From the NCBI RefSeq assembly GCF_022095675.1, contig NZ_JAHYSG010000018.1, forward strand, positions 62,001 through 126,000: 64,000 nt of DNA. The letters are read 5' to 3'. This DNA comes from Dactylosporangium sp. AC04546 (GTDB lineage Bacteria > Actinomycetota > Actinomycetes > Mycobacteriales > Micromonosporaceae). Positions 1-64,000 of this stretch are shown in pieces (position 1 is the stretch's first letter; each line of letters starts with the position of its first letter). A program made the position numbers and the translations under genes. Below the pieces are notes generated by a model that was given only the letters and a program-made list of their open reading frames with translations, had not been told where the DNA came from and made no database searches.

Positions 1-847
1 CCCCGGCCAGGGCGTCGAGGCGGTCGAGCAGCCCGGCGTGCCCGGTGAAGCCGCGCACCGCGGACGGGAGCTGGGCCGGGCCGGTCGCCCGCACCGTGAC
101 CGGCGGCGGGGCCAGGTCCAGGGACGCGTCCTGGCGCAGGACCGCCGCCTCCAGGTCGCGCAGGGCCGGCCCGGGGTCGAGGCCGAGGTCGTCGTCGAAG
201 GCCCTCTTGACCCGCTGGTACGTGGCGAGGGCGTCGGCCGGTCGGCCGGCGCGGTACTGCGCGAGCATGAGGTGTGCGTGGAACCGCTCGTCGTGCGGAT
301 GGTCGCGGGTCAGCCGCTCCAGGTCGGGGATGAGCTCGGCGTGCTCGCCGAGGTGGAGCCGGTGCTCGGCCAGCGCGTGCTGGGCGAGCAGCCACAGGTT
401 CTCCAGGCGCTCGGCCTCGACGTCGAGCCAGGCGCGGCCGACGACGTCCTCCAGTGGCCGGCCCCGCCACAGCGCCAGCGCCGCGCGCAGGTGGCGCACG
501 GCCTCGGCCCGGTCGGTCGCCTCGCCGGCCTGGTGGATGAGCCGCTCGGCGACGGCCGCGTCGGTGCCGTCGGCGGCGAGGTCGAGCACGTATCCGGGTG
601 CGCGGGCCAGGATGGCGTCCCGGCTGCCCAGCACCTGCCGCAGGTGCGAGACGTGCCGCTGGAGCGTGTTCACCGCCGTGGCCGGCGGGTCGGCGCCCCA
701 CACCACGTCGGCGATCCGGTCGGTGCTCACGACCTCCCCGGGCCGGATGGCCAGGGCCGCGAGCACCGCCTTGCGGCGCACGCCGTGCACCGGGCGGTGC
801 ACGGCGTCCACCGTCACGTCGATCGTGCCGAGAAGCCTGACCTGCAT
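1..847 (-). CDS. SARP/BTAD-family transcriptional regulator (partial, runs off the left edge)
   Basis: The reverse strand is open from an ATG at 847 to the window edge, so 282 codons are visible and the C-terminus is missing. The protein starts MQVRLLGTIDVTVD and continues into a winged-helix DNA-binding domain (about residues 1-90, with ..NTLQRHVSHLRQVLG..). Then comes an alpha-helical bacterial transcriptional activator domain (about 95-245, with ..HDERFHAHLMLAQYRAGR..). This order defines SARP-type regulators, which bind direct repeats and activate secondary-metabolism or stress genes. The linker ..AQLPSAVRGFTGH.. usually precedes an NB-ARC ATPase module, so the full gene is probably a large STAND-type regulator (inference). 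No biosynthetic genes adjoin it, so its target is unknown. Confidence 0.88.
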   Translation of the reverse strand, partial: MQVRLLGTIDVTVDAVHRPVHGVRRKAVLAALAIRPGEVVSTDRIADVVWGADPPATAVNTLQRHVSHLRQVLGSRDAILARAPGYVLDLAADGTDAAVAERLIHQAGEATDRAEAVRHLRAALALWRGRPLEDVVGRAWLDVEAERLENLWLLAQHALAEHRLHLGEHAELIPDLERLTRDHPHDERFHAHLMLAQYRAGRPADALATYQRVKRAFDDDLGLDPGPALRDLEAAVLRQDASLDLAPPPVTVRATGPAQLPSAVRGFTGHAGLLDRLDALAG

Positions 848-933
848 GGGATACCCCAGTCACTCGGTGTGACTGGACACGCTATCGAGCGTGCGACGGC
901 GGCACGCCGGTCAGGTCGGGAATCGGATAATCC

Positions 934-1455
934 CTAGAGAATCCGCCACACCTGGCTGTTCGCGCCGGTGAACGGCCGGGTGACCGCCTGGAAGTCCTGC
1001 GCGCTGGAGATGTAGGCGTCGAGGTACCGGCCGCTGCTGACCTGCTGGATCATGTAGAACGCGCCGCCGTAGTCGTAGAGGCGCCACAGCTGCGTGCTGT
1101 TGTTCTGCTGCGGCCGGGTCACCACCCGGAAGTCGAGCTCGGCGATCTCGTGCGCGTCGAGGTACCGCGCGCTGCTCACCTGCTGGATCGTGTACAGCCC
1201 GCCGCCCACGTCGGTGAGCAGCCACTGCTGGGTGGTGTTGTTCTGGAACGGCCGGGTGACCACGTTGAAGTCCCGCGACGCGATCTCGTGGGCGTCGAGG
1301 AACAGCGGCCCGCTCCCCTGCGTGATCGTGACGACCCGCGGCGGCTGGAGCCGCACCGCCATCCCGATGGTGTCGGCGGACGCGACCCCGGCGCCGCCGA
1401 AGAGGATGGCGGCCGCCGCGGCCAGCGTCACGATCAGCCTGGTCCGGATCTTCAT
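934..1455 (-). CDS. Secreted ricin-type beta-trefoil (RICIN) lectin-like protein
   Basis: The 173-aa protein starts at an ATG preceded by GGAGGA. Longer upstream reading in this frame has no signal sequence, which decided the start. Residues 1-27 form a Sec signal peptide ending ..GVASA. The remainder is one beta-trefoil built from three near-identical repeats of the form LDAHEIA..DF..VTRP, each closing with a Q-x-W motif (QQW, QLW, QVW). The (QxW)3 pattern is the ricin B-chain carbohydrate-binding fold, so extracellular sugar binding is expected. There is no catalytic domain, unlike most actinobacterial RICIN proteins where the fold is an accessory module. The gene stands alone, divergent from the epimerase at 1600. 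Confidence 0.85.
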   Translation of the reverse strand: MKIRTRLIVTLAAAAAILFGGAGVASADTIGMAVRLQPPRVVTITQGSGPLFLDAHEIASRDFNVVTRPFQNNTTQQWLLTDVGGGLYTIQQVSSARYLDAHEIAELDFRVVTRPQQNNSTQLWRLYDYGGAFYMIQQVSSGRYLDAYISSAQDFQAVTRPFTGANSQVWRIL

Positions 1456-1566
1456 GATGGAACTCCTCCGTCTCGAAAAGCGCGGCGAAGGTGTTCCGCC
1501 GGCACCAACGGAGGATGCGGGAACCCGCTGAAGCGCCCCTGACGCGCGACGGAAACGATGAGGCAC

Positions 1567-1587
1567 AATGGAAACGATGTTTCCATT
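1567..1587. promoter_or_regulatory. Inverted-repeat operator AATGGAAAC-GAT-GTTTCCATT
   Basis: A perfect 9-bp inverted repeat with a 3-bp spacer sits directly before the Shine-Dalgarno sequence of the SDR gene at 1600. A further copy of GGAAACGATG lies at 1551-1560. The core GGAAAC-N3-GTTTCC recurs at 3800-3814 in front of the flavoprotein gene. Size and symmetry fit a TetR-type repressor site (inference). No regulator gene is adjacent. Confidence 0.6.
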
Positions 1588-1599
1588 GAGGGAGGGCGC

Positions 1600-2418
1600 G
1601 TGCGATACCTCATCGTCGGGTGCGGCAACGTCGGGATGGAGCTGGGGCGGCGGTGGACGGCCGCCGGGCACCAGGTCATCGGCACCACCACATCGCCCGG
1701 GCGGGTGGCCGAGGTCGGAGCAGTCTGCTCCGACGTCGTCGTGCTGCGCGGCAGCGACGCCGAGGCGATGGCCCGGGCCGCCCGTGACGTCGACGCCGTG
1801 GTGCTCACCGTGAGCCCGCGGATCAGCAAGGCGTTCGACGCGGCCGACCGGGTGCAGGAGTACGCCGACACGCTCACCGCGTCGGCGACGGTGGCCGCCG
1901 GCGTGCATCCGCGGGTGGTCTTCACCAGCTCGGCGTCGGTGTACGGCGCCGGGGAGGGCGCGACCGTCACCGAGAGCAGCCCGCTCACCAGCGACGACGA
2001 CGCCTCGCCGCGCAACTTCATCGCCGCCGAGGAGGCCGTGCTCGCCGCCGGCGGGGCCGTGGTGCGGATTCCCGACGTCTACGGGCACCCGCGCGACCTC
2101 GACTACCCGGCCCGCGTGAAGCTGGCCCACGAACTGCTCGGGGGCAGCGTGCCGTTCGACGGCGACGCCCTGCTGTACCGCATCGACTACCGCGACGCGG
2201 CCGCCGCGCTCGACTTCGTCGTCACCAACGGGCTGACCGGGGTCTACAACGCCGTGCCGGACGCCACGGTGCCGCCGACCAACCGCGACGTCTTCAGCCG
2301 GATCTGCGCCGACGAGGGGTGGCCCGACCTGACGTACCGTGGCGAAATCAGGACCCCCGTGGTGCCCATCTCCTCGAAGCGCCTGCGTGGCGAGGGGTTC
2401 TCGTTCACGCACTCCTGA
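1600..2418 (+). CDS. NAD(P)-dependent epimerase/dehydratase (atypical extended SDR)
   Basis: The 272-aa protein starts at GTG 1600, chosen because GAGGGAGGG lies 5 bases upstream; the in-frame ATG at 1558 has no ribosome site and would put the operator inside the gene. The N-terminus VRYLIVGCGNVGMELGRR is a Rossmann dinucleotide-binding strand with GxGxxG. Further on are ..FTSSASVYGAGEG.. and ..YRIDYRDAAAALDF.., as in nucleoside-sugar epimerase-like SDRs. Such proteins often act on sugar nucleotides or small carbonyl compounds, and the substrate cannot be read from the sequence. The gene converges on the flavoprotein gene at 2405 with a 14-bp overlap of the ends, and the two share an operator type. 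Confidence 0.8.
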   Translation: MRYLIVGCGNVGMELGRRWTAAGHQVIGTTTSPGRVAEVGAVCSDVVVLRGSDAEAMARAARDVDAVVLTVSPRISKAFDAADRVQEYADTLTASATVAAGVHPRVVFTSSASVYGAGEGATVTESSPLTSDDDASPRNFIAAEEAVLAAGGAVVRIPDVYGHPRDLDYPARVKLAHELLGGSVPFDGDALLYRIDYRDAAAALDFVVTNGLTGVYNAVPDATVPPTNRDVFSRICADEGWPDLTYRGEIRTPVVPISSKRLRGEGFSFTHS

Positions 2419-3799
2419 CGAGGTCGCGGGCGACCAGGCGGCCGAAGGCCAGCGCCGGGGTCAGGCACATGCCGGAGCAGAAAGCGTTGCCGTTCACCGC
2501 GGCCGACCCGATGACCTCGCCGATCGCGTACAGCCCGGGGATCGTCGTCCCGTCGGCCCGGCGCACCCGGAGCCGGTCGTCCACGTCGAGCCCCGCGAAC
2601 GTGATCAGCGTGACCGGGTGGTTCTCGATCGCGTAGTACGGCGGCTCGGCGACCGGCGCGGGCAGGTGCGCACGGGCGAAGTCGTCGTCGCGGCCCGCGG
2701 CCACGAAGGCGTTGTAGCGGGCCACCGTGTCCCGGAGTCCGGTGGCGTCGATGCCGGCGAGTGCGGCCAGCGTCGCCAGGTCGGCCGCGCGGTGCACCCC
2801 GCGCCGCCGGCCGCACGCGGCGTCGAGCTCGGCCGGGGTCCAGCCGTGCACCATCGGGTGTGACGAGCGCAGCGCCCGCGCGTCGAACACCATCCAGAAC
2901 GTCATCCGGTCGACCCCGGTGAGCACCCGCTCCTTGTGGTCGATGCTGGGGTCGTCCTCGGCGATCCAGCGGCGGCCGTGCCGGTCGACGTAGATCTCCC
3001 ACGGCGGCCGCTCGGGCGCCACCAGGTGCGGGCGGTGCGTCCAGTCGACCCGCAGGTCGCCGTCGACGGGCGGCAGCCCGCCGAACGTCGGGATGTACCG
3101 GCCGAGGCCCTGCAGTCCCGCGCCGATCGCGCGGGCCATGAGCAGGCCGTCGCCGGTCGCCGTCGGGGACGCCGACGTCGTCAGCGGTGCCCCCTCCAAC
3201 TCGGCGAACAGCTCGGGCGAGTGGCCGAAGCCGCCGGTTGCCAGTACCACCGCCGGATCAAGCAGTCGAAGACCGTCGTCCAGCGTCACGCCGACCACCC
3301 GGCCGCCGTCGGTCAGCAGCGACCGCACGGCGGTGCCGAGCCGCAGGTCGATCCGGCCGGCCGCGCGGTGCGCGTCGAGGAGCCGGCGCAGGACCGCCAG
3401 GATCGCCGGCCCGCCCGGCATGTCAACGGCGTGCACGGTGCGGGGCGTGCGGTAGGGCTCGTGGCCGTAGACGATCCGGGGCGTCGCCGGGTCGGGCTGG
3501 AACCCGTGCCCGACCAGCCAGTCCAGCACCGCGGGCTGCTCGGCGAGGCTGGCCCGGGTGAGGTCCTCGCGAGCGGTGCCACGGCTGATGCGCTGGATGT
3601 CGGCGAAGTGCGCGTCGAGGGAGTCGGCGATGCCCGCCGCCCGCTGGAGCGCGGAGCCGGCGGCGGAGAGGTGCCCGCCGGAGTACGGCAGCGCGCCGCC
3701 CACGTCGGCCGCCTTCTCCAGCAGCAGCACGTGCGCCCCGGCGTCGGCCGCGGTGATCGCACAGGCCAGCCCGGCCGGTCCGGCGCCGACCACGATCAT
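2405..3799 (-). CDS. FAD-dependent oxidoreductase (fumarate reductase / ketosteroid dehydrogenase-like)
   Basis: The 464-aa flavoprotein starts at the ATG at 3799 (MIVVGAGPAGLACAITAADAG), with a GxGxxG FAD-binding motif at residues 4-9. The FAD_binding_2 fold is shown by ..EKAADVGGALPYSGGHLS.. near the N-terminus and by ..GLYAIGEVIGSAAVNGNAFCSG.. near the C-terminus. The fold is shared by fumarate reductases, 3-ketosteroid dehydrogenases and urocanate reductases, so a hydride-transfer reaction on an unsaturated or saturated C-C bond is likely; the substrate is unknown. An inverted repeat lies between the start codon and the nearest purine-rich SD-like stretch (GAGGG), so repression could act on both transcription and translation. 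No signal peptide is seen. Confidence 0.82.
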   Translation of the reverse strand: MIVVGAGPAGLACAITAADAGAHVLLLEKAADVGGALPYSGGHLSAAGSALQRAAGIADSLDAHFADIQRISRGTAREDLTRASLAEQPAVLDWLVGHGFQPDPATPRIVYGHEPYRTPRTVHAVDMPGGPAILAVLRRLLDAHRAAGRIDLRLGTAVRSLLTDGGRVVGVTLDDGLRLLDPAVVLATGGFGHSPELFAELEGAPLTTSASPTATGDGLLMARAIGAGLQGLGRYIPTFGGLPPVDGDLRVDWTHRPHLVAPERPPWEIYVDRHGRRWIAEDDPSIDHKERVLTGVDRMTFWMVFDARALRSSHPMVHGWTPAELDAACGRRRGVHRAADLATLAALAGIDATGLRDTVARYNAFVAAGRDDDFARAHLPAPVAEPPYYAIENHPVTLITFAGLDVDDRLRVRRADGTTIPGLYAIGEVIGSAAVNGNAFCSGMCLTPALAFGRLVARDLVRSA

Positions 3800-3814
3800 G
3801 GAAACAGTGTTTCC
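3800..3814. promoter_or_regulatory. Inverted-repeat operator GGAAAC-AGT-GTTTCC
   Basis: A perfect 6-bp inverted repeat with a 3-bp spacer abuts the start codon of the flavoprotein gene. It has the same half-sites as the operator at 1567-1587, which suggests one repressor controls both genes (inference). Confidence 0.55.
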
Positions 3815-3890
3815 CTCGCATGGAAGTCGTGTCAAGGCATCAACCTTCCGGGGGTCGCCGTCGTCTTTGTCCGCGACTGAAAGGAGCGCC

Positions 3891-4421
3891 ATGTTGTGGA
3901 GCCGACGCTTCGACGGGCTCGACGCGCTGGTCGCGGAGCGGGGCAACGCGCTGCTCGCGACGGCCGTCCTGCTCGCCGGGAGCCGGGCGGCGGGCGAAGA
4001 CCTGCTGCAGGCGGCCCTGGAGCGCCTGATGCGCTCATGGGGCCGGGTGCGCGAGGACCGGGAGCGGTACCTGCGGCGGACCATGTACCACCTGGCCATC
4101 GACCAGTGGCGGAGCCGACGGCGCCGAGCCGAGGTGTTCGTCACTCACGAACCCCCGGGCGCCTCCGACGGTACCGACGCCCTCGACCTGCGCGACGCGA
4201 TGCGGCGGGCGCTGGTCCAGCTGTCGCCCCGGCAGCGCACCGTGCTCGTGCTGCGGTACTGGGAGCAGCTCACCGAGGCGGAGACCGCCGATGCGCTCGG
4301 CTGCTCCGTCGGCACCGTCAAGTCGACCGCGTCGCGGGGCCTGGCCCGGCTACGCGAGCTCACCGCCAACTGGGATCTGGAACTCACACGGGAACACTCC
4401 TCGAACGGAACGGGACGATGA
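3891..4421 (+). CDS. SigE-like ECF RNA polymerase sigma factor
   Basis: The 176-aa protein starts at ATG 3891 with AAGGAG 5 bases upstream. Region 2 (about residues 10-75) includes ..AAGEDLLQAALERLMRSW.. and ..YLRRTMYHLAIDQWRSRRR... Region 4 (about 105-160) includes ..LSPRQRTVLVLRYWEQLTE.. and the helix-turn-helix ..SVGTVKSTASRGLARL... This is the compact actinobacterial SigE family that directs core polymerase to a small regulon. The stop overlaps the start of the downstream membrane protein (ATGA), so the two are translationally coupled and the partner is probably the regulator or output of the sigma factor. Confidence 0.9.
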   Translation: MLWSRRFDGLDALVAERGNALLATAVLLAGSRAAGEDLLQAALERLMRSWGRVREDRERYLRRTMYHLAIDQWRSRRRRAEVFVTHEPPGASDGTDALDLRDAMRRALVQLSPRQRTVLVLRYWEQLTEAETADALGCSVGTVKSTASRGLARLRELTANWDLELTREHSSNGTGR

Positions 4422-5242
4422 ACACCGACCTCGAAGCGCGACTGACCGAGAGCATGCACCACCAGGTCGACGGCCTCACGCTGTCCGGCGACGTCCTGAC
4501 CCGCGCCGGCCGCCGGCACCGGCGGCGCACCACCGCGATCCGCCTCGGCTCCGTCCTGGGCGTGGCGGCGCTGGCCTTCTCGGCGGCCTTCGCCCTCAAC
4601 CAGGGCCCGGCTCCCGACGCGACGACGCCGTCACTGAGGCTGGCCAACGCGGCCGCGGCCAGCGACGACATCAGCTACCGGATCAAGCTCACGACCAACG
4701 GCCTCAACTACGAGGGCGCCTTCGACCCGCGCACCGACACGGGCTACGTCCGGGCGCCGCAGGACGACTCGGTGATGACCGAGCTGCTGATCAACGGCAC
4801 CCGCTACACGGGCGGTGAGCCGCCGCTGGACGTCCTGCCGAGCGACAAGGGCGAGGGCGAGATCTACGGCCGCTACGGCGTCTCTCCCGGTACGTACGAC
4901 CACCTGTCCCTCTACGGCGGCGGCGTGCTCGGCGCCGCGTCCCCGGACCCGGCGGCGCTGTTCGCGGCACTGCGGACCGCGGGGGCGACGGTCACCGAGA
5001 ACGCCGACGGCTCGCTGCACTTCGAATACACGACGCAGACGTCCGACGGCTCGACGGCCACCAAGGGCGACGTGACCCTGGACGCCGACGGGCGGATCGC
5101 CAAGGTGGCCATGACCGGCACCTGGCAGTCCACGGCGAAGGGCCGCCTGGACACGGGCACCTTCTCCGCGACGCTGGAGCTGTACGACTACGGCGTGCCG
5201 GTCACCGTCGAGCGCCCGAAGGACGTCGTCCCGGCGAACTAG
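4418..5242 (+). CDS. Membrane-anchored protein coupled to the sigma factor (putative anti-sigma-like)
   Basis: The 274-aa protein has a cytoplasmic N-terminus of about 38 residues with a basic stretch (RRHRRRTT), one transmembrane helix (about 42-60), and an extracytoplasmic beta-rich domain of about 210 residues with no recognised motif. The ATG overlaps the sigma stop by 4 bases. This layout is that of sigma-factor partners in actinobacterial SigE loci, where a single-pass protein senses an extracytoplasmic signal or is itself the product needed. There is no zinc-finger anti-sigma motif (HxxxCxxC), so the anti-sigma role is inferred from context alone. The gene ends opposite the SnoaL-like gene, with the stop codons overlapping. 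Confidence 0.7.
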   Translation: MNTDLEARLTESMHHQVDGLTLSGDVLTRAGRRHRRRTTAIRLGSVLGVAALAFSAAFALNQGPAPDATTPSLRLANAAAASDDISYRIKLTTNGLNYEGAFDPRTDTGYVRAPQDDSVMTELLINGTRYTGGEPPLDVLPSDKGEGEIYGRYGVSPGTYDHLSLYGGGVLGAASPDPAALFAALRTAGATVTENADGSLHFEYTTQTSDGSTATKGDVTLDADGRIAKVAMTGTWQSTAKGRLDTGTFSATLELYDYGVPVTVERPKDVVPAN

Positions 5243-5619
5243 GACCGGGCCTGGGCGACGCTTGCGTGCGCGGCGACCAGCCGCCAGCCGTGGGTCTCCG
5301 TGTGGACCCAGGTGCGGGTGTACCGCATCCGCCAGGCGAACGGCTGGCCGCCGAACACGCCCTCGAGCGTCCCCAGGAACCAGGTCACCCCGATCCGGCC
5401 CTCCACGAGCACCTCCAGCGACTCCTCGTCCACCCGGGTCATCACCTGGTGGCCGGTGCGGTGGACGTGGAGGTCGTCCTCCTTGCGGTACAGCTTCCCG
5501 TCCGGGCCCGTGAAGAGCAGGCGCTCGTCGATCAGCCCGTCCAGGGCCGCCACGTCGCTCGCCAGCTGGGCGGCCTGCAGGCGGCGCTCGGCCGCCCGCA
5601 GGCTCTCGGCGTCGGTCAC
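5239..5619 (-). CDS. SnoaL-like / NTF2-fold (DUF4440-type) protein
   Basis: The 126-aa protein starts at GTG 5619, which overlaps the htpG stop as GTGA, so it is translated with htpG. The N-terminal helix (..SLRAAERRLQAAQLASDVAAL..) is followed by ..LIDERLLFTGPDGKLYRKEDDL.. and a beta-sheet ending ..THGWRLVAAHASVAQ.., which is the cone-shaped NTF2-like fold of DUF4440/SnoaL_3 proteins. Members are small enzymes or ligand-binding proteins with varied substrates. Coupling to the Hsp90 gene may be chance operon structure; nothing in the sequence assigns a chaperone role. Confidence 0.8.
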   Translation of the reverse strand: MTDAESLRAAERRLQAAQLASDVAALDGLIDERLLFTGPDGKLYRKEDDLHVHRTGHQVMTRVDEESLEVLVEGRIGVTWFLGTLEGVFGGQPFAWRMRYTRTWVHTETHGWRLVAAHASVAQARS

Positions 5620-7463
5620 AGCGTGGTCGCCAGACGGTCGGCAAGGAGGCGGGTGAAGCGGGCCGGGTCGGTCAGGTCGCCACCCTCGGCCAGCAGCGCC
5701 AGGCTGTAGAGCAGCTCGGCCGTCTCGTCGAGCCTTGCTGAAGCAGCGTCGGCCGCGTGAGCGGTGCGCAGGCCGGTCACCAGCGGGTGGGCCGGGTTGA
5801 GCTCCAGGATCCGCTTGGTGTGTGGAAGCTCCTGGCCCATCGCGCGGTACATCTTCTCCAGCGTCGGCGTGATGTCGTGCTCGTCGCCCACGATGCAGGC
5901 CGCCGAGGTGGTGAGGCGGGACGTCAGCCGGACCTCCTTGACGTCGTCCGCGAGCCGGGTGCCGAGCCAGCTCAGCAGCGGCGCGAAGTCGGCGGCCTGC
6001 TCCTCGGGGATCTCCGACTCGCCGAGGTCGACCTTGCCCTTGGCGACCGACTGCAGCGGCTTGCCCTCGAACTCGGTGACCCGCTCGACCCACACCTCGT
6101 CGACCGGGTCGGTGAGGATGAGCACCTCGTAGCCCTTGGCCAGGAACGCCTCCAGGTGCGGCGACTTCTCCACCATGGCCCGCGACTCGCCGGTCATGTA
6201 GTAGATGTCCGTCTGGCCGTCCTTCATCCGCTCGACGTACTCCGCGAGCGTGGTCGACTCGGCCGCCGTCGACGTGACCTGGAGCAGCTCCAGCAGGGTG
6301 TCCTGGTTCTCGGCGTCCTCGAGCAGGCCCTCCTTCAGCGGGCGGCCGAACTCGGTCCAGAACGTGCCGTACTTCTCGGCGTCGTTGGCCTTGATGTCCT
6401 TGAGCGTGCCGAGCACCTTCTTGACCAGCCGCCGCCGGACCGCCTGGATCTGCCGGTCCTGCTGGAGGATCTCGCGCGAGATGTTGAGCGACAGGTCGTG
6501 GGCGTCCACAACGCCCTTCACGAAGCGGAGGTACTGCGGGATCAAAGCCTCGCAGTCGTCCATGATGAACACCCGCTTCACGTACAGCTGCACGCCACGC
6601 TTGCCGTCGCGCGTGAACAGGTCGAACGGCGCGCGGGCGGGGACGAAGAGCAGCGCCTCGTACTCGAAGGTGCCCTCCGCCTTCATGTGGATCGTCTCGA
6701 GCGGGTCGGTCCAGTCGTGGCTGACGTGCTTGTAGAACTCGTGGTACTCGGCGTCGCTGACCTCGCTGCGGGGCCGCGCCCAGAGCGCCTTCATCGAGTT
6801 GACCGGGTCCGAAGCGCCGTCGAGCCGGATCGGCCAGGCGATGAAGTCGGAGTACCGCTTGACGATCTCGCGGATCTTCCAGTCGGCCGTGTAGTCGAAG
6901 AGCTGGTCCTCGGTGTCCTCCGGCTTGAGGTGCAGGGTGACCGAGGTGCCCTGCGGGGCCTCCTCCAGCGTCTCGATCTCGTAGGTGCCCTCGCCGCTGG
7001 ACTCCCAGAAGGTGCCCTGGCTCTCCCCCGCCTTGCGGGTGACCAGGGTGACCCGGTCGGCGACCATGAACGTCGAGTAGAAGCCGACGCCGAACTGGCC
7101 GATGAGCTCCTGCGAGGTGCCGGCGTCCTGGGTCTCGCGCAGCTTGCGCAGCAGCTCGGCGGTGCCCGACTTGGCGATCGTGCCGATGAGCGACACGACG
7201 TCCTCGTGCGACATGCCGATGCCGTTGTCGCGGACGGTCAGCGTGCGCGCTTCCTTGTCGATCTCCAGCTCGATGTGCAGGTCGTCCGTGTCGACCTGGA
7301 GCTCCTTGTTGATCAGCGACTCGAGGCGGAGCTTGTCCAGCGCGTCGGACGCGTTCGAGATCAGCTCGCGCAGGAAGATGTCCTTGTTCGAGTAGATCGA
7401 GTGGACCATCAACTGCAGGAGCTGCCGCGTCTCGGCCTGGAACTCCAGCGTTTCCCTGCTCAC
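5616..7463 (-). CDS. htpG: Chaperone HtpG (bacterial Hsp90)
   Basis: The 615-aa protein starts at GTG 7463 after GGAAGGGG (VSRETLEFQAETRQLLQLMV). The N-terminal GHKL ATPase domain shows the Bergerat-fold motifs ELISNASDALDK, DNGIGM and IGQFGVGFYS. The middle domain has the client/ATPase segment ..YVKRVFIMDD.. and the catalytic-loop sequence ..LNISREILQQ... The C-terminal dimerisation domain is complete, and the length fits bacterial HtpG. It is an ATP-driven chaperone acting in the cytosol. No HspR (HAIR) or CIRCE element was found in the 114-bp upstream gap, so heat regulation is not visible here. Confidence 0.97.
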   Translation of the reverse strand: MSRETLEFQAETRQLLQLMVHSIYSNKDIFLRELISNASDALDKLRLESLINKELQVDTDDLHIELEIDKEARTLTVRDNGIGMSHEDVVSLIGTIAKSGTAELLRKLRETQDAGTSQELIGQFGVGFYSTFMVADRVTLVTRKAGESQGTFWESSGEGTYEIETLEEAPQGTSVTLHLKPEDTEDQLFDYTADWKIREIVKRYSDFIAWPIRLDGASDPVNSMKALWARPRSEVSDAEYHEFYKHVSHDWTDPLETIHMKAEGTFEYEALLFVPARAPFDLFTRDGKRGVQLYVKRVFIMDDCEALIPQYLRFVKGVVDAHDLSLNISREILQQDRQIQAVRRRLVKKVLGTLKDIKANDAEKYGTFWTEFGRPLKEGLLEDAENQDTLLELLQVTSTAAESTTLAEYVERMKDGQTDIYYMTGESRAMVEKSPHLEAFLAKGYEVLILTDPVDEVWVERVTEFEGKPLQSVAKGKVDLGESEIPEEQAADFAPLLSWLGTRLADDVKEVRLTSRLTTSAACIVGDEHDITPTLEKMYRAMGQELPHTKRILELNPAHPLVTGLRTAHAADAASARLDETAELLYSLALLAEGGDLTDPARFTRLLADRLATTL

Positions 7464-7577
7464 TGATACCCCTTCCACACGCTTTGTGACGGACGCGAAA
7501 AAGAATACTGGGCCGGTTGTCGATCGCGGGCACGGCCGTTCGTGTAGGGGGTAAACAGGAGCTACGAGGAGGCTGTC

Positions 7578-7922
7578 ATGCCGCAGTACCTGCTGAGCGT
7601 CATCGAGCCGAGCGAGGGCGAGCCCCCGGCCCCGGCCGAGCTGGAGAAGATCATGGCCGACGTCGCCGAGCTCGACCGGGAGCTGCGCGAGGCCGGCGTC
7701 TGGGTGTTCAGCGGCGGCCTGCACCCGCCGGCCACCGCCAGCACGCTGCGCCCGAAGGGCGAGGACATCCTGGTCAGCGACGGTCCGTTCGTCGAGGGCA
7801 GGGAGCACCTCGGCGGCTTCTCGATCATCGACGTGCCCGACCTCGACGCCGCCCTGGAGTGGGCTCGCAAGACGGTCGTCGCGACCACATTGCCGATCGA
7901 GGTGCGCCCGTTCCGGTGGTGA
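7578..7922 (+). CDS. YciI/DGPF-domain protein
   Basis: The 114-aa protein starts at ATG 7578 after GAGGAGG. It opens MPQYLLSVIEPSEGE, carries ..ILVSDGPFVEGREHLGGF.. with the diagnostic DGPF motif, and ends in ..LPIEVRPF. Such ferredoxin-like-fold proteins are small and mostly uncharacterised. Many are encoded next to ECF42 sigma factors and are regarded as their conserved targets or partners. Here the stop codon overlaps the GTG of the sigma gene, so the pair forms one translation unit. Confidence 0.9.
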   Translation: MPQYLLSVIEPSEGEPPAPAELEKIMADVAELDRELREAGVWVFSGGLHPPATASTLRPKGEDILVSDGPFVEGREHLGGFSIIDVPDLDAALEWARKTVVATTLPIEVRPFRW

Positions 7923-9073
7923 TCGAGGAGCTCTACCGCGCGGAGTACGGCCGCGCGGTGGCCGTCCTGAACCGGCTTCTCGGCGACCTCGACGCCGCCG
8001 AGGAGGCGGTCCAGGACGCGTTCGCGGCCGCCGTGCAGCGCTGGCCGGCCGCGGGCGTCCCGCCGAGCCCGGCCGGCTGGATCATCACGACCGCCCGCAA
8101 CGCGGCGATCGACCGTCTGCGTCGCGAGGCCAAGCGGTGGTCGAAGCACGCCGAGGCCGCGCTGTTGCCGGACGCCGAGCTGATGGAGGAAGGCCCGGTG
8201 CACGACGAGCGGCTCCGCCTCATCTTCACCTGCTGCCATCCGGCGCTGTCGATGACGGCCCGCGTCGCGCTCACCCTGCGGCTGCTGGGCGGACTGACCA
8301 CCCCGGATATCGCCCGGGTGCTGCTGATGAGCGAGCCGGCCACGGCGCAGCGGATCGTGCGGGCCAAGCAGAAGATCAAGGCGGCCCGCATCCCGTACCG
8401 GGTGCCCCGCGAGGCCGACCTGCCCGACCGGCTCGGCGGCGTGCTCGCCGTCGTCTACCTGATCTTCACCGAGGGCCACGGCGCCGACCGGGCCGACCTG
8501 TGCGCCGAGGCGATCCGGCTGGGCCGGCTGCTGGCCGAGCTGATGCCCGACGAGCCGGAGGTGCTCGGGCTGCTGGCGCTGATGCTGCTCACCGAGGCCC
8601 GCCGGCCGGCCCGGTCCACTCCTGACGGTTCGCTGGTGCTGCTCGCCGACCAGGACCGTTCGCTGTGGGACAGGGCCATGATCGCCGAGGGGCACGCGCT
8701 CGTGCGGCGCTGCCTGCGCCGCGACCGGCCCGGGCCGTACCAGATCCAGGCGGCGATCAACGCCGTGCACACGGACGGGCCTTCCTCGGACTGGCGGCAG
8801 GTCGTTCAGCTGTACGACCAACTCATGGCGCTTTCGCCCTCGCCCGTCGTCGCGCTGCACCGGGCCGTCGCGGTGGCCGAGATCGAGGGACCCTCGGCCG
8901 GTCTCGCATTGATCGAGCGTCTTCCGCTGCGGCAGTACCACGTCTTCCACGCGGTCCGCGCGGACTTCCTGCGGCGGCTGGACCGCCCGACGGAAGCGGC
9001 CGCGGCGTACTCGCACGCCGCGGCCCTCTCTCCGAACGAGGCCGAACGAAGGTTCCTGACGGCCCGTCAGTGA
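7919..9073 (+). CDS. ECF42-type sigma factor with C-terminal DUF6596 extension
   Basis: The 384-aa protein starts at GTG 7919 within the GTGA overlap (an adjacent GTG at 7916 is equally possible). Region 2 spans about residues 5-75 (..AEEAVQDAFAAAVQRW..). Region 4 is at about 105-165 (..LTLRLLGGLTTPDIARVLL..). A roughly 220-residue helical C-terminal extension follows (..YLIFTEGHGADRADLCAEA.. to ..ALSPNEAERRFL). The extension replaces a separate anti-sigma factor in ECF42 proteins, where it is needed for activity. Linkage to a DGPF gene is characteristic of the group. The 3' end overlaps the phosphoesterase gene by 7 bp, convergently. Confidence 0.9.
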   Translation: MIEELYRAEYGRAVAVLNRLLGDLDAAEEAVQDAFAAAVQRWPAAGVPPSPAGWIITTARNAAIDRLRREAKRWSKHAEAALLPDAELMEEGPVHDERLRLIFTCCHPALSMTARVALTLRLLGGLTTPDIARVLLMSEPATAQRIVRAKQKIKAARIPYRVPREADLPDRLGGVLAVVYLIFTEGHGADRADLCAEAIRLGRLLAELMPDEPEVLGLLALMLLTEARRPARSTPDGSLVLLADQDRSLWDRAMIAEGHALVRRCLRRDRPGPYQIQAAINAVHTDGPSSDWRQVVQLYDQLMALSPSPVVALHRAVAVAEIEGPSAGLALIERLPLRQYHVFHAVRADFLRRLDRPTEAAAAYSHAAALSPNEAERRFLTARQ

Positions 9074-10473
9074 CAGCTGCCGGTACCGCTGTCGTTGTAG
9101 GTCTTGCCGGACTCCGGGACGAACTGCCAGTCGTAGCTGTTCGTGTGCAGGGTGAACTTCAGGACGCCGAAGGTGTCGCTGTTGCGGGCCTGGCTGTTGG
9201 CCTGGATGGTGCCGAAGCTGTAGTGATCGGCGCCGCCCATGCCGGCGACGAAGCTGCGCAGGCCGCGGCTGTTGTCGAGGCCGCCCGTCGGGTTCATCGG
9301 GGCGAACCGCTCGTACTGGTGGTTGTGGCCCCAGACGACGACGTCGGCGTTGTAGTCGTACAGCGCCTGGTAGAGCGGCCGGGTCGAGGTCGACGGCGCG
9401 TGGTTGGCGCCCGACGTGAACAGCGGGTGGTGCCAGTAGGCCAGCGTGCACGGCTTGGTGCTGGCGGCCAGGTCGGCGCGCAGCCACTGCTCCTGCGCCG
9501 AGCCGGCGGACATGCTCACGTTCGAGTTGAGCGAGACGACGTGCCAGTTGCCGATGTCGTACGAGTAGTAGCCACGACCCGACGGGCCGGCCTGCGTCCC
9601 GAAGTACGTGTAGTAGCCGGTCGCCCCGGACGTGTTGTAGTCGTGGTTGCCCGGCGACGGGCGGGTCCGCGACTTGAACGCGCCCCAGGTCGGCGTGTAG
9701 TAGCTGTTGAACTCCGACGTGGTGCCGTTGTTGTAGACGTTGTCGCCGGTGGTGAACACCGTGCCGGAGATGCCGTTGATGAGCGCGGCGGTCGCCGAGT
9801 CGCCGGAGCCCGAGGTGGCGATGTCGCCGGCGCCCACGAGCACCGGGTCACCCGACGGCGGCGGCGACGTCGTCGGCGGCGGGGTCGTCGGGGTCGTGGT
9901 GCCGGTCGTGAGCACGAGCTGCGGTGCGTCGGCACCCGTCTCGCGGGTGTCGTAGTAGGCGCCGTCGCTGTTGCTCGACGAGGCACCGAAGCTGAAGGTG
10001 CCGTTGCCCTTGACGACCGAGAAGACGTCGACCTCGTACCAGCTGTCGCTCGACACCGACCCGATCGAGCCGAGGCTCGCGCCGTCGAGGGCCGGCTGGT
10101 TGTTCCAGGTGGTGCCGGTCTCCGACCAGGTGGTGTTGGACACCGCCCGGAAGGTGCCGCCGGCCGGGCTGCCAGCGTTGCCGCTGATGGTGCGCAGCCG
10201 CAGCTTGGCGCCGGTGACGGTGCCGCTCACGCCGGAGACGGTGAACCGCAGGAACATCCGGCGGACCGGCGAGTTGTCGACCACGATCTGCGTGGCGGTG
10301 CCGTAGTTGGTGGATGCCGCGTCGCTCTGGACGTAGGTGTCGGCGACCGGGGTGAACGTCGTGGTGGCCGCCGCCGCGGGGGTCGCGGCGGTGAGCAGCA
10401 CCGTGGCGGTGGCGACCGCGAGCGTCGTGGCGGTACCCACGACGATCGGCAGCCGGAACTGGCGCAAACGCAT
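9067..10473 (-). CDS. Secreted metallophosphoesterase with N-terminal DNRLRE domain
   Basis: The 468-aa protein has a signal peptide (about 1-37, ending ..TPAAAA) and a DNRLRE-type beta-sandwich (about 40-190, with ..VADTYVQSDAASTNYG.. and ..TTWNNQPALDG..). A Thr/Pro-rich linker follows, then a calcineurin-like metallophosphoesterase domain (about 205-460) with metal-binding motifs GAGDIA, GDNVYN, GNHDYN and GHNHQYER. The domain hydrolyses phosphate esters outside the cell using a two-metal centre; the substrate is unknown. The ATG at 10473 is preferred over an earlier in-frame ATG at 10533 because it starts the signal peptide. A TAAATT hexamer lies 7 bases upstream, so the message may be leaderless. 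Confidence 0.9.
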   Translation of the reverse strand: MRLRQFRLPIVVGTATTLAVATATVLLTAATPAAAATTTFTPVADTYVQSDAASTNYGTATQIVVDNSPVRRMFLRFTVSGVSGTVTGAKLRLRTISGNAGSPAGGTFRAVSNTTWSETGTTWNNQPALDGASLGSIGSVSSDSWYEVDVFSVVKGNGTFSFGASSSNSDGAYYDTRETGADAPQLVLTTGTTTPTTPPPTTSPPPSGDPVLVGAGDIATSGSGDSATAALINGISGTVFTTGDNVYNNGTTSEFNSYYTPTWGAFKSRTRPSPGNHDYNTSGATGYYTYFGTQAGPSGRGYYSYDIGNWHVVSLNSNVSMSAGSAQEQWLRADLAASTKPCTLAYWHHPLFTSGANHAPSTSTRPLYQALYDYNADVVVWGHNHQYERFAPMNPTGGLDNSRGLRSFVAGMGGADHYSFGTIQANSQARNSDTFGVLKFTLHTNSYDWQFVPESGKTYNDSGTGSCH

Positions 10474-11525
10474 GTGCGGGAATTTAGGTTGGCCGATGGG
10501 CCGCCACCGGAAGCCGAAGTGAACGTTGGACATCGATGCCTGTTGTTCACCGGACGTCCGTCTGCCGGGAAGGATCGCCGTCGATCGTGGGCCGATGCTG
10601 TCGATGCGGGCCCGGATCGCCGTCCTCGCCGGCGCCGTCGTGGTGCTGGGGGCGGGCGCGTTCGCCTACGTCCGTTCGGCCGCCGACCGCCCGGCGCCGC
10701 AGCCCTCGTTCGCGACGGTCTCGCTGACCCCGGGCCCGAGGCTGCTCACCGTCACCGACCGCCACCTGGCGGTCGTCCCGGCCGGCAACCCCGGCGGCGA
10801 GCGCACGGTGTCCGCCGTCGAGTGCGTCCGGGCCTACGCGGCCGCCGGCACCGGGATCTGCCTGCGGCAGAGCACACCGTGGGCGTACCAGGTGGTCGTC
10901 CTGGACGCGGACCTGCACGACCGGCGGGCGATCGACATCCCCGGCCTGCCGAACCGGGCCCGCGTCTCGGCGTCGGGCCGGATGGTGTCCTGGACGACGT
11001 TCGTCGGCGGCGACTCGTACACGAGCTCGGGCTTCTCGACCCGCACCGGCATTCTGGACACGGTCGGCGGGGCGTACGTGACGACGCTGGAGGACTTCGC
11101 GATCACGCGCGACGGCCGGCCGTACCGCGCGGTGGACGTGAACTTCTGGGGCGTCACGTTCGCGGCCGACGACACGACGTTCTACGCGACGATGTCCACG
11201 GCCGGCCACCGCTACCTGGTCCGTGGCGACTGGGTCGCCCGCACCGTGGAGACCCTGCGCGACAACGTCGAGTGCCCGTCGCTGTCCCCGGACGGCACCC
11301 GGATCGCCTTCAAGCAGGCGATCGGCGGCGACCCGCTGAAGGGCTGGCGCCTGTCGGTGCTGACCCTGTCCTCGGGCACGGTGGTCGAGACGGCCGAGCC
11401 GGAGAGCGTCGACGACCAGGCGGCCTGGCTGGACAACGCGACACTGGCCTACACCCTGCGCCGCGGCGACGGCCAGCCGGACGTCTGGGCCGTCCCGGCC
11501 GACGGCACGGGCGAGTCCCGCCTCC

Positions 11526-13910
<2,385 letters not shown>

Positions 13911-13938
13911 CCGGTCAGACTAATTGTGGCGATTTGCC

Positions 13939-14685
13939 CTATGTCAGAAATCCGAGATGATCCTTGAGCAGGGCATACCCGACGAACGCCACGATGTCGA
14001 GCAGCGAGTGCGCGACGACGAGCGGCATGACCCGCTGGGTCCGCTTGAAGAAGTACCCGAACACCAGCCCCATGACGAAGTTCCCGATGAACCCGCCGAA
14101 CCCCTGGTAGAGGTGGTACGAGCCGCGGATGGCGGCACTGGCGATGATCGCCGGCCAGCTGCCCCACCCGAGCTCCCGCAGCCGGGTCAGCAGGTAGCCG
14201 ATCATGACCACTTCTTCGAGCACCGCGTTCTGGACCGCGGCGAGGATGAGCACGGGCACCGCCCACCAGACGGGCTCGAGCGCCGCGGGCACGATCTGCG
14301 CGCTGATCCCGAGCTGCTGCGCGGCCCAGACCAGCCCGAGCCCGGGGATCCCGATCAGCGCGGCCAGCCCGGCCCCGGTCCCCAGGTCGAAGCCCGGCCG
14401 CCGCGCGTCGAGCCCGATGACCGGCGGCGGCTCGGTCCGCCGCAGCAGATGCACGGCCAGCAGCGCGGGCACGACCCCCAGCCCGATCCCGGCCAGCTGA
14501 TAGGCGAGGTCGAGCCACGGCCGATCGGGCGTGACGGACGGATTGAGCGTGGCGGTCTGCTGGGACAACGGCTTGACGAAGGTCAGCCGATCGATGATCC
14601 GCAGGATGGCGTAGATCGCCGACGCCCCGAGCGAGACCCCGAGCACCAGCAAGATCTCGACCCGGATGGCCCGCCGCTCGATCAC
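13939..14685 (-). CDS. CPBP family intramembrane glutamic-type protease
   Basis: The 248-aa integral membrane protein has about seven hydrophobic segments. The CPBP motifs are present: EE (..AVLEEVVMIGYLLTR..), a second motif with His (..RGSYHLYQGFGG..), and a third His/Asp motif (..VVAHSLLDIVAF..). The family contains Rce1-like CAAX endopeptidases and bacteriocin self-immunity proteins. The first motif lacks the usual Arg of EExxxR (Tyr here), so activity is less certain. It is the last gene on this strand before the subtilase, 28 bp upstream of the subtilase start. Confidence 0.88.
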   Translation of the reverse strand: MIERRAIRVEILLVLGVSLGASAIYAILRIIDRLTFVKPLSQQTATLNPSVTPDRPWLDLAYQLAGIGLGVVPALLAVHLLRRTEPPPVIGLDARRPGFDLGTGAGLAALIGIPGLGLVWAAQQLGISAQIVPAALEPVWWAVPVLILAAVQNAVLEEVVMIGYLLTRLRELGWGSWPAIIASAAIRGSYHLYQGFGGFIGNFVMGLVFGYFFKRTQRVMPLVVAHSLLDIVAFVGYALLKDHLGFLT

Positions 14686-14717
14686 CGGGCCACTCTAGCC
14701 TCCGATCCAGCCTCCGA

Positions 14718-14755
14718 CCCTGCGCGAGCACTCCCGCACGAGTGCTCGCGCAGGG
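14718..14755. terminator. Long perfect hairpin, likely terminator of the flavohaemoprotein gene
   Basis: A perfect 16-bp stem (CCCTGCGCGAGCACTC) with a 6-nt loop begins one base beyond the flavohaemoprotein stop codon. There is no T-tract, as is common for actinobacterial terminators. It separates that gene from the CPBP gene on the same strand. Confidence 0.7.
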
Positions 14756-14756
14756 G

Positions 14757-15869
14757 TCAGGAGTCACCGAAGACGTCGTACTTGATCCGGATCGCCGGGA
14801 CCTGCATCTCGGCCAGGGTGCGCAGCGTCGAGCGGACCATCACCGGGGAGCCGGAGACGAAGAAGTCGTGATCGCTCCAGGGGCCGTAGCGGGCGACGAT
14901 CTCCGAGACGTTGCCGTGCTCGCCCGGGAGGTCCGGGTCCTCGGTCGTCGCGGTCACGACCGAGAGCCACGGGTAGCGCGCCGCCAGGCGGTTGAGGCAC
15001 GCCAGGTCGTACAGGTCGTCGCGGTCCCGCGCGCCGAAGAAGACGTGGACCCAGCGGGTGCGGTTGGCTCGGGTCATCTCCTCGATGAGGGCCTTGATCG
15101 GGGCCAGGCCGGTGCCGCCGGCGACGCAGACCACGTCGCGGGTAGAGCGGCGGTCCAGGGTCATCGAGCCCATCGGGGCGCCCAGGCGGATCATGTCGCC
15201 CACCTCCACCCGGCGGACCAGGGCCGAGCTCACCCAGCCGGCGCCGACGGCCCGGACGTGGAAGTCCAGGGAGCCGTCCTTGCGTGGGGCGTTGGCGACC
15301 GAGTACACCCGCCACAGCCGCGGCTGGTACTTGCACTCGACGCTCACGTACTGGCCGGCGCGGTACTCCAGCGGCTGCATCGGCCGGACCGTCATCACGG
15401 CGATGTCCCGGCTGCGGCGCTCGTGGTGGATGACCTCGGCATGCCAGTACGGCGGGTTGGACGAATCGGCCTCGGCCCCGCGGATCATCCGCTCGGCGAT
15501 GACCGCGTAGGCGTCGCGCCAGGCCTGGTCGAACTCCAGCGTCCACTGGTCGCCCGCGAACGTGCGCAGGGCCTCCATGAGCGCGTGGCAGATCACGTCG
15601 TAGTGCTCGGGCTGGACGTGGAACTTCCGGTGGTCGCGACCCAGCGACTCGAGGTACTCGCCGAAGCGGTCGGGATCGTCGACCGTCTGGATCGCGGTCA
15701 CGATCGCGCCCAGCAGGCGGGAGCGCTGGACGTCCATCTGGACAGGGAACAGGTCCCGCAACTGCGGGTTGTCGAGGAACATGCGCGCGTAGAAGTAGCT
15801 GGCGAGCTTGTCCTGCTGTTCCTCGACGAGTGTCCAACTCTCCTTCAGTACTCGCGACAGATTGCTCAT
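14757..15869 (-). CDS. Flavohaemoprotein (globin plus FAD/NAD reductase)
   Basis: The 370-aa protein starts at ATG 15869 after GAAGGGC. The globin domain (about 1-135) has the proximal His80 region (..GRDHRKFHVQPEHYDV..). The ferredoxin-reductase-like half has the FAD motif RVYSVAN (about 187) and the pyridine-nucleotide motif GGTGLAPIKALIEE (about 250). Flavohaemoproteins oxidise nitric oxide to nitrate with O2 and NAD(P)H, which protects against nitrosative stress, and that role is expected here. The reductase half is rather divergent from Hmp, so an alternative electron-transfer role is possible. The gene is monocistronic, followed by a strong hairpin. No NO-responsive operator was recognised upstream. 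Confidence 0.9.
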   Translation of the reverse strand: MSNLSRVLKESWTLVEEQQDKLASYFYARMFLDNPQLRDLFPVQMDVQRSRLLGAIVTAIQTVDDPDRFGEYLESLGRDHRKFHVQPEHYDVICHALMEALRTFAGDQWTLEFDQAWRDAYAVIAERMIRGAEADSSNPPYWHAEVIHHERRSRDIAVMTVRPMQPLEYRAGQYVSVECKYQPRLWRVYSVANAPRKDGSLDFHVRAVGAGWVSSALVRRVEVGDMIRLGAPMGSMTLDRRSTRDVVCVAGGTGLAPIKALIEEMTRANRTRWVHVFFGARDRDDLYDLACLNRLAARYPWLSVVTATTEDPDLPGEHGNVSEIVARYGPWSDHDFFVSGSPVMVRSTLRTLAEMQVPAIRIKYDVFGDS

Positions 15870-16113
15870 CGGTGCCCTTCGCTGTTCAACGTAGGAGCCG
15901 TGTGCGAAAGAGCGTCACTACCAGGGATGACCACGCATCGCACTGGATGTGCGACCACGCGTGCCGAGTGATGGATTTCCCTGCGACGCGCCGGTCCGGG
16001 GCGCTGGACAGCTCCACCGAACGGCTTACGTCGCACCGGCTGTCCGGCCGGTGCCGGCATGCGGTGCGACCTTGTTCGGCAAGCGTCCGCCCGCAGGTAC
16101 CGGAGGTGCACCC

Positions 16114-16566
16114 GTGCCCACGCTGTCCGATCACGAGGTCCTGAGCGAGCTCGATGACCGCATGCAGTTGTTCATCCGCCGCCAGGAGATGATGTTCTTC
16201 GCCACCGGCGAGCCCGGCGACGGCCACGACTGCACGTTCGTGACGGGCGGGCCGGGCTTCGTGCGCATCCTCGGCGTCAACCGGCTGGCCTGGCCGGAGT
16301 TCGACGACGCGAGCCTGTCCGACGCGATCGTCGCCATCGAGCGCGACCCGCGCATCAGCCTGCTGTTCGTGGACTTCGCCCGCGGGGCGATCGGCCTGCA
16401 CATCGACGGCAAGGCGAAGGTGCTCGACGACGACGCGATGCGCCGGGCCTACCGGGCGCTCAACCTGGACCCGTCGCTCGACCTGGCCGCCGACCGCCGG
16501 CCGAAGCGGTGGGTCACGGTGTACGTGGAAGAGGCAGTTCTGTCGGCGGCCGGCGTATTGGCGTGA
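16114..16566 (+). CDS. Pyridoxamine 5'-phosphate oxidase-fold (FMN-binding) protein
   Basis: The 150-aa protein starts at GTG 16114, preceded by GGAGGT at 6 bases; the longer frame reading from 15949 lacks such a site. The split-barrel fold is suggested by ..RQEMMFFATGEPGDGHDCTF.. and the strand ..RISLLFVDFARGAIGLHIDGKAKVL... Members bind FMN, F420 or haem and act as small redox enzymes; the cofactor cannot be told from sequence. The last 53 bases overlap the end of the deformylase-like gene on the opposite strand. The 244-bp gap upstream, shared with the divergent flavohaemoprotein, showed no recognisable operator. Confidence 0.78.
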   Translation: MPTLSDHEVLSELDDRMQLFIRRQEMMFFATGEPGDGHDCTFVTGGPGFVRILGVNRLAWPEFDDASLSDAIVAIERDPRISLLFVDFARGAIGLHIDGKAKVLDDDAMRRAYRALNLDPSLDLAADRRPKRWVTVYVEEAVLSAAGVLA

Positions 16567-17170
16567 ACTTGCGGTACTCCCCGACCGGGATCAGCCGGTC
16601 TCCGGCGTCGAGCAACTGGTGGTAAAGCACCCCGTCGAGATGGTCGACCTCGTGTTCGACCAGACGCGCCAGCGCATCCCGGAACACCGATTTCCGGCAT
16701 TCGCCGTCGAGGGTCTGGTGGCGGACGTGAATCCATTCCGGGCGGCGCACCTGTCCGCGTACGCCGAAGAAGGAGAGGCATCCCTCGTAGTGTTTGCGAA
16801 CGCGCACCGGTAGCGGCTGGCTGGCCACCACGACGGGGTTGATGAGCACGACGAGGTCGGCCCCGTCGGGCGGCCGCACGATGGCCACCCGGCGCGGGAT
16901 GCCGATCTGCGGCGCCGCGATACCCATGCCGCCGCCGAAGGGATACTGCGCCTCGACCTGGGCGGCCATCCGGCACAGGCTGTGCACGGTCTGCTCGGCC
17001 TCGGCCCGCTCGGCCGGCAGGTCGTAGGGCGCGTGGTCGGTCCGGGTGAGAATGGGCGCGGCGCCCAGCTGGCGGATGCCGAGCCCGGACATGAGCCGCA
17101 CCAGATAGGTGCCGTCGGCGAGATCACCGGCGACGGTGCGTCGCTGGTCTGCTACTCGCCCTGTCGTCAT
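16514..17170 (-). CDS. Peptide deformylase-like protein (stand-alone)
   Basis: The 218-aa protein carries all three deformylase motifs: GMGIAAPQIG (81-90), EGCLSF with metal ligand Cys131, and HEVDH (His173, Glu174, His177). Deformylase removes the formyl group from N-formyl-Met using Fe2+ or another metal. The N-terminus is about 40 residues longer than housekeeping Def, so a specialised substrate is possible. ATG 17170 is chosen because TATCGT lies 6 bases upstream (leaderless pattern); ATG 17209 is the alternative and would add 13 residues. It lies just downstream of a second, HTH-fused deformylase on the same strand, and the two probably act in one pathway. Confidence 0.85.
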   Translation of the reverse strand: MTTGRVADQRRTVAGDLADGTYLVRLMSGLGIRQLGAAPILTRTDHAPYDLPAERAEAEQTVHSLCRMAAQVEAQYPFGGGMGIAAPQIGIPRRVAIVRPPDGADLVVLINPVVVASQPLPVRVRKHYEGCLSFFGVRGQVRRPEWIHVRHQTLDGECRKSVFRDALARLVEHEVDHLDGVLYHQLLDAGDRLIPVGEYRKFTPIRRPPTELPLPRTP

Positions 17171-17242
17171 CTCCGCACGATAACGGCTGAACGACGTTCC
17201 ATTATTCATTCATTCATTTCGAATGCGAATCGAACGGAATCG

Positions 17243-18766
17243 TCATTCGGTGGCGGGCACCAGCGGGGCGTCCACCTCCATCCGGTGCAGGTACAGCCGC
17301 CCGTCGAGGTGGTCGATTTCGTGTGCCACCAGCCGTGCGAGCGGACCGCGATACACCTCGATGAAACGCGTGCCGTCGGAGCGTGAGCTCTCGACCGTCA
17401 CGGTGCGGGACCGGCGCACGAGGCCGCGGACGTCGTAGAACGACAGGCAGCCCTCGAACTCCTCGTCGGTCTCGTCCGACTGGTCGACCAGGCGCGGGTT
17501 GAGCAGGACGATCTGCTCCGCGCCGGGCTCACCGGACCGGATCACCGCCGCCGCCAGGCTGTCGCCGACCTGGGGGGCCGCCAGGCCCACCCCGCGCACG
17601 AAAGGGTGCAGCGCCTCGACCCGGTCGAGGGCCGTGGACAGCTTGTCGACGACCTCGGCGGCGCGCGCCGACTCACCGGGCAGGTCGAGCGGGCGGACCT
17701 GCCGGTCGAGCACGTTCTCACCGCGCTGGAGCACGCCGGCGTCGCGGACGGCGTCGGTGGACGACGACTGCGCGTACGGCGGCTCCTCCCAGTCGTCGGG
17801 CTGCTCGACGGCGCCGACGGGCCGGGTGCCCCGGAAGCGCCACTCCAGGCGGTAGCGGTCGTGCAGCGCGGTCGTCTCGGTGTGCCACGAGAAGACCGCC
17901 CGGCCGTCCGCGGACAGCTCCTGGGTGATCGGGGTGCGCAGCGGCACCTCCTCGGCCGACAGCGTCGTCTGCACGCCCCAGACCACCGGCCGCATCCGCG
18001 CCGGGAACTCGACCTCGATGGTGAGCTGGCGGGTAGGCAGGCGCACCGAGCGCTGGAACCAGTGGCCCCACTTCTCGACGCTGATGTGCCACGAGTACGC
18101 GATGGTGGTCCGCTGGCCCGGGTACAGCGGGAAGCGGCCCTGCGCGTTCTCGAAGAGCAGCCACGCCTCCTTGAGCGCGTCGCGGTCGGTCTTGGACCGC
18201 CACTCCATGGGCTCCCCGGCGCACGAGGCCACCAGCGCGAGCTCGTCCCAGGACAGCGGATGGTCGCGGTGGTGGCGGTTGGAGCGCGCAGGGTCGTCCG
18301 GGTAGCGGTCGACCGAGATCCGGACCAGGTACCGAGTGATCGGTTCCGTGCCGGCGTTGTAGAGCGCACGGCGGACCGTGCACCGGTACTTGCCGTCGAC
18401 GTAGGACAGCCGGGCGGTCTCCCGCTCCACGACCAGTCCGGTGCCGGGCGGCAGCCACTGGTCCGGGACGGGCGGGTCGCGGCCCGGCAGCCCGACCCGG
18501 CTGCGGGCCGTGGCGCGCAGCTCGTCGTACTCCTTGTACCGCTGCCAGATGGCCCCGCCGCTCTGCAGGATCGCCTCCGCCCGGCGGGCGAAGTCCTCGG
18601 TGGGGCGGTGGCGGCGCGCCTCGACGTGGCTGACGTACGACGCGTCGAAGCCCATGGCGGCGGCCAGCTGCTTCTTGGACATGCCACGATCCACGCGCCA
18701 CCGCGCGAACTCCGCGACGAACGCCTCAGACGCCCGCTGCACGGGAGAAGAGTCGCTCGTGGTCAT
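17243..18766 (-). CDS. XRE-type HTH - beta domain - peptide deformylase fusion
   Basis: The 507-aa protein has three parts. Residues about 12-70 form an XRE-type helix-turn-helix (..MSKKQLAAAMGFDASYVSHVEA..). Residues about 105-320 form a Trp-rich, beta-rich domain of unknown function (..AYSWHISVEKWGHWFQRSV..). Residues about 360-500 form a complete deformylase with GVGLAAPQVG, EGCLSF (Cys440) and HEIDH (His482, Glu483, His486). The fusion suggests a DNA-binding regulator whose output or sensing depends on a deformylase domain (inference). The next gene downstream is another deformylase-like protein. The upstream gap is shared with the divergent iron-regulated gene at 19096. Confidence 0.88.
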   Translation of the reverse strand: MTTSDSSPVQRASEAFVAEFARWRVDRGMSKKQLAAAMGFDASYVSHVEARRHRPTEDFARRAEAILQSGGAIWQRYKEYDELRATARSRVGLPGRDPPVPDQWLPPGTGLVVERETARLSYVDGKYRCTVRRALYNAGTEPITRYLVRISVDRYPDDPARSNRHHRDHPLSWDELALVASCAGEPMEWRSKTDRDALKEAWLLFENAQGRFPLYPGQRTTIAYSWHISVEKWGHWFQRSVRLPTRQLTIEVEFPARMRPVVWGVQTTLSAEEVPLRTPITQELSADGRAVFSWHTETTALHDRYRLEWRFRGTRPVGAVEQPDDWEEPPYAQSSSTDAVRDAGVLQRGENVLDRQVRPLDLPGESARAAEVVDKLSTALDRVEALHPFVRGVGLAAPQVGDSLAAAVIRSGEPGAEQIVLLNPRLVDQSDETDEEFEGCLSFYDVRGLVRRSRTVTVESSRSDGTRFIEVYRGPLARLVAHEIDHLDGRLYLHRMEVDAPLVPATE

Positions 18767-18964
18767 GTTCCGGCCCAGCCCTTACAGGGAGACGGCCCCT
18801 GTCCGGTTAGTGTCCCCGAGTCCAGCTGTTCACCACGCTCGGCGGACAGATTCCTGACAAAATGGTTGACACCACCGCTCCATCGGTCTTGATCAACCTC
18901 AGCCCGTCACGACGTGTCGCGTCCAAAATCACCCACAGTTACGCCGCATGTCGGACAATGTGGG

Positions 18965-18983
18965 GGTGGTTAGGCTTACCTAA
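18965..18983 (+). promoter_or_regulatory. IdeR/DtxR-type iron box
   Basis: The 19-mer matches the DtxR/IdeR consensus TWAGGTTAGSCTWACCTWA at 16 positions, with the right-hand 14 bases perfect (TTAGGCTTACCTAA). It lies upstream of the FhuF-like iron reductase gene, so iron-dependent repression is predicted. Confidence 0.75.
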
Positions 18984-19006
18984 TCGCTGTATCGTGGGCG
19001 CTTGTC

Positions 19007-19099
19007 ATGCACTTCTGGGGGTATCTGACGGTGGTGAGGACCGAACTCGCGCGCGCCTCGCGTCGCCGTGCCCTCGTCGCGTTCGGCGACCCAACGTGA
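19007..19099 (+). CDS. Possible 30-aa leader peptide upstream of the FhuF-like gene
   Basis: An ATG at 19007 opens a 30-codon frame (MHFWGYLTVVRTELARA..) whose stop overlaps the GTG start of the FhuF-like gene as GTGA. That gene lacks its own ribosome site, so coupled translation from this small frame would explain its expression. TATCGT lies 12 bases before the ATG. The peptide has no known homologue to my knowledge, and it may be a translated leader rather than a functional protein. Confidence 0.4.
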   Translation: MHFWGYLTVVRTELARASRRRALVAFGDPT

Positions 19100-19887
19100 C
19101 CGCGCTGATCAGCCGCGGCGCGCATCAGCCGCTGGCACCGGTCGTCGCCACCCTTACCGCGCTCCAGGACCGCCACGGCGCGAATTCACTCCAGGGGCTG
19201 GTGCCCGGCCTCGTCGCCCTGACCCCCGAGCCCGAGGGCGGCTGGCGCAGCGCGAGCGACCTCAAGGTGCCCGATCTGCTGGCCGCCGCCGCCCGGCGCT
19301 GGCAGGCCCAGCCGCACGCCGCGGCCGCGCTCGCCTGGAAGTGCTACTCCTACTGGCTGGCCCTCCCGGCCGTCCTCGGCTTCGCGGCGTCCCAGCGGGT
19401 GCCGCTGATGACCCCCGACCACGTCCTGGTCCGCGTCTCCGACCACCAGCCGTTCCTGACCCTGGCCCTGCGCTCGCCGGTCACGGCCGTGCTGGCCACC
19501 GACCCGATCGTCGCCACCGACACGCCCGGCCTGCTCATCGTCGAGGACGAGGAGGAGCTGCTGGGGGTGCTGCGCCGCTCGCTGGTCGACGCCCACCTGG
19601 ACCCGATGCTCGACGACCTGCGCCGGCACGTCCACATCGGCCACCGCACCCTGTGGGGCTCGGTCGCGTCGGGCGTCGCCTACGGCCTCTCCCGTGCCGC
19701 CGACTCGCTGCCCGGCCCGACGCTGGACATCGCGCACCGGCTGCTGACCGCGCTGGACGCCGACGAGCTCGTCGACCTGTCCGAGCGCCAGGGCGGCGGC
19801 CTGGACATCCAGCGGCGCACCTGCTGCCTGGCCTTCACGCTGCCGACCCCGAAGGTCTGCAGCACCTGCTGCATCCGCGGCCACTGA
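19096..19887 (+). CDS. FhuF-like (2Fe-2S) ferric siderophore reductase
   Basis: The 263-aa protein ends in the cysteine cluster RTCCLAFTLPTPKVCSTCC, which is the C-C-x10-C-x2-C 2Fe-2S ligand set of FhuF-type reductases. The body (about residues 20-235) is a helical domain that would bind the ferric siderophore. It is expected to reduce Fe3+ in an imported siderophore complex at the cytoplasmic face. GTG 19096 is chosen because the upstream short frame ends there with a GTGA overlap. An IdeR-type box lies about 110 bp upstream, so the gene should be induced by iron limitation. No siderophore transporter or synthetase gene is adjacent. Confidence 0.85.
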   Translation: MTALISRGAHQPLAPVVATLTALQDRHGANSLQGLVPGLVALTPEPEGGWRSASDLKVPDLLAAAARRWQAQPHAAAALAWKCYSYWLALPAVLGFAASQRVPLMTPDHVLVRVSDHQPFLTLALRSPVTAVLATDPIVATDTPGLLIVEDEEELLGVLRRSLVDAHLDPMLDDLRRHVHIGHRTLWGSVASGVAYGLSRAADSLPGPTLDIAHRLLTALDADELVDLSERQGGGLDIQRRTCCLAFTLPTPKVCSTCCIRGH

Positions 19888-20005
19888 CGCGCTGAGGCTT
19901 CCTGAGCAGTGGCAGGGTGCCGCTCCTCTCCGCGGCATTGCAGGATGGCAATGCCGTCATTCGCGGTCATAGAACCCTTGCACCGCGCAACATGCGGAAG
20001 CCATT

Positions 20006-20038
20006 GCCGGACCCGCCCAGTTGGGCGGCCGGTCCGGC
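20006..20038. terminator. Hairpin after the FhuF-like gene
   Basis: GCCGGACC pairs with GGTCCGGC, and an inner CGCCC/GGGCG stem closes an AGTT loop. There is no T-tract. It lies between the FhuF-like gene and the NUDIX gene and probably ends the former's transcript. Confidence 0.5.
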
Positions 20039-20074
20039 GGACCCGCCGGGGTCGACTCACGGAGAGGCTGAGTA

Positions 20075-20599
20075 GTGGAGCCTGAGATGTTCAGCAACGA
20101 TTTCGCCCTGGAGGGTGAACCCGAGCATGAGTTCCATCCGGGCATCGCCCGGCGGATGGCCCACAAGACCGTCGCCAGCGGCGCGCTGATCCGGGATCCC
20201 GACGGTCGCATCCTCTTCGTCGTGCCCAACTACAAGCCGTACCTCGACCTGCCCGGCGGCATCGTGGAGACCGGCGAGGCACCGTCGGCGGGCTGCCGGC
20301 GCGAGGTCCGCGAGGAGGTCGGACTCGACCTGCCGATCGACCGGCTGCTGGTGGTCGACTGGACACCCGGCCGGGGGCCGTGGAGCGACCAGGTGCAGTT
20401 CGTCTTCGACGGCGGGATCGTCCCGGTCGACACCCCGCTGCGCCCCCAGGAGTCCGAGCTCACCGGCGTCCGATGGGCTCACCTGTCGGAGGCCGACCTC
20501 CGCCCGTCACTGCGCCGGCGGCTCGAGCTCGCCCTGCGCGCCATCGAGAGCGATCGCACGCTCCACGCCGAGTTCGGGCACCTAATCAACGGAGCGTGA
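20075..20599 (+). CDS. NUDIX hydrolase
   Basis: The 174-aa protein starts at GTG 20075 with GGAGAGG 7 bases upstream (ATG 20087 is possible). The Nudix box is present: GGIVETGE followed by ..CRREVREEVGLD, matching GX5EX7REUXEEXGU. Nudix enzymes cleave nucleoside diphosphate-linked compounds with Mg2+. The substrate here is not predictable; the sequence ..PYLDLPGGIVETGE.. resembles MutT-like and ADP-sugar enzymes equally. The gene stands alone. Confidence 0.9.
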   Translation: MEPEMFSNDFALEGEPEHEFHPGIARRMAHKTVASGALIRDPDGRILFVVPNYKPYLDLPGGIVETGEAPSAGCRREVREEVGLDLPIDRLLVVDWTPGRGPWSDQVQFVFDGGIVPVDTPLRPQESELTGVRWAHLSEADLRPSLRRRLELALRAIESDRTLHAEFGHLINGA

Positions 20600-20921
20600 T
20601 GCGGTACTCACCTTCGAACGGGGGAATCCGGACGGCGCGAAACCGGCCTCTGACCAGCGCAGGAGCCGGGCCGTTCGGGGCCTGACGATCATGTAGCGGG
20701 CCGCCCACACTCGGCTTCGTGAACATTCGACGAAGCAGCGTCGGCCATACTCCCCGGCACCGGGCCGCCGGTCCCGCCACCCGGCTGCTGCGCAAGGTGC
20801 GTTGGCTCCGGGTGATGCGCCCGCGCCAGGAGGTCTCCATGAACGACGCTGGCCGCGGGAGCGGTCGCCTGCCGGTGCTACGGCGGACGACCGGCCCGCG
20901 GCCAGCCGGAGTGGTGCGAAG
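20600..20921. other. 322-bp gap between the NUDIX gene and the repeat-rich membrane protein
   Basis: No RNA gene or convincing terminator was seen here. A 49-codon forward frame opens at ATG 20839 behind AGGAGG but runs 64 bases into the 3' end of the opposing gene; I regard it as doubtful. A short inverted repeat (CTTCGT..ACGAAG) lies near 20715-20735. Confidence 0.4.
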
Positions 20922-23105
20922 TCAGTCGTCGAGCCAGTCGAGCGAACGGCGGTTGCCGCCGCGCGGCGAGCGGGCGTCGTCGTAGTCGCCCCCGCCGTTG
21001 TTGCCGTTGCCGCCGGCCGGGCCGTAGCCGCCCCGCTGGTCGTACTCCCCGCCGCCGCCGTTGTAGCCGTTGCCGGCCCGCGGGGGCTCAGGAGCCCGCT
21101 CGTAGCCGTCCCGCTGCTCATAGCCGGCCGCCGGTTCGTAGCCACCCCGCGGCTCGTAGCCGCCGCGGCCGGCATAGGGAGCGTCGTAGTCGCCTCCGCC
21201 GCCGCCGTTGTAGCCGTTGCCGGCGGAAGGGCCGCCAGCGCCGTAGCCGTTGCCGGCCTGGGGGGCGCCGGCGCCGTAGCCGTTGCCGGCCTGGGGGGCG
21301 CCGGCGCCGTAGCCGTTGCCGGCCTGGGGGCCGTAGCCGTCGTCGTAGCCACCACCCTGCGGTCCGTAGCCGCTCTGGCCGCCGGCCGACGGGCCGTAGC
21401 CGCCGCGACCGGCCGAGGGGCCGTCGTAGCCGCCCTGCCCGCCGTCGTAGCCACCCTGGCCACCGCCGCCGTAGCCGGCACCGGCCGAGGGGCCGTCGTA
21501 GCCGTTCGCGCCGCCGGCCGGGCCGTAGCCGCCGCGACCGGCCGACGGGCCGTCGTAGCCGCCCTGCCCGCCGTCGTAGCCACCCTGGCCACCGCCGTCA
21601 TAGCCACCCTGGCCGCCGCCGTAGCCGGCACCGGCCGAGGGGCCGTCGTAGCCGTTCGCGCCGCCTGCGGGGCCGCCGTAGCCCCCACGACCGGCCGACG
21701 GGCCGTCGTAGCCGTTGGCGCCGTAACCGCCGCCACCACCACCGGGGCCCTCGTACCGCTGCGTCGCGTCCTCGTACCCGCCGCGCTGGTCGTAGCCACC
21801 GCCGCCCGAACCGTAGTTCTGGTCATAGGGGTCGACCGGCGGCCGGGAGGCCGGGCCGTAGCCGCCGCCCGCGCTCGGGGGCGGCGCCGCCGCGAAGCCG
21901 CCGGTGCGCGGCGGGGGCGCGCCATACGGGTCCGGGGGCACGTCGTCGAAGTTGTTGAACCCGCCGGGCCGCACGATCGCGGTCGCGTCGTTGGCCCCGG
22001 CGCGGTTGACCATGGTCGGCGAGGCGACCATGGTGCGGTCGGCACCGGCCGGCGCCCCCGCGTACCCGGGGCGCTGCACGCCCGGGCCGCCGCGGCGCGG
22101 ACCCGGCTCGTCGGCGGCCTCGTCGTCATCTTCGTCGCCCCGCCGGCGCAGCAGCAGGACGATCGCCACGATGCCGAAGACCACCAGCAGCGCGCCGAGC
22201 GCGATGAGGATCCAGGAGGAGAAGCCGCCGCTGCCTTCGCCGGACGTGTTGGTCGTGTTCTCCTGCGGCACGACGCCGCCGCTGGCGGTGCCCTCCGGCG
22301 TCGCCTCACCGGCGGTGGGCAACGGCTCGGCGGAGGCGCTGGGGGCCAGCTCGACCAGGCCGATCTTCGGCATGGCCAGCGCGCGCCCGGCGGTGCCCGA
22401 TGCCGACTTCTCGCCGTTCTCATAACCCTCGAAGCCGGCGGTCACCTTGATGGTGCCGGGCGCGATCGGGTTGGACTCGGAGCCGGCGAAGCGGTACTTG
22501 CCGCCGTTGTCGGTCTGGGTCGATCGGGTCTTGCCGTTGCCGTCCTCCATGACGACCTGGGCACCCTTGATCAACGTGCCGGTCTTGGAGTCGCTGACCT
22601 GCCCGGTGACCTCGGTGAGCGTGTTGGCGGCCTGCGTCGTCGGCGCGGCCGCCGGGCCCTTGAGGTTGACCCGGAAGCTGGTGCTCTCGCCGTTCTCGGC
22701 GGAGACCGAGCCCTGCTGGTCGTTGAGGTTCTGGCCGGGCTGCAGACCGCTCGGGTTCTTGGCCTGGATCTGGAAGGTCAGAGTCTTCGTCCCGACGAGG
22801 GGCACGTCGACGGTGCACGTCGAGGTGGTGCCGCCCACACCGCCCTGGCAGTCGCTCGGCACCTGCTTGATCGTGATGTTGCCTTGGGCCGACGGTGCCG
22901 TGAAGGTGACTTTGGCGTTCTTTTCCTCGCCGCCACCGAGCGTGACCGTAATTTGCTTCGTGTCACCGGCACTCATGTCCAGGGATGTCGGGTTGACTCC
23001 CACTGTTGCCGCCGAGGCTGGTGTCGCCAAGGCGAACAGAGCACCCGTCGCGAGAACGGCCACCGCCCCTGCCCGAAGCAGCAGGGCTCGTCGGTGCGCA
23101 GTCAC
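20922..23105 (-). CDS. Single-pass membrane protein with carboxypeptidase-regulatory-like domain and Gly/Tyr-rich tail
   Basis: The 727-aa protein starts at GTG 23105, 7 bases after GGAGGGG. A signal peptide (about 1-32, ..ALATPASA) leads to an extracellular region with an Ig-like segment and a CarboxypepD_reg/SpaA-like domain (about 150-230, ..EVTGQVSDSKTGTLIKGAQVV..). A Thr/Ser/Pro-rich stretch follows. A transmembrane helix lies at about 305-328 (..WILIALGALLVVFGIVAIVL..), followed by RRRGDEDDDE. The cytoplasmic tail is about 390 residues of Gly, Tyr, Pro and Asp, built from repeats such as NGYDGPSAGRGGYG and GGQGGYDGG. The function is unknown. The gene lies beside, and divergent from, the sterol carrier-purF group. 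Confidence 0.82.
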   Translation of the reverse strand: MTAHRRALLLRAGAVAVLATGALFALATPASAATVGVNPTSLDMSAGDTKQITVTLGGGEEKNAKVTFTAPSAQGNITIKQVPSDCQGGVGGTTSTCTVDVPLVGTKTLTFQIQAKNPSGLQPGQNLNDQQGSVSAENGESTSFRVNLKGPAAAPTTQAANTLTEVTGQVSDSKTGTLIKGAQVVMEDGNGKTRSTQTDNGGKYRFAGSESNPIAPGTIKVTAGFEGYENGEKSASGTAGRALAMPKIGLVELAPSASAEPLPTAGEATPEGTASGGVVPQENTTNTSGEGSGGFSSWILIALGALLVVFGIVAIVLLLRRRGDEDDDEAADEPGPRRGGPGVQRPGYAGAPAGADRTMVASPTMVNRAGANDATAIVRPGGFNNFDDVPPDPYGAPPPRTGGFAAAPPPSAGGGYGPASRPPVDPYDQNYGSGGGGYDQRGGYEDATQRYEGPGGGGGGYGANGYDGPSAGRGGYGGPAGGANGYDGPSAGAGYGGGQGGYDGGGQGGYDGGQGGYDGPSAGRGGYGPAGGANGYDGPSAGAGYGGGGQGGYDGGQGGYDGPSAGRGGYGPSAGGQSGYGPQGGGYDDGYGPQAGNGYGAGAPQAGNGYGAGAPQAGNGYGAGGPSAGNGYNGGGGGDYDAPYAGRGGYEPRGGYEPAAGYEQRDGYERAPEPPRAGNGYNGGGGEYDQRGGYGPAGGNGNNGGGDYDDARSPRGGNRRSLDWLDD
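21000..21790. repeat. Imperfect tandem repeats encoding the Gly/Tyr-rich tail
   Basis: The DNA is a run of related 12-66 bp units (variants of GCCGTAGCCGCC, CCGTCGTAGCC, and nearly identical copies of GGGGCGCCGGCGCCGTAGCC). They keep the reading frame throughout, so they are coding repeats and not a CRISPR or integron array. Confidence 0.75.
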
Positions 23106-23254
23106 GTCCACACCCCTCCGGATCTTGACTTTCACCCGAGCTTCACTGCCGAGCACGTCTGTCTATGGTCCAACATGCGAGCGAGGCTCGCCTTGCATGG
23201 TGCGCCGCAGCAAACTATGCCTTGTCCACAGGGGTCGGCGAAAGGCGGACGCTG

Positions 23255-23290
23255 TTGCGACCGTCCCACACCTGGTCGTATCGTCCCGTC
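23255..23290 (+). promoter_or_regulatory. Candidate promoter for the sterol carrier-like gene (leaderless)
   Basis: TTGCGA at 23255-23260 and TATCGT at 23279-23284 are 18 bp apart. The -10 hexamer ends 6 bases before ATG 23291, so transcription would start at or near the start codon. Confidence 0.5.
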
Positions 23291-23644
23291 ATGTCCAATG
23301 CGCCCCAATATTCCGACACGGTGCAGGACGTCCTGGATGTACTGGATGCCGGGCTGGATCCTGACCGTCTGTTACTGCGCGATGCGGTGCGCGACCTTCT
23401 GGCCGACCTGCGGTCCCGCGCGCCCGGACGTTCGGTGGAGGTGCGTGTTCCTCCTTATGGCGCGATTCAGTGCATCGAGGGTCCGCGTCATACGAGAGGT
23501 ACGCCACCCAACGTGGTCGAGACCGATCCGATCACCTGGCTGGAGATCGCCACGGGTCGGAAATCATGGCACGAAGCCGTCACTGCGGGGAAGATCCGCG
23601 CGAGCGGAGTTCGGGCGGATTTGTCGGCCTATCTTCCCTTGTAA
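23291..23644 (+). CDS. Sterol carrier family (SCP2-like) protein
   Basis: The 117-aa protein has an N-terminal helical part (..[12 protein letters not shown]..) and an SCP2-type beta segment (..[18 protein letters not shown]..), ending ..[14 protein letters not shown]. The bacterial family is small and uncharacterised; it often sits just upstream of purF in actinobacteria, as here. The ATG at 23291 is used because a promoter lies directly before it; the longer frame from 23165 would contain that promoter. Ligand binding in the cytosol is the only role suggested by the fold. Confidence 0.8.
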
Positions 23645-23836
23645 CTGGCGAAAACCTGCGGCAGACTGCCTACGAACAGCACGCAATTTGTGGCTCTCCG
23701 TCATGCCCGAAACCTCGCGTACACTGTTTCCCGCGACGGCGACCAGATTGCGGCGTCGATCAGCCGCCGGCCGACCAACCGCTACGGCCCCGGATCCTCT
23801 ACATCAGCCCAGGCAAACCGACGACAGGAGCGGCAC

Positions 23837-25396
23837 GTGCCCCGAGGCGATGGCCGGTTGAGCCACGAGCTCGACCCCCAGCGTCCAGGTCCCCAGGACA
23901 AGTGCGGTGTGTTCGGCGTCTGGGCGCCGGGCGAAGAGGTCGCGAAGATGACCTACTACGGGCTGTATGCACTGCAGCACCGTGGTCAGGAGGCGGCCGG
24001 CATCGCGGTGTCCGACGGGTCCGGCGTGGTGGTGTACAAGGATCTGGGCCTGGTGTCCCAGGTCTTCGACGAGCCCACGCTCGCGAGCCTGCGCGGCCAC
24101 ATCGCGATCGGCCACGCGCGGTACTCGACCACCGGCGGTTCGACCTGGGAGAACGCGCAGCCCACGCTGCGCTCGACGACTCCCGGCGACGACCGGGGCG
24201 GCACCACGATCGCGCTGGCGCACAACGGCAACCTGGTCAACACCGCCGAGCTGGCCCGCCGCGTCGCCGAGCTGGGCGACCGCGACGCGATCAGCTCGAC
24301 CAACGACACCACGCTGGTCACCGCCCTGCTGGCCGCCCGGCCCGACCTGTCGGTCGAGGCCGCGGCGCTGGAGGTGCTGCCGACCCTGCGCGGCGCGTTC
24401 AGCTTCGTCTTCATGGACGAGGACACGCTGTATGCGGCCCGCGACGTCAACGGCGTCCGCCCGCTCGTCCTCGGCCGCCTCGAGCGTGGCTGGGTCGTGG
24501 CGAGCGAGACCGCCGCGCTCGACATCGTCGGCGCCAGCGTCGTGCGCGAGATCGAGCCCGGCGAGCTGATCGCCATCGACGAGCACGGCCTGCGGTCCAG
24601 CCGGTTCGGCACGCCGGACCCGAAGGGCTGCCTGTTCGAGTACGTCTACCTCGCCCGCCCCGACACCACCATCGTCGGGCGCAACGTGCACGCCGCCCGG
24701 GTGGCCATCGGCCGCACCCTGGCCAAGGAGCACCCGGTCGAGGCCGACATGGTCATCCCGGTGCCGGAGTCCGGCACGCCGGCCGCGATCGGCTACGCCA
24801 CCGAGTCCGGCATCCCGTTCGGCCACGGCCTGATCAAGAACGCCTACGTCGGACGCACCTTCATCCAGCCGTCCCAGACGATCCGCCAGCTGGGCATCCG
24901 GCTCAAGCTCAACCCGCTGCGCGACAACGTGCGTGGCAAGCGGCTGATCGTCGTCGACGACTCCATCGTGCGCGGCAACACTCAACGCGCGATCGTGCGC
25001 ATGCTGCGCGAAGCTGGAGCGATCGAAGTGCACGTGCGCATCTCCTCCCCGCCGGTCAAGTGGCCCTGCTTCTACGGCATCGACTTCGCCACCCGCGCGG
25101 AGCTGTTGGCCAATGGGCTCGACCTGGAGGGCATCCGCCGGTCCATCGGTGCGGACTCGCTCGGTTACGTGTCGCTCGGCGGCCTCGTCGCGGCGACCGA
25201 GCAGCCGGCCTCGCGTCTCTGCAGCGCGTGCTTCGACGGGGAGTACCCGATCGAGCTGCCTGCGGACAACGTGATCGGCAAGCACGTCCTGGAAGGTGTC
25301 GCGCGTGCCGCGGGGGCCACGCCGACCACGACCGACGGCGGCTCGGTGAGCGTCGCCGCCAGTCCGGGCGGCGCGGGCGCACTGCTGCGCCCGTGA
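23837..25396 (+). CDS. purF: Amidophosphoribosyltransferase PurF
   Basis: The 519-aa protein starts at GTG 23837, 6 bases after ACAGGAG. A 22-residue propeptide precedes Cys23 (..DKCGVFGVWAPG..), the N-terminal nucleophile of the glutaminase domain. The PRTase domain shows the PRPP-binding motif RLIVVDDSIVRGNT. Cysteines ..SRLCSACFDGEYP.. near the C-terminus fit the Fe-S-containing class. It catalyses the first committed step of purine synthesis: PRPP plus glutamine to phosphoribosylamine. purM follows in the same direction after 96 bp. Confidence 0.97.
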   Translation: MPRGDGRLSHELDPQRPGPQDKCGVFGVWAPGEEVAKMTYYGLYALQHRGQEAAGIAVSDGSGVVVYKDLGLVSQVFDEPTLASLRGHIAIGHARYSTTGGSTWENAQPTLRSTTPGDDRGGTTIALAHNGNLVNTAELARRVAELGDRDAISSTNDTTLVTALLAARPDLSVEAAALEVLPTLRGAFSFVFMDEDTLYAARDVNGVRPLVLGRLERGWVVASETAALDIVGASVVREIEPGELIAIDEHGLRSSRFGTPDPKGCLFEYVYLARPDTTIVGRNVHAARVAIGRTLAKEHPVEADMVIPVPESGTPAAIGYATESGIPFGHGLIKNAYVGRTFIQPSQTIRQLGIRLKLNPLRDNVRGKRLIVVDDSIVRGNTQRAIVRMLREAGAIEVHVRISSPPVKWPCFYGIDFATRAELLANGLDLEGIRRSIGADSLGYVSLGGLVAATEQPASRLCSACFDGEYPIELPADNVIGKHVLEGVARAAGATPTTTDGGSVSVAASPGGAGALLRP

Positions 25397-25492
25397 TCCG
25401 CCCACCCGAAGCAAGCGCGGTGGCCGCCGCGAGGCAATCTAGCTTGATTTGGTCGGGGCCTATCGGCTCTGGACCCGATCTAAGGGGAGAAC

Positions 25493-26647
25493 GTGACGCA
25501 CGTGGATGAGCGCGCCGAGAAGGCCGGTGAGACCGGCCAGGGCAGCACCCCCGAGCGGCAGCTGTGGACCGCCGGCAACGGCAGGAGCCGCCGACGCACC
25601 GTGACCTACGCGGACGCGGGCGTGTCGATCCACGCCGGCGAGAAGGCCGTCGAGCTGCTCCGCACCAAGGTGCACCGGACGCACCGGCCCGAGGTGATGG
25701 GCGACATCGGCGGGTTCGCCGGGTTGTTCAAGCTCGACCTGAAGAAGTACAAGAGCCCGATCCTCGCCTCCTCGACCGACGGCGTGGGCACCAAGCTCGC
25801 CATCGCGCAGGCCATGGGCATCCACGACACCGTCGGCATCGACCTGGTGGCGATGGTCGTCGACGACCTGGTGGCCTGTGGCGCCGAGCCGCTGTTCCTG
25901 CTCGACTACATCGCCTGCGGCGAGGTCGTGCCGGACCGGGTGGCCGAGATCGGCGCCGGCATCGCCGACGGCTGCCGCTACGCCGGCTGCGCGCTGCTGG
26001 GCGGCGAGACCGCCGAGCACCCCGGCGTGATGCGCCCGGACGAGTACGACATCTCCGGCACCGGCGTCGGCGTCGTGGAGGAGGACGCGATCCTCGGCCG
26101 CGACCGGGTCGAGGTCGGCGACGTGGTCATCGCGCTGCGCTCCACCGGCCTGCACTCCAACGGCTACTCGCTGGTCCGCCACGTGCTGCTCGGCGCCGGC
26201 CGGATGCGCCTCGACAGCGTCATCGACGAGTTCGGCAAGCAGCGCACGCTCGGCGAGGAGCTGCTCACCCCGACCCGCATCTACGCGAAGGACTGCCTCG
26301 ACCTCATCAAGGAGGCCGACATCCACGCGTTCGCGCACGTCACCGGCGGCGGCATCCCGGGCAACCTGGTCCGCGTCCTGCCCGAGCACGTCGACGCGGT
26401 CGTCGACCGCGCGACCTGGCGCCCGCAGCCCATCTTCGAGCTCGTGCGCACCAAGGGGCGCATCGAGGACTCCGAGATGGAGAGCACCTTCAACATGGGC
26501 GTCGGCATGATGACCGTCGTCTCGGCCGAGGACGCCGACCGGTCGCTCGCCTTCCTGGCCGGCCGGGGCATCGACGCCTGGCAGGTCGGCGAGGTCATCG
26601 AGGGCACCGGGACCGTCCAGATGGTCGGTTCCCACACGCGCGGCTGA
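25493..26647 (+). CDS. purM: Phosphoribosylformylglycinamidine cyclo-ligase PurM (AIR synthase)
   Basis: The 384-aa protein starts at GTG 25493 after AAGGGGAGA. It has the AIR-synthase signature: ..TYADAGVSIHAGEKAVELL.., ..SSTDGVGTKLAIA.., ..GGETAEHPGVM.. and ..HVTGGGIPGNL... It closes FGAM to aminoimidazole ribonucleotide with ATP in purine synthesis, as part of the pathway set purF, purM, purB, purS, purQ and purL found in this window. A strong hairpin at 26655 ends the unit. An N-terminal extension of about 35 residues precedes the catalytic core. Confidence 0.97.
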   Translation: MTHVDERAEKAGETGQGSTPERQLWTAGNGRSRRRTVTYADAGVSIHAGEKAVELLRTKVHRTHRPEVMGDIGGFAGLFKLDLKKYKSPILASSTDGVGTKLAIAQAMGIHDTVGIDLVAMVVDDLVACGAEPLFLLDYIACGEVVPDRVAEIGAGIADGCRYAGCALLGGETAEHPGVMRPDEYDISGTGVGVVEEDAILGRDRVEVGDVVIALRSTGLHSNGYSLVRHVLLGAGRMRLDSVIDEFGKQRTLGEELLTPTRIYAKDCLDLIKEADIHAFAHVTGGGIPGNLVRVLPEHVDAVVDRATWRPQPIFELVRTKGRIEDSEMESTFNMGVGMMTVVSAEDADRSLAFLAGRGIDAWQVGEVIEGTGTVQMVGSHTRG

Positions 26648-26654
26648 GTGAGCA

Positions 26655-26686
26655 CCGGCGGGGCGCCGACCAGAGCGCCCCGCCGG
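26655..26686. terminator. Strong hairpin downstream of purM
   Basis: A perfect 12-bp GC stem (CCGGCGGGGCGC with GCGCCCCGCCGG) and an 8-nt loop begin 7 bases after the purM stop. It separates purM from the RiPP genes. Confidence 0.7.
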
Positions 26687-26789
26687 AATGCGCGAGATAC
26701 GCCTGTTTGATCATCCGGGGCTTACCGCGATAGAGCATTGGACCTAGGCTGGAGCGACACGTCCCTATATCCAGGAGGAGGACGGGGCG

Positions 26790-27896
26790 GTGTCGTGGAG
26801 CGGCATGCGGGGAATCTCTCCGATCCCGGGTTATGTCGTGCTTCAGCCCACAACCCTGTGCAATCTCGACTGCACGTACTGTTACCTTCCCTTCCGTGCG
26901 CGTAACGACCGGATGAGCCCTGCGGTCGCCGCGGCGGTCGCCGAGTCGGTGAACCCGTGGGCGGCGGCCGACGAGCGCTTCTCGGTGGTCTGGCACGGCG
27001 GCGAGCCGCTGACCGCCGGCCGGGCGGCCCTCGCCGAGCTGATGGCGCCGTTCGCCGGCGTCGAGCACCACGTCCAGACCAACGCCACGCTGATCGACGA
27101 CGCGTGGTGCGAGTTCTTCCTCGAGCACCGGATGCGCGTCAGCGTGAGCGTGGACGGGCCGGAGGAGCTCAACGCGTACCGGGTGAATCGTGGGGGCGCT
27201 CCGGCGTACCGAAGCGTCGCGACGGGAATCGAGACGCTCAAGCGACATGGTGTGCCCTTCTCGGCACTGTGTGTGGTCAGCGAACCACGCGAGAACCTCG
27301 CCGAGCGGCTCTATGCCTACTTCCTCGACCTGGGCTGCGACGTGCTCGGGATCAACATCGAGGAGCAGGAGGGCGTCAACGCCCGCGCGAACGCGTTCGG
27401 CGCCGACGCCGTCCGGGCGTTCTGGGCCGAGCTCGTCGCGGCCTGGCGGCGCGATCCGCGAATCCACGTGCGCGAGATCGAGTGGACGCTGCGGTACGCC
27501 GGTGCCGTGCTCGACGGCACCGCCGACGGCATCCTGCCGGCCACGCTCGACCCGATCCCGACGGTCGCCACCGACGGGCGGGTGTTCCTGCTCTCGCCCG
27601 AGCTCGCCGGGTTCACCGACGCACGCTACGGCGACTTCTCCTCCGGCAGCGTGCTGACGACCCCGCTGGCGACGATCCTGGCCGGCGCGGCCACGTCGGC
27701 GGCGTGGGTGCCGGAGTACCTGCGGGGCGTCGAGGCGTGCCGGACGAGCTGCCCGTACTTCGGGTTCTGCGGCGGCGCGCACGCGGCCAACCGCTACTTC
27801 GAGCACGGCAGGTTCGACACCACCGTGACGAACCACTGCCGGAACAGCAAGATTCGCCTTCTGGAGGGAGTGCTGGACCATGCCGGAGCACGCTGA
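26790..27896 (+). CDS. amcB: Cyclophane-forming radical SAM/SPASM peptide maturase (AmcB-type)
   Basis: The 368-aa protein starts at GTG 26790, about 9 bases after AGGAGGAGG. The radical SAM cluster is Cys24, Cys28 and Cys31 (TLCNLDCTYCYLP). A GGEP motif follows (..VWHGGEPLTAG..). The C-terminal SPASM-like region has cysteines in ..EACRTSCPYFGFCGGAHAAN.. and ..TNHCRNSK... The enzyme should use S-adenosylmethionine to link aromatic side chains to residues two positions away in the precursor encoded by the overlapping next gene. The assignment to AmcB rests on the precursor, the overlap and the fold; family-level confidence is high, the symbol less so. Confidence 0.85.
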   Translation: MSWSGMRGISPIPGYVVLQPTTLCNLDCTYCYLPFRARNDRMSPAVAAAVAESVNPWAAADERFSVVWHGGEPLTAGRAALAELMAPFAGVEHHVQTNATLIDDAWCEFFLEHRMRVSVSVDGPEELNAYRVNRGGAPAYRSVATGIETLKRHGVPFSALCVVSEPRENLAERLYAYFLDLGCDVLGINIEEQEGVNARANAFGADAVRAFWAELVAAWRRDPRIHVREIEWTLRYAGAVLDGTADGILPATLDPIPTVATDGRVFLLSPELAGFTDARYGDFSSGSVLTTPLATILAGAATSAAWVPEYLRGVEACRTSCPYFGFCGGAHAANRYFEHGRFDTTVTNHCRNSKIRLLEGVLDHAGAR

Positions 27897-28077
27897 CCCG
27901 GTCACCGAGCGCGTCTACGAGGCCGCGAGCGGCCTTCGTGTGTTGCTCGAGGAGGCCGCCGCGGCACGGGCCGCCCGCGCAGAGGCGAGCGGAGAGGACG
28001 GCGCAAGCGCTGTCTGTGCCTGGAACCACTTCGAGAACATCCCGACGTTCTACAACTGGAACAACCGTCCCCGTTGA
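27880..28077 (+). CDS. amcA: Multiple cyclophane-containing RiPP precursor (AmcA-type)
   Basis: The 65-aa peptide starts at ATG 27880, inside the last 17 bases of the maturase gene, after GGAGGGAG. Residues 1-44 are a helical, Ala/Glu-rich leader (..RVYEAASGLRVLLEEA..). The tail holds W48-N-H, F51-E-N, F57-Y-N and W60-N-N, four aromatic-x-(Asn/His) triplets of the kind cyclised by triceptide maturases. It ends RPR. A Cys at 46 directly precedes the core. No protease, transporter or immunity gene is adjacent. The number of rings actually formed cannot be read from the sequence. Confidence 0.82.
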   Translation: MPEHADPVTERVYEAASGLRVLLEEAAAARAARAEASGEDGASAVCAWNHFENIPTFYNWNNRPR

Positions 28078-28096
28078 CGGCACCAGTTACGCCGAG

Positions 28097-28142
28097 ACAC
28101 CCGCACGTTGACCGTCGAGAGCACGGTGCAGCGTGCGGGTGT
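28097..28142. terminator. Hairpin downstream of the RiPP precursor
   Basis: An 11-bp stem (ACACCCGCACG with CGTGCGGGTGT) closes a 24-nt loop and is followed by TT. It lies 20 bases after the precursor stop. Confidence 0.6.
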
Positions 28143-28155
28143 TTGCACACGACTC

Positions 28156-28181
28156 GGGCACGTGGGGTTGTCCACGTGCCC
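28156..28181. terminator. Second, symmetrical hairpin between amcA and the DUF3073 gene
   Basis: A perfect 10-bp stem (GGGCACGTGG with CCACGTGCCC) encloses GGTTGT. A third small stem (GTTGACC/GGTCAAC, 28191-28208) overlaps the DUF3073 stop. Together they can end transcription from both sides. Confidence 0.6.
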
Positions 28182-28203
28182 GTCAGCCGGGTTGACCCAA
28201 TGG

Positions 28204-28437
28204 TCAACGACCCCGTGAGCGCCAATCGTCGTCACTGGAGGGGTCGGTGTAGTTGCCGTCGTCCTCGTCGTCAGCCTCTTCGTCGACTTGATCGCCATAC
28301 TCGGCGTAGTCGTCGCGTGACTTAGGGCTGCCCGCCGCGAGCTCGCGCTGCAACGCGTCGAGGTCGGTGTTTGGGGAGTGATACTTCAACTCCCTGGCCA
28401 CCCTAGTCTGCTTGGCCTTCGCACGGCCGCGCCCCAT
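28204..28437 (-). CDS. DUF3073 domain-containing protein
   Basis: The 77-aa protein starts at ATG 28437 after GAGGGGG; a frame start six codons upstream lacks conservation. It opens MGRGRAKAKQTKVAREL-like (here ..QTRVARELKYHSPNTD..), the DUF3073 hallmark, and ends in an acidic tail (..DEEADDEDDGNYTD..). The family is confined to actinobacteria and has no assigned function. It sits between purM and the valine dehydrogenase gene, its usual place in this lineage. Confidence 0.92.
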   Translation of the reverse strand: MGRGRAKAKQTRVARELKYHSPNTDLDALQRELAAGSPKSRDDYAEYGDQVDEEADDEDDGNYTDPSSDDDWRSRGR

Positions 28438-28644
28438 GGCTCGACCCCCTCGCACAGAATTACGGGGCAGCCATTACCGGCAGGCCCCGACAACGTCAGG
28501 CATCTCTCGTGGCTCTTACGGTACATGTCGCGGGCACCTTTCGGCATCTCGCCCCTACCGACCATTTCGGTGGCGTTGCTTACCCGACCGGTCTGGTTGG
28601 GTAAGCACCACCGTCCCGCCTTGGTCGTCACGGGCCCGCGACGG

Positions 28645-29703
28645 TCACACCAAGATGGTACGGAGCCGCCCGACCTCGGCCATCCGCCGTTCGGCGAGGC
28701 GATCGGCGGCGACCGCCGGAGGCACCCCCTCAGCGGCCGCGAGCTGCAGAATCTGCTTCGTGGTGTCGTAGATCCGCCCGGCCCGCTCCTTCGCCCGGGC
28801 GAAGTTGAAGCCCTCGATCTCGTCGGCGACCTGGATGACACCGCCGGAGTTCACCACGTAGTCGGGGGCGTAGAGCACGTCACGGTCGGCGAGCAACTTT
28901 TCCACCCCGGGGTGAGCCAGCTGGTTGTTGGCCGCACCCGCGACGATCTTGGCGGTCAGGAGCGGCACGGTCTCGTCGTCCAGCGCGCCGCCCAGCGCGC
29001 ACGGGGCGTATACGTCGAGCGGCTGGCGGATCAGCTCGTCGTTGCTGTCGACCAGGTCGACCTGCGGGTAGGTCGAGCCGGCCCAGTCGAGCGCGCGCAC
29101 GGACACGTCGGTGGCCACGACCGAGGCGCCGTCGTCGAGCAGGTGCTTGGTGAGGTGCTTGCCCACCTTGCCCAGGCCCGCGATACCGACCCGGCGGCCG
29201 GCCAGCGTCGGGCTGCCCCAGCGGTGCTCGGCGGCGGCCCGCATGCCCTGGAACACGCCAAAAGCGGTCAGCACCGACGAGTCGCCGGCGCCCCCGTGTG
29301 ACTCGGAGCGGCCGGTGACGAACCGGGTCTCCTTGGCCACGACGTCCATGTCCTGGACGTAGGTGCCGACGTCGCACGCCGTGTAGTAGCGCCCGCCGAG
29401 CGACTGCACGAACCGTCCGTAGGCCCGCAGCAGTGCCTCGCTCTTGTCCTTGTCCGGGTCGCCCCAGATGACGGCCTTGCCGCCGCCGAGGTCGAGCCCG
29501 GCGAGAGCGTTCTTGTAGGCCATGCCTCGCGACAGCTCGAGGACGTCGTGGAGCGCGTCCTCTTCCGAGGCGTAGGGGTAGAACCGGGTCCCGCCGAGCG
29601 CCGGACCGAGGGCGGTCGAGTACACGGCGATGATGGCGCGCAGGCCGGACTGCCGATCGTGACAGAACACGACCTGCTCGTGGCTGGTGGTGAAGACACC
29701 CAT
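28645..29703 (-). CDS. vdh: Valine/leucine (branched-chain amino acid) dehydrogenase
   Basis: The 352-aa protein starts at ATG 29703 after AGGAGC. It belongs to the Glu/Leu/Phe/Val dehydrogenase family: ..[19 protein letters not shown].., the catalytic Lys segment ..[19 protein letters not shown].. and the NAD-binding ..[19 protein letters not shown]... It oxidatively deaminates valine and other branched-chain amino acids to 2-oxo acids, feeding branched fatty acid and polyketide precursors in actinomycetes. Its place next to bldC and a DUF3073 gene is the conserved arrangement. Leucine or phenylalanine preference cannot be excluded. Confidence 0.9.
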
Positions 29704-29876
29704 GGATGCTCCTGAGGTGTTCCCGGGCCGTCCTCGTGAGACGGCGCCTGGATGAGGTGCGGTGATCCGACCCTAATACCGCTAACTGATTTTGGTCGGG
29801 ACCGATCGGCTCAGGATCTGGACTTACCCTGCGGGCGGCTTCGCGCCGTTCGGTCGTTTCGTGCGACGATCGGCGC

Positions 29877-30716
29877 GTGCCGTCGCTCTTCGCGTCATAC
29901 CTGCGGGTGTACGAGCCGCTGGCCGCCTTCGACCGCGACCACCAGTTGTACTGGCGTCGCTACGTGAAGGAGGGTCGTGCGGTCGCGCTCTCGGACGGCC
30001 CCGGCCGCCAGCGCACCGCGGTCCTGGAGGCCCTCGGTGCCGGCTGGACGCGCCTGCCCGACCTGCCGGACGAGGCCTACGTGCTGGAAGCGGACGACAC
30101 GCTTCTGGTCTGCCCGTGGAACCTGCGCATCCGGGTGGCCGAGGCGGCGCTCACCGCCCGCGACGGGGTTCCCAGCGTCATTGCCGACGCGTTTGTACCG
30201 CCGGTGCTGGCCGGCCTGGCGCAGACCGTCGTCGACGACTGGCGCAGCGGCGACCACGTCCTGGAGCGGGGCCTGCCCCGCGTGCACGAACAGGTCGCGA
30301 CGTGGGGCGTGCCGCTGCGCTGGTTCGTCTTCGTCGACCTGGAGGAGCGTGAGTTGTCGCTGCGCCCCGGCCGGCGGGTGCTGCGCTACCGCACCGAGAT
30401 CTCGAAGGCCCGCCGTCGCGCCCACCGGGCCTACGCCGTGCTGCGCAGAGCCATAGGAGATGCGCCGATCACGGTGGCCGTGGAGGAGACGGCGCGGTGG
30501 CTGGAGGAGTTCCACTCCCGCTCGATCGTCGAACTGGACTACGGCGGCCTCGTGCACCTGATGTCCGACGACGCGCTGGCGATGGACGACTCGCCGGGGC
30601 TGGTCTCGGCGGGGCTGTCGAACGTGGCCCGTGGCGACGCCGACGCCGCCACCGAGGTCTACGAGAAGCTCGTCGAGCGCTGGCGGGCCGTCCAGCTCCT
30701 GGAGCGCTGCAACTAA
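29877..30716 (+). CDS. Conserved actinobacterial hypothetical protein between vdh and bldC
   Basis: The 279-aa protein starts at GTG 29877 (VPSLFASYLRVYEPLAAFD..). No known domain was recognised. It has a mixed composition without membrane segments or a signal peptide. The middle contains ..PLRWFVFVDLEERELSL.. followed by ..RYRTEISKARRRAHRAY.., and a C-terminal helical part ends ..VERWRAVQLLERCN. Position between vdh and bldC is, as I recall, conserved in Streptomyces. A 25-bp stretch upstream (29788-29812) resembles one before purM. Confidence 0.8.
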   Translation: MPSLFASYLRVYEPLAAFDRDHQLYWRRYVKEGRAVALSDGPGRQRTAVLEALGAGWTRLPDLPDEAYVLEADDTLLVCPWNLRIRVAEAALTARDGVPSVIADAFVPPVLAGLAQTVVDDWRSGDHVLERGLPRVHEQVATWGVPLRWFVFVDLEERELSLRPGRRVLRYRTEISKARRRAHRAYAVLRRAIGDAPITVAVEETARWLEEFHSRSIVELDYGGLVHLMSDDALAMDDSPGLVSAGLSNVARGDADAATEVYEKLVERWRAVQLLERCN

Positions 30717-31200
30717 AGCCCGCAATTCGGGCCATTCGGCGTGTTGATCGCACTGCGTAGCGAGGGAAATTCGCACGGCTCGCGGTGCATCTTCAACATG
30801 GGCGCGGAGCGGCCGAGCACTCGTGGCGACCGTGCCAACTGCGGGTTCCACGGACGTAAATGTCCGGTTTCCGGGACACCCGATCGAGTGTCACCCTCAG
30901 CAACCGAATCGCTCCCCGGCGACGTCCGTTATGACGCATTGGGTGGATTTTGTGAGCTACCCATCACCGAACGGGTGAGCTAAATTCGTATCGGATCACT
31001 CACCCAGCGTCGCAATCGGTCACCCTTTATCCCATTTCGTAGTAGCAAAACGGGAAAATTCACTTATTCATCATCCGTCCATACAGGGACCTTCAGCCGT
31101 TCGGCCCATGTCGGACATCGGGGACTAGCCGGACCATAGGAAACGCGTCGGCCGGCGGGACCCCGTCCGACGTTCCTGGGTACCTGTGGAGGAGTGACCG
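30717..31200. other. 484-bp non-coding region upstream of bldC
   Basis: No convincing gene is present. The segment 31010-31090 is clearly AT-richer than its surroundings (..ACGGGAAAATTCACTTATTCATCATCC..), and a GGAGGAG ribosome site ends the region 5 bases before bldC. A long regulated 5' region for bldC would fit, but no specific operator was recognised. Confidence 0.6.
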
Positions 31201-31410
31201 ATGCCATCTCGCACGCATGAGCCTGAGCCGTTGCTAACGCCGGCTGAGGTCGCGTCGATGTTCCGCGTCGACCCGAAGACCGTCACCCGTTGGGCGAAGG
31301 CGGGCAAGCTCAGCGCCATCCGGACGCTCGGTGGCCACCGGCGCTACCGCGAGTCCGAGGTGCGGGCCCTGCTGCAGGGCCAAATCCCTCAGCAACGCCA
31401 GGGCGACTGA
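31201..31410 (+). CDS. bldC: Developmental transcriptional regulator BldC
   Basis: The 69-aa protein is a single MerR-type winged HTH: ..LLTPAEVASMFRVDPKTVTRWAKAGKL.. and ..RTLGGHRRYRESEVRALL... This is the BldC sequence of actinomycetes almost throughout. BldC binds DNA by head-to-tail oligomerisation on direct repeats and delays sporulation while controlling secondary metabolism. The start is ATG 31201 after GGAGGAG. The long non-coding stretch upstream suggests complex control. Confidence 0.96.
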   Translation: MPSRTHEPEPLLTPAEVASMFRVDPKTVTRWAKAGKLSAIRTLGGHRRYRESEVRALLQGQIPQQRQGD

Positions 31411-31463
31411 AGCAAGACAGTACATCGCCCCGCTCCCTGGTGCCAAACGACACGCTTGTATCC

Positions 31464-31508
31464 GCAACGCGCCCGGATCGTCACCCCCCGGTGGTCCGGG
31501 CGCGTTGC
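31464..31508. terminator. Bidirectional hairpin between bldC and the PPOX gene
   Basis: A perfect 14-bp stem (GCAACGCGCCCGGA with TCCGGGCGCGTTGC) closes a 17-nt loop that itself contains CACC/GGTG. It lies between two convergent genes and can end both transcripts. Confidence 0.7.
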
Positions 31509-31517
31509 TGTGCACGG

Positions 31518-31895
31518 TCACACCAGCGTGATCCGGACCCCGACCGTCGCGTCCTCGCCGCGCCGGCGGATGCTCATCCAGACGAACACCCGGCCCCGCA
31601 GCCCGTACTTCTGCTTGATGAGCTGGCGCGCCCTGCGCCCGCCCTCCGGGCCGAGCACCGTCGCGTGTCCGTTGACGGCCGGCCCCTTGGGCACGCCGCG
31701 AACGTTGCACGGCGCCACGGTCACCGAACCGTCCCGGCGGATGCGCTTGACCTTTCCGGACGCGCCGACCGTCCAGATCAGCAATGCCTCGTCGTCGCGT
31801 ACGGCCCACACCGGCGTGGGCACGGGCGTACCGTCCCTGCGGAAAGTGGTCACCAGGATGTACTCTGCCTCGCCGAGTTCGTCCAGCACGCTCAT
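31518..31895 (-). CDS. PPOX class F420-dependent oxidoreductase (Rv2061-like)
   Basis: The 125-aa protein starts at ATG 31895 (MSVLDELGEAEYILVTTFRRDGT-type opening); ATG 31907 would add four residues. The split-barrel sequence ..TPVPTPVWAVRDDEALLIWT.. and ..KVKRIRRDGSVTVAPCNVRG.. matches the Rv2061 group of flavin/deazaflavin oxidoreductases. These bind F420 and reduce small substrates; the physiological substrate is unknown. The gene stands alone between a terminator hairpin and the divergent glycosyltransferase. Confidence 0.85.
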   Translation of the reverse strand: MSVLDELGEAEYILVTTFRRDGTPVPTPVWAVRDDEALLIWTVGASGKVKRIRRDGSVTVAPCNVRGVPKGPAVNGHATVLGPEGGRRARQLIKQKYGLRGRVFVWMSIRRRGEDATVGVRITLV

Positions 31896-31976
31896 ACGGC
31901 ACACCATCGGGCCATCACACGCAAGGGTGATGAAAGGCTAGTCTGATGGTCCAGCCCGAATCCTTCGGAGATCGTA

Positions 31977-32684
31977 ATGAAGCTGTCGATCCTGATGCCG
32001 GTCTACAACGAGGAAGAACGCGTCGCTGACGCCGTCAAACAGGCGCTCGACGTCAACTACCCGACCGAGATCGAGCTCGTGATCGTCGACGACGGCAGCC
32101 GTGACCGCACGGCCGAGATCCTCGGCAGCCTGCACGACGATCGCGTCCGCGTCTTCATCCACCCGAGGAACAAGGGCAAAGGCGCCGCGATTCGTACCGC
32201 GGTGGAGAGCGCCACGGGCGACTACATGGTCATCCTCGACGCCGATCTCGAGTACGACCCGCAGGACATCCCGAAGCTGCTGGAGCCGGTGCTCGACGGC
32301 CGCGCGACCGTGGTCTACGGCAACCGCACATTCGGCAGCCACAGCTCCTTCTCGTTCTGGTACGTCATGGGCAACAAGGCCGTCACCACCGCCGCGAACA
32401 TGCTGTTCAACTGCTACCTCGGCGACCTGGAGACGTGCTTCAAGCTGATGCCCATCGAGCTGTACCGCTCGCTGCACGTCAAGTCGGCCGGCTTCGGCAT
32501 GGAGGCCGAGGTGACCGGCAAGCTGCTGCGCAACCGGCACCGTCCCTACGAGGTGCCGATCAGCTACCGGGCGCGCACCCGCGAGGAGGGCAAGAAGATC
32601 ACGTGGAAGGACGGCGTCGAGGCGCTGTGGATCCTCTCCCGTGAGCGCGTCCGCAAGCCGAACCAGTCTTCTCGTGCCCGCTGA
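31977..32684 (+). CDS. Glycosyltransferase family 2 (dolichol/polyprenol-phosphate mannosyltransferase-like)
   Basis: The 235-aa protein is a soluble GT-A enzyme: ..ILMPVYNEEERVADAVKQAL.., ..LVIVDDGSRDRTAEIL.., ..NKGKGAAIRTAV.. and the DxD region VILDADLEYDPQD. The lack of C-terminal membrane helices resembles Dpm1-type polyprenyl-phosphate mannose synthases. It would make a lipid-linked sugar donor for membrane GT-C enzymes such as the one at 44483 (inference). ATG 31977 follows CGGAG. Its last codons (SSRAR-stop) lie in the first copy of a 34-bp tandem duplication; the second copy encodes the start of soxR. Confidence 0.88.
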   Translation: MKLSILMPVYNEEERVADAVKQALDVNYPTEIELVIVDDGSRDRTAEILGSLHDDRVRVFIHPRNKGKGAAIRTAVESATGDYMVILDADLEYDPQDIPKLLEPVLDGRATVVYGNRTFGSHSSFSFWYVMGNKAVTTAANMLFNCYLGDLETCFKLMPIELYRSLHVKSAGFGMEAEVTGKLLRNRHRPYEVPISYRARTREEGKKITWKDGVEALWILSRERVRKPNQSSRAR

Positions 32685-32734
32685 GCTGCTCACCATCGGT
32701 TCCTCTCGTGCCCGCTGAGCTGCTCACCATCGGT
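32670..32734. repeat. 34-bp tandem duplication spanning the glycosyltransferase/soxR junction
   Basis: The 31-bp run TCTCGTGCCCGCTGAGCTGC..CGGT occurs at 32670-32700 and again at 32704-32734, a period of 34 bp. Each copy contains both the glycosyltransferase stop (CGC TGA) and the soxR GTG. Confidence 0.9.
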
Positions 32735-33166
32735 GAACTCTCGGCTCGCAGTGGTGTCGCCCCCTCCGCGCTGCGCTTCTACGAGAAGCTCGGCCTGATC
32801 CACGCCACCCGCACGTCCGGCAACCAGCGCCGCTACGAGCGCACCGAGTTGCGCCGCGTCGCCTTTATCCGGATCTCGGCGCAGGTCGGCATCCCGCTGG
32901 AGACGATCAAGGACGCGCTGGCCTCCCTACCGGCCAACCGCACGCCCACCAAGGCCGACTGGGCCCGGCTGTCGAGCAGCTGGCGCAGCCACCTCGACGA
33001 GCAGATCGCACTGCTGGGCCGCCTCCGCAACACGCTCACGGACTGCATCGGCTGCGGCTGCCTCTCGCTGAAGAGCTGCAGCCTCGCCAACCACGCCGAC
33101 CGCCTGGCGACCAAGGGCACGGGCCCGGTGATCCTGACTACGCCGCCTGTCTCGCCTGAAGGATGA
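32708..33166 (+). CDS. soxR: Redox-sensitive MerR-family regulator SoxR
   Basis: The 152-aa protein has an N-terminal MerR HTH (..LLTIGELSARSGVAPSALRFYEKLGLI..), a dimerisation helix, and the [2Fe-2S] ligands Cys113, Cys116, Cys118 and Cys124 (CIGCGCLSLKSC). Oxidation of the cluster by redox-cycling compounds activates it. In actinomycetes its targets are typically quinone reductases, oxygenases and exporters; a quinone oxidoreductase lies convergently just downstream. GTG 32708 has no ribosome site of its own. Before the tandem duplication it would have overlapped the glycosyltransferase end. Confidence 0.95.
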   Translation: MPAELLTIGELSARSGVAPSALRFYEKLGLIHATRTSGNQRRYERTELRRVAFIRISAQVGIPLETIKDALASLPANRTPTKADWARLSSSWRSHLDEQIALLGRLRNTLTDCIGCGCLSLKSCSLANHADRLATKGTGPVILTTPPVSPEG

Positions 33167-34103
33167 TCTTTCCGAAGTGCTCGTTGGACTCGAGCACCCG
33201 GTGCGCCTCGGCGGCGTTCTCGATCGGCACGGTCCGGTCGATGACGGGCCGGATCAGCCCCTCCTCGATGAGCGGCCACACCTCTTCCCGCACGCCCCGG
33301 ATGATCGCGGCCTTCTGCGCCGCCGTGCGGGACCGGAGCGCGGTGGCGGCGACGGTACCGCGCTTGGCCAGCAGGGCACCGAGGTCCAGCTCGCCCTTCC
33401 GCCCGCCCTGCAGCCCGATCACGACGAGCCGGCCGCCGTCGTTGAGCGCTTTGACGTTCTGCTTGAGGTAGGCCGCCCCCATGATGTCGAGAATGACGTC
33501 CGCCTTGACCGTCTCGGCGAAGTCCTCCGTCGTGTAGTCGATCACCCGGTCCGCGCCGAGCTGTTCGAGGCGCTCGTGCTTGCCTTTTCTCGCTGTCGCG
33601 ACGACGTGGGCCCCGAGCGCCTTGCCCAGCTGCACGGCGAACGTCCCGATGCCGCTCCCGCCGCCGTGGACGAGCAGCGTCTCCCCCGGCTTGAGCCGCG
33701 CCAGGTCGACGACGTTGGAGAAGACCGTGGCCGCCACTTCGGGCAGTCCCGCAGCGTCTGTGACGCTGACGCCCTTGGGCACCGGCAGCACCTGCGCGGC
33801 GGGCGCGGCGACCCGCTCCGCGTACCCGCCTCCACCGATGAGCGCGCAGACCTCCTGCCCGACCCGCCAGGTGTGCACCCCGTCGCCGACCTCGGCGATC
33901 CGCCCCGAGACCTCCATGCCCGGGTACGGCGGCGACCCCTGTGGCGGCGGATAGGCCCCCTGCCGCTGCAGCGCATCGGCCCGGTTCACCCCGGCCGCCA
34001 CGACGTCGATCAGCACCTCACCGGGGCCGGCCGCGGGCTCGGCAACCTCGGTCCACCGCAACACCTCAGGCCCACCGGGCTCCGCAATCGTGATCGCATG
34101 CAC
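33138..34103 (-). CDS. NAD(P)H:quinone oxidoreductase (zinc-independent MDR)
   Basis: The 321-aa protein starts at GTG 34103 (VHAITIAEPGGPEVLRW..). It has the medium-chain reductase fold with ..GVNRADALQRQGAYPPP.., ..YPGMEVSGRI.. and the Rossmann motif ..LLVHGGGSGIGTFAVQLGKAL... The zinc-ligand cysteines of alcohol dehydrogenases are missing, as in quinone oxidoreductases. It would reduce quinones or other electrophiles. The 3' ends of this gene and soxR overlap by 29 bp. A functional link with SoxR is plausible, but no SoxR box was identified upstream. Confidence 0.92.
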   Translation of the reverse strand: MHAITIAEPGGPEVLRWTEVAEPAAGPGEVLIDVVAAGVNRADALQRQGAYPPPQGSPPYPGMEVSGRIAEVGDGVHTWRVGQEVCALIGGGGYAERVAAPAAQVLPVPKGVSVTDAAGLPEVAATVFSNVVDLARLKPGETLLVHGGGSGIGTFAVQLGKALGAHVVATARKGKHERLEQLGADRVIDYTTEDFAETVKADVILDIMGAAYLKQNVKALNDGGRLVVIGLQGGRKGELDLGALLAKRGTVAATALRSRTAAQKAAIIRGVREEVWPLIEEGLIRPVIDRTVPIENAAEAHRVLESNEHFGKIILQARQAA

Positions 34104-34174
34104 GGCTTCATTCTGCCGCCGGCGGCCACCGGTGCCACCAGTGGCGGTGGAACCCTCGCCACGGATCCCTTCGC

Positions 34175-34588
34175 TCACCCTGGTCGTCCTGGTCCTGGCT
34201 TTGCCCTTGGTCCTGGCTGGGTGTCCTCGACAGGCGCGGCCGTCTCGACCGCCGGCGGCGTTCGCGTGGCGGACTCGGTGGGTGGCTTCGGGCGCGCTCT
34301 CGCCTTGCGGGGCGCTTTGGTGGCGCTTCCCACTTCGAGTATCGGCTGGGGAGCGGCGGGCACCGCACCGAAGTTGATCGGCGCGGGGCTGCGCAACTCG
34401 GGCACGGCCACGGGAAGCGCGACGCCGTCGTCCCCGCTGACCGTGGGCGGATCGTGGGAGACAAGGTTCCCGAGGGCGAGCGCCCCGACACCTCCGGCCA
34501 CGAGCAGCCCAGCCACGGGCACCCACTCCACCCGCCGCCGATGCCGAGTAACGCGGGGAGCCCGAGGATCGTTGAAGAGAAGTCGCAT
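34175..34588 (-). CDS. Hypothetical single-pass membrane protein with Pro-rich tail
   Basis: The 137-aa protein starts at ATG 34588 (MRLLFNDPRAPRVTRHRRRV..), where the upstream TACAGA hexamer 7 bases away suggests a leaderless start. One transmembrane helix spans about residues 22-42. The outer part is Pro/Ala/Arg-rich and low in complexity, ending PGPRAKPGPGRPG. No family was recognised. It lies between the quinone reductase and the tRNA gene. Confidence 0.6.
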   Translation of the reverse strand: MRLLFNDPRAPRVTRHRRRVEWVPVAGLLVAGGVGALALGNLVSHDPPTVSGDDGVALPVAVPELRSPAPINFGAVPAAPQPILEVGSATKAPRKARARPKPPTESATRTPPAVETAAPVEDTQPGPRAKPGPGRPG

Positions 34589-34761
34589 AGGCCAGTCTGT
34601 ACACTGTTGGGCGGATTTTTCGGACATTCCCGGCTAGATCTACTGGATCCCACCCGCACGTGTTCCCTGGATCGGCCTGCTGCGACCACCGGCACGACGG
34701 ACCCCACCCGGGTGATCGAACGCCGGTGGCGGGAGTCTGGCAAACTGAGCAACGCTCGTCG

Positions 34762-34849
34762 GGAGGGCTCGCCTAGTGGCCGATGGCGCCGGTCTTGAAA
34801 ACCGGTGAGGCGTTCCGCGTCTCCGTGGGTTCGAATCCCACGCCCTCCG
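34762..34849 (+). tRNA. tRNA-Ser (anticodon UGA)
   Basis: The 88-nt gene folds as a class II tRNA. Acceptor arms are GGAGGGC and GCCCTCC, followed by a discriminator G. The anticodon arm is CCGGT-CTTGAAA-ACCGG with anticodon TGA. The variable arm is long, and the T-arm is GTGGG-TTCGAAT-CCCAC. The genomic sequence does not encode CCA. The 3' half is duplicated exactly at 39218-39278, marking it as an integration site. Confidence 0.95.
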
Positions 34850-34851
34850 CC
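34791..34851. repeat. Left attachment site (61-bp direct repeat, in the tRNA-Ser gene)
   Basis: These 61 bases, from the anticodon stem to two bases past the tRNA end, recur without a mismatch at 39218-39278. The sequences diverge immediately on both sides. This is the pattern of site-specific integration into a tRNA 3' end. Confidence 0.92.
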
Positions 34852-34892
34852 GTTCTAGCTGGTCAGGGCCTGATTGCTATCGCAAGCGGTCC

Positions 34893-36393
34893 TTGTGTGA
34901 GATGCCGCCAGGGGTCGGCGTATCACGAAAATATCACTGGGCTGTTCTGGGTGCCCTCTTGAGCGCGGTCGCCAACACGTCGCCAGCAGCCTCCAACTCC
35001 GCGCTCTGGCTCACGGGCACCGACAGCACGGGTCGCTTGCTGACCTACCACTACCAGCGAGCGAACGTCGGATCGTTCGGCGAATGGGCGCGGCACTTCA
35101 TGATGCGTTCGGATGCCAAAGGCATGGAGGCCGGGTACGTCCCCGTCCTGAACGGCAAGATTGCGTACGACCCAGTCACCCGCGACCCGCTTCCAGGAGC
35201 CTCGTACAAGCCTGCCGTGTGGCACGGGTTCAACGTTGAAGCGAACGACCACGGTTCCATCCACGGTCACTGGGAACTGGAGGTTGCGGACGCAAACGGT
35301 CACCTTCAGGGACGCCTTGAGATCCCCTTCATCGATCAGTCGAAGCTGAGCAACGGACTCAACAACACCACCTTCGGGATCGCATACACGAACATTCGCA
35401 CCAACCTGGCCGACTTCAGCGTCAGGGCACAGAACATCACGAGCGGGGACTACGCCGGTCAGAACACCGCCCTGCGGGTCGGCGGGAACAACATGCCGGC
35501 GCATCGTCATCTTCGCGGACGGCAAGGTCGAGCTGGGGGACGGCACCACTCGCGACACCAACCTCTACAGGGCTTCGGCCAGTCGCTTGAAGACCGACAC
35601 CAACTTCCACGTCGGCGGGCAACTCAGTGTCGGTTCGGTTCCGAACGGGACTGACGCGGTGACTGTCGTACTCGCTTCGGATTCCAATAGGCTCAACCTG
35701 ACGAACACCACGGCGGGTGGCAACACCAGCTCACCCCTGATCCGCGGTGAGGTCGCGACGACTGCCAGCCTCATCCTGACGACGCGCGTTGCGGGGGACT
35801 CCGCCTACCGCTTCCTGCTTACCCCTGACGGCAAGATGCAGTGGGGCGACGGTTCGGCCGCCAAGGACACCGCGCTGTATCGATCCGCCGCCGGAACGCT
35901 GAAGACGGATACGAAGCTGTACGTCGGGACCACTCTGGGCGTCGGTGCGGTTCCGGACGCAACCAACAAGGTCTCCGTAGTCCAGGCCGCCGACGCGAAC
36001 ACCATCAACTCGGTGAACACCGTCGCAGGTGGCAACACGAACCAGCCGCACGTCTACCTGGAGAGCGCGACAGCCACGAGCGTCGGTCAGTCGTCGCGCG
36101 TCACCGGAGACACCTCCAGCAGGCTCGTCCAGCTCGTCAGCGGCGAACTGCAATGGGGACCTGGGAACGCAGCCCGCGACACGAAGCTCTATCGCAGTGC
36201 CCCGCAGACGACGACGCTGGAAGGCAGCCTGCGCGTCGCGGGCGATCTCAGGCACCTGGGATCCACGCTGGGCTTCTACAACGGGGCAGGGGTGGCCAAG
36301 GTGACCGGTTCCCGGGGCGGCAACGCGGCCTTGGCGTCGCTGCTGACCGCGCTGTCGACACTGGGCCTCCTCACCGACTCGACCACGGCGTGA
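34893..36393 (+). pseudogene. Actinophage-type minor tail protein, frameshifted and probably 5'-truncated
   Basis: Two overlapping frames encode one protein. The first (from 34893) carries ..LWLTGTDSTGRLLTYHYQRAN.. and reads to ..NTALRVGGNN.. near 35490. The continuation ..RIVIFADGKVELGDGTTRDT.. lies one base further on and runs to 36393. The second part has three repeats of the type WGDG..KDT.LYRSA..LKTDTKLYVG and ends VTGSRGGNAALASLLTALST, as in many actinophage tail or tail-fibre proteins. A single extra base near 35490-35505 explains the break. The reading begins only about 40 bp after the attachment site, so the N-terminus is probably lost. A sequencing error would be the alternative to true decay. 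Confidence 0.75.
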
Positions 36394-36888
36394 CGCAGGT
36401 GGATTCGGACCCAAAGTGGCATGTGGTGTTAGCGGTCCTGGCGCTCGCCGGGCTGCCCGACGACGAGGCGACCGCGATGCTCACGGACCGCGCTCGGGGA
36501 CACGGATACGACGATACGCGGCCATGCCGCTCTCGCACTCGGTGCACGGGGCATGACCCGAGCCGTGCCGACGCTCCTCGGCATGGTGGTCGAGGGCCCG
36601 AACGATGTCGAGGCGGCCGAGCTCTTGGGAACGTTCGCGCGGAACGCCGAGTGGGCAGACCGGATCATGAAAGCGCTGGCCGATGAACTCGCCGCACACA
36701 CCGCGGACTCGGCGGTGCGGATACGCCTGACCCAGGCACTCGCCGAGATGCCGGGAACCATTGCGCTGAGCATCCTGCGGCAACTGGCGTACGACGACGA
36801 TCGGCCCGTGGCCCTCATCGCCTCGGCCCTCGCGAACGTGCTCGAAGAACGACCGGACGAGGAAACCCAAGACGCCGCGAATCAGTAG
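36390..36888 (+). pseudogene. HEAT-repeat-like protein, frameshifted
   Basis: A GTG at 36390 overlaps the tail-gene stop (GTGA) and opens VTQVDSDPKWHVVLAVLALAGLP... The frame loses sense near 36511. A frame one base on continues ..IRGHAALALGARGMTRAVP.. and runs to 36888 as paired helices (..VRIRLTQALAEMPGTIALSIL.. and ..RPVALIASALANVLEER..). These look like HEAT-type repeats. The family and role are unknown; coupling to the tail gene suggests a phage origin. A single-base insertion is the simplest explanation. Confidence 0.55.
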
Positions 36889-36936
36889 ACAGCGTCCCCA
36901 TCGCGGTCGGCGTGCCTCAAGGAGATCCGCGCAGCG

Positions 36937-37437
36937 TTAGAGGCAGGTGGGCCGCAGGTCCCGAGGTGTGTAGGTGATCTGCACGTGGTAGGTCCCCTCG
37001 GCGGTTTGGCGTACCTGGAGCAACCACGAGCACTTGGTCTCGTCCGATTTCGAGGCGGCGAAGACATGGCTGCTGCTCTGGCCGTATGCCCGCCAGCCGC
37101 TGGAGCGGGCGAGGTCGGCGTAGAAGGTCGACACGTCGCCGGCGGCGCCGGCCCCGGTGACCTCGCTGTCGAGCATTCCGAGGTTGGGGGGTCCCGGACT
37201 ATCCCAACCGCAGCTGACGGTCTCGGTTGTCGCCGCAAGGTTGGCGCCGGGTGGCGCCTGGGTCAGCACCGGCTCCTGACGCAGTGCGGCAACCGTTTCC
37301 GGGTCCGGGTGGCAGTCGCGGGCGGAGCCGGTCTCCGAGATGACGTCGCCCAAACGGCCACAGCCGCCAAGACTGAGCCCCAACGCGGCCACCACGACAG
37401 CGGAGCTGACAACGCCGACCCGACTCACAGCCCACAC
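36937..37437 (-). CDS. Putative lipoprotein carried in the element
   Basis: The protein of about 166 aa has a lipoprotein signal with lipobox LSLGGC (mature Cys at about residue 26). The exported part has four further Cys, including ..ARDCHPDPETVAALR.., ..TVSCGWDSPGP.. and ..TKCSWLLQVRQ... GTG 37437 is listed. GTG 37428 is also likely because TAGGGT lies 7 bases upstream (leaderless). No domain was recognised. The protein would be anchored on the outer face of the membrane. Confidence 0.7.
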   Translation of the reverse strand: MWAVSRVGVVSSAVVVAALGLSLGGCGRLGDVISETGSARDCHPDPETVAALRQEPVLTQAPPGANLAATTETVSCGWDSPGPPNLGMLDSEVTGAGAAGDVSTFYADLARSSGWRAYGQSSSHVFAASKSDETKCSWLLQVRQTAEGTYHVQITYTPRDLRPTCL

Positions 37438-37540
37438 CCTAAAGTCTCGATCTTCGCCGGTGAGCATAGGTTCGCATAGGTTCGCGGTCTGCTGAAGCCT
37501 GCGGCGGGGCCCATCGACAGGCAACAGCGAACCTCAAGAT

Positions 37541-38275
37541 CTAGCGCACCGCATCACGTACCGCGTCGAACTCGTAGAGCTCGTCCTGAACGTAGTCGCG
37601 CCACGTGTCGTCGTGGCCACGCACCTTCAACCGAAAATAGACGGTTTTGCGGATCATCGGCGACGTGTTCCCACCGATGTTGTGGGACAACAGATACGAG
37701 GAGTAGATCACGTCGCCCGGGCTGGCGAGCACGGGAGTCGGGCTGTCGTGCGGGATGTCCGGATAGGCACCGTTGGCCGTCAACGCCTGCACGCCCTCCC
37801 GACGGAACAGCTCGGCGCAGGCACGGTGCGTGCCAGGCCATACGTACAGGTTCCCCGTCTGTTCGCGGCTCTGATCCGACAGCACCACGCCAACCAGCAT
37901 GGTGAACGTGCCAGGTCGGCCGCCGGGTTCAATGGACGACAGACCGTCCAGGTGCCCCCGGCCCGGCACCTGCGGGAACGGCGGAAACGTCAACGCTACC
38001 TGCAGCCCCGATGGCTGGACGATCTCGCGTGGTGCGGTCAGCGCCTCGGCCCGCTCCATCGCCGCCGACCCGATGAGCAACGCGGCGAGATCGGGCTCAT
38101 CGGCTGCCTCCAACCAGTAGAAGTGATGGCCAGTATGCCCATCCGCGGGTGGTCGCTCGGTCATCAACGCGTCGATTCGGGCCACTGCGCGATCCCGCAG
38201 AGCCGCCGGCACCACATCGCGCAACACCGCGTAACCGTCGCGGGCAAATTCGGCGAGTTGCCGGCCGGTCCACAT
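37541..38275 (-). CDS. Phytanoyl-CoA dioxygenase family protein (Fe(II)/2-oxoglutarate)
   Basis: The 244-aa protein starts at ATG 38275 after AAGGTG. The double-stranded beta-helix ligands are visible: HxD in ..VPGRGHLDGLSSIEPG.., a distal His in ..YLLSHNIGGNTS.. and the 2-oxoglutarate-binding Arg in ..SPMIRKTVYFRLKV... It should hydroxylate or otherwise oxidise a small molecule, coupled to 2-oxoglutarate decarboxylation. No biosynthetic partner is present. It is the one gene of the element that looks intact and enzymatic, so it is probably cargo. Confidence 0.85.
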   Translation of the reverse strand: MWTGRQLAEFARDGYAVLRDVVPAALRDRAVARIDALMTERPPADGHTGHHFYWLEAADEPDLAALLIGSAAMERAEALTAPREIVQPSGLQVALTFPPFPQVPGRGHLDGLSSIEPGGRPGTFTMLVGVVLSDQSREQTGNLYVWPGTHRACAELFRREGVQALTANGAYPDIPHDSPTPVLASPGDVIYSSYLLSHNIGGNTSPMIRKTVYFRLKVRGHDDTWRDYVQDELYEFDAVRDAVR

Positions 38276-38374
38276 ACCAACACCTTGACAGGTTCCGATG
38301 TTTGGCGCGATCGATTTCCCGCCGTTCCGACCAGGTCGAGGTCGGGAACCAGTGGAGCCGCTCGTCAAGGCGCT

Positions 38375-38830
38375 GACCCCGGATTGCTGCGTCCCCCAGG
38401 ACCATCTTCACCAGCCCCATGAACGCGATGGACGGACGGCAGACAGAAGCCAGCCCGAGATGCTTGGTTCGGCAACGGCGAGCTGAGCGGCCAACGACAG
38501 GGCCATCCCAGCGAACATGAGGATTTGAGGCAGCCGGTAGGTGCGGTTGGCACGACGGCGACGCTTCATCTCCAGGAAAGCACCAACGGGCAGCAGGTCG
38601 CTGATGCAGGCGTTGGCCCAGCCGAACCAGTCAGGCGTGCCGGGTGGTGTGTGCTTCAAAGTCCAATCGTGCACGTGGGTGAAGGACGCGGCCCCAGCAG
38701 CCACGCCAACCACCAGGACGATGAAGACGAGCACGAAGGACTCAAGCTGCTCGGTGGTGAAGGGCAGCTTCCGTCGCTTGGTATCCGAACGAACTGGACG
38801 ACGGGGGGTAGTGGTCGTCGCGGTCGTCAT
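38375..38830 (-). pseudogene. DUF2637 protein, frameshifted at the C-terminus
   Basis: ATG 38830 overlaps the stop of the upstream gene (ATGA). The sequence ..FVLVFIVLVVGVAAGAASFTHVHDW.. and ..DWFGWANACISDLLPVGAFLEMKRRRR.. is typical of DUF2637 membrane proteins of actinomycete integrative elements. After ..ISGWLLSAVRPS the frame reads to a stop at 38408. The expected continuation ..IAFMGLVKMVLG.. is found one frame over at about 38385-38425. A single-base indel has therefore cut the last membrane helix. The junction with unrelated DNA lies just beyond. Confidence 0.75.
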
Positions 38831-39063
38831 GACACTTCAGCCCGCCGTGCTCGTTCGATCAGGCTGACGAGGGTCCGCATGGTCGAGTCGTCCCACAGAC
38901 GGGTTGCCCAGCGGATGATGCGTTCGTCGTAGGCGCCGATGTCCACGCCTCGCAGCGCGTGCCTCAGCGCGGCGTCACGGACCTCTGGTGGTGCCCATCC
39001 CTTGCCTGGTTGCTTGTCCAATCGGTGTGACGGTGCGTAGTCCTCGTAGGTCTGGTAGTCCAC
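38827..39063 (-). CDS. Small AICE-associated protein upstream of DUF2637
   Basis: The 78-aa protein starts at GTG 39063, 5 bases after GAGGAG. It is hydrophilic and helical (..DAALRHALRGVDIGAYDERI.. and ..LVSLIERARRAEV), with no named domain that I recognise. Its 4-base overlap with the DUF2637 gene shows it belonged to the same operon in the ancestral element. Confidence 0.65.
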   Translation of the reverse strand: MDYQTYEDYAPSHRLDKQPGKGWAPPEVRDAALRHALRGVDIGAYDERIIRWATRLWDDSTMRTLVSLIERARRAEVS

Positions 39064-39217
39064 GGTGTCTCCTCTCGGGAGACCCCCGGTGACATCTCAC
39101 AGCGGTATCACGACCTGTTTGGGAAAGTCCGTGACGAACAGGGATGGCTTGGCGTAGCAATGTGCCTCTGACCTGGACTTTGGGGATGATCCGGGATGAG
39201 AGGGGAAGCCCCGCCTG

Positions 39218-39278
39218 GGTCTTGAAAACCGGTGAGGCGTTCCGCGTCTCCGTGGGTTCGAATCCCACGCCCTCCGCC
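39218..39278. repeat. Right attachment site (61-bp copy of the tRNA-Ser 3' half)
   Basis: This is identical to 34791-34851 over 61 bases. It lacks the acceptor 5' strand and D-arm, so it is not a tRNA gene. It ends 24 bases before the stop of the permease gene, so that gene lay next to tRNA-Ser before the insertion. Confidence 0.92.
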
Positions 39279-39301
39279 CTCAACCGGTCCCCGGCACCGC
39301 G

Positions 39302-40885
39302 TCAGGTGCGGGGTGGGTGGTCGCGTTCTGGGAGGCCGGCCCTCAGCGCCACGCGGTCCAAGTACAGGAGCTGGGCCGCCACGCCCGCCAAAAGCAGCAC
39401 GATGAGAGCGGGAAGCGGCAGGAGTTTGCCATACGGCAGGTGCTCCGTGTCCAGCGTCTGCAGGACGCGGATCAGTTCGATGTGGGCCGTCATGTGGTCC
39501 GGGACCGCCGACGTGATGTACGGCCACAGGAGGTTCTGGGCCTGGAGCAGCCACGTGACCACGTAGGTCAGGGCCAGCATCGGTAGAGCTGGGAGGATCA
39601 GCGAGCTCCACGGCGCCGGACGGCCCTCCTGGAGGAGGGTCTCGCGGCGCAGGGCCTGGCCACGGAACAGCAGGGCCAGGACGAACAGGGCCGGGATGGC
39701 CACCCGTGACGGTGGGATCAGCGCCAGGAACGTGTTCAGGCGAGCCGCCGTCTGGCCGGCCGCGAAGGCCCGCAGCGCCAGGGGCCCGACGCCGACGAAC
39801 AGGAACAGGCCGAACGGGAGTAGGAGCCACTCGCTGTGCCGGCCCAGGGGGCGCAGCGCGCTAATGCCGAACGCGGCCAGGGCGGCCACCGTCACGCCTA
39901 CCACCGTTGAGATCAGGGGTGGGATCCAGGTGTTCACGCCGGTCGGGTGGGAGCTGGGGGGTTCGTTGGTTATGTTGGAGAGCCACGGCCACAACGCGGT
40001 CAGGGTGACGGCCAGGACCACGAACAGGAGGATGCCCGACACCGTCCAAGGGGCCGCCGAGCGGGCCGGGGTGTCGGCCGGGCGGGCGTCGACCTCCAGG
40101 CGCAGGCCGGAGCGGGCGACCAGCACCGTGACCACGGCGCCGAACACGATCAGCGGGATGAGCATGACCACCGAGACCGCGGTGGCCTCGCCGAAACGGA
40201 GGGCCGCCATGCTCTGCAGGATCGCCGTGGTGGCCGGGGTCTGGTCGGTGCGGCCGCCGTAGCCGGCCATGAAGGTGTAGGTGAACTCCTGCAACGCTGC
40301 CGACAGGATCCCCAGGACCAGGATCACGGCCGCCAGGGTCAGTGGGGCCACCGGGCGGCGGCTGCGGAAGGCCGCCAGGTAGAGCAGGGTTGACGTTGCC
40401 ACCACGAAGCCGAACGTGCCCAGCCAGTACGAGGCTCGGGCGCTCGGAGCGTCTTCGAAGTACGACACCCGCAGGGCCAGGGCTATCGCCATCGGGGCGC
40501 AGGCGGCCAGTGGGATCGTCAGGACCGCCCGGGTGGACCAGCGGCCGATCCGGCCAGCGCGGGACGCGGCCCAGGCCAGCGCCGGGGCCAGGACCAGGAC
40601 CAGCGCCAGCTGGGGGCCGGCCAGGCTGAGGGCGAACAGGATGTCGCCGCCCAGGCCGGCGTCGAAGGCTCGGGAGTAGTTGTCGAAGCCCGACGACGAG
40701 CCGGCCGGAGCGAAGCGGACCCCCGTGAACGAGCTGAAGCTTGACCGAATTGTCCAAATTGTTGGCTCGACGTACGTGAGGAGGAGCAGCACGAACGCCG
40801 GCAACGCCAGCACGAAGCCCAGGACCGTCTGCCAGGTGGGGCGCGACGGAGCCGGGCGGAGCATGGTGGGCTGGATGCCGGTCAT
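39302..40885 (-). CDS. Fused double ABC-transporter permease (sugar-type, putative)
   Basis: The 527-aa integral membrane protein starts at ATG 40885. The first half opens like a MalF-type permease (..LALPAFVLLLLTYVEPTIWTI.. then ..GFDNYSRAF..), with about six helices up to residue 255. The second half repeats a permease-like set (about 275-510, ..LLPFGLFLFVGVGPLAL..). The EAA loop that contacts the ATPase is poorly preserved in both halves. No ATPase or binding protein is encoded nearby, so a transport partner must lie elsewhere or the protein has diverged. It is tentatively a carbohydrate importer subunit. Confidence 0.6.
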   Translation of the reverse strand: MTGIQPTMLRPAPSRPTWQTVLGFVLALPAFVLLLLTYVEPTIWTIRSSFSSFTGVRFAPAGSSSGFDNYSRAFDAGLGGDILFALSLAGPQLALVLVLAPALAWAASRAGRIGRWSTRAVLTIPLAACAPMAIALALRVSYFEDAPSARASYWLGTFGFVVATSTLLYLAAFRSRRPVAPLTLAAVILVLGILSAALQEFTYTFMAGYGGRTDQTPATTAILQSMAALRFGEATAVSVVMLIPLIVFGAVVTVLVARSGLRLEVDARPADTPARSAAPWTVSGILLFVVLAVTLTALWPWLSNITNEPPSSHPTGVNTWIPPLISTVVGVTVAALAAFGISALRPLGRHSEWLLLPFGLFLFVGVGPLALRAFAAGQTAARLNTFLALIPPSRVAIPALFVLALLFRGQALRRETLLQEGRPAPWSSLILPALPMLALTYVVTWLLQAQNLLWPYITSAVPDHMTAHIELIRVLQTLDTEHLPYGKLLPLPALIVLLLAGVAAQLLYLDRVALRAGLPERDHPPRT

Positions 40886-40910
40886 GTCCCGAGGATATTC
40901 ACAAAAGCCA

Positions 40911-42185
40911 TTAGCGGCTCAGAATCGCCGTCACCCCTTGGCCGCCGGCCGCGCAGATGGAGATCAACCCGCGGCCCGAGCCCTTCTCGGACAGCAGCTT
41001 GGCGAGCGTGGCCACGAGACGGCCGCCCGTCGCCGCGAACGGGTGACCCGCGGCCAGCGAGGAGCCGTTCACGTTGAGGCGCGAGCGGTCGATCGCGCCG
41101 AGCGGCTCGTCCAGACCCAGCCGATCCTTGCAGAACGCCGGGTCCTCCCAGGCCTTCAGTGTCGCCAGCACCTGCGACGCGAACGCCTCGTGGATCTCGT
41201 AGAAGTCGAAGTCCTGCAGCTTGAGGCCGGCGCGGGCGAGCATCCGCGGCACCGCGTACGCGGGGGCCATCAGCAGGCCGTCGGCGCCGTGCACGAAGTC
41301 GACGGCCGCGGTCTCGGCCGTGTCGAACCAGGCCAGCACCGGCAGGTTGTGTGCCGCCGCCCACTGCTCGGACGCCAGCAGTACCACTGCCGCACCATCG
41401 GTCAGCGGAGACGAGTTGCCCGCGGTCATGGTGGCCGACGGGCCGCGGCCGAACACCGGCTTCAGCGAGCTCAGCCTGGCCAGCGACGTGTCCGGTCGCA
41501 GGTTCTGGTCGCGGGCGAGGCCGAGGTACGGCGTGATGAGATCGTCGAAGAAGCCGCGCTCGTAGGCGGCGGCGAGCTGCAGGTGCGACGCGAGGGCGAG
41601 GGCGTCCTGGTCGGCCCGCGTGATGCCGAAGTCAAGGGCCGTCAATGCCGCCGAGTCGCCCATCGACAGGCCCGTGCGCGGCTCGGCGTTGCGCGGGATG
41701 TCCGGCTTGAGCTGCGTGGGGCGCAGCTTGCTGACCGCGCGCAGGCGGGCGCCGACCGAGCGGGCCCGGTTGAGCTCCATGAAGATCCGGCGCATGTCCT
41801 CGTTGACGCCGAGGGGCGCGTCGGAGGTGGTGTCGACGCCGCCGGCGATGCCCACCTCGATCTGGCCGAGCGCGATCTTGTTGGCCACCAGGATCACGGC
41901 CTCGAGGCCGGTCCCGCAGGCCTGCTGGACGTCGTAGGCGGGCGTGCGCGGGTCGAGCCGGGAGCCGAGGAGCGACTCGCGGGTGAGGTTGAAGTCGCGG
42001 CTGTGCTTGAGCACCGCACCCGCCGCGACCTCGCCCAGCCGCTCCCCCGCCAGCCCGAAACGGGCCACAAGTCCATCTATGGCGGCGGTCAGCATGTCCT
42101 GGTTTGATGCAATGGCATAGGCGCTGCCCGAGCGCGCAAAGGGAATGCGATTACCGCCGACGATCGCTACCCGGACCGGGGCCAT
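40911..42185 (-). CDS. Acetyl-CoA acetyltransferase (FadA2/FadI-like thiolase)
   Basis: The 424-aa protein starts at ATG 42185 after AAGGAGA. The catalytic residues are Cys90 (VQQACGTGLEA), the His of AAGHPFAATGGR and the C-terminal Cys of SICAAGGQGV. It cleaves 3-ketoacyl-CoA with CoA or condenses acetyl-CoA units. It is divergent from the FabG4-like and MaoC genes across a 16-bp palindrome. The trio resembles the mycobacterial fadA2-fabG4-htdX group, which points to a beta-oxidation or chain-elongation cycle. Confidence 0.93.
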   Translation of the reverse strand: MAPVRVAIVGGNRIPFARSGSAYAIASNQDMLTAAIDGLVARFGLAGERLGEVAAGAVLKHSRDFNLTRESLLGSRLDPRTPAYDVQQACGTGLEAVILVANKIALGQIEVGIAGGVDTTSDAPLGVNEDMRRIFMELNRARSVGARLRAVSKLRPTQLKPDIPRNAEPRTGLSMGDSAALTALDFGITRADQDALALASHLQLAAAYERGFFDDLITPYLGLARDQNLRPDTSLARLSSLKPVFGRGPSATMTAGNSSPLTDGAAVVLLASEQWAAAHNLPVLAWFDTAETAAVDFVHGADGLLMAPAYAVPRMLARAGLKLQDFDFYEIHEAFASQVLATLKAWEDPAFCKDRLGLDEPLGAIDRSRLNVNGSSLAAGHPFAATGGRLVATLAKLLSEKGSGRGLISICAAGGQGVTAILSR

Positions 42186-42227
42186 CGGTGTCTCCTTCTC
42201 GACGCGTAAGGGCATCCTGGGCGTTAC

Positions 42228-42243
42228 CCTACTCGCGAGTAGG
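42228..42243. promoter_or_regulatory. Perfect palindromic operator CCTACTCGCGAGTAGG
   Basis: A 16-bp perfect palindrome lies in the 92-bp gap between the divergent thiolase and FabG4-like genes. Its form is like TetR-family operators of actinobacterial lipid regulons (inference). No tetR gene is adjacent. Confidence 0.65.
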
Positions 42244-42277
42244 TTAGCGCGTTTGTTGTGACTGGGGAGGCACTGCA

Positions 42278-43594
42278 ATGTCCGACCGCTACGCCAGCTT
42301 CGCCCACTCGGGCACCGGACGGTTCTTCGTGAAACGGCTCGGGCTGCCCGATCCACCCCGCTTGCGACGGTATCGACCGGGTGATTCGGTGCTTGCCGGA
42401 CCGGTCGCCGTCGGCGGCACCGGGCGCCTCATCGCGCCCGTCAACAAGATCATCGAGAACCTGCCGAAACCACCGGAGTCCGACCGCAACGCCGCTCTCA
42501 TCTTCGACGCCACCGGGATCGTGGACAGCGGCGGGCTGCGCTCGCTGTACGACTTCTTCCATCCGGTCATTCGCACGCTCGCCCCCTCCGGACGGGTGAT
42601 CGTGCTGGGCAGCCCGCCCGAGCTGTGCGCCAACGCGCGGGAGGCGACCGCGCAGCGAGCGCTGGAGGGCTTCGTCCGCTCGGTGGCCAAGGAGGTCGGG
42701 CGTGGCACGACGGCGCAGCTCGTGTACGTCGCGCCGGGCGCCGAGGACGCCGTCGAGTCGACGCTGCGGTTCCTGCTCTCGGGGCGCTCGGCGTACGTGT
42801 CGGGCCAGGTCGTCCGCATCGGGCCGGCCACCGTCGACGTGCCCGAGGACTGGGAGCAGCCGCTCGTCGGCAAGACCGCGATCGTCACCGGCGCCGCCCG
42901 CGGCATCGGCGCGGCCATCGCCGAGGTGCTCACGCGCGAGGGCGCGCACGTCGTCTGCCTCGACGTCCCGGCCGCCGGCGAGGACCTGACCAGGGTCGCC
43001 AACGACCTCAAGGGCACCGCGCTCCAGCTCGACCTGACCGCCGACGACGCGCCGCGGCGGCTCGCCGACTTCATCGCGACCCGGCACGTGCACGCCGACG
43101 TGTTCGTCCACAACGCCGGTATCACCCGCGACAAGACCCTCGGGCGCATGGACGTGGGGCAGTGGCAGTCGGTGCTCGACGTCAACCTGGCCAGCCAGGA
43201 GCGGATCAACGACGTGCTGCTGGCGGAGAACCTGCTCGGCGGCAACGGACGGATCGTCGCCGTCTCGTCGGTGTCCGGCATCGCGGGCAACCGCGGCCAG
43301 ACCAACTACGCGACCTCGAAGGCCGGCGTCATCGGCATCGTCGAGGCCAACGCGGCCGCCGTCGCCGCCCGTGGGCTGACGCTCAACGCGGTCGCGCCCG
43401 GCTTCATCGAGACCAAGATGACCGCGGCCATGCCCATGTTCATCCGCGAGGCCGGCCGGCGGATGAACAGCATGTCGCAGGGCGGCCTGCCGGTCGACGT
43501 GGCCGAGACGATCGCCTGGCTGGCCAACCCGGCCTCCGGCGGGGTCAGCGGCAACATCATCCGGGTCTGCGGCCAGAGTCTGCTGGGGGCCTGA
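42278..43594 (+). CDS. High-molecular-weight 3-oxoacyl-ACP/CoA reductase (FabG4-like SDR)
   Basis: The 438-aa protein has a degenerate N-terminal Rossmann-like half (about 1-200) and a C-terminal classical SDR half. The latter has TGAARGIG (cofactor), HNAG, the catalytic Ser and YATSK (Tyr/Lys), then ..VAPGFIETKMT... This two-domain build is that of mycobacterial FabG4, an NADH-dependent 3-ketoacyl-CoA reductase. It starts at ATG 42278 after ACTGGGGAGG. Its stop overlaps the MaoC start (TGATG), so the two are translated together. Confidence 0.92.
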   Translation: MSDRYASFAHSGTGRFFVKRLGLPDPPRLRRYRPGDSVLAGPVAVGGTGRLIAPVNKIIENLPKPPESDRNAALIFDATGIVDSGGLRSLYDFFHPVIRTLAPSGRVIVLGSPPELCANAREATAQRALEGFVRSVAKEVGRGTTAQLVYVAPGAEDAVESTLRFLLSGRSAYVSGQVVRIGPATVDVPEDWEQPLVGKTAIVTGAARGIGAAIAEVLTREGAHVVCLDVPAAGEDLTRVANDLKGTALQLDLTADDAPRRLADFIATRHVHADVFVHNAGITRDKTLGRMDVGQWQSVLDVNLASQERINDVLLAENLLGGNGRIVAVSSVSGIAGNRGQTNYATSKAGVIGIVEANAAAVAARGLTLNAVAPGFIETKMTAAMPMFIREAGRRMNSMSQGGLPVDVAETIAWLANPASGGVSGNIIRVCGQSLLGA

Positions 43595-44442
43595 TGCGGC
43601 AGGAGTTGGAGCGGGCGCCGTCACTGGGCCCGCTCTACCGGGCCGCCGCGCTCCGCCGGAGCACGGCGAAGGAGCCGAGCCTGCCCGACCGCGAACTGGT
43701 CCTGCGCGGGGTGCGCGCCGACCGCGACCACCTGGCCGCGTACGACCGGGTCTGCGGGTTCCGGCTCGGCGACACACTGCCGGGGACGTACCCCCACGTG
43801 CTCGCGTTCCCGCTGGCCCTGCGGCTGATGACCGCCGGCGAGTTCCCGTTCCCGCTGCTCGGGCTGGTGCACGTGGAGAACGAGATCCGGGTGCATCGAC
43901 CGATAGGCGCGTCGGAGGCGTTTGATCTGGCGGTACGGGCGGAGGCCCTGCGCCCCCACGACCGCGGCACCCAGCTGGACGTGGTCGCGACGGCCACGAT
44001 CGGCGACGAGCCGATCTGGTCCGGCCGTTCGACATACCTTCGCCGTACCACCAGATCCAAAGGCACGAAGACGGAGACCAAGGAGCCCGTCCCCGCCCGC
44101 TCGGTCTGGCGGATCCCCAAGCGGACCGGCCCCGACTACGCGGCGGTCTCCGGCGACCGGAACCCGATCCACACCTCGCGCCTGCTCGCCAAGGCGTTCG
44201 GCTTCCCGCGCACGATCGCGCACGGCATGTGGACGAAGGCTCGCTGCCTGGCCGCGCTGGAGGGCCGGCTGCTGGACGCCTACACCGTCCGGGTGTCGTT
44301 CAAGCTTCCGATCCTGCTGCCGGCGACGGCGGGCTTCGACGCCCGGGCCGATGGTGACGAGTGGGTGATCTCCGTCTGGGACGTCCGCACTGGTAAGCCG
44401 CATCTGAGCGGAACCGCCTACGGCACGGGGGCGGCGCCATAG
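43594..44442 (+). CDS. MaoC-family (R)-hydratase (HtdX-like)
   Basis: The 282-aa protein is a double hot-dog protein. The C-terminal hydratase motif is ..SGDRNPIHTSRLLAKAFGFP.. with ..IAHGMW, which supplies the Asp and His of the active site. The N-terminal half holds a second, non-catalytic hot-dog. Such enzymes hydrate or dehydrate 3-hydroxyacyl-CoA/ACP. Together with the FabG4-like reductase and the divergent thiolase it completes three steps of a fatty acyl cycle. Confidence 0.9.
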   Translation: MRQELERAPSLGPLYRAAALRRSTAKEPSLPDRELVLRGVRADRDHLAAYDRVCGFRLGDTLPGTYPHVLAFPLALRLMTAGEFPFPLLGLVHVENEIRVHRPIGASEAFDLAVRAEALRPHDRGTQLDVVATATIGDEPIWSGRSTYLRRTTRSKGTKTETKEPVPARSVWRIPKRTGPDYAAVSGDRNPIHTSRLLAKAFGFPRTIAHGMWTKARCLAALEGRLLDAYTVRVSFKLPILLPATAGFDARADGDEWVISVWDVRTGKPHLSGTAYGTGAAP

Positions 44443-44482
44443 CATTTTGACTGTCACACGGCCGTTTCAAGGGGCTGAAACC

Positions 44483-46870
44483 ATGCACACGCCAACCGGG
44501 GCCGCCGTCGCGGAGCGTGGTGACCCGGTCGGGGACGGGGCGCCGCAGGACCGGTCGCGCAGCCTGCCGTTGACCGGCTGGCTACCACCGGCGCTCCTCC
44601 TCGTCGCCACGTTCGCGGTGCTGTGGTTCTACGCGGTCCCGCCCGCGACCACGGCGGTCTTCCTGCTGTATCTCGGCCTCGGCGTCACCCTGCCGGGCAC
44701 GCTGTGGTGGCGGTTCTTCCACCGGGGCAAGGGCTGGTTCGTCGCGGACGTGGCCGCCGGCCTGGCGCTGGGCTATGTCGGCGAGGTGTTCTGCTACGTG
44801 GCCGCCCGCTGGGCCGGCGTGCCGCTGCTGGTGCTCGTCTGGCCGCTCGCGACCGTCACGGTGTTCGTGGCTGTTCCGGGGCTTCGGCGGTACTGGCGGA
44901 GCGCTCCCGACGCCGAGCGGCCCCCGACACTGTGGCGCTGGGCCCTGACCGGGATCGCCGGCCTGATCCTGTTGTGGAGCTGCAAGTTCTACCGCAGCTA
45001 CGGCCTGCGGTTCCCGTACAACTCCACCCCGGACACCGACTCGACGTTCCACCTGGCACTCGTCGGTGAGGCCAAGCACCACATGCCGATGGTCGTCCCG
45101 TGGATCACCGGCGAGCCGCTCTACTACCACTGGTTCGTCTACCCGGAGATGGCGGCCACCAGCTGGGTGACCGGCATCGAGCCCAACGTCCTGCTGTTGC
45201 GCCTGTCGGTGCTGCCGATGCTCATGGCGTTCGCGGTACTGGTCGCGGTGCTCGCCCGCAAGCTCACCGGCGGCTGGTGGACCGGCATCGCGGCCTCGGT
45301 CGTGACGCTCTTCGTGCTGGCGCCGAACCCGTTCGGGTGGCACATGCGCCCGGTGTACGAGAAGCTGGCGTTCAGTCCGCTGGAGGACGGCTCGTCGCTG
45401 CGCCTCACCGTGTGGTCGGGGCCGACGCAGACCTTCGGCGCGCTGCTGTTCGTGCCGGTGATGCTGGTGCTCGTGGACCGGCTGCGCGAGCCGGTCCGGC
45501 AGGGCGACCGCCGCGGCTGGGTGCTGCTGGCGATCCTGCTCGCGGGCGTGATGGGCGGCAAGGCGACCTACCCGCCGCTGCTGTTCTGCGGCCTGCTGCT
45601 GGCGCTGGCGGTGGAGCTGGTGTTCCGCCGCCGGCTGCACGGCGGTGCGCTGACCGCGCTCGGGCTGACCGGCGTCGCGTTCGTGTTCTCGCAGCTCGTG
45701 CTCTTCGGCTCGACCAGCCAGGGCAGCGCCTTCAACGCGCTCACCGTCGTGGTGACCAGCCCGCTCGGCATGACGACGCAGTATGTGGCCTTCCTGCCGC
45801 AGGACCACCTGAACGTGCTGGCCGCGCTGACGATCTTCGGCTGGTGCTGCGTCTGGGCCGGCCTCGTCGGCCTGTTCCGGCGCTCGGCCCGCTCGCCCGA
45901 GATCATGGTGATGCTCGGCATCGGGCTCAGCGGCGCCGGCGCCACCCTGCTGACCGGTCAGTCGGGCGACAGCCAGCGGTTCTTCATCGAGGCCGCCCGC
46001 CCCTACATCGCGGTCGCCGCGGTCGTCGGCCTCGCCGCGCTGCTGCCCGCCGGCCGGATGACCTGGAAGCGCGGCGCGGCCCTGGCCGGCAGCGCGGTGC
46101 TCGGCATCCTCGTGGTGCAGCTCGTCCAGGCCTACGGCCGCACCACGGTCCCGACCCGGTCGAACATGCCGAACGACGCCGCATGGCGGCACGAGATCGT
46201 CGTGCCCTACGCGCAGCTCGGCCTGGCCGCGGCGCTCTTCCTGGGCGGGCTTGTGGTCGCTTCGGTACTGCTGCGGCGGCGCGGCCGGTCGTTCGGGTTC
46301 GGTACCGCGCTGGCGCTCACGATCGCGCTGCTGGCCGGCTACGGCCTCAACACCACCGCCGAGAACTACAACGTGATCGCGCGGGACTCCCGGGCACAGG
46401 GCTGGCGCAACGTCGTGCAGGGCACCCAGATCGTCTCCGAGGGCACGCTGGAGGCCGGCCGCTGGCTGCGCGAGCACTCCGACCCCACCGACCTGGTCGC
46501 GACCAACGCGCACTGCCTGGTGTTGGAGGCGGGCAAGTGCAGCAACCTGCACTTCTCCATGACCGCGTACAGCGAGCGCCGCATGCTCGTCGAGGGCTGG
46601 GGCTTCTCGACGACGGCGCACGAGGAGGCGGCCCGGCTCGGCCTATGGGTGGGCTACGTCCCCTACTGGAAGCCGGAGGTTCTGGCCGACAACGACGCCG
46701 TCTTCAAGGACCCGACCGCCGAGAACATCGCCACGCTGCGTGACCGGTACGGCGTGAAGTGGCTGTTCGTCGACGAGTCACAGGGCGGGGTTTCACCGAA
46801 ACTGCTGACGCTCGCCACCGAGCGTTACCGGTCGGGCCCCTGCGTCGTATACCAATTGGCCCGATTTTGA
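44483..46870 (+). CDS. Large polytopic membrane glycosyltransferase-like protein (GT-C fold)
   Basis: The 795-aa protein starts at ATG 44483 after AAGGGG. About 13 hydrophobic helices are visible, with a periplasmic loop holding ..NSTPDTDSTFHLALVGEAKHH.. early on and a soluble C-terminal domain of about 140 residues (..GRWLREHSDPTDLVATNAHC..). Acidic motifs in the first loops and a C-terminal extracellular domain are usual in polyprenyl-phosphate-sugar-dependent GT-C enzymes. It would transfer a sugar outside the membrane. The aminotransferase and GtrA genes follow directly and suggest an unusual surface glycan. Confidence 0.7.
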   Translation: MHTPTGAAVAERGDPVGDGAPQDRSRSLPLTGWLPPALLLVATFAVLWFYAVPPATTAVFLLYLGLGVTLPGTLWWRFFHRGKGWFVADVAAGLALGYVGEVFCYVAARWAGVPLLVLVWPLATVTVFVAVPGLRRYWRSAPDAERPPTLWRWALTGIAGLILLWSCKFYRSYGLRFPYNSTPDTDSTFHLALVGEAKHHMPMVVPWITGEPLYYHWFVYPEMAATSWVTGIEPNVLLLRLSVLPMLMAFAVLVAVLARKLTGGWWTGIAASVVTLFVLAPNPFGWHMRPVYEKLAFSPLEDGSSLRLTVWSGPTQTFGALLFVPVMLVLVDRLREPVRQGDRRGWVLLAILLAGVMGGKATYPPLLFCGLLLALAVELVFRRRLHGGALTALGLTGVAFVFSQLVLFGSTSQGSAFNALTVVVTSPLGMTTQYVAFLPQDHLNVLAALTIFGWCCVWAGLVGLFRRSARSPEIMVMLGIGLSGAGATLLTGQSGDSQRFFIEAARPYIAVAAVVGLAALLPAGRMTWKRGAALAGSAVLGILVVQLVQAYGRTTVPTRSNMPNDAAWRHEIVVPYAQLGLAAALFLGGLVVASVLLRRRGRSFGFGTALALTIALLAGYGLNTTAENYNVIARDSRAQGWRNVVQGTQIVSEGTLEAGRWLREHSDPTDLVATNAHCLVLEAGKCSNLHFSMTAYSERRMLVEGWGFSTTAHEEAARLGLWVGYVPYWKPEVLADNDAVFKDPTAENIATLRDRYGVKWLFVDESQGGVSPKLLTLATERYRSGPCVVYQLARF

Positions 46871-46889
46871 CGTTAGGGAGGCTCCCGCA

Positions 46890-48047
46890 GTGACGTCCAC
46901 CAACCAACTCGCCGTCCCTTTCAACAAGGGATTCCTGACCGGTGACGAAACCGGGTACATGCACCAGGCGATGACGAGTGGACCGATGAGCGGCGACGGT
47001 CCGTTCACCAAGCGGGCGAGCGCACTGCTCACGGAGATCGTCGGCGCGCGCCACGCCCTGCTCACCACGTCGTGCACGCACGCGCTCGACATGACCGCGA
47101 TGCTGCTCGATCTCGGCCCGGGCGACGAGGTCATCCTGCCGTCCTTCACGTTCTGCTCGACCGCCAATGCCTACGTCCTGCGGGGCGCCGTCCCGGTGTT
47201 CGTCGACATCCGGCCCGACACCCTGAACCTGGACGAGCGCCAGGTCGAGGCGGCGGTCACCGAGCGCACGAAGGCCATCGTCGTCGTGCACTACGCCGGC
47301 GTGGGCGTCGAGATGGACGCGATCAACGCGATCGCCGAGCGGCACGGCCTGGTCGTGATCGAGGACGACGCCCACGGCCTCGGCGGCACCTACCGCGGCC
47401 GCAACCTGGGCTCGATCGGCGCGATGGCGACGCAGAGCTTCCACGAGACCAAGAACGTGCAGTGCGGCGAGGGCGGCGCGCTGGTCTTGAACGACCCCCG
47501 CTACTTCGAGCGGGCCGAGATCATCCGCGAGAAGGGCACGAACCGCGGCCAGTTCTTCCGGGGCATGGTCGACAAGTACCGCTGGATCGACATCGGCTCG
47601 TCCTACCTGGCGTCGGACCTGCTGGCGGCGTTCCTCACCGCCCAGCTGGAGCACTTCGCCGACATCCAGCGCCGCCGCCACCACGTGTGGTCGAGCTACG
47701 ACACCCGCCTGGCGGCCTGGGCCGCCGAGCAGGGCGTCGTCCGCCCGACCGTGCCGGCCGACCGTGAGCAGCCGGCCCACCTGTACTACCTGCTGCTGCC
47801 CGACCTGGACAGCCGCCAGGGCATGCTGAAGCACCTGCTGTCCCACGGCGTGCTCGGCACGTTCCACTATCAGCCGCTGCACCTGGCCCCGGCCGGCGTG
47901 AAGTTCGGCCGGGTCGGCCCGGAGGGCTGCCCGGTGACCGAGGACGTCGCCGACCGGCTGCTGCGCCTGCCGCTCTACGCCGGCATGACCGACGCCGACA
48001 TCGACCTGGTCATCAGCGCCGTCGAGACCTACCGGCCGCGCGAGTGA
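46890..48047 (+). CDS. dTDP-4-amino-4,6-dideoxygalactose transaminase (WecE/RffA-like)
   Basis: The 385-aa protein starts at GTG 46890 after AGGGAG. It is a DegT/DnrJ/EryC1 aminotransferase with the PLP Lys in SFHETKNVQCGEGGAL, the pattern specific to WecE. It makes dTDP-4-amino-4,6-dideoxygalactose from the 4-keto sugar and glutamate. The product needs an N-acylating enzyme; a PseH-like acetyltransferase lies at 60636. The stop overlaps the gtrA start (GTGA). Confidence 0.92.
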   Translation: MTSTNQLAVPFNKGFLTGDETGYMHQAMTSGPMSGDGPFTKRASALLTEIVGARHALLTTSCTHALDMTAMLLDLGPGDEVILPSFTFCSTANAYVLRGAVPVFVDIRPDTLNLDERQVEAAVTERTKAIVVVHYAGVGVEMDAINAIAERHGLVVIEDDAHGLGGTYRGRNLGSIGAMATQSFHETKNVQCGEGGALVLNDPRYFERAEIIREKGTNRGQFFRGMVDKYRWIDIGSSYLASDLLAAFLTAQLEHFADIQRRRHHVWSSYDTRLAAWAAEQGVVRPTVPADREQPAHLYYLLLPDLDSRQGMLKHLLSHGVLGTFHYQPLHLAPAGVKFGRVGPEGCPVTEDVADRLLRLPLYAGMTDADIDLVISAVETYRPRE

Positions 48048-48517
48048 CCGAGGCCACCGAGGCCCGGGGCCGCCCCCGCCTGACCCGCACGGTGGTGGCG
48101 TTCGCCAACGACCGCCGGGTGCGTTACCTGCTGGTCGGCGGCGTGTCGGCGGTCTCGTACTACGGCTTTTACGCCGGGCTCTACCTGCTGACCCGCGACT
48201 GGCTGCACTACCTGGTCCCGGCCTTCGCGGCGAACCTCCTGTGTGCCGTGGTCACGTACCCGCTCCAGCGCCGGTTCGTGTTCCGGTCGAGGAGCCCGCT
48301 CGTCGCGGGCTTCGTCAAGTTCTACGTGGTGTGCCTGTGGGCGCTGGGCTTCACGCTGGTGGGGCTGCCGGTGCTGGTGGAGCTGGCGGGCATCCCGGTC
48401 CTGGTCTCACAGGCGATCCTGATCGTGACGGCCCCGATCATCAACTACCAGCTGACGAAGTTCTGGGTCTTCCGCACCCGCCGCGGCAAACCCCCGCGCC
48501 AGACGATCATCGACTAG
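48044..48517 (+). CDS. GtrA family membrane protein
   Basis: The 157-aa protein has four transmembrane helices, beginning ..RVRYLLVGGVSAVSYYGFYAGLY.. and ending ..APIINYQLTKFWVFR.., both typical of GtrA. GtrA proteins are thought to flip or deliver polyprenyl-phosphate-linked sugars for surface glycosylation. Translational coupling with the aminotransferase supports this setting. Confidence 0.9.
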   Translation: MTEATEARGRPRLTRTVVAFANDRRVRYLLVGGVSAVSYYGFYAGLYLLTRDWLHYLVPAFAANLLCAVVTYPLQRRFVFRSRSPLVAGFVKFYVVCLWALGFTLVGLPVLVELAGIPVLVSQAILIVTAPIINYQLTKFWVFRTRRGKPPRQTIID

Positions 48518-48601
48518 GGCCGAGCTTGCGGATCATGCAAGGTGGCTTGCAGAGTGCGCAAGACGAGGCATCCGTCGGAGGTGGTACAGGCGGCGGGCAG
48601 A

Positions 48602-50041
48602 ATGGACCTCGTGAACAAGCCGCGGATTCCTGATGTGCTCGCCAGCCGTTATGCCTCGCCGGAGCTCGTGGAGATCTGGTCGCCCGAGGAGAAGGTGCGG
48701 CTGGAGCGGCGGCTCTGGGTCGCGGTGCTCAAGGCGCAGCAGGAGCTCGGGGTCGCGGTGCCCGACGGGGTCGTGGCCGACTACGAGCGGGTCCTCGACG
48801 ACGTCGACCTCGTCAGCATCGCCGAGCGCGAGCGCGTCACCCGGCACGACGTCAAGGCGCGGATCGAGGAGTTCTCCAGCCTTGCCGGGCACGAGCACAT
48901 CCACAAGGGCATGACCTCGCGGGACCTCACCGAGAACGTCGAGCAGCTGCAGATCCGCAAGTCGCTGGAGCTGGTCCGCGACCGGATGGTGGCCGCGCTC
49001 GCCCGGCTCGCGGCGCGCGCCCAGCAGTACGACGAGCTGGTCATGGTCGGGCGGTCGCACAACGTGCCGGCCCAGGCCACGACGCTCGGCAAGCGCTTCG
49101 CGAGTGCCGCCGAGGAGCTGCTCATCGGGTACCGCCGAATCGAAGACCTGCTCGAGCGCTATCCGCTGCGCGGGATCAAGGGGCCGGTCGGGACCGCCGC
49201 CGACCAGCTGGACCTGCTCAAAAGCGACGCCGGCAAGCTGGCGGAGCTGGAGCGGAAGGTCGCCGAGCACCTCGGGTTCCGCAACGTGCTGACGAGCGTC
49301 GGCCAGGTGTACCCCCGCTCGCTGGACTTCGACGTGGTGTCGGCGCTCGCCCAGGCGGTGGCCGGGCCGTCCAGCCTGGCGACGACGATCCGGCTGATGG
49401 CGGGGTACGAGCTGGCGACCGAGGGCTTCAAGGCCGGCCAGGTGGGCTCGTCGGCGATGCCGCACAAGATGAACACGCGCTCCTGCGAGCGGGTCAACGG
49501 GCTGGCCGTGATCGTCCGGGGGTACCTCTCGATGGTCGGCGAGCTGGCCGGCGACCAGTGGAACGAGGGTGACGTCTCGTGCTCGGTCGTGCGCCGGGTG
49601 GCGCTGCCGGACGCCTTCTTCGCGGTCGACGGGCTGTTCGCCACGTTCCTGACCGTTCTGGACGAGTTCGGGGCGTACCCGGCGGTCGTGGCGCGCGAGC
49701 TCGACCGGTACCTGCCGTTCCTGGCCACCACGCGGGTGCTCGTGGCGGCGGTCGGGCGCGGGGTCGGCCGTGAGGATGCTCACGAAGCGATCAAGGAGCA
49801 CGCCGTCTCCGTGGCGCTCGCCATGCGCGAAAAGGGCATCCAGGACAACGACCTGCTCCAGCGGCTGGCCGACGACGAGCGACTGCGCCTGTCCCGGCCC
49901 GAGGTGGAAGCCCTGGTCGCCGACCCGCAGCAGTTCATCGGCGCGGCATCTGCGCAGGTCAAGGCGGTGGTGGCCATGATCGACGAGATCGTCGCCAGCC
50001 ACGGGGCGGCGGCGGCATATGTCCCTCCGCCCATTCTCTGA
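48602..50041 (+). CDS. purB: Adenylosuccinate lyase
   Basis: The 479-aa protein starts at ATG 48602 (GTG 48611 is possible). It has the fumarase-superfamily signature GSSAMPHKMNTR and ..GHEHIHKGMTSRDLTENV... It removes fumarate from SAICAR and adenylosuccinate in purine synthesis. It precedes purS, purQ and purL in the same direction after 132 bp. Confidence 0.96.
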   Translation: MDLVNKPRIPDVLASRYASPELVEIWSPEEKVRLERRLWVAVLKAQQELGVAVPDGVVADYERVLDDVDLVSIAERERVTRHDVKARIEEFSSLAGHEHIHKGMTSRDLTENVEQLQIRKSLELVRDRMVAALARLAARAQQYDELVMVGRSHNVPAQATTLGKRFASAAEELLIGYRRIEDLLERYPLRGIKGPVGTAADQLDLLKSDAGKLAELERKVAEHLGFRNVLTSVGQVYPRSLDFDVVSALAQAVAGPSSLATTIRLMAGYELATEGFKAGQVGSSAMPHKMNTRSCERVNGLAVIVRGYLSMVGELAGDQWNEGDVSCSVVRRVALPDAFFAVDGLFATFLTVLDEFGAYPAVVARELDRYLPFLATTRVLVAAVGRGVGREDAHEAIKEHAVSVALAMREKGIQDNDLLQRLADDERLRLSRPEVEALVADPQQFIGAASAQVKAVVAMIDEIVASHGAAAAYVPPPIL

Positions 50042-50173
50042 CGCGGATCTTGGCATTCAGCGGTACCGCTAAGATGCTTGCTGGGCGACAAGCCGGTGAT
50101 CTGCGGCGTTGTCCCGCCCGGTAGGCTCGTGTCGCTCGCCCTCGAGCGCCCGACTCAACGTCAGGAGTGCCCC

Positions 50174-50428
50174 GTGGCCCGCGTCGTGGTTGACGTCATG
50201 CTCAAACCGGAGATCCTGGACCCCCAGGGTCAGGCGGTCGCGAACGCGCTGCCGCGTCTCGGCGTCGCCGACGTGGCGTCCGTGCGCATCGGCAAGCGCA
50301 TCGAGATCGAGTTCGAAGGCTCGGCCGACCTCGAGCGGGCCCGCGACATCGCCGACATGCTGCTCGCCAACCCGGTGATCGAGGACTTCACGCTCCGGGT
50401 CGAGGAACCGGAGGTCGAGCAGCGGTGA
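50174..50428 (+). CDS. purS: Phosphoribosylformylglycinamidine synthase subunit PurS
   Basis: The 84-aa protein starts at GTG 50174 after CAGGAG. The sequence [18 protein letters not shown] and ..[11 protein letters not shown] is that of PurS, which bridges PurQ and PurL in the FGAM synthase complex. The GTG overlap with purQ (GTGA) couples their translation. Confidence 0.95.
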
Positions 50429-51101
50429 CCGCCCGCATTGGTGTCGTCACCTTCCCCGGCTCGCTCGACGACCGCGACGCCGCTCGGGCCGTGGGTCTCG
50501 CCGGTGCGGCGCCGATCCCGCTCTGGCACGCCGACGCCGACCTCTACGGCGTGGACGCCGTCATCCTGCCGGGTGGCTTCTCGTACGGCGACTACCTGCG
50601 GGCCGGCGCGATCGCCCGGTTCTCCGCGGTCATGGAGTCGATCATCAGGGCCGCCGGCGACGGGCTGCCGGTGCTGGGCATCTGCAACGGCTTCCAGGTG
50701 CTGTGCGAGGCCCACCTCCTGCCCGGGGCGCTGACCCGCAACCAGCACCTGCACTTCCGCAACCGCGACCAGGGCCTGCGGATCGAGAACACGACGACCG
50801 CGTGGACGCGCGACTTCACGCCGCGCCAGGAGGTCGTGATCCCGGTCAAGAACGGCGAGGGCTGCTACATGGCCGACGAGCGTACGCTTGAGGAGCTTGA
50901 GGCCGAGGGGCGCGTCGTCGCGCGGTATGTCCGCGGAAACCCGAACGGCTCGCTGCACGACATCGCGGCGATCACCAACGCTGCCGGCAACGTCGTCGGG
51001 ATCATGCCTCACCCGGAGCACGCGGTCGAGGTGCTGACCGGGCCGTCCATCGACGGGCTCGGCATCTTCACATCCGTGCTCGCACATCTGGGAGCCCGAG
51101 T

Positions 51102-51105
<4 letters not shown>
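50425..51105 (+). CDS. purQ: Phosphoribosylformylglycinamidine synthase subunit PurQ (glutaminase)
   Basis: The 226-aa class I glutamine amidotransferase has the nucleophile Cys in [11 protein letters not shown] and the His/Glu pair in MPHPEHAVE. It supplies ammonia to PurL. It overlaps purS and purL by 4 bases on each side. Confidence 0.96.
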
Positions 51106-53459
<2,354 letters not shown>

Positions 53460-53460
53460 C

Positions 53461-54210
53461 ATGACCGTCTTCGCGCAGCCCGGCTCGGGCGCCCGGTTCG
53501 ACTGGGGCCCGGCCGGTGCGGCGGAGCTGGCCCGCGTCTGTTCTGTGCTGGTCGTCGTCGACGTCCTGTCCTTCTCGACCGCGGTCGACATCGCGGTCAC
53601 CCGCGGCATGCGGGTGCACCCGTTCCCGTGGAGCGACCAGGCCCGCGCCTACGCCGACCGGATGGGCGCGGCCGTCGCGGTCGGCCGCTCACAGGTGACG
53701 CCGGCCTCGCCGTGGTCGCTGTCGCCGCACGCGCTCCTGAAGGCGCCGGTCGTGGCGGACCTGGTCCTGCCGTCGCCGAACGGGGCGACGATCTGCTCGG
53801 CCGCCGCCTCCACCGGCGTCCCGGTGGTCGCGGCCTCGCTGCGCAACGCGCCGGCCGTCGCCCGCTGGCTGCACGAGCACGGCCACGGCACCCCGTCCCA
53901 GCCGGCCGGCGTGATCGCCGCCGGCGAACTGTGGCCCGACGGTGCCCTCCGCCCGTGCGTCGAGGACCTGCTGGGCGCCGCGACGGTCCTCGACGGCCTG
54001 TCGGCGCTCGGCGCCCCGCTCTCCGTCGAGGCGGCGATCACGCTGGCGGCGCTGGCCGCGGTCCGCAACGTGGCCGCCGCCGTCCGCAGGTGCGTCAGCG
54101 GCCAGGAGCTGATCGGCCGCGGCTTCGCCGAGGACGTGGCCCTGGCTGTCGAGTCGGGCGTCTCGAACACCGTCCCCGTCCTGTCGAACGGCGTGTTCGT
54201 CGCGGCCTAG
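53461..54210 (+). CDS. ComB-family 2-phosphosulfolactate phosphatase-like protein
   Basis: The 249-aa protein contains ..VLVVVDVLSFSTAVDIAVTRG.. and ..LPSPNGATICSAAAS.., the Mg2+-binding and active-site segments of ComB. ComB releases phosphate from 2-phosphosulfolactate in coenzyme M and related pathways. Actinobacteria do not make coenzyme M by that route, so another phosphatase substrate is likely (inference). It follows purL by one base and is probably in its operon. Confidence 0.85.
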   Translation: MTVFAQPGSGARFDWGPAGAAELARVCSVLVVVDVLSFSTAVDIAVTRGMRVHPFPWSDQARAYADRMGAAVAVGRSQVTPASPWSLSPHALLKAPVVADLVLPSPNGATICSAAASTGVPVVAASLRNAPAVARWLHEHGHGTPSQPAGVIAAGELWPDGALRPCVEDLLGAATVLDGLSALGAPLSVEAAITLAALAAVRNVAAAVRRCVSGQELIGRGFAEDVALAVESGVSNTVPVLSNGVFVAA

Positions 54211-54219
54211 CCTTTCGGC

Positions 54220-54864
54220 CTAGATCTTCGTCGCCACCCATCGGGCGCCCGGGCGGATGCCGGCCTCGATGAGCAGCCGAGAGTCCACCGGCGAACCGAT
54301 CCGCCGCTGCGCCCAGGCCCGCCCGACGTCCCGCAGCGGCGCGCCGGTGGCCGCGTCGACCAGGGACCACCGCTCGTTCAGCGAGCCTGCGGGCACGTGC
54401 TGCCGGATCGCCTGCCAGACCTGGTCGAGCACGTCCGACACCGTGGTCCGGTCGGCGACGGGGATCTTCAGCGTGTCCCAGCGGGCCGGGTCGATGCCGG
54501 AGAGGTTGACCTCGATGAACCGGGTGCGCAGTTCGGCGTCGCCGGCGGCGACCGCCTCCCGGACGATGCGCCAGCTTCGCTGCCGGTCGGTCTCTTGGAG
54601 GTACCGCGGAAGCGTCTCCTCGATCGTCGCCCGCACCACCGCCTCCGCCGTCGTGAAGGTCCAGTTGAACGACCCTGGAAGCGCGTCCTCGGCGGCGCGG
54701 GAGCGGCGCGCCTTGGCTGCCGGCACCACGAGCGCGGCGAACGGGAAGACCACGGCGAAGACGGCGAAGACGGCCTGCACCCAGCCGCCGGTCTGGACGG
54801 CCGCGACGCCCGCGGTCACCTGGCAGACACTGAGGAACAACACACTCCGGGGTGTGGCCCGCAC
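54220..54864 (-). CDS. Hypothetical two-helix membrane protein, last gene of the lux-like operon
   Basis: The 214-aa protein starts at GTG 54864. Two N-terminal helices (about 8-26 and 30-50) precede a soluble domain with no recognised family (..SFNWTFTTAEAVVRATIEET..). It begins 9 bp after the glycosyltransferase stop and so lies in the same operon. Its role in that operon is unknown. Confidence 0.7.
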   Translation of the reverse strand: MRATPRSVLFLSVCQVTAGVAAVQTGGWVQAVFAVFAVVFPFAALVVPAAKARRSRAAEDALPGSFNWTFTTAEAVVRATIEETLPRYLQETDRQRSWRIVREAVAAGDAELRTRFIEVNLSGIDPARWDTLKIPVADRTTVSDVLDQVWQAIRQHVPAGSLNERWSLVDAATGAPLRDVGRAWAQRRIGSPVDSRLLIEAGIRPGARWVATKI

Positions 54865-54873
54865 GCGACGATT

Positions 54874-55815
54874 TTAGCGGCGTTCGATGCATTGGCCTTG
54901 CGTGATGTGCTCGCGGATCACGTACGTCGGGCGGCCCATGCCGTGGGAGTGGACCCGGCCCAGGTACTCGCCGAGGACGCCGATGCCCACCAGCTGGGCC
55001 GACGAGAAGAAGGCGATCAACGACGCCAGCGTCGTGAAGCCGGCGACCGTGGTCTCGCCCCGCACGTACTGGATGATCCAGACGATGGTCAGGGCCAGGC
55101 CGCCCAGGCCGATCGCGAAGCCCAGCCAGGTCACCCAGCGCAGCGGCTTCGTGGAGTAGCCCAGGATCATGTTGATCATGTGCTTCACCAGGGATTTCAC
55201 GGTGAAGCCGGACTTGCCCTCCTGGCGTTGGTCCATCCGGACCGTCGCGGAACCCACGCGGGTCGTCGCCCAGGACAGGACGATGTCGACCGAGACGTCA
55301 GGGCCGCTCACCTGGTCGAAGCCCGCTCGCAGGAACGTGCGGAAGATGCGCAGGGCACCCAGGACGTCGGCGTTCGGGATGCCCATCGTGCGGCCCATCA
55401 CCAACGACTTCGCGCCCCAGGACGTGATGTTGCGGAAGGCGCCGTGCTCCTCCTTCTCGGACACCGCGTAGACGACGTCGAGATCGTCGGTCAGGGCGGC
55501 GACCAGCTTCGGGAGCTCCTCCGGCGGGTGCTGGAGGTCGTCGTCCATCGTGATGACGCGCTCGTGGCGGGCCGCGCGGATGCCGGCGATCAGGGCGTTG
55601 TGCTGGCCGTAGTTGCGGGCCATGCGGATGGCCTGCACGTGGTCGTACTTCAGGGCCAGCTCGCTCGCCACGTCCCACGTGTCGTCGGTGCTGTCGACGA
55701 CCAGGATGACCTCATGTTCGGGGTGCAGGTCGGGCAGCACCCCGTTCAGGCGCTCCACCAGCGCCGGCAGGATGTGCGCCGAGCGGTAGCACGGGACGAC
55801 GACGGACAGGGACAC
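54874..55815 (-). CDS. Polyprenyl-phosphate glycosyltransferase (GtrB/ArnC-like GT2)
   Basis: The 313-aa protein starts at GTG 55815. The catalytic domain has ..VVVPCYRSAHILPALVERL.., the DxD region TMDDDLQHPPEELPKL and ..EGKSGFTVKSLVKHMIN... Two C-terminal transmembrane helices (about 230-255 and 265-290) anchor it, as in GtrB and ArnC. It should transfer a sugar to undecaprenyl phosphate on the cytoplasmic side. Its position behind acyl-processing genes suggests the sugar or lipid is acyl-modified. Confidence 0.9.
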   Translation of the reverse strand: MSLSVVVPCYRSAHILPALVERLNGVLPDLHPEHEVILVVDSTDDTWDVASELALKYDHVQAIRMARNYGQHNALIAGIRAARHERVITMDDDLQHPPEELPKLVAALTDDLDVVYAVSEKEEHGAFRNITSWGAKSLVMGRTMGIPNADVLGALRIFRTFLRAGFDQVSGPDVSVDIVLSWATTRVGSATVRMDQRQEGKSGFTVKSLVKHMINMILGYSTKPLRWVTWLGFAIGLGGLALTIVWIIQYVRGETTVAGFTTLASLIAFFSSAQLVGIGVLGEYLGRVHSHGMGRPTYVIREHITQGQCIERR

Positions 55816-55861
55816 CTCGGGGGCTCCTCACAATCGCGAAGAACCTCACGGTACTGCCCAT

Positions 55862-57199
55862 TCAGTCCTGTATGGTGATGATTCGGGTGAATTCGCGCAG
55901 GAGGTCGAAGCCGTCCCAGACCCCGGCGAACGTCAGCGCCTGGCCGAACGGGACGATCCGGTCGATGCCGCGGCCGGCCAGCGTGGTCACGAAGTCGTCG
56001 AGCTCCGACATCGTGAAGCCGAACTGGGCCAGGGTCTGGTCCTTGCGCTGGATGGCGGGGGCCAGCTCGGCCAGCGAGCCGAGCGTCACATGGCAGATGG
56101 TGCCGGCGCCGAGCCACTCGCGCTGGACCTCGCCGAGGCCGGCCAGCTCGACGTTGGCCACCGCGTTGCCGGCGAAGGCCACCCGGGTCGCGGCGCCGGT
56201 GGCGGCCAGGCCGTAGGTGGCGACGTACTTCTCGACGGCCATGGCCGCGTCGACCGACCAGCCGCGCTGCCCGACGACCTCGCCGAGCAGCTCGGTGAAC
56301 TCGGCCCTGGCCGCGTCGGCCGCAGGCGCGGCACCGATCCAGAACAGGTCGCGGGGCGATGAGCAGGCGGCCTGGTCGAACCAGTACAGGTCGTTGGCGA
56401 AGCCGTCGGCCGCGGCCCGGCGCCGGGCCGGGGTCGCGGTCTGCCAGCCGGCGACCGAGACCGCGGCGAACGACGAGCGGTCGGGGAACGCCAGGTCGCG
56501 GGCGAGCGGCGGGATCGGGTGCCTGCGCAGCGCGTTGACCGACTGGTCGCCGCCCCACAGGACGCGCAGGTCGCAGGCCGCCATCAGCGCGCCGGTGATC
56601 GCGTCGTCGCGGTCGTAGGTGACCATCCGCTGGGTCTGGGCGATCGCCGGGTGGGCGTCGGCGAGTACGTCGTTGAGCGCTTCGAGCACGGTCTGGGCGG
56701 CGCCGGCCGAGCGGTTGGAGACGCGCACGATGTTGTGGTTGCCGGCGAGGGCCGACAGGGCCCACGAGTACACGAAGATCGTGTCCACATTGGCCGGTGG
56801 GAAGTGCAGCACGAGCCCGCGCGGGGCGCGGCGGTGGCCGGCGGCGCCGTCGCCGAGGCGCTCGACGGCCTTCGCCAGCTCGCTCTTGCGCAGGAAGAAG
56901 CCGAGGGAGCCCAGCTCGGGGTGGCGGCGGGCCAGGTCGGGCTTGAGCAGACGGCGGGAGAAGGCGATCAGGAAGTCGCGGACCCGGCCGTCGCCGACGG
57001 TCAGCCGGCCGCCGGCCGGCTCCTCGGTGACCTCGGCGATCAGTCGGTCGACCGACCGAATTTCGGCACCGGCCGGGAAGCGCGGCAGGATCACGCCCCG
57101 GCGAGCGGAGGAACCGGCCGCAGAGGAACCAGGCGCGGAAGAGCCGGGCGCGGATGAGTCGGGCGCCGGCGAGCCAATCGGGAATGCCGGTGGGCTCAT
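55862..57199 (-). CDS. LuxC-like acyl-CoA/acyl-protein reductase
   Basis: The 445-aa protein starts at ATG 57199, overlapping the LuxE-like stop (ATGA). The N-terminus holds a low-complexity SAPGSSAPGSSAAGSSA run. The aldehyde-dehydrogenase-like core has ..GLVLHFPPANVDTIFVYSWAL.. and the catalytic Cys279 (DQAACSSPRDLFW). LuxC reduces an acyl thioester, delivered from LuxE, to an aldehyde with NADPH. No luciferase (luxAB) is present, so the aldehyde must serve another purpose. Confidence 0.88.
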   Translation of the reverse strand: MSPPAFPIGSPAPDSSAPGSSAPGSSAAGSSARRGVILPRFPAGAEIRSVDRLIAEVTEEPAGGRLTVGDGRVRDFLIAFSRRLLKPDLARRHPELGSLGFFLRKSELAKAVERLGDGAAGHRRAPRGLVLHFPPANVDTIFVYSWALSALAGNHNIVRVSNRSAGAAQTVLEALNDVLADAHPAIAQTQRMVTYDRDDAITGALMAACDLRVLWGGDQSVNALRRHPIPPLARDLAFPDRSSFAAVSVAGWQTATPARRRAAADGFANDLYWFDQAACSSPRDLFWIGAAPAADAARAEFTELLGEVVGQRGWSVDAAMAVEKYVATYGLAATGAATRVAFAGNAVANVELAGLGEVQREWLGAGTICHVTLGSLAELAPAIQRKDQTLAQFGFTMSELDDFVTTLAGRGIDRIVPFGQALTFAGVWDGFDLLREFTRIITIQD

Positions 57200-58242
57200 G
57201 CCGCCGCCTGGAAGGTGTCGCTGCAGCCGCGGGCCTCCGCGCGGGGCAACCGGCCCAGGATCGAGAACCGCTTGCCCGGCCACGCGCCGTCGTCGACGCC
57301 GTGCACCACGCCCAGGTCCTCGGTGAGTAGGACGTGGCCCGGGTACGACTCCGGCAGCGTGCTCACCACCTCCACCAGCCCCGCCCGCCCCGGCGGCAGC
57401 GGCTCCCAGGTGACGGGATCGCGGATCACGACGTCCGCGAAGTCCGGGCAGTACAGCGAGTTGCCGTCCGGGCCCTCGAGGTACACGACGCCGATCTGCT
57501 CGACCATGCCGTAGAAGTTGTGAACCCGCGTGAGGCCCGTGTCGGCCCGGAACGCGCGGCGGAACTCGGCGTTGTCGACCCGGCGGTCGACCAGCTTCTT
57601 CCAGCCGCCCGAGTGCACCAGGACGCCGTTGCTGAGGTCGAGCCGGTGATCGCGGGCGAGCTCGTAGAGGTACAACCAGACCATGAAGGTGAAGCCGAAG
57701 ATCAGGAACGGCCGATCACCGTGCCTGGCCAGGAAGCCGCGGACCGCCTCCACGTCGGGGCGGTCGTGCTCGTCGAGGACCCACACGTGGTCGCGGCCGA
57801 ACGTCACCATGCCCAGCACGCCGGCGCCCCGGGCGCTGAACGAGCGGCGGTTCTTGATGATCGCCGTCGAGTCGACGATCAGCATCGGCAGGCGCTTCGG
57901 GCCGAGGACGGTCTGCAGGGTCTGGCCGAGCATGCGGGTCTGCGCCGCGGCGGCGTCCTTGTCCAGGTAGATCCGGCTGACGTCGCCGGTCGTCCCGCTG
58001 GAGGTCAGCACCTTGAACACGGCGTCGTCCGGGATGCTCTTGAGCTCCTGGGTCTTGAACAGCCGCACCGGGAGCCACGGCAGGTCGGCGATGGTGTCGT
58101 ACCGCCGCCCGCGCGCATGCCCGATCGCGTTCAGGATGTTGTCGTAGGCGGCGCCGCGCGCCCGGTGCCGCTCGGTGAGCTCGGCCAGCCGGGGCAGCAG
58201 CTGCGCCTCGCGCTCGCGCTGCGCCAACGTGAAGACGGTCAT
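57196..58242 (-). CDS. LuxE-like acyl-protein synthetase
   Basis: The 348-aa protein starts at ATG 58242 in an ATGA overlap. It has the AMP-binding motif TSSGTTGDVSRIYLD and ..FYGMVEQIGVVYLEG... Cys340 near the end (RGCSDTF) matches the position of the acylated Cys in LuxE, about ten residues from the C-terminus. It would activate an acid to acyl-AMP and transfer the acyl to its own Cys and then to the LuxC-like protein. Confidence 0.88.
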   Translation of the reverse strand: MTVFTLAQREREAQLLPRLAELTERHRARGAAYDNILNAIGHARGRRYDTIADLPWLPVRLFKTQELKSIPDDAVFKVLTSSGTTGDVSRIYLDKDAAAAQTRMLGQTLQTVLGPKRLPMLIVDSTAIIKNRRSFSARGAGVLGMVTFGRDHVWVLDEHDRPDVEAVRGFLARHGDRPFLIFGFTFMVWLYLYELARDHRLDLSNGVLVHSGGWKKLVDRRVDNAEFRRAFRADTGLTRVHNFYGMVEQIGVVYLEGPDGNSLYCPDFADVVIRDPVTWEPLPPGRAGLVEVVSTLPESYPGHVLLTEDLGVVHGVDDGAWPGKRFSILGRLPRAEARGCSDTFQAAA

Positions 58243-59579
58243 CGCGCCGCCTCCAGTGCCCGGTAGTCGAGCTTGCCGTTGCTCAGCAGCGGCAGCTCGG
58301 CGATCTCGCGCACCTCGAAGCCGGACCAGTGCAGCTTGAGCTGTTCGGCGAGGTCCTGCCGCAGCCGCGCCGGGTCGCTGCCGTCCTGCGCGACGAACAC
58401 GACGATCTTGTCGTCGCCGGCGACCGCGGCGGCCGGGCCGGGGAGCATGCGCTCGATGTCGTCGAGGTTGAGCCGGACGCCGAACACCTTGCCGAACCGC
58501 TTGAGGCGGCCGTCGATGTAGAGGTATCCATCGGCGTCGAGGTGGCCCAGGTCGCCGGTCTCCAGCAGCCCGCCCTGGTCGTCGCCGCGGGCCAGGTCGG
58601 CCGCGGTCTCGGCGTAGCCGAGCATGACGTTGGGCCCGCGGTAGAGCACCTCGCCACGCACGTCCGGCGCGGTCGACTCGGTCCCGTCGTCGAGCCGCAC
58701 GCTGAGCCGCCCGCCGGGCACCGCCGGGCCGACCGACCCGAGCTTCTCGGCGAGACGGTCGGCCGGCAGCGTGGTGAGGCGCGGCGCGGCCTCCGTCTGC
58801 CCGTACATGACGAACAGCCGGCCGGACACCGCGCTCATCCGCCCGTGGAAGTCCTCGACCAGCTCGGGCCGCAGCCGCCCGCCGGCCTGGGTGAGCGTGC
58901 GCAGGGTCGGGTACTTCGCCGGGTCGAAGCGCAACCGCCGCAGGATCTCGTACTGCGAGGGCACCAGCGCCAGCGACGTCACGCCGAACGTGTTCACCGC
59001 CGGCCAGAACCGCCGCCCGATCAGCCCGTCCGCCTCGACGACCAGGGTCGCACCGGCGGCGAGGTGGGTGTTGAGCACCGACATGCCGAACGAGTAGTAG
59101 AACGGCAGGCTGCTGATCGCCACGGCGTCGCCGGTGATGCCGAGCGCCTCGATGATCGACGCGGTGTTGGCCAGGATCGCCGCCCGCGACAGCCGGACCA
59201 GCTTCGGGTTGCCGGTCGAGCCCGAGGTCGCCAGCAGGATGCCCAGGTCGGGGTGGGCGACGGCGGGCGCCGACTCGCGCACCCAGCGGTCGCCGTCGAG
59301 CTGGTAGCCCTTCGGTACCTCGTCGGACAGCGGCCCGGCGACGACGGCCGGCTCGAACCGGTCGACGAAGGCGTCCGCGGGGAGCGACGGGTCGAGGAGG
59401 AGGACCGGGCGGCCGGACTCGAACGCGTCCACGTAGCGGCAGACGGCGTCGACGGTGGTCGGCATCCGGAGGAAGACGACCCCGGGCGGCGCGTCGGCGA
59501 AGGCGCCCGTCACCTGCGGCGTCACGACGGCGCCGGTGGCGGCGTCGATCAGCCGGGTGCCGGGGTGCAGCAGCGTCAT
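58239..59579 (-). CDS. AMP-dependent acyl ligase
   Basis: The 446-aa protein starts at ATG 59579 and overlaps its neighbours by 4 bases on each side. Motifs are ..LLATSGSTGNPKLVRLSR.. (P-loop), ..YGQTEAAPRL.., ..LETGDLGHLDADGYLYIDGR.. and the terminal Lys in ..SNGKLDYRAL. The adenylation domain is shorter than usual at the N-terminus. Next to a free-standing ACP it most probably loads an acid onto that carrier. Confidence 0.88.
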   Translation of the reverse strand: MTLLHPGTRLIDAATGAVVTPQVTGAFADAPPGVVFLRMPTTVDAVCRYVDAFESGRPVLLLDPSLPADAFVDRFEPAVVAGPLSDEVPKGYQLDGDRWVRESAPAVAHPDLGILLATSGSTGNPKLVRLSRAAILANTASIIEALGITGDAVAISSLPFYYSFGMSVLNTHLAAGATLVVEADGLIGRRFWPAVNTFGVTSLALVPSQYEILRRLRFDPAKYPTLRTLTQAGGRLRPELVEDFHGRMSAVSGRLFVMYGQTEAAPRLTTLPADRLAEKLGSVGPAVPGGRLSVRLDDGTESTAPDVRGEVLYRGPNVMLGYAETAADLARGDDQGGLLETGDLGHLDADGYLYIDGRLKRFGKVFGVRLNLDDIERMLPGPAAAVAGDDKIVVFVAQDGSDPARLRQDLAEQLKLHWSGFEVREIAELPLLSNGKLDYRALEAAR

Positions 59580-60319
59580 ACGACGAGACCGCCGTCGACG
59601 CCGATCACCTGGCCCGTGACGAACCGGGCCGCGTCGGAGAGCAGGAACGCCACGACGTCGGCCACGTCCTCGGGCTCGCCGAGCCGGCGCAGGGCCGTCG
59701 CGGCGACCCGCTCGGCGCGGCCGGCCTCGTCGAGGGAGTCGAGCATCTCGGTGGTGATGAAGCCGGGCGCCACCGCGTTGACCCGGATGCCGGCCGGGCC
59801 GAGCTCCTTGGCGGCGGCGCGGGTGAGGCCGGCGACGGCGGCCTTGGTCGCGCCGTACACCACCTGGCCGGCAGCGCCGGACGTGCCCATCACCGACGAC
59901 AGCAGGACGACCCCTGGGTCGGTGCCGCGCCGCAGCAGCTTGACCGCGGCCTGGACGGTGTGTGTGGCGCCGACGGCGTTGACGGCGAACAGCCGCTCCA
60001 CGGCCGCGTCACTCATCATGCCGAGCGGGCCTGCCTCGTGGACGCCGGCGTTGACGACCAGGGCGTCGAGGCGGTGGTGCCGCTCGAACACCAGGCGGAT
60101 CATGGCCTTGATGTCGGCCGCGTCGCTGACGTCGCCGTGCACGACCAGGGCGTCGACGCCCAGCTCGTCGGCGGTCGTCTTCGCCGAGCCCGCACGATGA
60201 CCGTGCAGGACGAGCTGGTAGCCCTCCGTGGCGAGGCGGCGGGCGACGGCCCGGCCGATGCCGCGCGACGACCCGGTGACCAGCGCGACCCGCTGTGGGG
60301 CCTCAGCCGGTGAGCTCAA
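59576..60319 (-). CDS. SDR family 3-oxoacyl-ACP reductase (FabG-like)
   Basis: The 247-aa protein has TGSSRGIG (NADP binding), NAG, the catalytic Ser in LLSSVMG, YGATK and ..APGFITTEML... The start is TTG 60319, since no ATG or GTG precedes the cofactor motif; GGGAAG lies 7 bases upstream. It overlaps the ACP gene by 17 bp. It should reduce a 3-keto group on the dedicated carrier protein. Confidence 0.88.
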   Translation of the reverse strand: MSSPAEAPQRVALVTGSSRGIGRAVARRLATEGYQLVLHGHRAGSAKTTADELGVDALVVHGDVSDAADIKAMIRLVFERHHRLDALVVNAGVHEAGPLGMMSDAAVERLFAVNAVGATHTVQAAVKLLRRGTDPGVVLLSSVMGTSGAAGQVVYGATKAAVAGLTRAAAKELGPAGIRVNAVAPGFITTEMLDSLDEAGRAERVAATALRRLGEPEDVADVVAFLLSDAARFVTGQVIGVDGGLVV

Positions 60320-60548
60320 CGTCGTGCTTCCCGAGGATCTCGACGGCCTTGTCGAACGAGCTCAGGTCGATGACCTCGTCCGTATCGATCATCACGTCGA
60401 ACGCGTCCTCGATCTCGGCGACGAGCGTGAGGTGGGCCAGCGAGTCCCACTGCTCGATCCCCCGGTATTCAAGCTTGTCGACGTCGAAGGTCTCCGGAAG
60501 GCCGAGCGCGGTGCGAAAGGCGACACGGAGCCGGCCGAGGTTGCTCAT
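60303..60548 (-). CDS. Acyl carrier protein
   Basis: The 81-aa protein starts at ATG 60548. The phosphopantetheine attachment site is Ser36 in QWDSLAHLTLV. The acidic helical sequence ..LVAEIEDAFDVMIDTDEVIDLSS.. is typical. It is the first gene of an operon with an SDR, an AMP ligase and LuxE/LuxC-like proteins and so is a pathway-specific carrier, not the fatty acid synthase ACP. Confidence 0.93.
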   Translation of the reverse strand: MSNLGRLRVAFRTALGLPETFDVDKLEYRGIEQWDSLAHLTLVAEIEDAFDVMIDTDEVIDLSSFDKAVEILGKHDVELTG

Positions 60549-60635
60549 CAGATCAGAGTCCTGTTCGATCAGGGCGCAATCGGGTCCGCCCAGCGAGTGT
60601 ACCTTTGAGCGGTCAACGATCCGGGAGGTTTCCAG

Positions 60636-61136
60636 GTGCTGCGCGACGCCCGCGAGTCGGACCTGGAGACCATTCGCACGTGGCGAAACCACCCGAAGAC
60701 GCGCGCGGCGAGCATCTACACCGCGCACATCACCCCCGAGGGTCACGCGCGGTGGTGGACCAACGTCCAGGCCGACCCCGCCCGGCGGGTGCTCATCTTC
60801 TCGTACCACGGAGCCGACTGCGGCGTGGTGACGTTCAACGACCACGACCCGGAGGCCGGCACGGCGGAGTGGGGCTTCTTCCTCGACGTCGACGGCCTGA
60901 CCGAGCGCGGCGAGCTGCTGCCGGCCTGGATGGAGCTGGAGAAGGCGGCCGTCGCGTACGCGTTCGACGACCTCAAGCTCACCTCGTTCGGCGGCCGCAC
61001 GCTGGCCTGGAACAAGCAGGTGATCGGCCTGCACCGCCGGTTCGGCTTCGTCGAGGTGCCCGAGCGCCGCTACACGACCGAGATCGACGGCCAGGACCAA
61101 CTCGTCGTCTGGACCGAGAAGACGCGTACAACCTGA
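60636..61136 (+). CDS. GNAT acetyltransferase (PseH-like)
   Basis: The 166-aa protein starts at GTG 60636, 8 bases after GGGAGG. The opening ..LRDARESDLETIRTWRNHP.. and ..ARWWTNVQADPARRVLIFS.., with ..NKQVIGLHRRFGFVEV.., follow PseH, which N-acetylates a UDP-4-amino-4,6-dideoxy sugar. It lies divergent from the lux-like operon and 14 kb from the WecE-like aminotransferase, which makes a comparable 4-amino sugar. Confidence 0.85.
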   Translation: MLRDARESDLETIRTWRNHPKTRAASIYTAHITPEGHARWWTNVQADPARRVLIFSYHGADCGVVTFNDHDPEAGTAEWGFFLDVDGLTERGELLPAWMELEKAAVAYAFDDLKLTSFGGRTLAWNKQVIGLHRRFGFVEVPERRYTTEIDGQDQLVVWTEKTRTT

Positions 61137-61194
61137 CGCGACCCCGGACCCGTCAAAGGGTGGACCGAATCCCCCCGAGGGAGGGGCACCACGG

Positions 61195-62100
61195 ATGGCC
61201 GGGGACTCTGCGGAGTACGTCGAGTACGTCACGGCTCGGCTGCCGGCGCTGCGCCGGCTCGCGTACTCGCTGACGGGCGACTCGCACCGCGCCGACGACC
61301 TCGTGCAGCAGACCATCACGACGTTGTTCGTGCGGTGGTCGCGAATCCGCCAGGCCGAGCACCTGGACCGGTACGTGCGCAGCATGCTCGTGAACGCCTT
61401 CGTCGACGAGCGCCGGCTCGGCTGGGCGCGGGTGCGGCTCTTCGCGGATGAGCAGGTCGCCTGGCTGTACCGCGACGGCACGCTCACACAGCTCAAGGGC
61501 CGCGACGCCCAGGCGCAGGGCATCAACGCGAGCGGCACGATCGTGGGGTCACGGGCCGGCCGGCCGGTCCGGTGGCCGACCGCCGAGTCGGAGCCGGTGG
61601 CCCTGCCGCTGCCGGACGGGGCGCAGGGCGGCGGCGCCGAGGCGATCGACGACGACGGCGCCGTCGTCGGCTACGTGAACGTCGACGCGAACCGGCAGGC
61701 CTACACGTGGTCGGCCGACGGCAAGGGCCGGCCGCTGCCCGAGTTCGGCGAGCCGGACGACTCCGCCGCCTTCACCGTGCGCAACGGCTGGGCGACCGGC
61801 CTCAGCGGCGACACCGGCGTGCGCTGGAACCTCCGCACCGGCCTGGTCGAACCGGTGACCGGCATGCGCATACGCCCCAGCACGGCCAACGCGAACGGCT
61901 GGATGGTCGGCACCGACCCGCAGGGCCGCGGCGTGCTGACCGGCAACGGCACCTCGGTGCGGCTGCCCGACCTGTTCGTGCACAGGTCGGGCGAGTTCAG
62001 CAACCTGCCGACGACGCTCAGCGACGACGGCCGGGTCATCGCCGGCCAGGCCGACGACGCCGATGGCGTCATCCACGCCGCGGCCTGGCGGTGCCGCTAG
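61195..62100 (+). CDS. Chimera: ECF sigma region 2 fused to HAF-repeat propeller
   Basis: The 301-aa protein starts at ATG 61195 after GGGAGGGG. Residues 1-80 are the beginning of a SigE-family sigma factor (..YVEYVTARLPALRRLAYSLTGD.. and ..DDLVQQTITTLFVRWSR..). After ..ERRLGWARVRLF the sequence changes at about residue 86 to HAF-type repeats (..QAQGINASGTIVGSRAGR.. and ..AEAIDDDGAVVGYVN..). Sigma region 4 and any membrane anchor are missing. The layout fits a deletion that joined a sigma gene to its downstream membrane partner in frame (inference). As it stands it cannot recognise a -35 element. Confidence 0.75.
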   Translation: MAGDSAEYVEYVTARLPALRRLAYSLTGDSHRADDLVQQTITTLFVRWSRIRQAEHLDRYVRSMLVNAFVDERRLGWARVRLFADEQVAWLYRDGTLTQLKGRDAQAQGINASGTIVGSRAGRPVRWPTAESEPVALPLPDGAQGGGAEAIDDDGAVVGYVNVDANRQAYTWSADGKGRPLPEFGEPDDSAAFTVRNGWATGLSGDTGVRWNLRTGLVEPVTGMRIRPSTANANGWMVGTDPQGRGVLTGNGTSVRLPDLFVHRSGEFSNLPTTLSDDGRVIAGQADDADGVIHAAAWRCR

Positions 62101-62107
62101 CCATGCC

Positions 62108-63334
62108 CTAGCTCATGTCGGGTAGGCGGCCGGGCGCCAGGCGCTCCTCGGGGTCGAGGGCGAGCTTGAGCCGGGCCGAGGCGTCGTCGAGGCGGCCCGG
62201 GCCGTGGGTCTCGACCAGCTCGCGCAGCTCCAGCGGGGCACGCAGCAGCGTGCAGCCACCGCCGCCGCGGGCCAGCAGCACGGTCCGGGCGGCGGTCAGC
62301 ATGCCGGCGAGCCGCTCCGGGGTGACCACCCCGGGCAGGGCGGCATGCGCCACCCCCAGGCCGACCGAGCCGCGCACCGGCACGGGCGCGCCGGCCGCGT
62401 CGCGCAGCGCGTACACGACCGCGAACAGCTCGCTGGGCCGGCCCCAGATCTTCAGCGCGAGGTCCTCCGCCTCGAACGGGTAGCGGCCCCACCAGGCCGG
62501 CGGCAGCTGCTCGACCGCGGCGCCGCCGCCGAGCAGCTTGGCGGCGGTCTCGGCACGGCCGAAGGCGGCGTCGCGGGCGCCCTCGAACAGCGCGGCCAGC
62601 TCGGCCGGGCGGCCGCCGTTGCCGCCGGGCAGGTCGGCCTCGATCGCGGCCGGCTCCAGGTGCGAGGCGGTGAGCGCCTCGGTGAGCTGCTGCACCTCGC
62701 GGGGCGTGGCCACCGGCCGCACGACCCAGGCGCGGGCCGCGGGCATGGGCTCCAGCCGGACGGTGGCCTCGGTGATCACGCCGAGCGTCCCGAACGACCC
62801 GCACACGTGCCGAGCCAGGTCGAAGCCGTCGACGTGGCGCTCCAGGCTGCCCTCGTCGAGCGCGACCCGCACACCCATGACGAGGTCGCGGGGCGAGCCG
62901 AACCTGTGGCGCAGGGGGCCGGCCTCGTTGGCGGCCAGGACGCCGCCGAGCGTGGCGGCCGGCGAGGCGACGTCGAGGGCCAGCCGCTGGCCCTCGCGCA
63001 GCAGGTAGGCCCGGATCGCGCGCATCGGGGTGCCGGCGGCGATCGTGGCGATCATCTCGCCGGGGTCGTGGTCGAGGATGCCCGACATCCGGCCCAGGTC
63101 GAGCAGGATGTCGACGTGCGTCGGGGGCAGGCCCCAGTCGAGCTTGGTGCCCGCGCCCGTCGGCACGACCGAGAGCCCCTCGGCCGCGGCGAACCGCAGC
63201 ACCTCCGAAACCTCATCGGCGTCGCCGGGCGCCGCCACCCAGCCCACGGGCACGCCGTCGACCATGTCGGCCGGGCCGGCCTCCCACACCTGGTCCGGAC
63301 CGCACGCCTCGGCCAGCCCCTCGATCACCGTCAC
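62108..63334 (-). CDS. FAD-binding oxidoreductase (GlcE-like glycolate oxidase subunit)
   Basis: The 408-aa protein starts at GTG 63334. The VAO/PCMH FAD-binding domain (about 20-200) contains ..LSVVPTGAGTKLDWGLPP.., ..VASPAATLGGVLAANEAGPL.. and ..GSFGTLGVITEATVRLEP... GlcE is the FAD subunit of glycolate oxidase, working with GlcD and GlcF, which are not in the window. A short stretch between ..MGVRVALDEG and ..VDGFDLARHV is condensed relative to typical GlcE. A perfect LexA-type box lies 159 bp upstream. Confidence 0.85.
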   Translation of the reverse strand: MTVIEGLAEACGPDQVWEAGPADMVDGVPVGWVAAPGDADEVSEVLRFAAAEGLSVVPTGAGTKLDWGLPPTHVDILLDLGRMSGILDHDPGEMIATIAAGTPMRAIRAYLLREGQRLALDVASPAATLGGVLAANEAGPLRHRFGSPRDLVMGVRVALDEGSLERHVDGFDLARHVCGSFGTLGVITEATVRLEPMPAARAWVVRPVATPREVQQLTEALTASHLEPAAIEADLPGGNGGRPAELAALFEGARDAAFGRAETAAKLLGGGAAVEQLPPAWWGRYPFEAEDLALKIWGRPSELFAVVYALRDAAGAPVPVRGSVGLGVAHAALPGVVTPERLAGMLTAARTVLLARGGGGCTLLRAPLELRELVETHGPGRLDDASARLKLALDPEERLAPGRLPDMS

Positions 63335-63492
63335 CGCAAGCTCCCGCTTCCCTGGTCACCAACCGCCACCGTCGCTGGGGGAAGATCGGTCGAAGGGAAT
63401 CGCGGTAGCCGGGACATGGTCCTGGCTTTCCCAAAGACACGGTCGAACATGATCGATTGCCGGAAAGCGTGCACATGGCGCGTCAATCGACA

Positions 63493-63508
63493 TCGAACAT
63501 ACGTTCGA
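63493..63508. promoter_or_regulatory. LexA-type SOS box TCGAAC-ATAC-GTTCGA
   Basis: It matches exactly the actinobacterial LexA consensus TCGAAC-N4-GTTCGA. On the reverse strand it overlaps TATGTT, a possible -10. The reverse-strand gene downstream is the GlcE-like oxidoreductase. An imperfect copy lies at about 63446-63459. Confidence 0.6.
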
Positions 63509-63523
63509 GAGACTACGGGCTCC

Positions 63524-64000
63524 CTACTTGAGCCGCAAGACCCGCTTCAGGAAGGCCACCCGGTCCGCGCTCGCGGCGGCGACCTTGTCCAGGTCGTGGT
63601 GGGCGTCGTAGTCCTTGCGCTCCTTGGTGCCGGCCACGGCGGCGGTCAGCTCGTCCTGCTCGGCCTTGGGGAACACCTCGTCCTGCCTGCCGAACTGCAG
63701 CAGCACCGAGCGCTTGCCGCCGGCCGCCACGTAGGGGCCGGCGTCGAAGCGGGCGAGGGAGTCGAGATAGGCGTGCCAATCGGGCGGTACCTGCTGCCTG
63801 ACCATCCAGCGGGACATCCGGCTCGATCCCGCCGCGAGCACCACGCCGGTCAGCCGGGTCTCCAGTCCGAGCAGCACCGCGGCCTGGGCGGCGCCCCAGC
63901 TGTGGCCGGCGAACGCGATCCGCGAGGGGTCGCAGTCGGACCGGCGGGCCAGCAGGTCGATCGCCCGGCGCTGCCCGACGACCGCGTCGGCGACCACCTT
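63524..64000 (-). CDS. Alpha/beta hydrolase (partial, runs off the right edge)
   Basis: The last 159 codons are visible on the reverse strand. They include the nucleophile elbow GHSWGAA, an acid region (..FGRQDEVFPKAEQDELTAAV..) and the catalytic His segment ..DYDAHHDLDKV... The frame stays open to the edge, so the start lies outside. It resembles dienelactone hydrolase or acyl-peptidase-like hydrolases; the substrate is unknown. Confidence 0.85.
   Translation of the reverse strand, partial: KVVADAVVGQRRAIDLLARRSDCDPSRIAFAGHSWGAAQAAVLLGLETRLTGVVLAAGSSRMSRWMVRQQVPPDWHAYLDSLARFDAGPYVAAGGKRSVLLQFGRQDEVFPKAEQDELTAAVAGTKERKDYDAHHDLDKVAAASADRVAFLKRVLRLK

Follow-up and report, generated by a model that had tools for sequence, protein, structure and literature searches.

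The precursors of PQQ and mycofactocin belong to RiPP units with conserved cores that are kept in core metabolism, and dedicated enzymes process them to small redox cofactors. Judging from its title, a 2022 study by Phan and Morinaka (ACS Chem Biol 17:3284) reportedly describes a group of radical SAM/SPASM triceptide maturases that is prevalent in actinobacteria, and this group may be the AmcB family. Among the papers listed in searches by name and by core string, none concerns AmcA/AmcB as a cyclophane system, overlap with that 2022 study being possible. For the GrrM/OscB triceptide maturases, OscB is reported in the available part of PMC11002830 to form W-to-N/D and F-to-N rings between residues i and i+2. 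ChlB (PDB 9gm3 and 9gmc), the chemistry of which is taken here from titles only, goes by the name 'multiple cyclophane synthase' in the title of a reference cited in PMC12636437. The closest described system is that of the maturase AmcB (NF041718) and its precursors AmcA type 3a (NF041722), type 3b (NF041723) and type 1 (NF041721), where the NCBIfam names are annotations; the literature match for AmcB and cyclophane concerns, by its title, synthetic C-H activation (PMC10311463).

The window analysed here, a 64,000-nucleotide stretch of Dactylosporangium sp. AC04546, contains the two-gene unit amcBA on the + strand. The first gene, amcB (26790..27896), starts with GTG and encodes a 368-aa radical SAM peptide maturase with a PF04055 match, and amcA (27880..28077) encodes a precursor peptide of 65 aa; the two overlap by 17 nt, and the ORFs, lengths and overlap given in the initial annotation agree throughout with the ORF coordinates. 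The flanks it had named were also recovered by profile matches, with purM upstream (25493..26647, + strand; TIGR00878, 445.3 bits) and DUF3073 downstream (28204..28455, − strand; PF11273, 82.7 bits), both of which are context outside the unit. Upstream, purM is accompanied by purF (profile match); downstream, DUF3073 and a Glu/Leu/Phe/Val dehydrogenase run in the opposite direction and are followed by a 279-aa ORF (orf279) and bldC. The product of orf279 (window 29877–30716, + strand) has no Pfam or NCBIfam match, and the gene accompanies this block in most loci, as it also does in several genomes outside the family.

The maturase scores 489.1 bits against the AmcB equivalog model (cut-off 425; E 7.3e-147), aligning with model positions 2–361 of 362, and the precursor scores 113.6 bits against the AmcA_3a model (cut-off 65; E 4.8e-33) over positions 1–58 of 58, which rules out chance. 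Since both cut-offs are passed, and enzyme and precursor adjoin, amcBA is an ordinary member of an already named multi-cyclophane RiPP family and no new class; no difference from the described AmcB/AmcA system was found. The second-best family of AmcB is GrrM/OscB (TIGR04261), yet its 234.3 bits lie below the cut-off of 310, and the scores for FxsB (TIGR04269, 87.6 bits, cut-off 370) and XyeB (TIGR04496, 61.5 bits, cut-off 450) are lower still, so that membership in these three families was rejected. The comparison with these four profiles, which had been proposed as a check, thus supports the multiple-cyclophane RiPP unit claimed from the DNA, as does the conservation of the type 3a motifs described below. 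The closest named relatives of AmcB are from Dactylosporangium species (94, 88 and 83% identity, records from the same genome being possibly omitted).

In an AlphaFold (AF2) model of AmcB (mean pLDDT 81.8, pTM 0.84), pLDDT falls below 50 at residues 22–29, the loop bearing the first two cysteines. The best PDB match of the model is ChlB (TM 0.72, ∼20% identity over the fold match), followed by the anaerobic sulfatase maturase (TM 0.66–0.68), the sactipeptide maturase 5why and, lower, SuiB; three PDB entries match by sequence, ChlB and the anaerobic sulfatase maturase among them. The family match together with ChlB as the best fold match makes cyclophane chemistry the best reading. Cys24, Cys28 and Cys31, noted beforehand, do form a CxxxCxxC radical-SAM motif, present in 80 of the 81 rows of an alignment that includes the window (the exception has a gap there), and Cys107, 317, 321, 327 and 350 occur in 81/81 rows and Cys183 in 80/81. 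SPASM radical SAM enzymes carry two auxiliary 4Fe-4S clusters and a full seven-cysteine pattern. In AmcB, cysteines are evident for the radical SAM cluster and for a single auxiliary set (Cys317/321/327/350); the first Cys pair of the full SPASM pattern was not seen in the 81-row alignment and a Pfam scan of AmcB returned no SPASM domain. The radical SAM part of the original 'radical SAM/SPASM' assignment therefore holds, while its SPASM part is uncertain, since a single full set of auxiliary-cluster cysteines is evident.

Four candidate ring sites are found in the type 3a core: W48-H50, F51-N53, F57-N59 and W60-N62. The aromatic positions had been placed correctly in the initial annotation, and of its four consecutive triplets the two abutting pairs stand; the four are not all consecutive, I54-P55-T56 separating one pair from the other. 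The layout is that of a triceptide unit, in which a radical SAM maturase adjoins the precursor, and all four aromatic-x-acceptor triplets are kept in the 73 type 3a loci examined. The aromatic-x-Asn motifs are thus conserved in type 3a relatives when precursor tails are aligned, as had been suggested, and the loss of these motifs among homologues, which had been named as evidence against the reading, was not seen. In the sister type 3b (nine distinct genomes by our own count) the core reads W-R-P/A-F-E-D-x-F-P-T-F-Y-Q/E-F-T/S-N, with the W missing in 3 of the 9: sites 2 and 4 persist, their acceptors being D and N, the acceptor at site 3 is Q/E, and site 1 is either W-R-P/A or lost. The rings listed in the available part of PMC11002830 are W-to-R/N/D, F-to-N/S, Y-to-D/R and H-to-A/R, and W-to-His is absent from this list. 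Because site 1 is missing in type 3b and W-to-His is absent from that partial list, the sequences favour three rings over four, with a fourth (W48-H50) possible; some of the candidate sites may thus form no ring.

The chemistry of radical SAM RiPP enzymes is diverse, and AmcB might make another bond, such as an epimerisation, an ether or a thioether at C46, with only some of the sites becoming cyclophanes. The invariance of C46 in the 73 type 3a loci speaks for this; however, the cores read for type 3b contain no Cys, and AmcB has named cyclophane formers as its best family and fold neighbours, which makes this reading quite improbable.

A core was recognised in 77 of 80 named loci, 73 of type 3a and four of type 3b, the loci in which the recognition pattern found none being L098, L105 (at a contig end) and L106. 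The 22-residue core AVCAWNHFENIPTF(Y/F)NWNNRPR is kept in 73 of these 77; in the window it corresponds to residues 44–65, AVCAWNHFENIPTFYNWNNRPR (28009..28074, + strand), as delimited by conservation in the 73 type 3a loci. These span 20 named genera, counted from record titles, and one family-level MAG. Across them 21 of the 22 residues are invariant, Y58 is replaced by F in 5/73, and a single core has an additional terminal Gln. All 50 precursors read from family genomes have the same core, one of them with an additional Ser ahead of the last Arg; they comprise the top 30 and bottom 20 scorers among 143 matches over the cut-off, and some come from genomes that are also among the named loci. 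Pairwise identity averages 99.4% in the core, compared with 77% in AmcB, 85% in PurM and 86% in PurF. Stretches of 22 residues as conserved as the core (mean majority share ≥0.995) make up 1.5% of those in PurM and 0.6% in PurF, and none was found in AmcB, the dehydrogenase or orf279. When 1500 random pairs from the 73 loci are pooled, pN/pS is 0.011 for the core (pS 0.37) versus 0.57 for the leader, with 5 of the 73 leader rows extended upstream by a mis-called start. Purifying selection on the AmcA core is very strong, and it acts on the protein: synonymous sites vary (pooled pS 0.37), and conservation of the core at the DNA level was rejected for this reason. The invariance could stem in part from constraint between enzyme and substrate, and it would also be compatible with an antibiotic whose target is fixed. 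A second precursor copy in the window's own genome was also rejected, the next match after amcA having an E-value of 0.064.

Outside the core, the leader positions L, L, AR, R and E are invariant in the 73 loci, a pattern compatible with a recognition helix. The same positions, together with the lack of a RiPP-type protease gene among the 13 neighbour genes scanned, could be taken to mean that the modified 65-aa AmcA remains an uncleaved small protein with its cyclophane tail as a binding face. The variable length of the leader and its pN/pS are, however, as expected for a leader that serves recognition only, and we consider the uncleaved form unlikely.

Within Micromonosporaceae, AmcB scores over the cut-off in 158 of 200 genomes. 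It does so in 19 of 41 mixed relatives, all 19 within the family. Across the phylum the cut-off is passed in 2 of 396 genomes, again both from the family, in a search that scored at most four candidates per genome among the results listed and therefore does not prove absence outside the family; each of these counts includes the window's own genome. AmcA_3a exceeds its cut-off in 143 of these 200 Micromonosporaceae genomes, and a threshold of E ≤ 0.001 brings the number to 149, each with a single match. At class level, where up to 25 candidates were scored, the count is 3 of 246 genomes, all within the family and the window's own included. At E ≤ 1e-50, AmcB is absent from 40 of the 200 family genomes, which fall in genera g12 (22 genomes), g5 (5), g13 (4) and g291 (2), with one genome each in g8, g14, g15, g277, g286, g284 and g273, 20 of the 40 having been assigned by elimination. 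The genomes from g284 and g273 are drafts, 82 and 86% complete, and their congeners have amcB. Eleven AmcB-positive genomes are without an AmcA_3a match. Precursors were read in three of them: G015 and G454 have type 3b precursors, and G456, a 94% complete draft within the family, has a type-1-like unit only; the other eight are G438, G448, G453, G468, G475, G487, G493 and G506.

Gene order around the unit is conserved across the family. The full order purF-purM-amcB-amcA-DUF3073(−)-dehydrogenase(−)-orf279-bldC is seen in 67 of the 80 named loci, and amcB lies between purM and DUF3073 in 72. Two of the other eight stop at a contig edge; in four (three Catellatospora and one Catelliglobosispora) purF and purM have moved and are inverted and amcBA remains by DUF3073, and in two from Hamadaea the DUF3073-bldC block is inverted and amcB remains by purM. 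Signs of vertical descent are also found in the distances between AmcB proteins, which correlate with those of purM (r 0.856), orf279 (0.825), the dehydrogenase (0.768) and purF (0.747); a recent horizontal insertion of amcBA was rejected given how closely they track purM and orf279. In a midpoint-rooted tree of two neighbour proteins, 77 AmcB loci form one group with the 16 placed AmcB-lacking loci all outside, which amounts to one change by parsimony. As the 77 loci were chosen for having AmcB, 16 of 18 fetched lacking loci were placed and several supports range from 0.51 to 0.80, a single gain is the simplest reading, short of proof. Taken on these sequence comparisons, amcBA is best regarded as an old trait of a single bacterial family, passed on vertically. 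The initial annotation had described purM and DUF3073 as adjacent or nearly so in Streptomyces; among 12 genomes of other families, in which Streptomyces was not singled out, the gap is 61–332 nt in six, in line with this description, and 763–5240 nt in the other six, at variance with it, and there is no match to amcB or amcA at E 1e-3. Because the pairing of purM and DUF3073 exists in other families without amcBA, the unit seems to be the later entrant, having joined an older neighbourhood long ago.

Conservation also extends to the region upstream of amcB. A promoter-like element of amcBA (26721..26750, + strand) consists of a −35-like CTTACC, 18 nt and a −10-like TAGGCT. The string TAG[CG]CTG occurs in 48 of 81 regions upstream of amcB (mononucleotide-shuffle mean 2.0, maximum 7), and aligning on the −10, which is possible for 57 of the 81, brings out a −35 resembling TT-x-ACC at 18 nt, together with a TGG that is conserved in the spacer; a general sigma-70 scan found no promoter at this element. 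The terminators reported on both sides of the unit stand as strong GC-rich hairpins, and not as T-run terminators, a scan for which found none at either flank. The first hairpin follows purM (26649..26694, + strand; −34 kcal/mol and z −6.05 for the fold of 26645–26700), and the second lies between the convergent amcA and DUF3073 (28095..28144, with no strand assigned), the fold of 28078–28160 giving −45.1 kcal/mol (z −4.71) on the + strand and −38.9 (z −2.44) on the − strand; both are without a T-run. The start of amcA lies inside amcB in most loci, mostly by 17 or 32 nt, and this overlap of stop and start suggests that translation of enzyme and substrate is coupled.

The initial annotation's remark that no export, protease or immunity gene is nearby holds for the 13 neighbour genes that were scanned in the 17.2–33.2 kb part of the window (a subset of the ORFs there), none of which belongs to a RiPP-type peptidase, exporter or immunity family; they include one carboxypeptidase-regulatory-like domain, one FhuF-like domain (named for ferric iron reductase/transporter) and, at 17243–18766 (− strand), an ORF that combines a helix-turn-helix with a peptide deformylase domain.

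Taken together, we put at about 0.8 the probability that AmcB cross-links AmcA into a rod-like peptide of three or four rings with a conserved role in, or for, the producer. As a member of the cyclophane-forming radical SAM group, AmcB most likely binds the helical AmcA leader and would then form C-C bonds from the aromatic ring of residue i to the side-chain beta carbon of residue i+2, with predicted sites at F51-N53, F57-N59 and W60-N62 and possibly at W48-H50. The predicted product would be a rod-like peptide with three or four small rings, and a protease encoded elsewhere would probably remove the leader. We propose that the product has a conserved role, in the producer or for it, because the core is frozen, descent is vertical, the promoter-like element is conserved and no exporter, protease or immunity gene is found among the 13 neighbours; it may act there as a signal, a cofactor or a structural ligand rather than as a variable antibiotic.

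The main rival is a fixed-target antibiotic: an antimicrobial triceptide that uses a general transporter and a general protease and whose core is fixed as its target is fixed. Antibiotic cores usually vary between species, which speaks against it, as do the single AmcA match per genome across the family, AmcB distances that track purM, the conserved promoter-like element and the lack of an immunity or export gene among the 13 neighbours scanned. In its favour, other three-residue-ring peptides have this activity: in the available parts of these sources, dynobactin (PMC11002830) and darobactin (PMC9055067) are antibiotics, and both are described as having well understood biological activities (PMC12257519). 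Weighing both sides, we regard the antimicrobial as doubtful. The bioactivities of triceptides are themselves described as not yet elucidated in the accessible text of PMC12257519.

Distribution, descent and the frozen core would fit a product with a conserved partner in or on the producer. Tentatively, and at somewhat less than even odds, AmcA may be a housekeeping RiPP: type 3a would go back to a single gain at the base of the main Micromonosporaceae clade, with hardly any losses since, its 22-residue multi-cyclophane core would be frozen by a conserved producer partner and the product would stay a rigid polycyclic peptide. If true, AmcA would be comparable to the PQQ and mycofactocin precursors, but without processing to a small cofactor; the dedicated processing enzymes of those systems were not seen among the amcBA neighbours. 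A two-gene unit with a family-wide fixed peptide is a clean place to learn what such a peptide does for its producer, offering two deletable genes, one predicted product and many species.

Several related arrangements were observed. In some other genomes, type 1 precursors (FDN, WDN and FDS triplets) pair with a second AmcB of ∼40% identity; in Micromonosporaceae this second AmcB occurs with type-1-like, FDN/WDN-rich precursors at L111–L120, L128 and L001, and the short loci L111–L120 and L128 contain no purM or DUF3073 match. The precursor at L106, ending in FTTQFTEFSNRPR, is divergent and matches no NCBIfam AmcA model at E ≤ 0.1. In L098, from a Dactylosporangium MAG, amcB reads in frame at about 5900–6250 into a leader-like and core-like tail ending in TYYNWNNRSR, which is either a natural fusion of enzyme and substrate or a frameshift or assembly error with a reduced core.

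Small RiPP units may have landed repeatedly in the interval between purM and DUF3073. At the same site in L169 (genus g13), which is without amcBA, there is an ATP-grasp ribosomal peptide maturase (TIGR04187, 404.9 bits, cut-off 350) preceded by a small ORF, and L164, also of g13, has a similar ORF by eye. The interval is ∼3 kb in both L169 and L164, and that of L172 is of like size.
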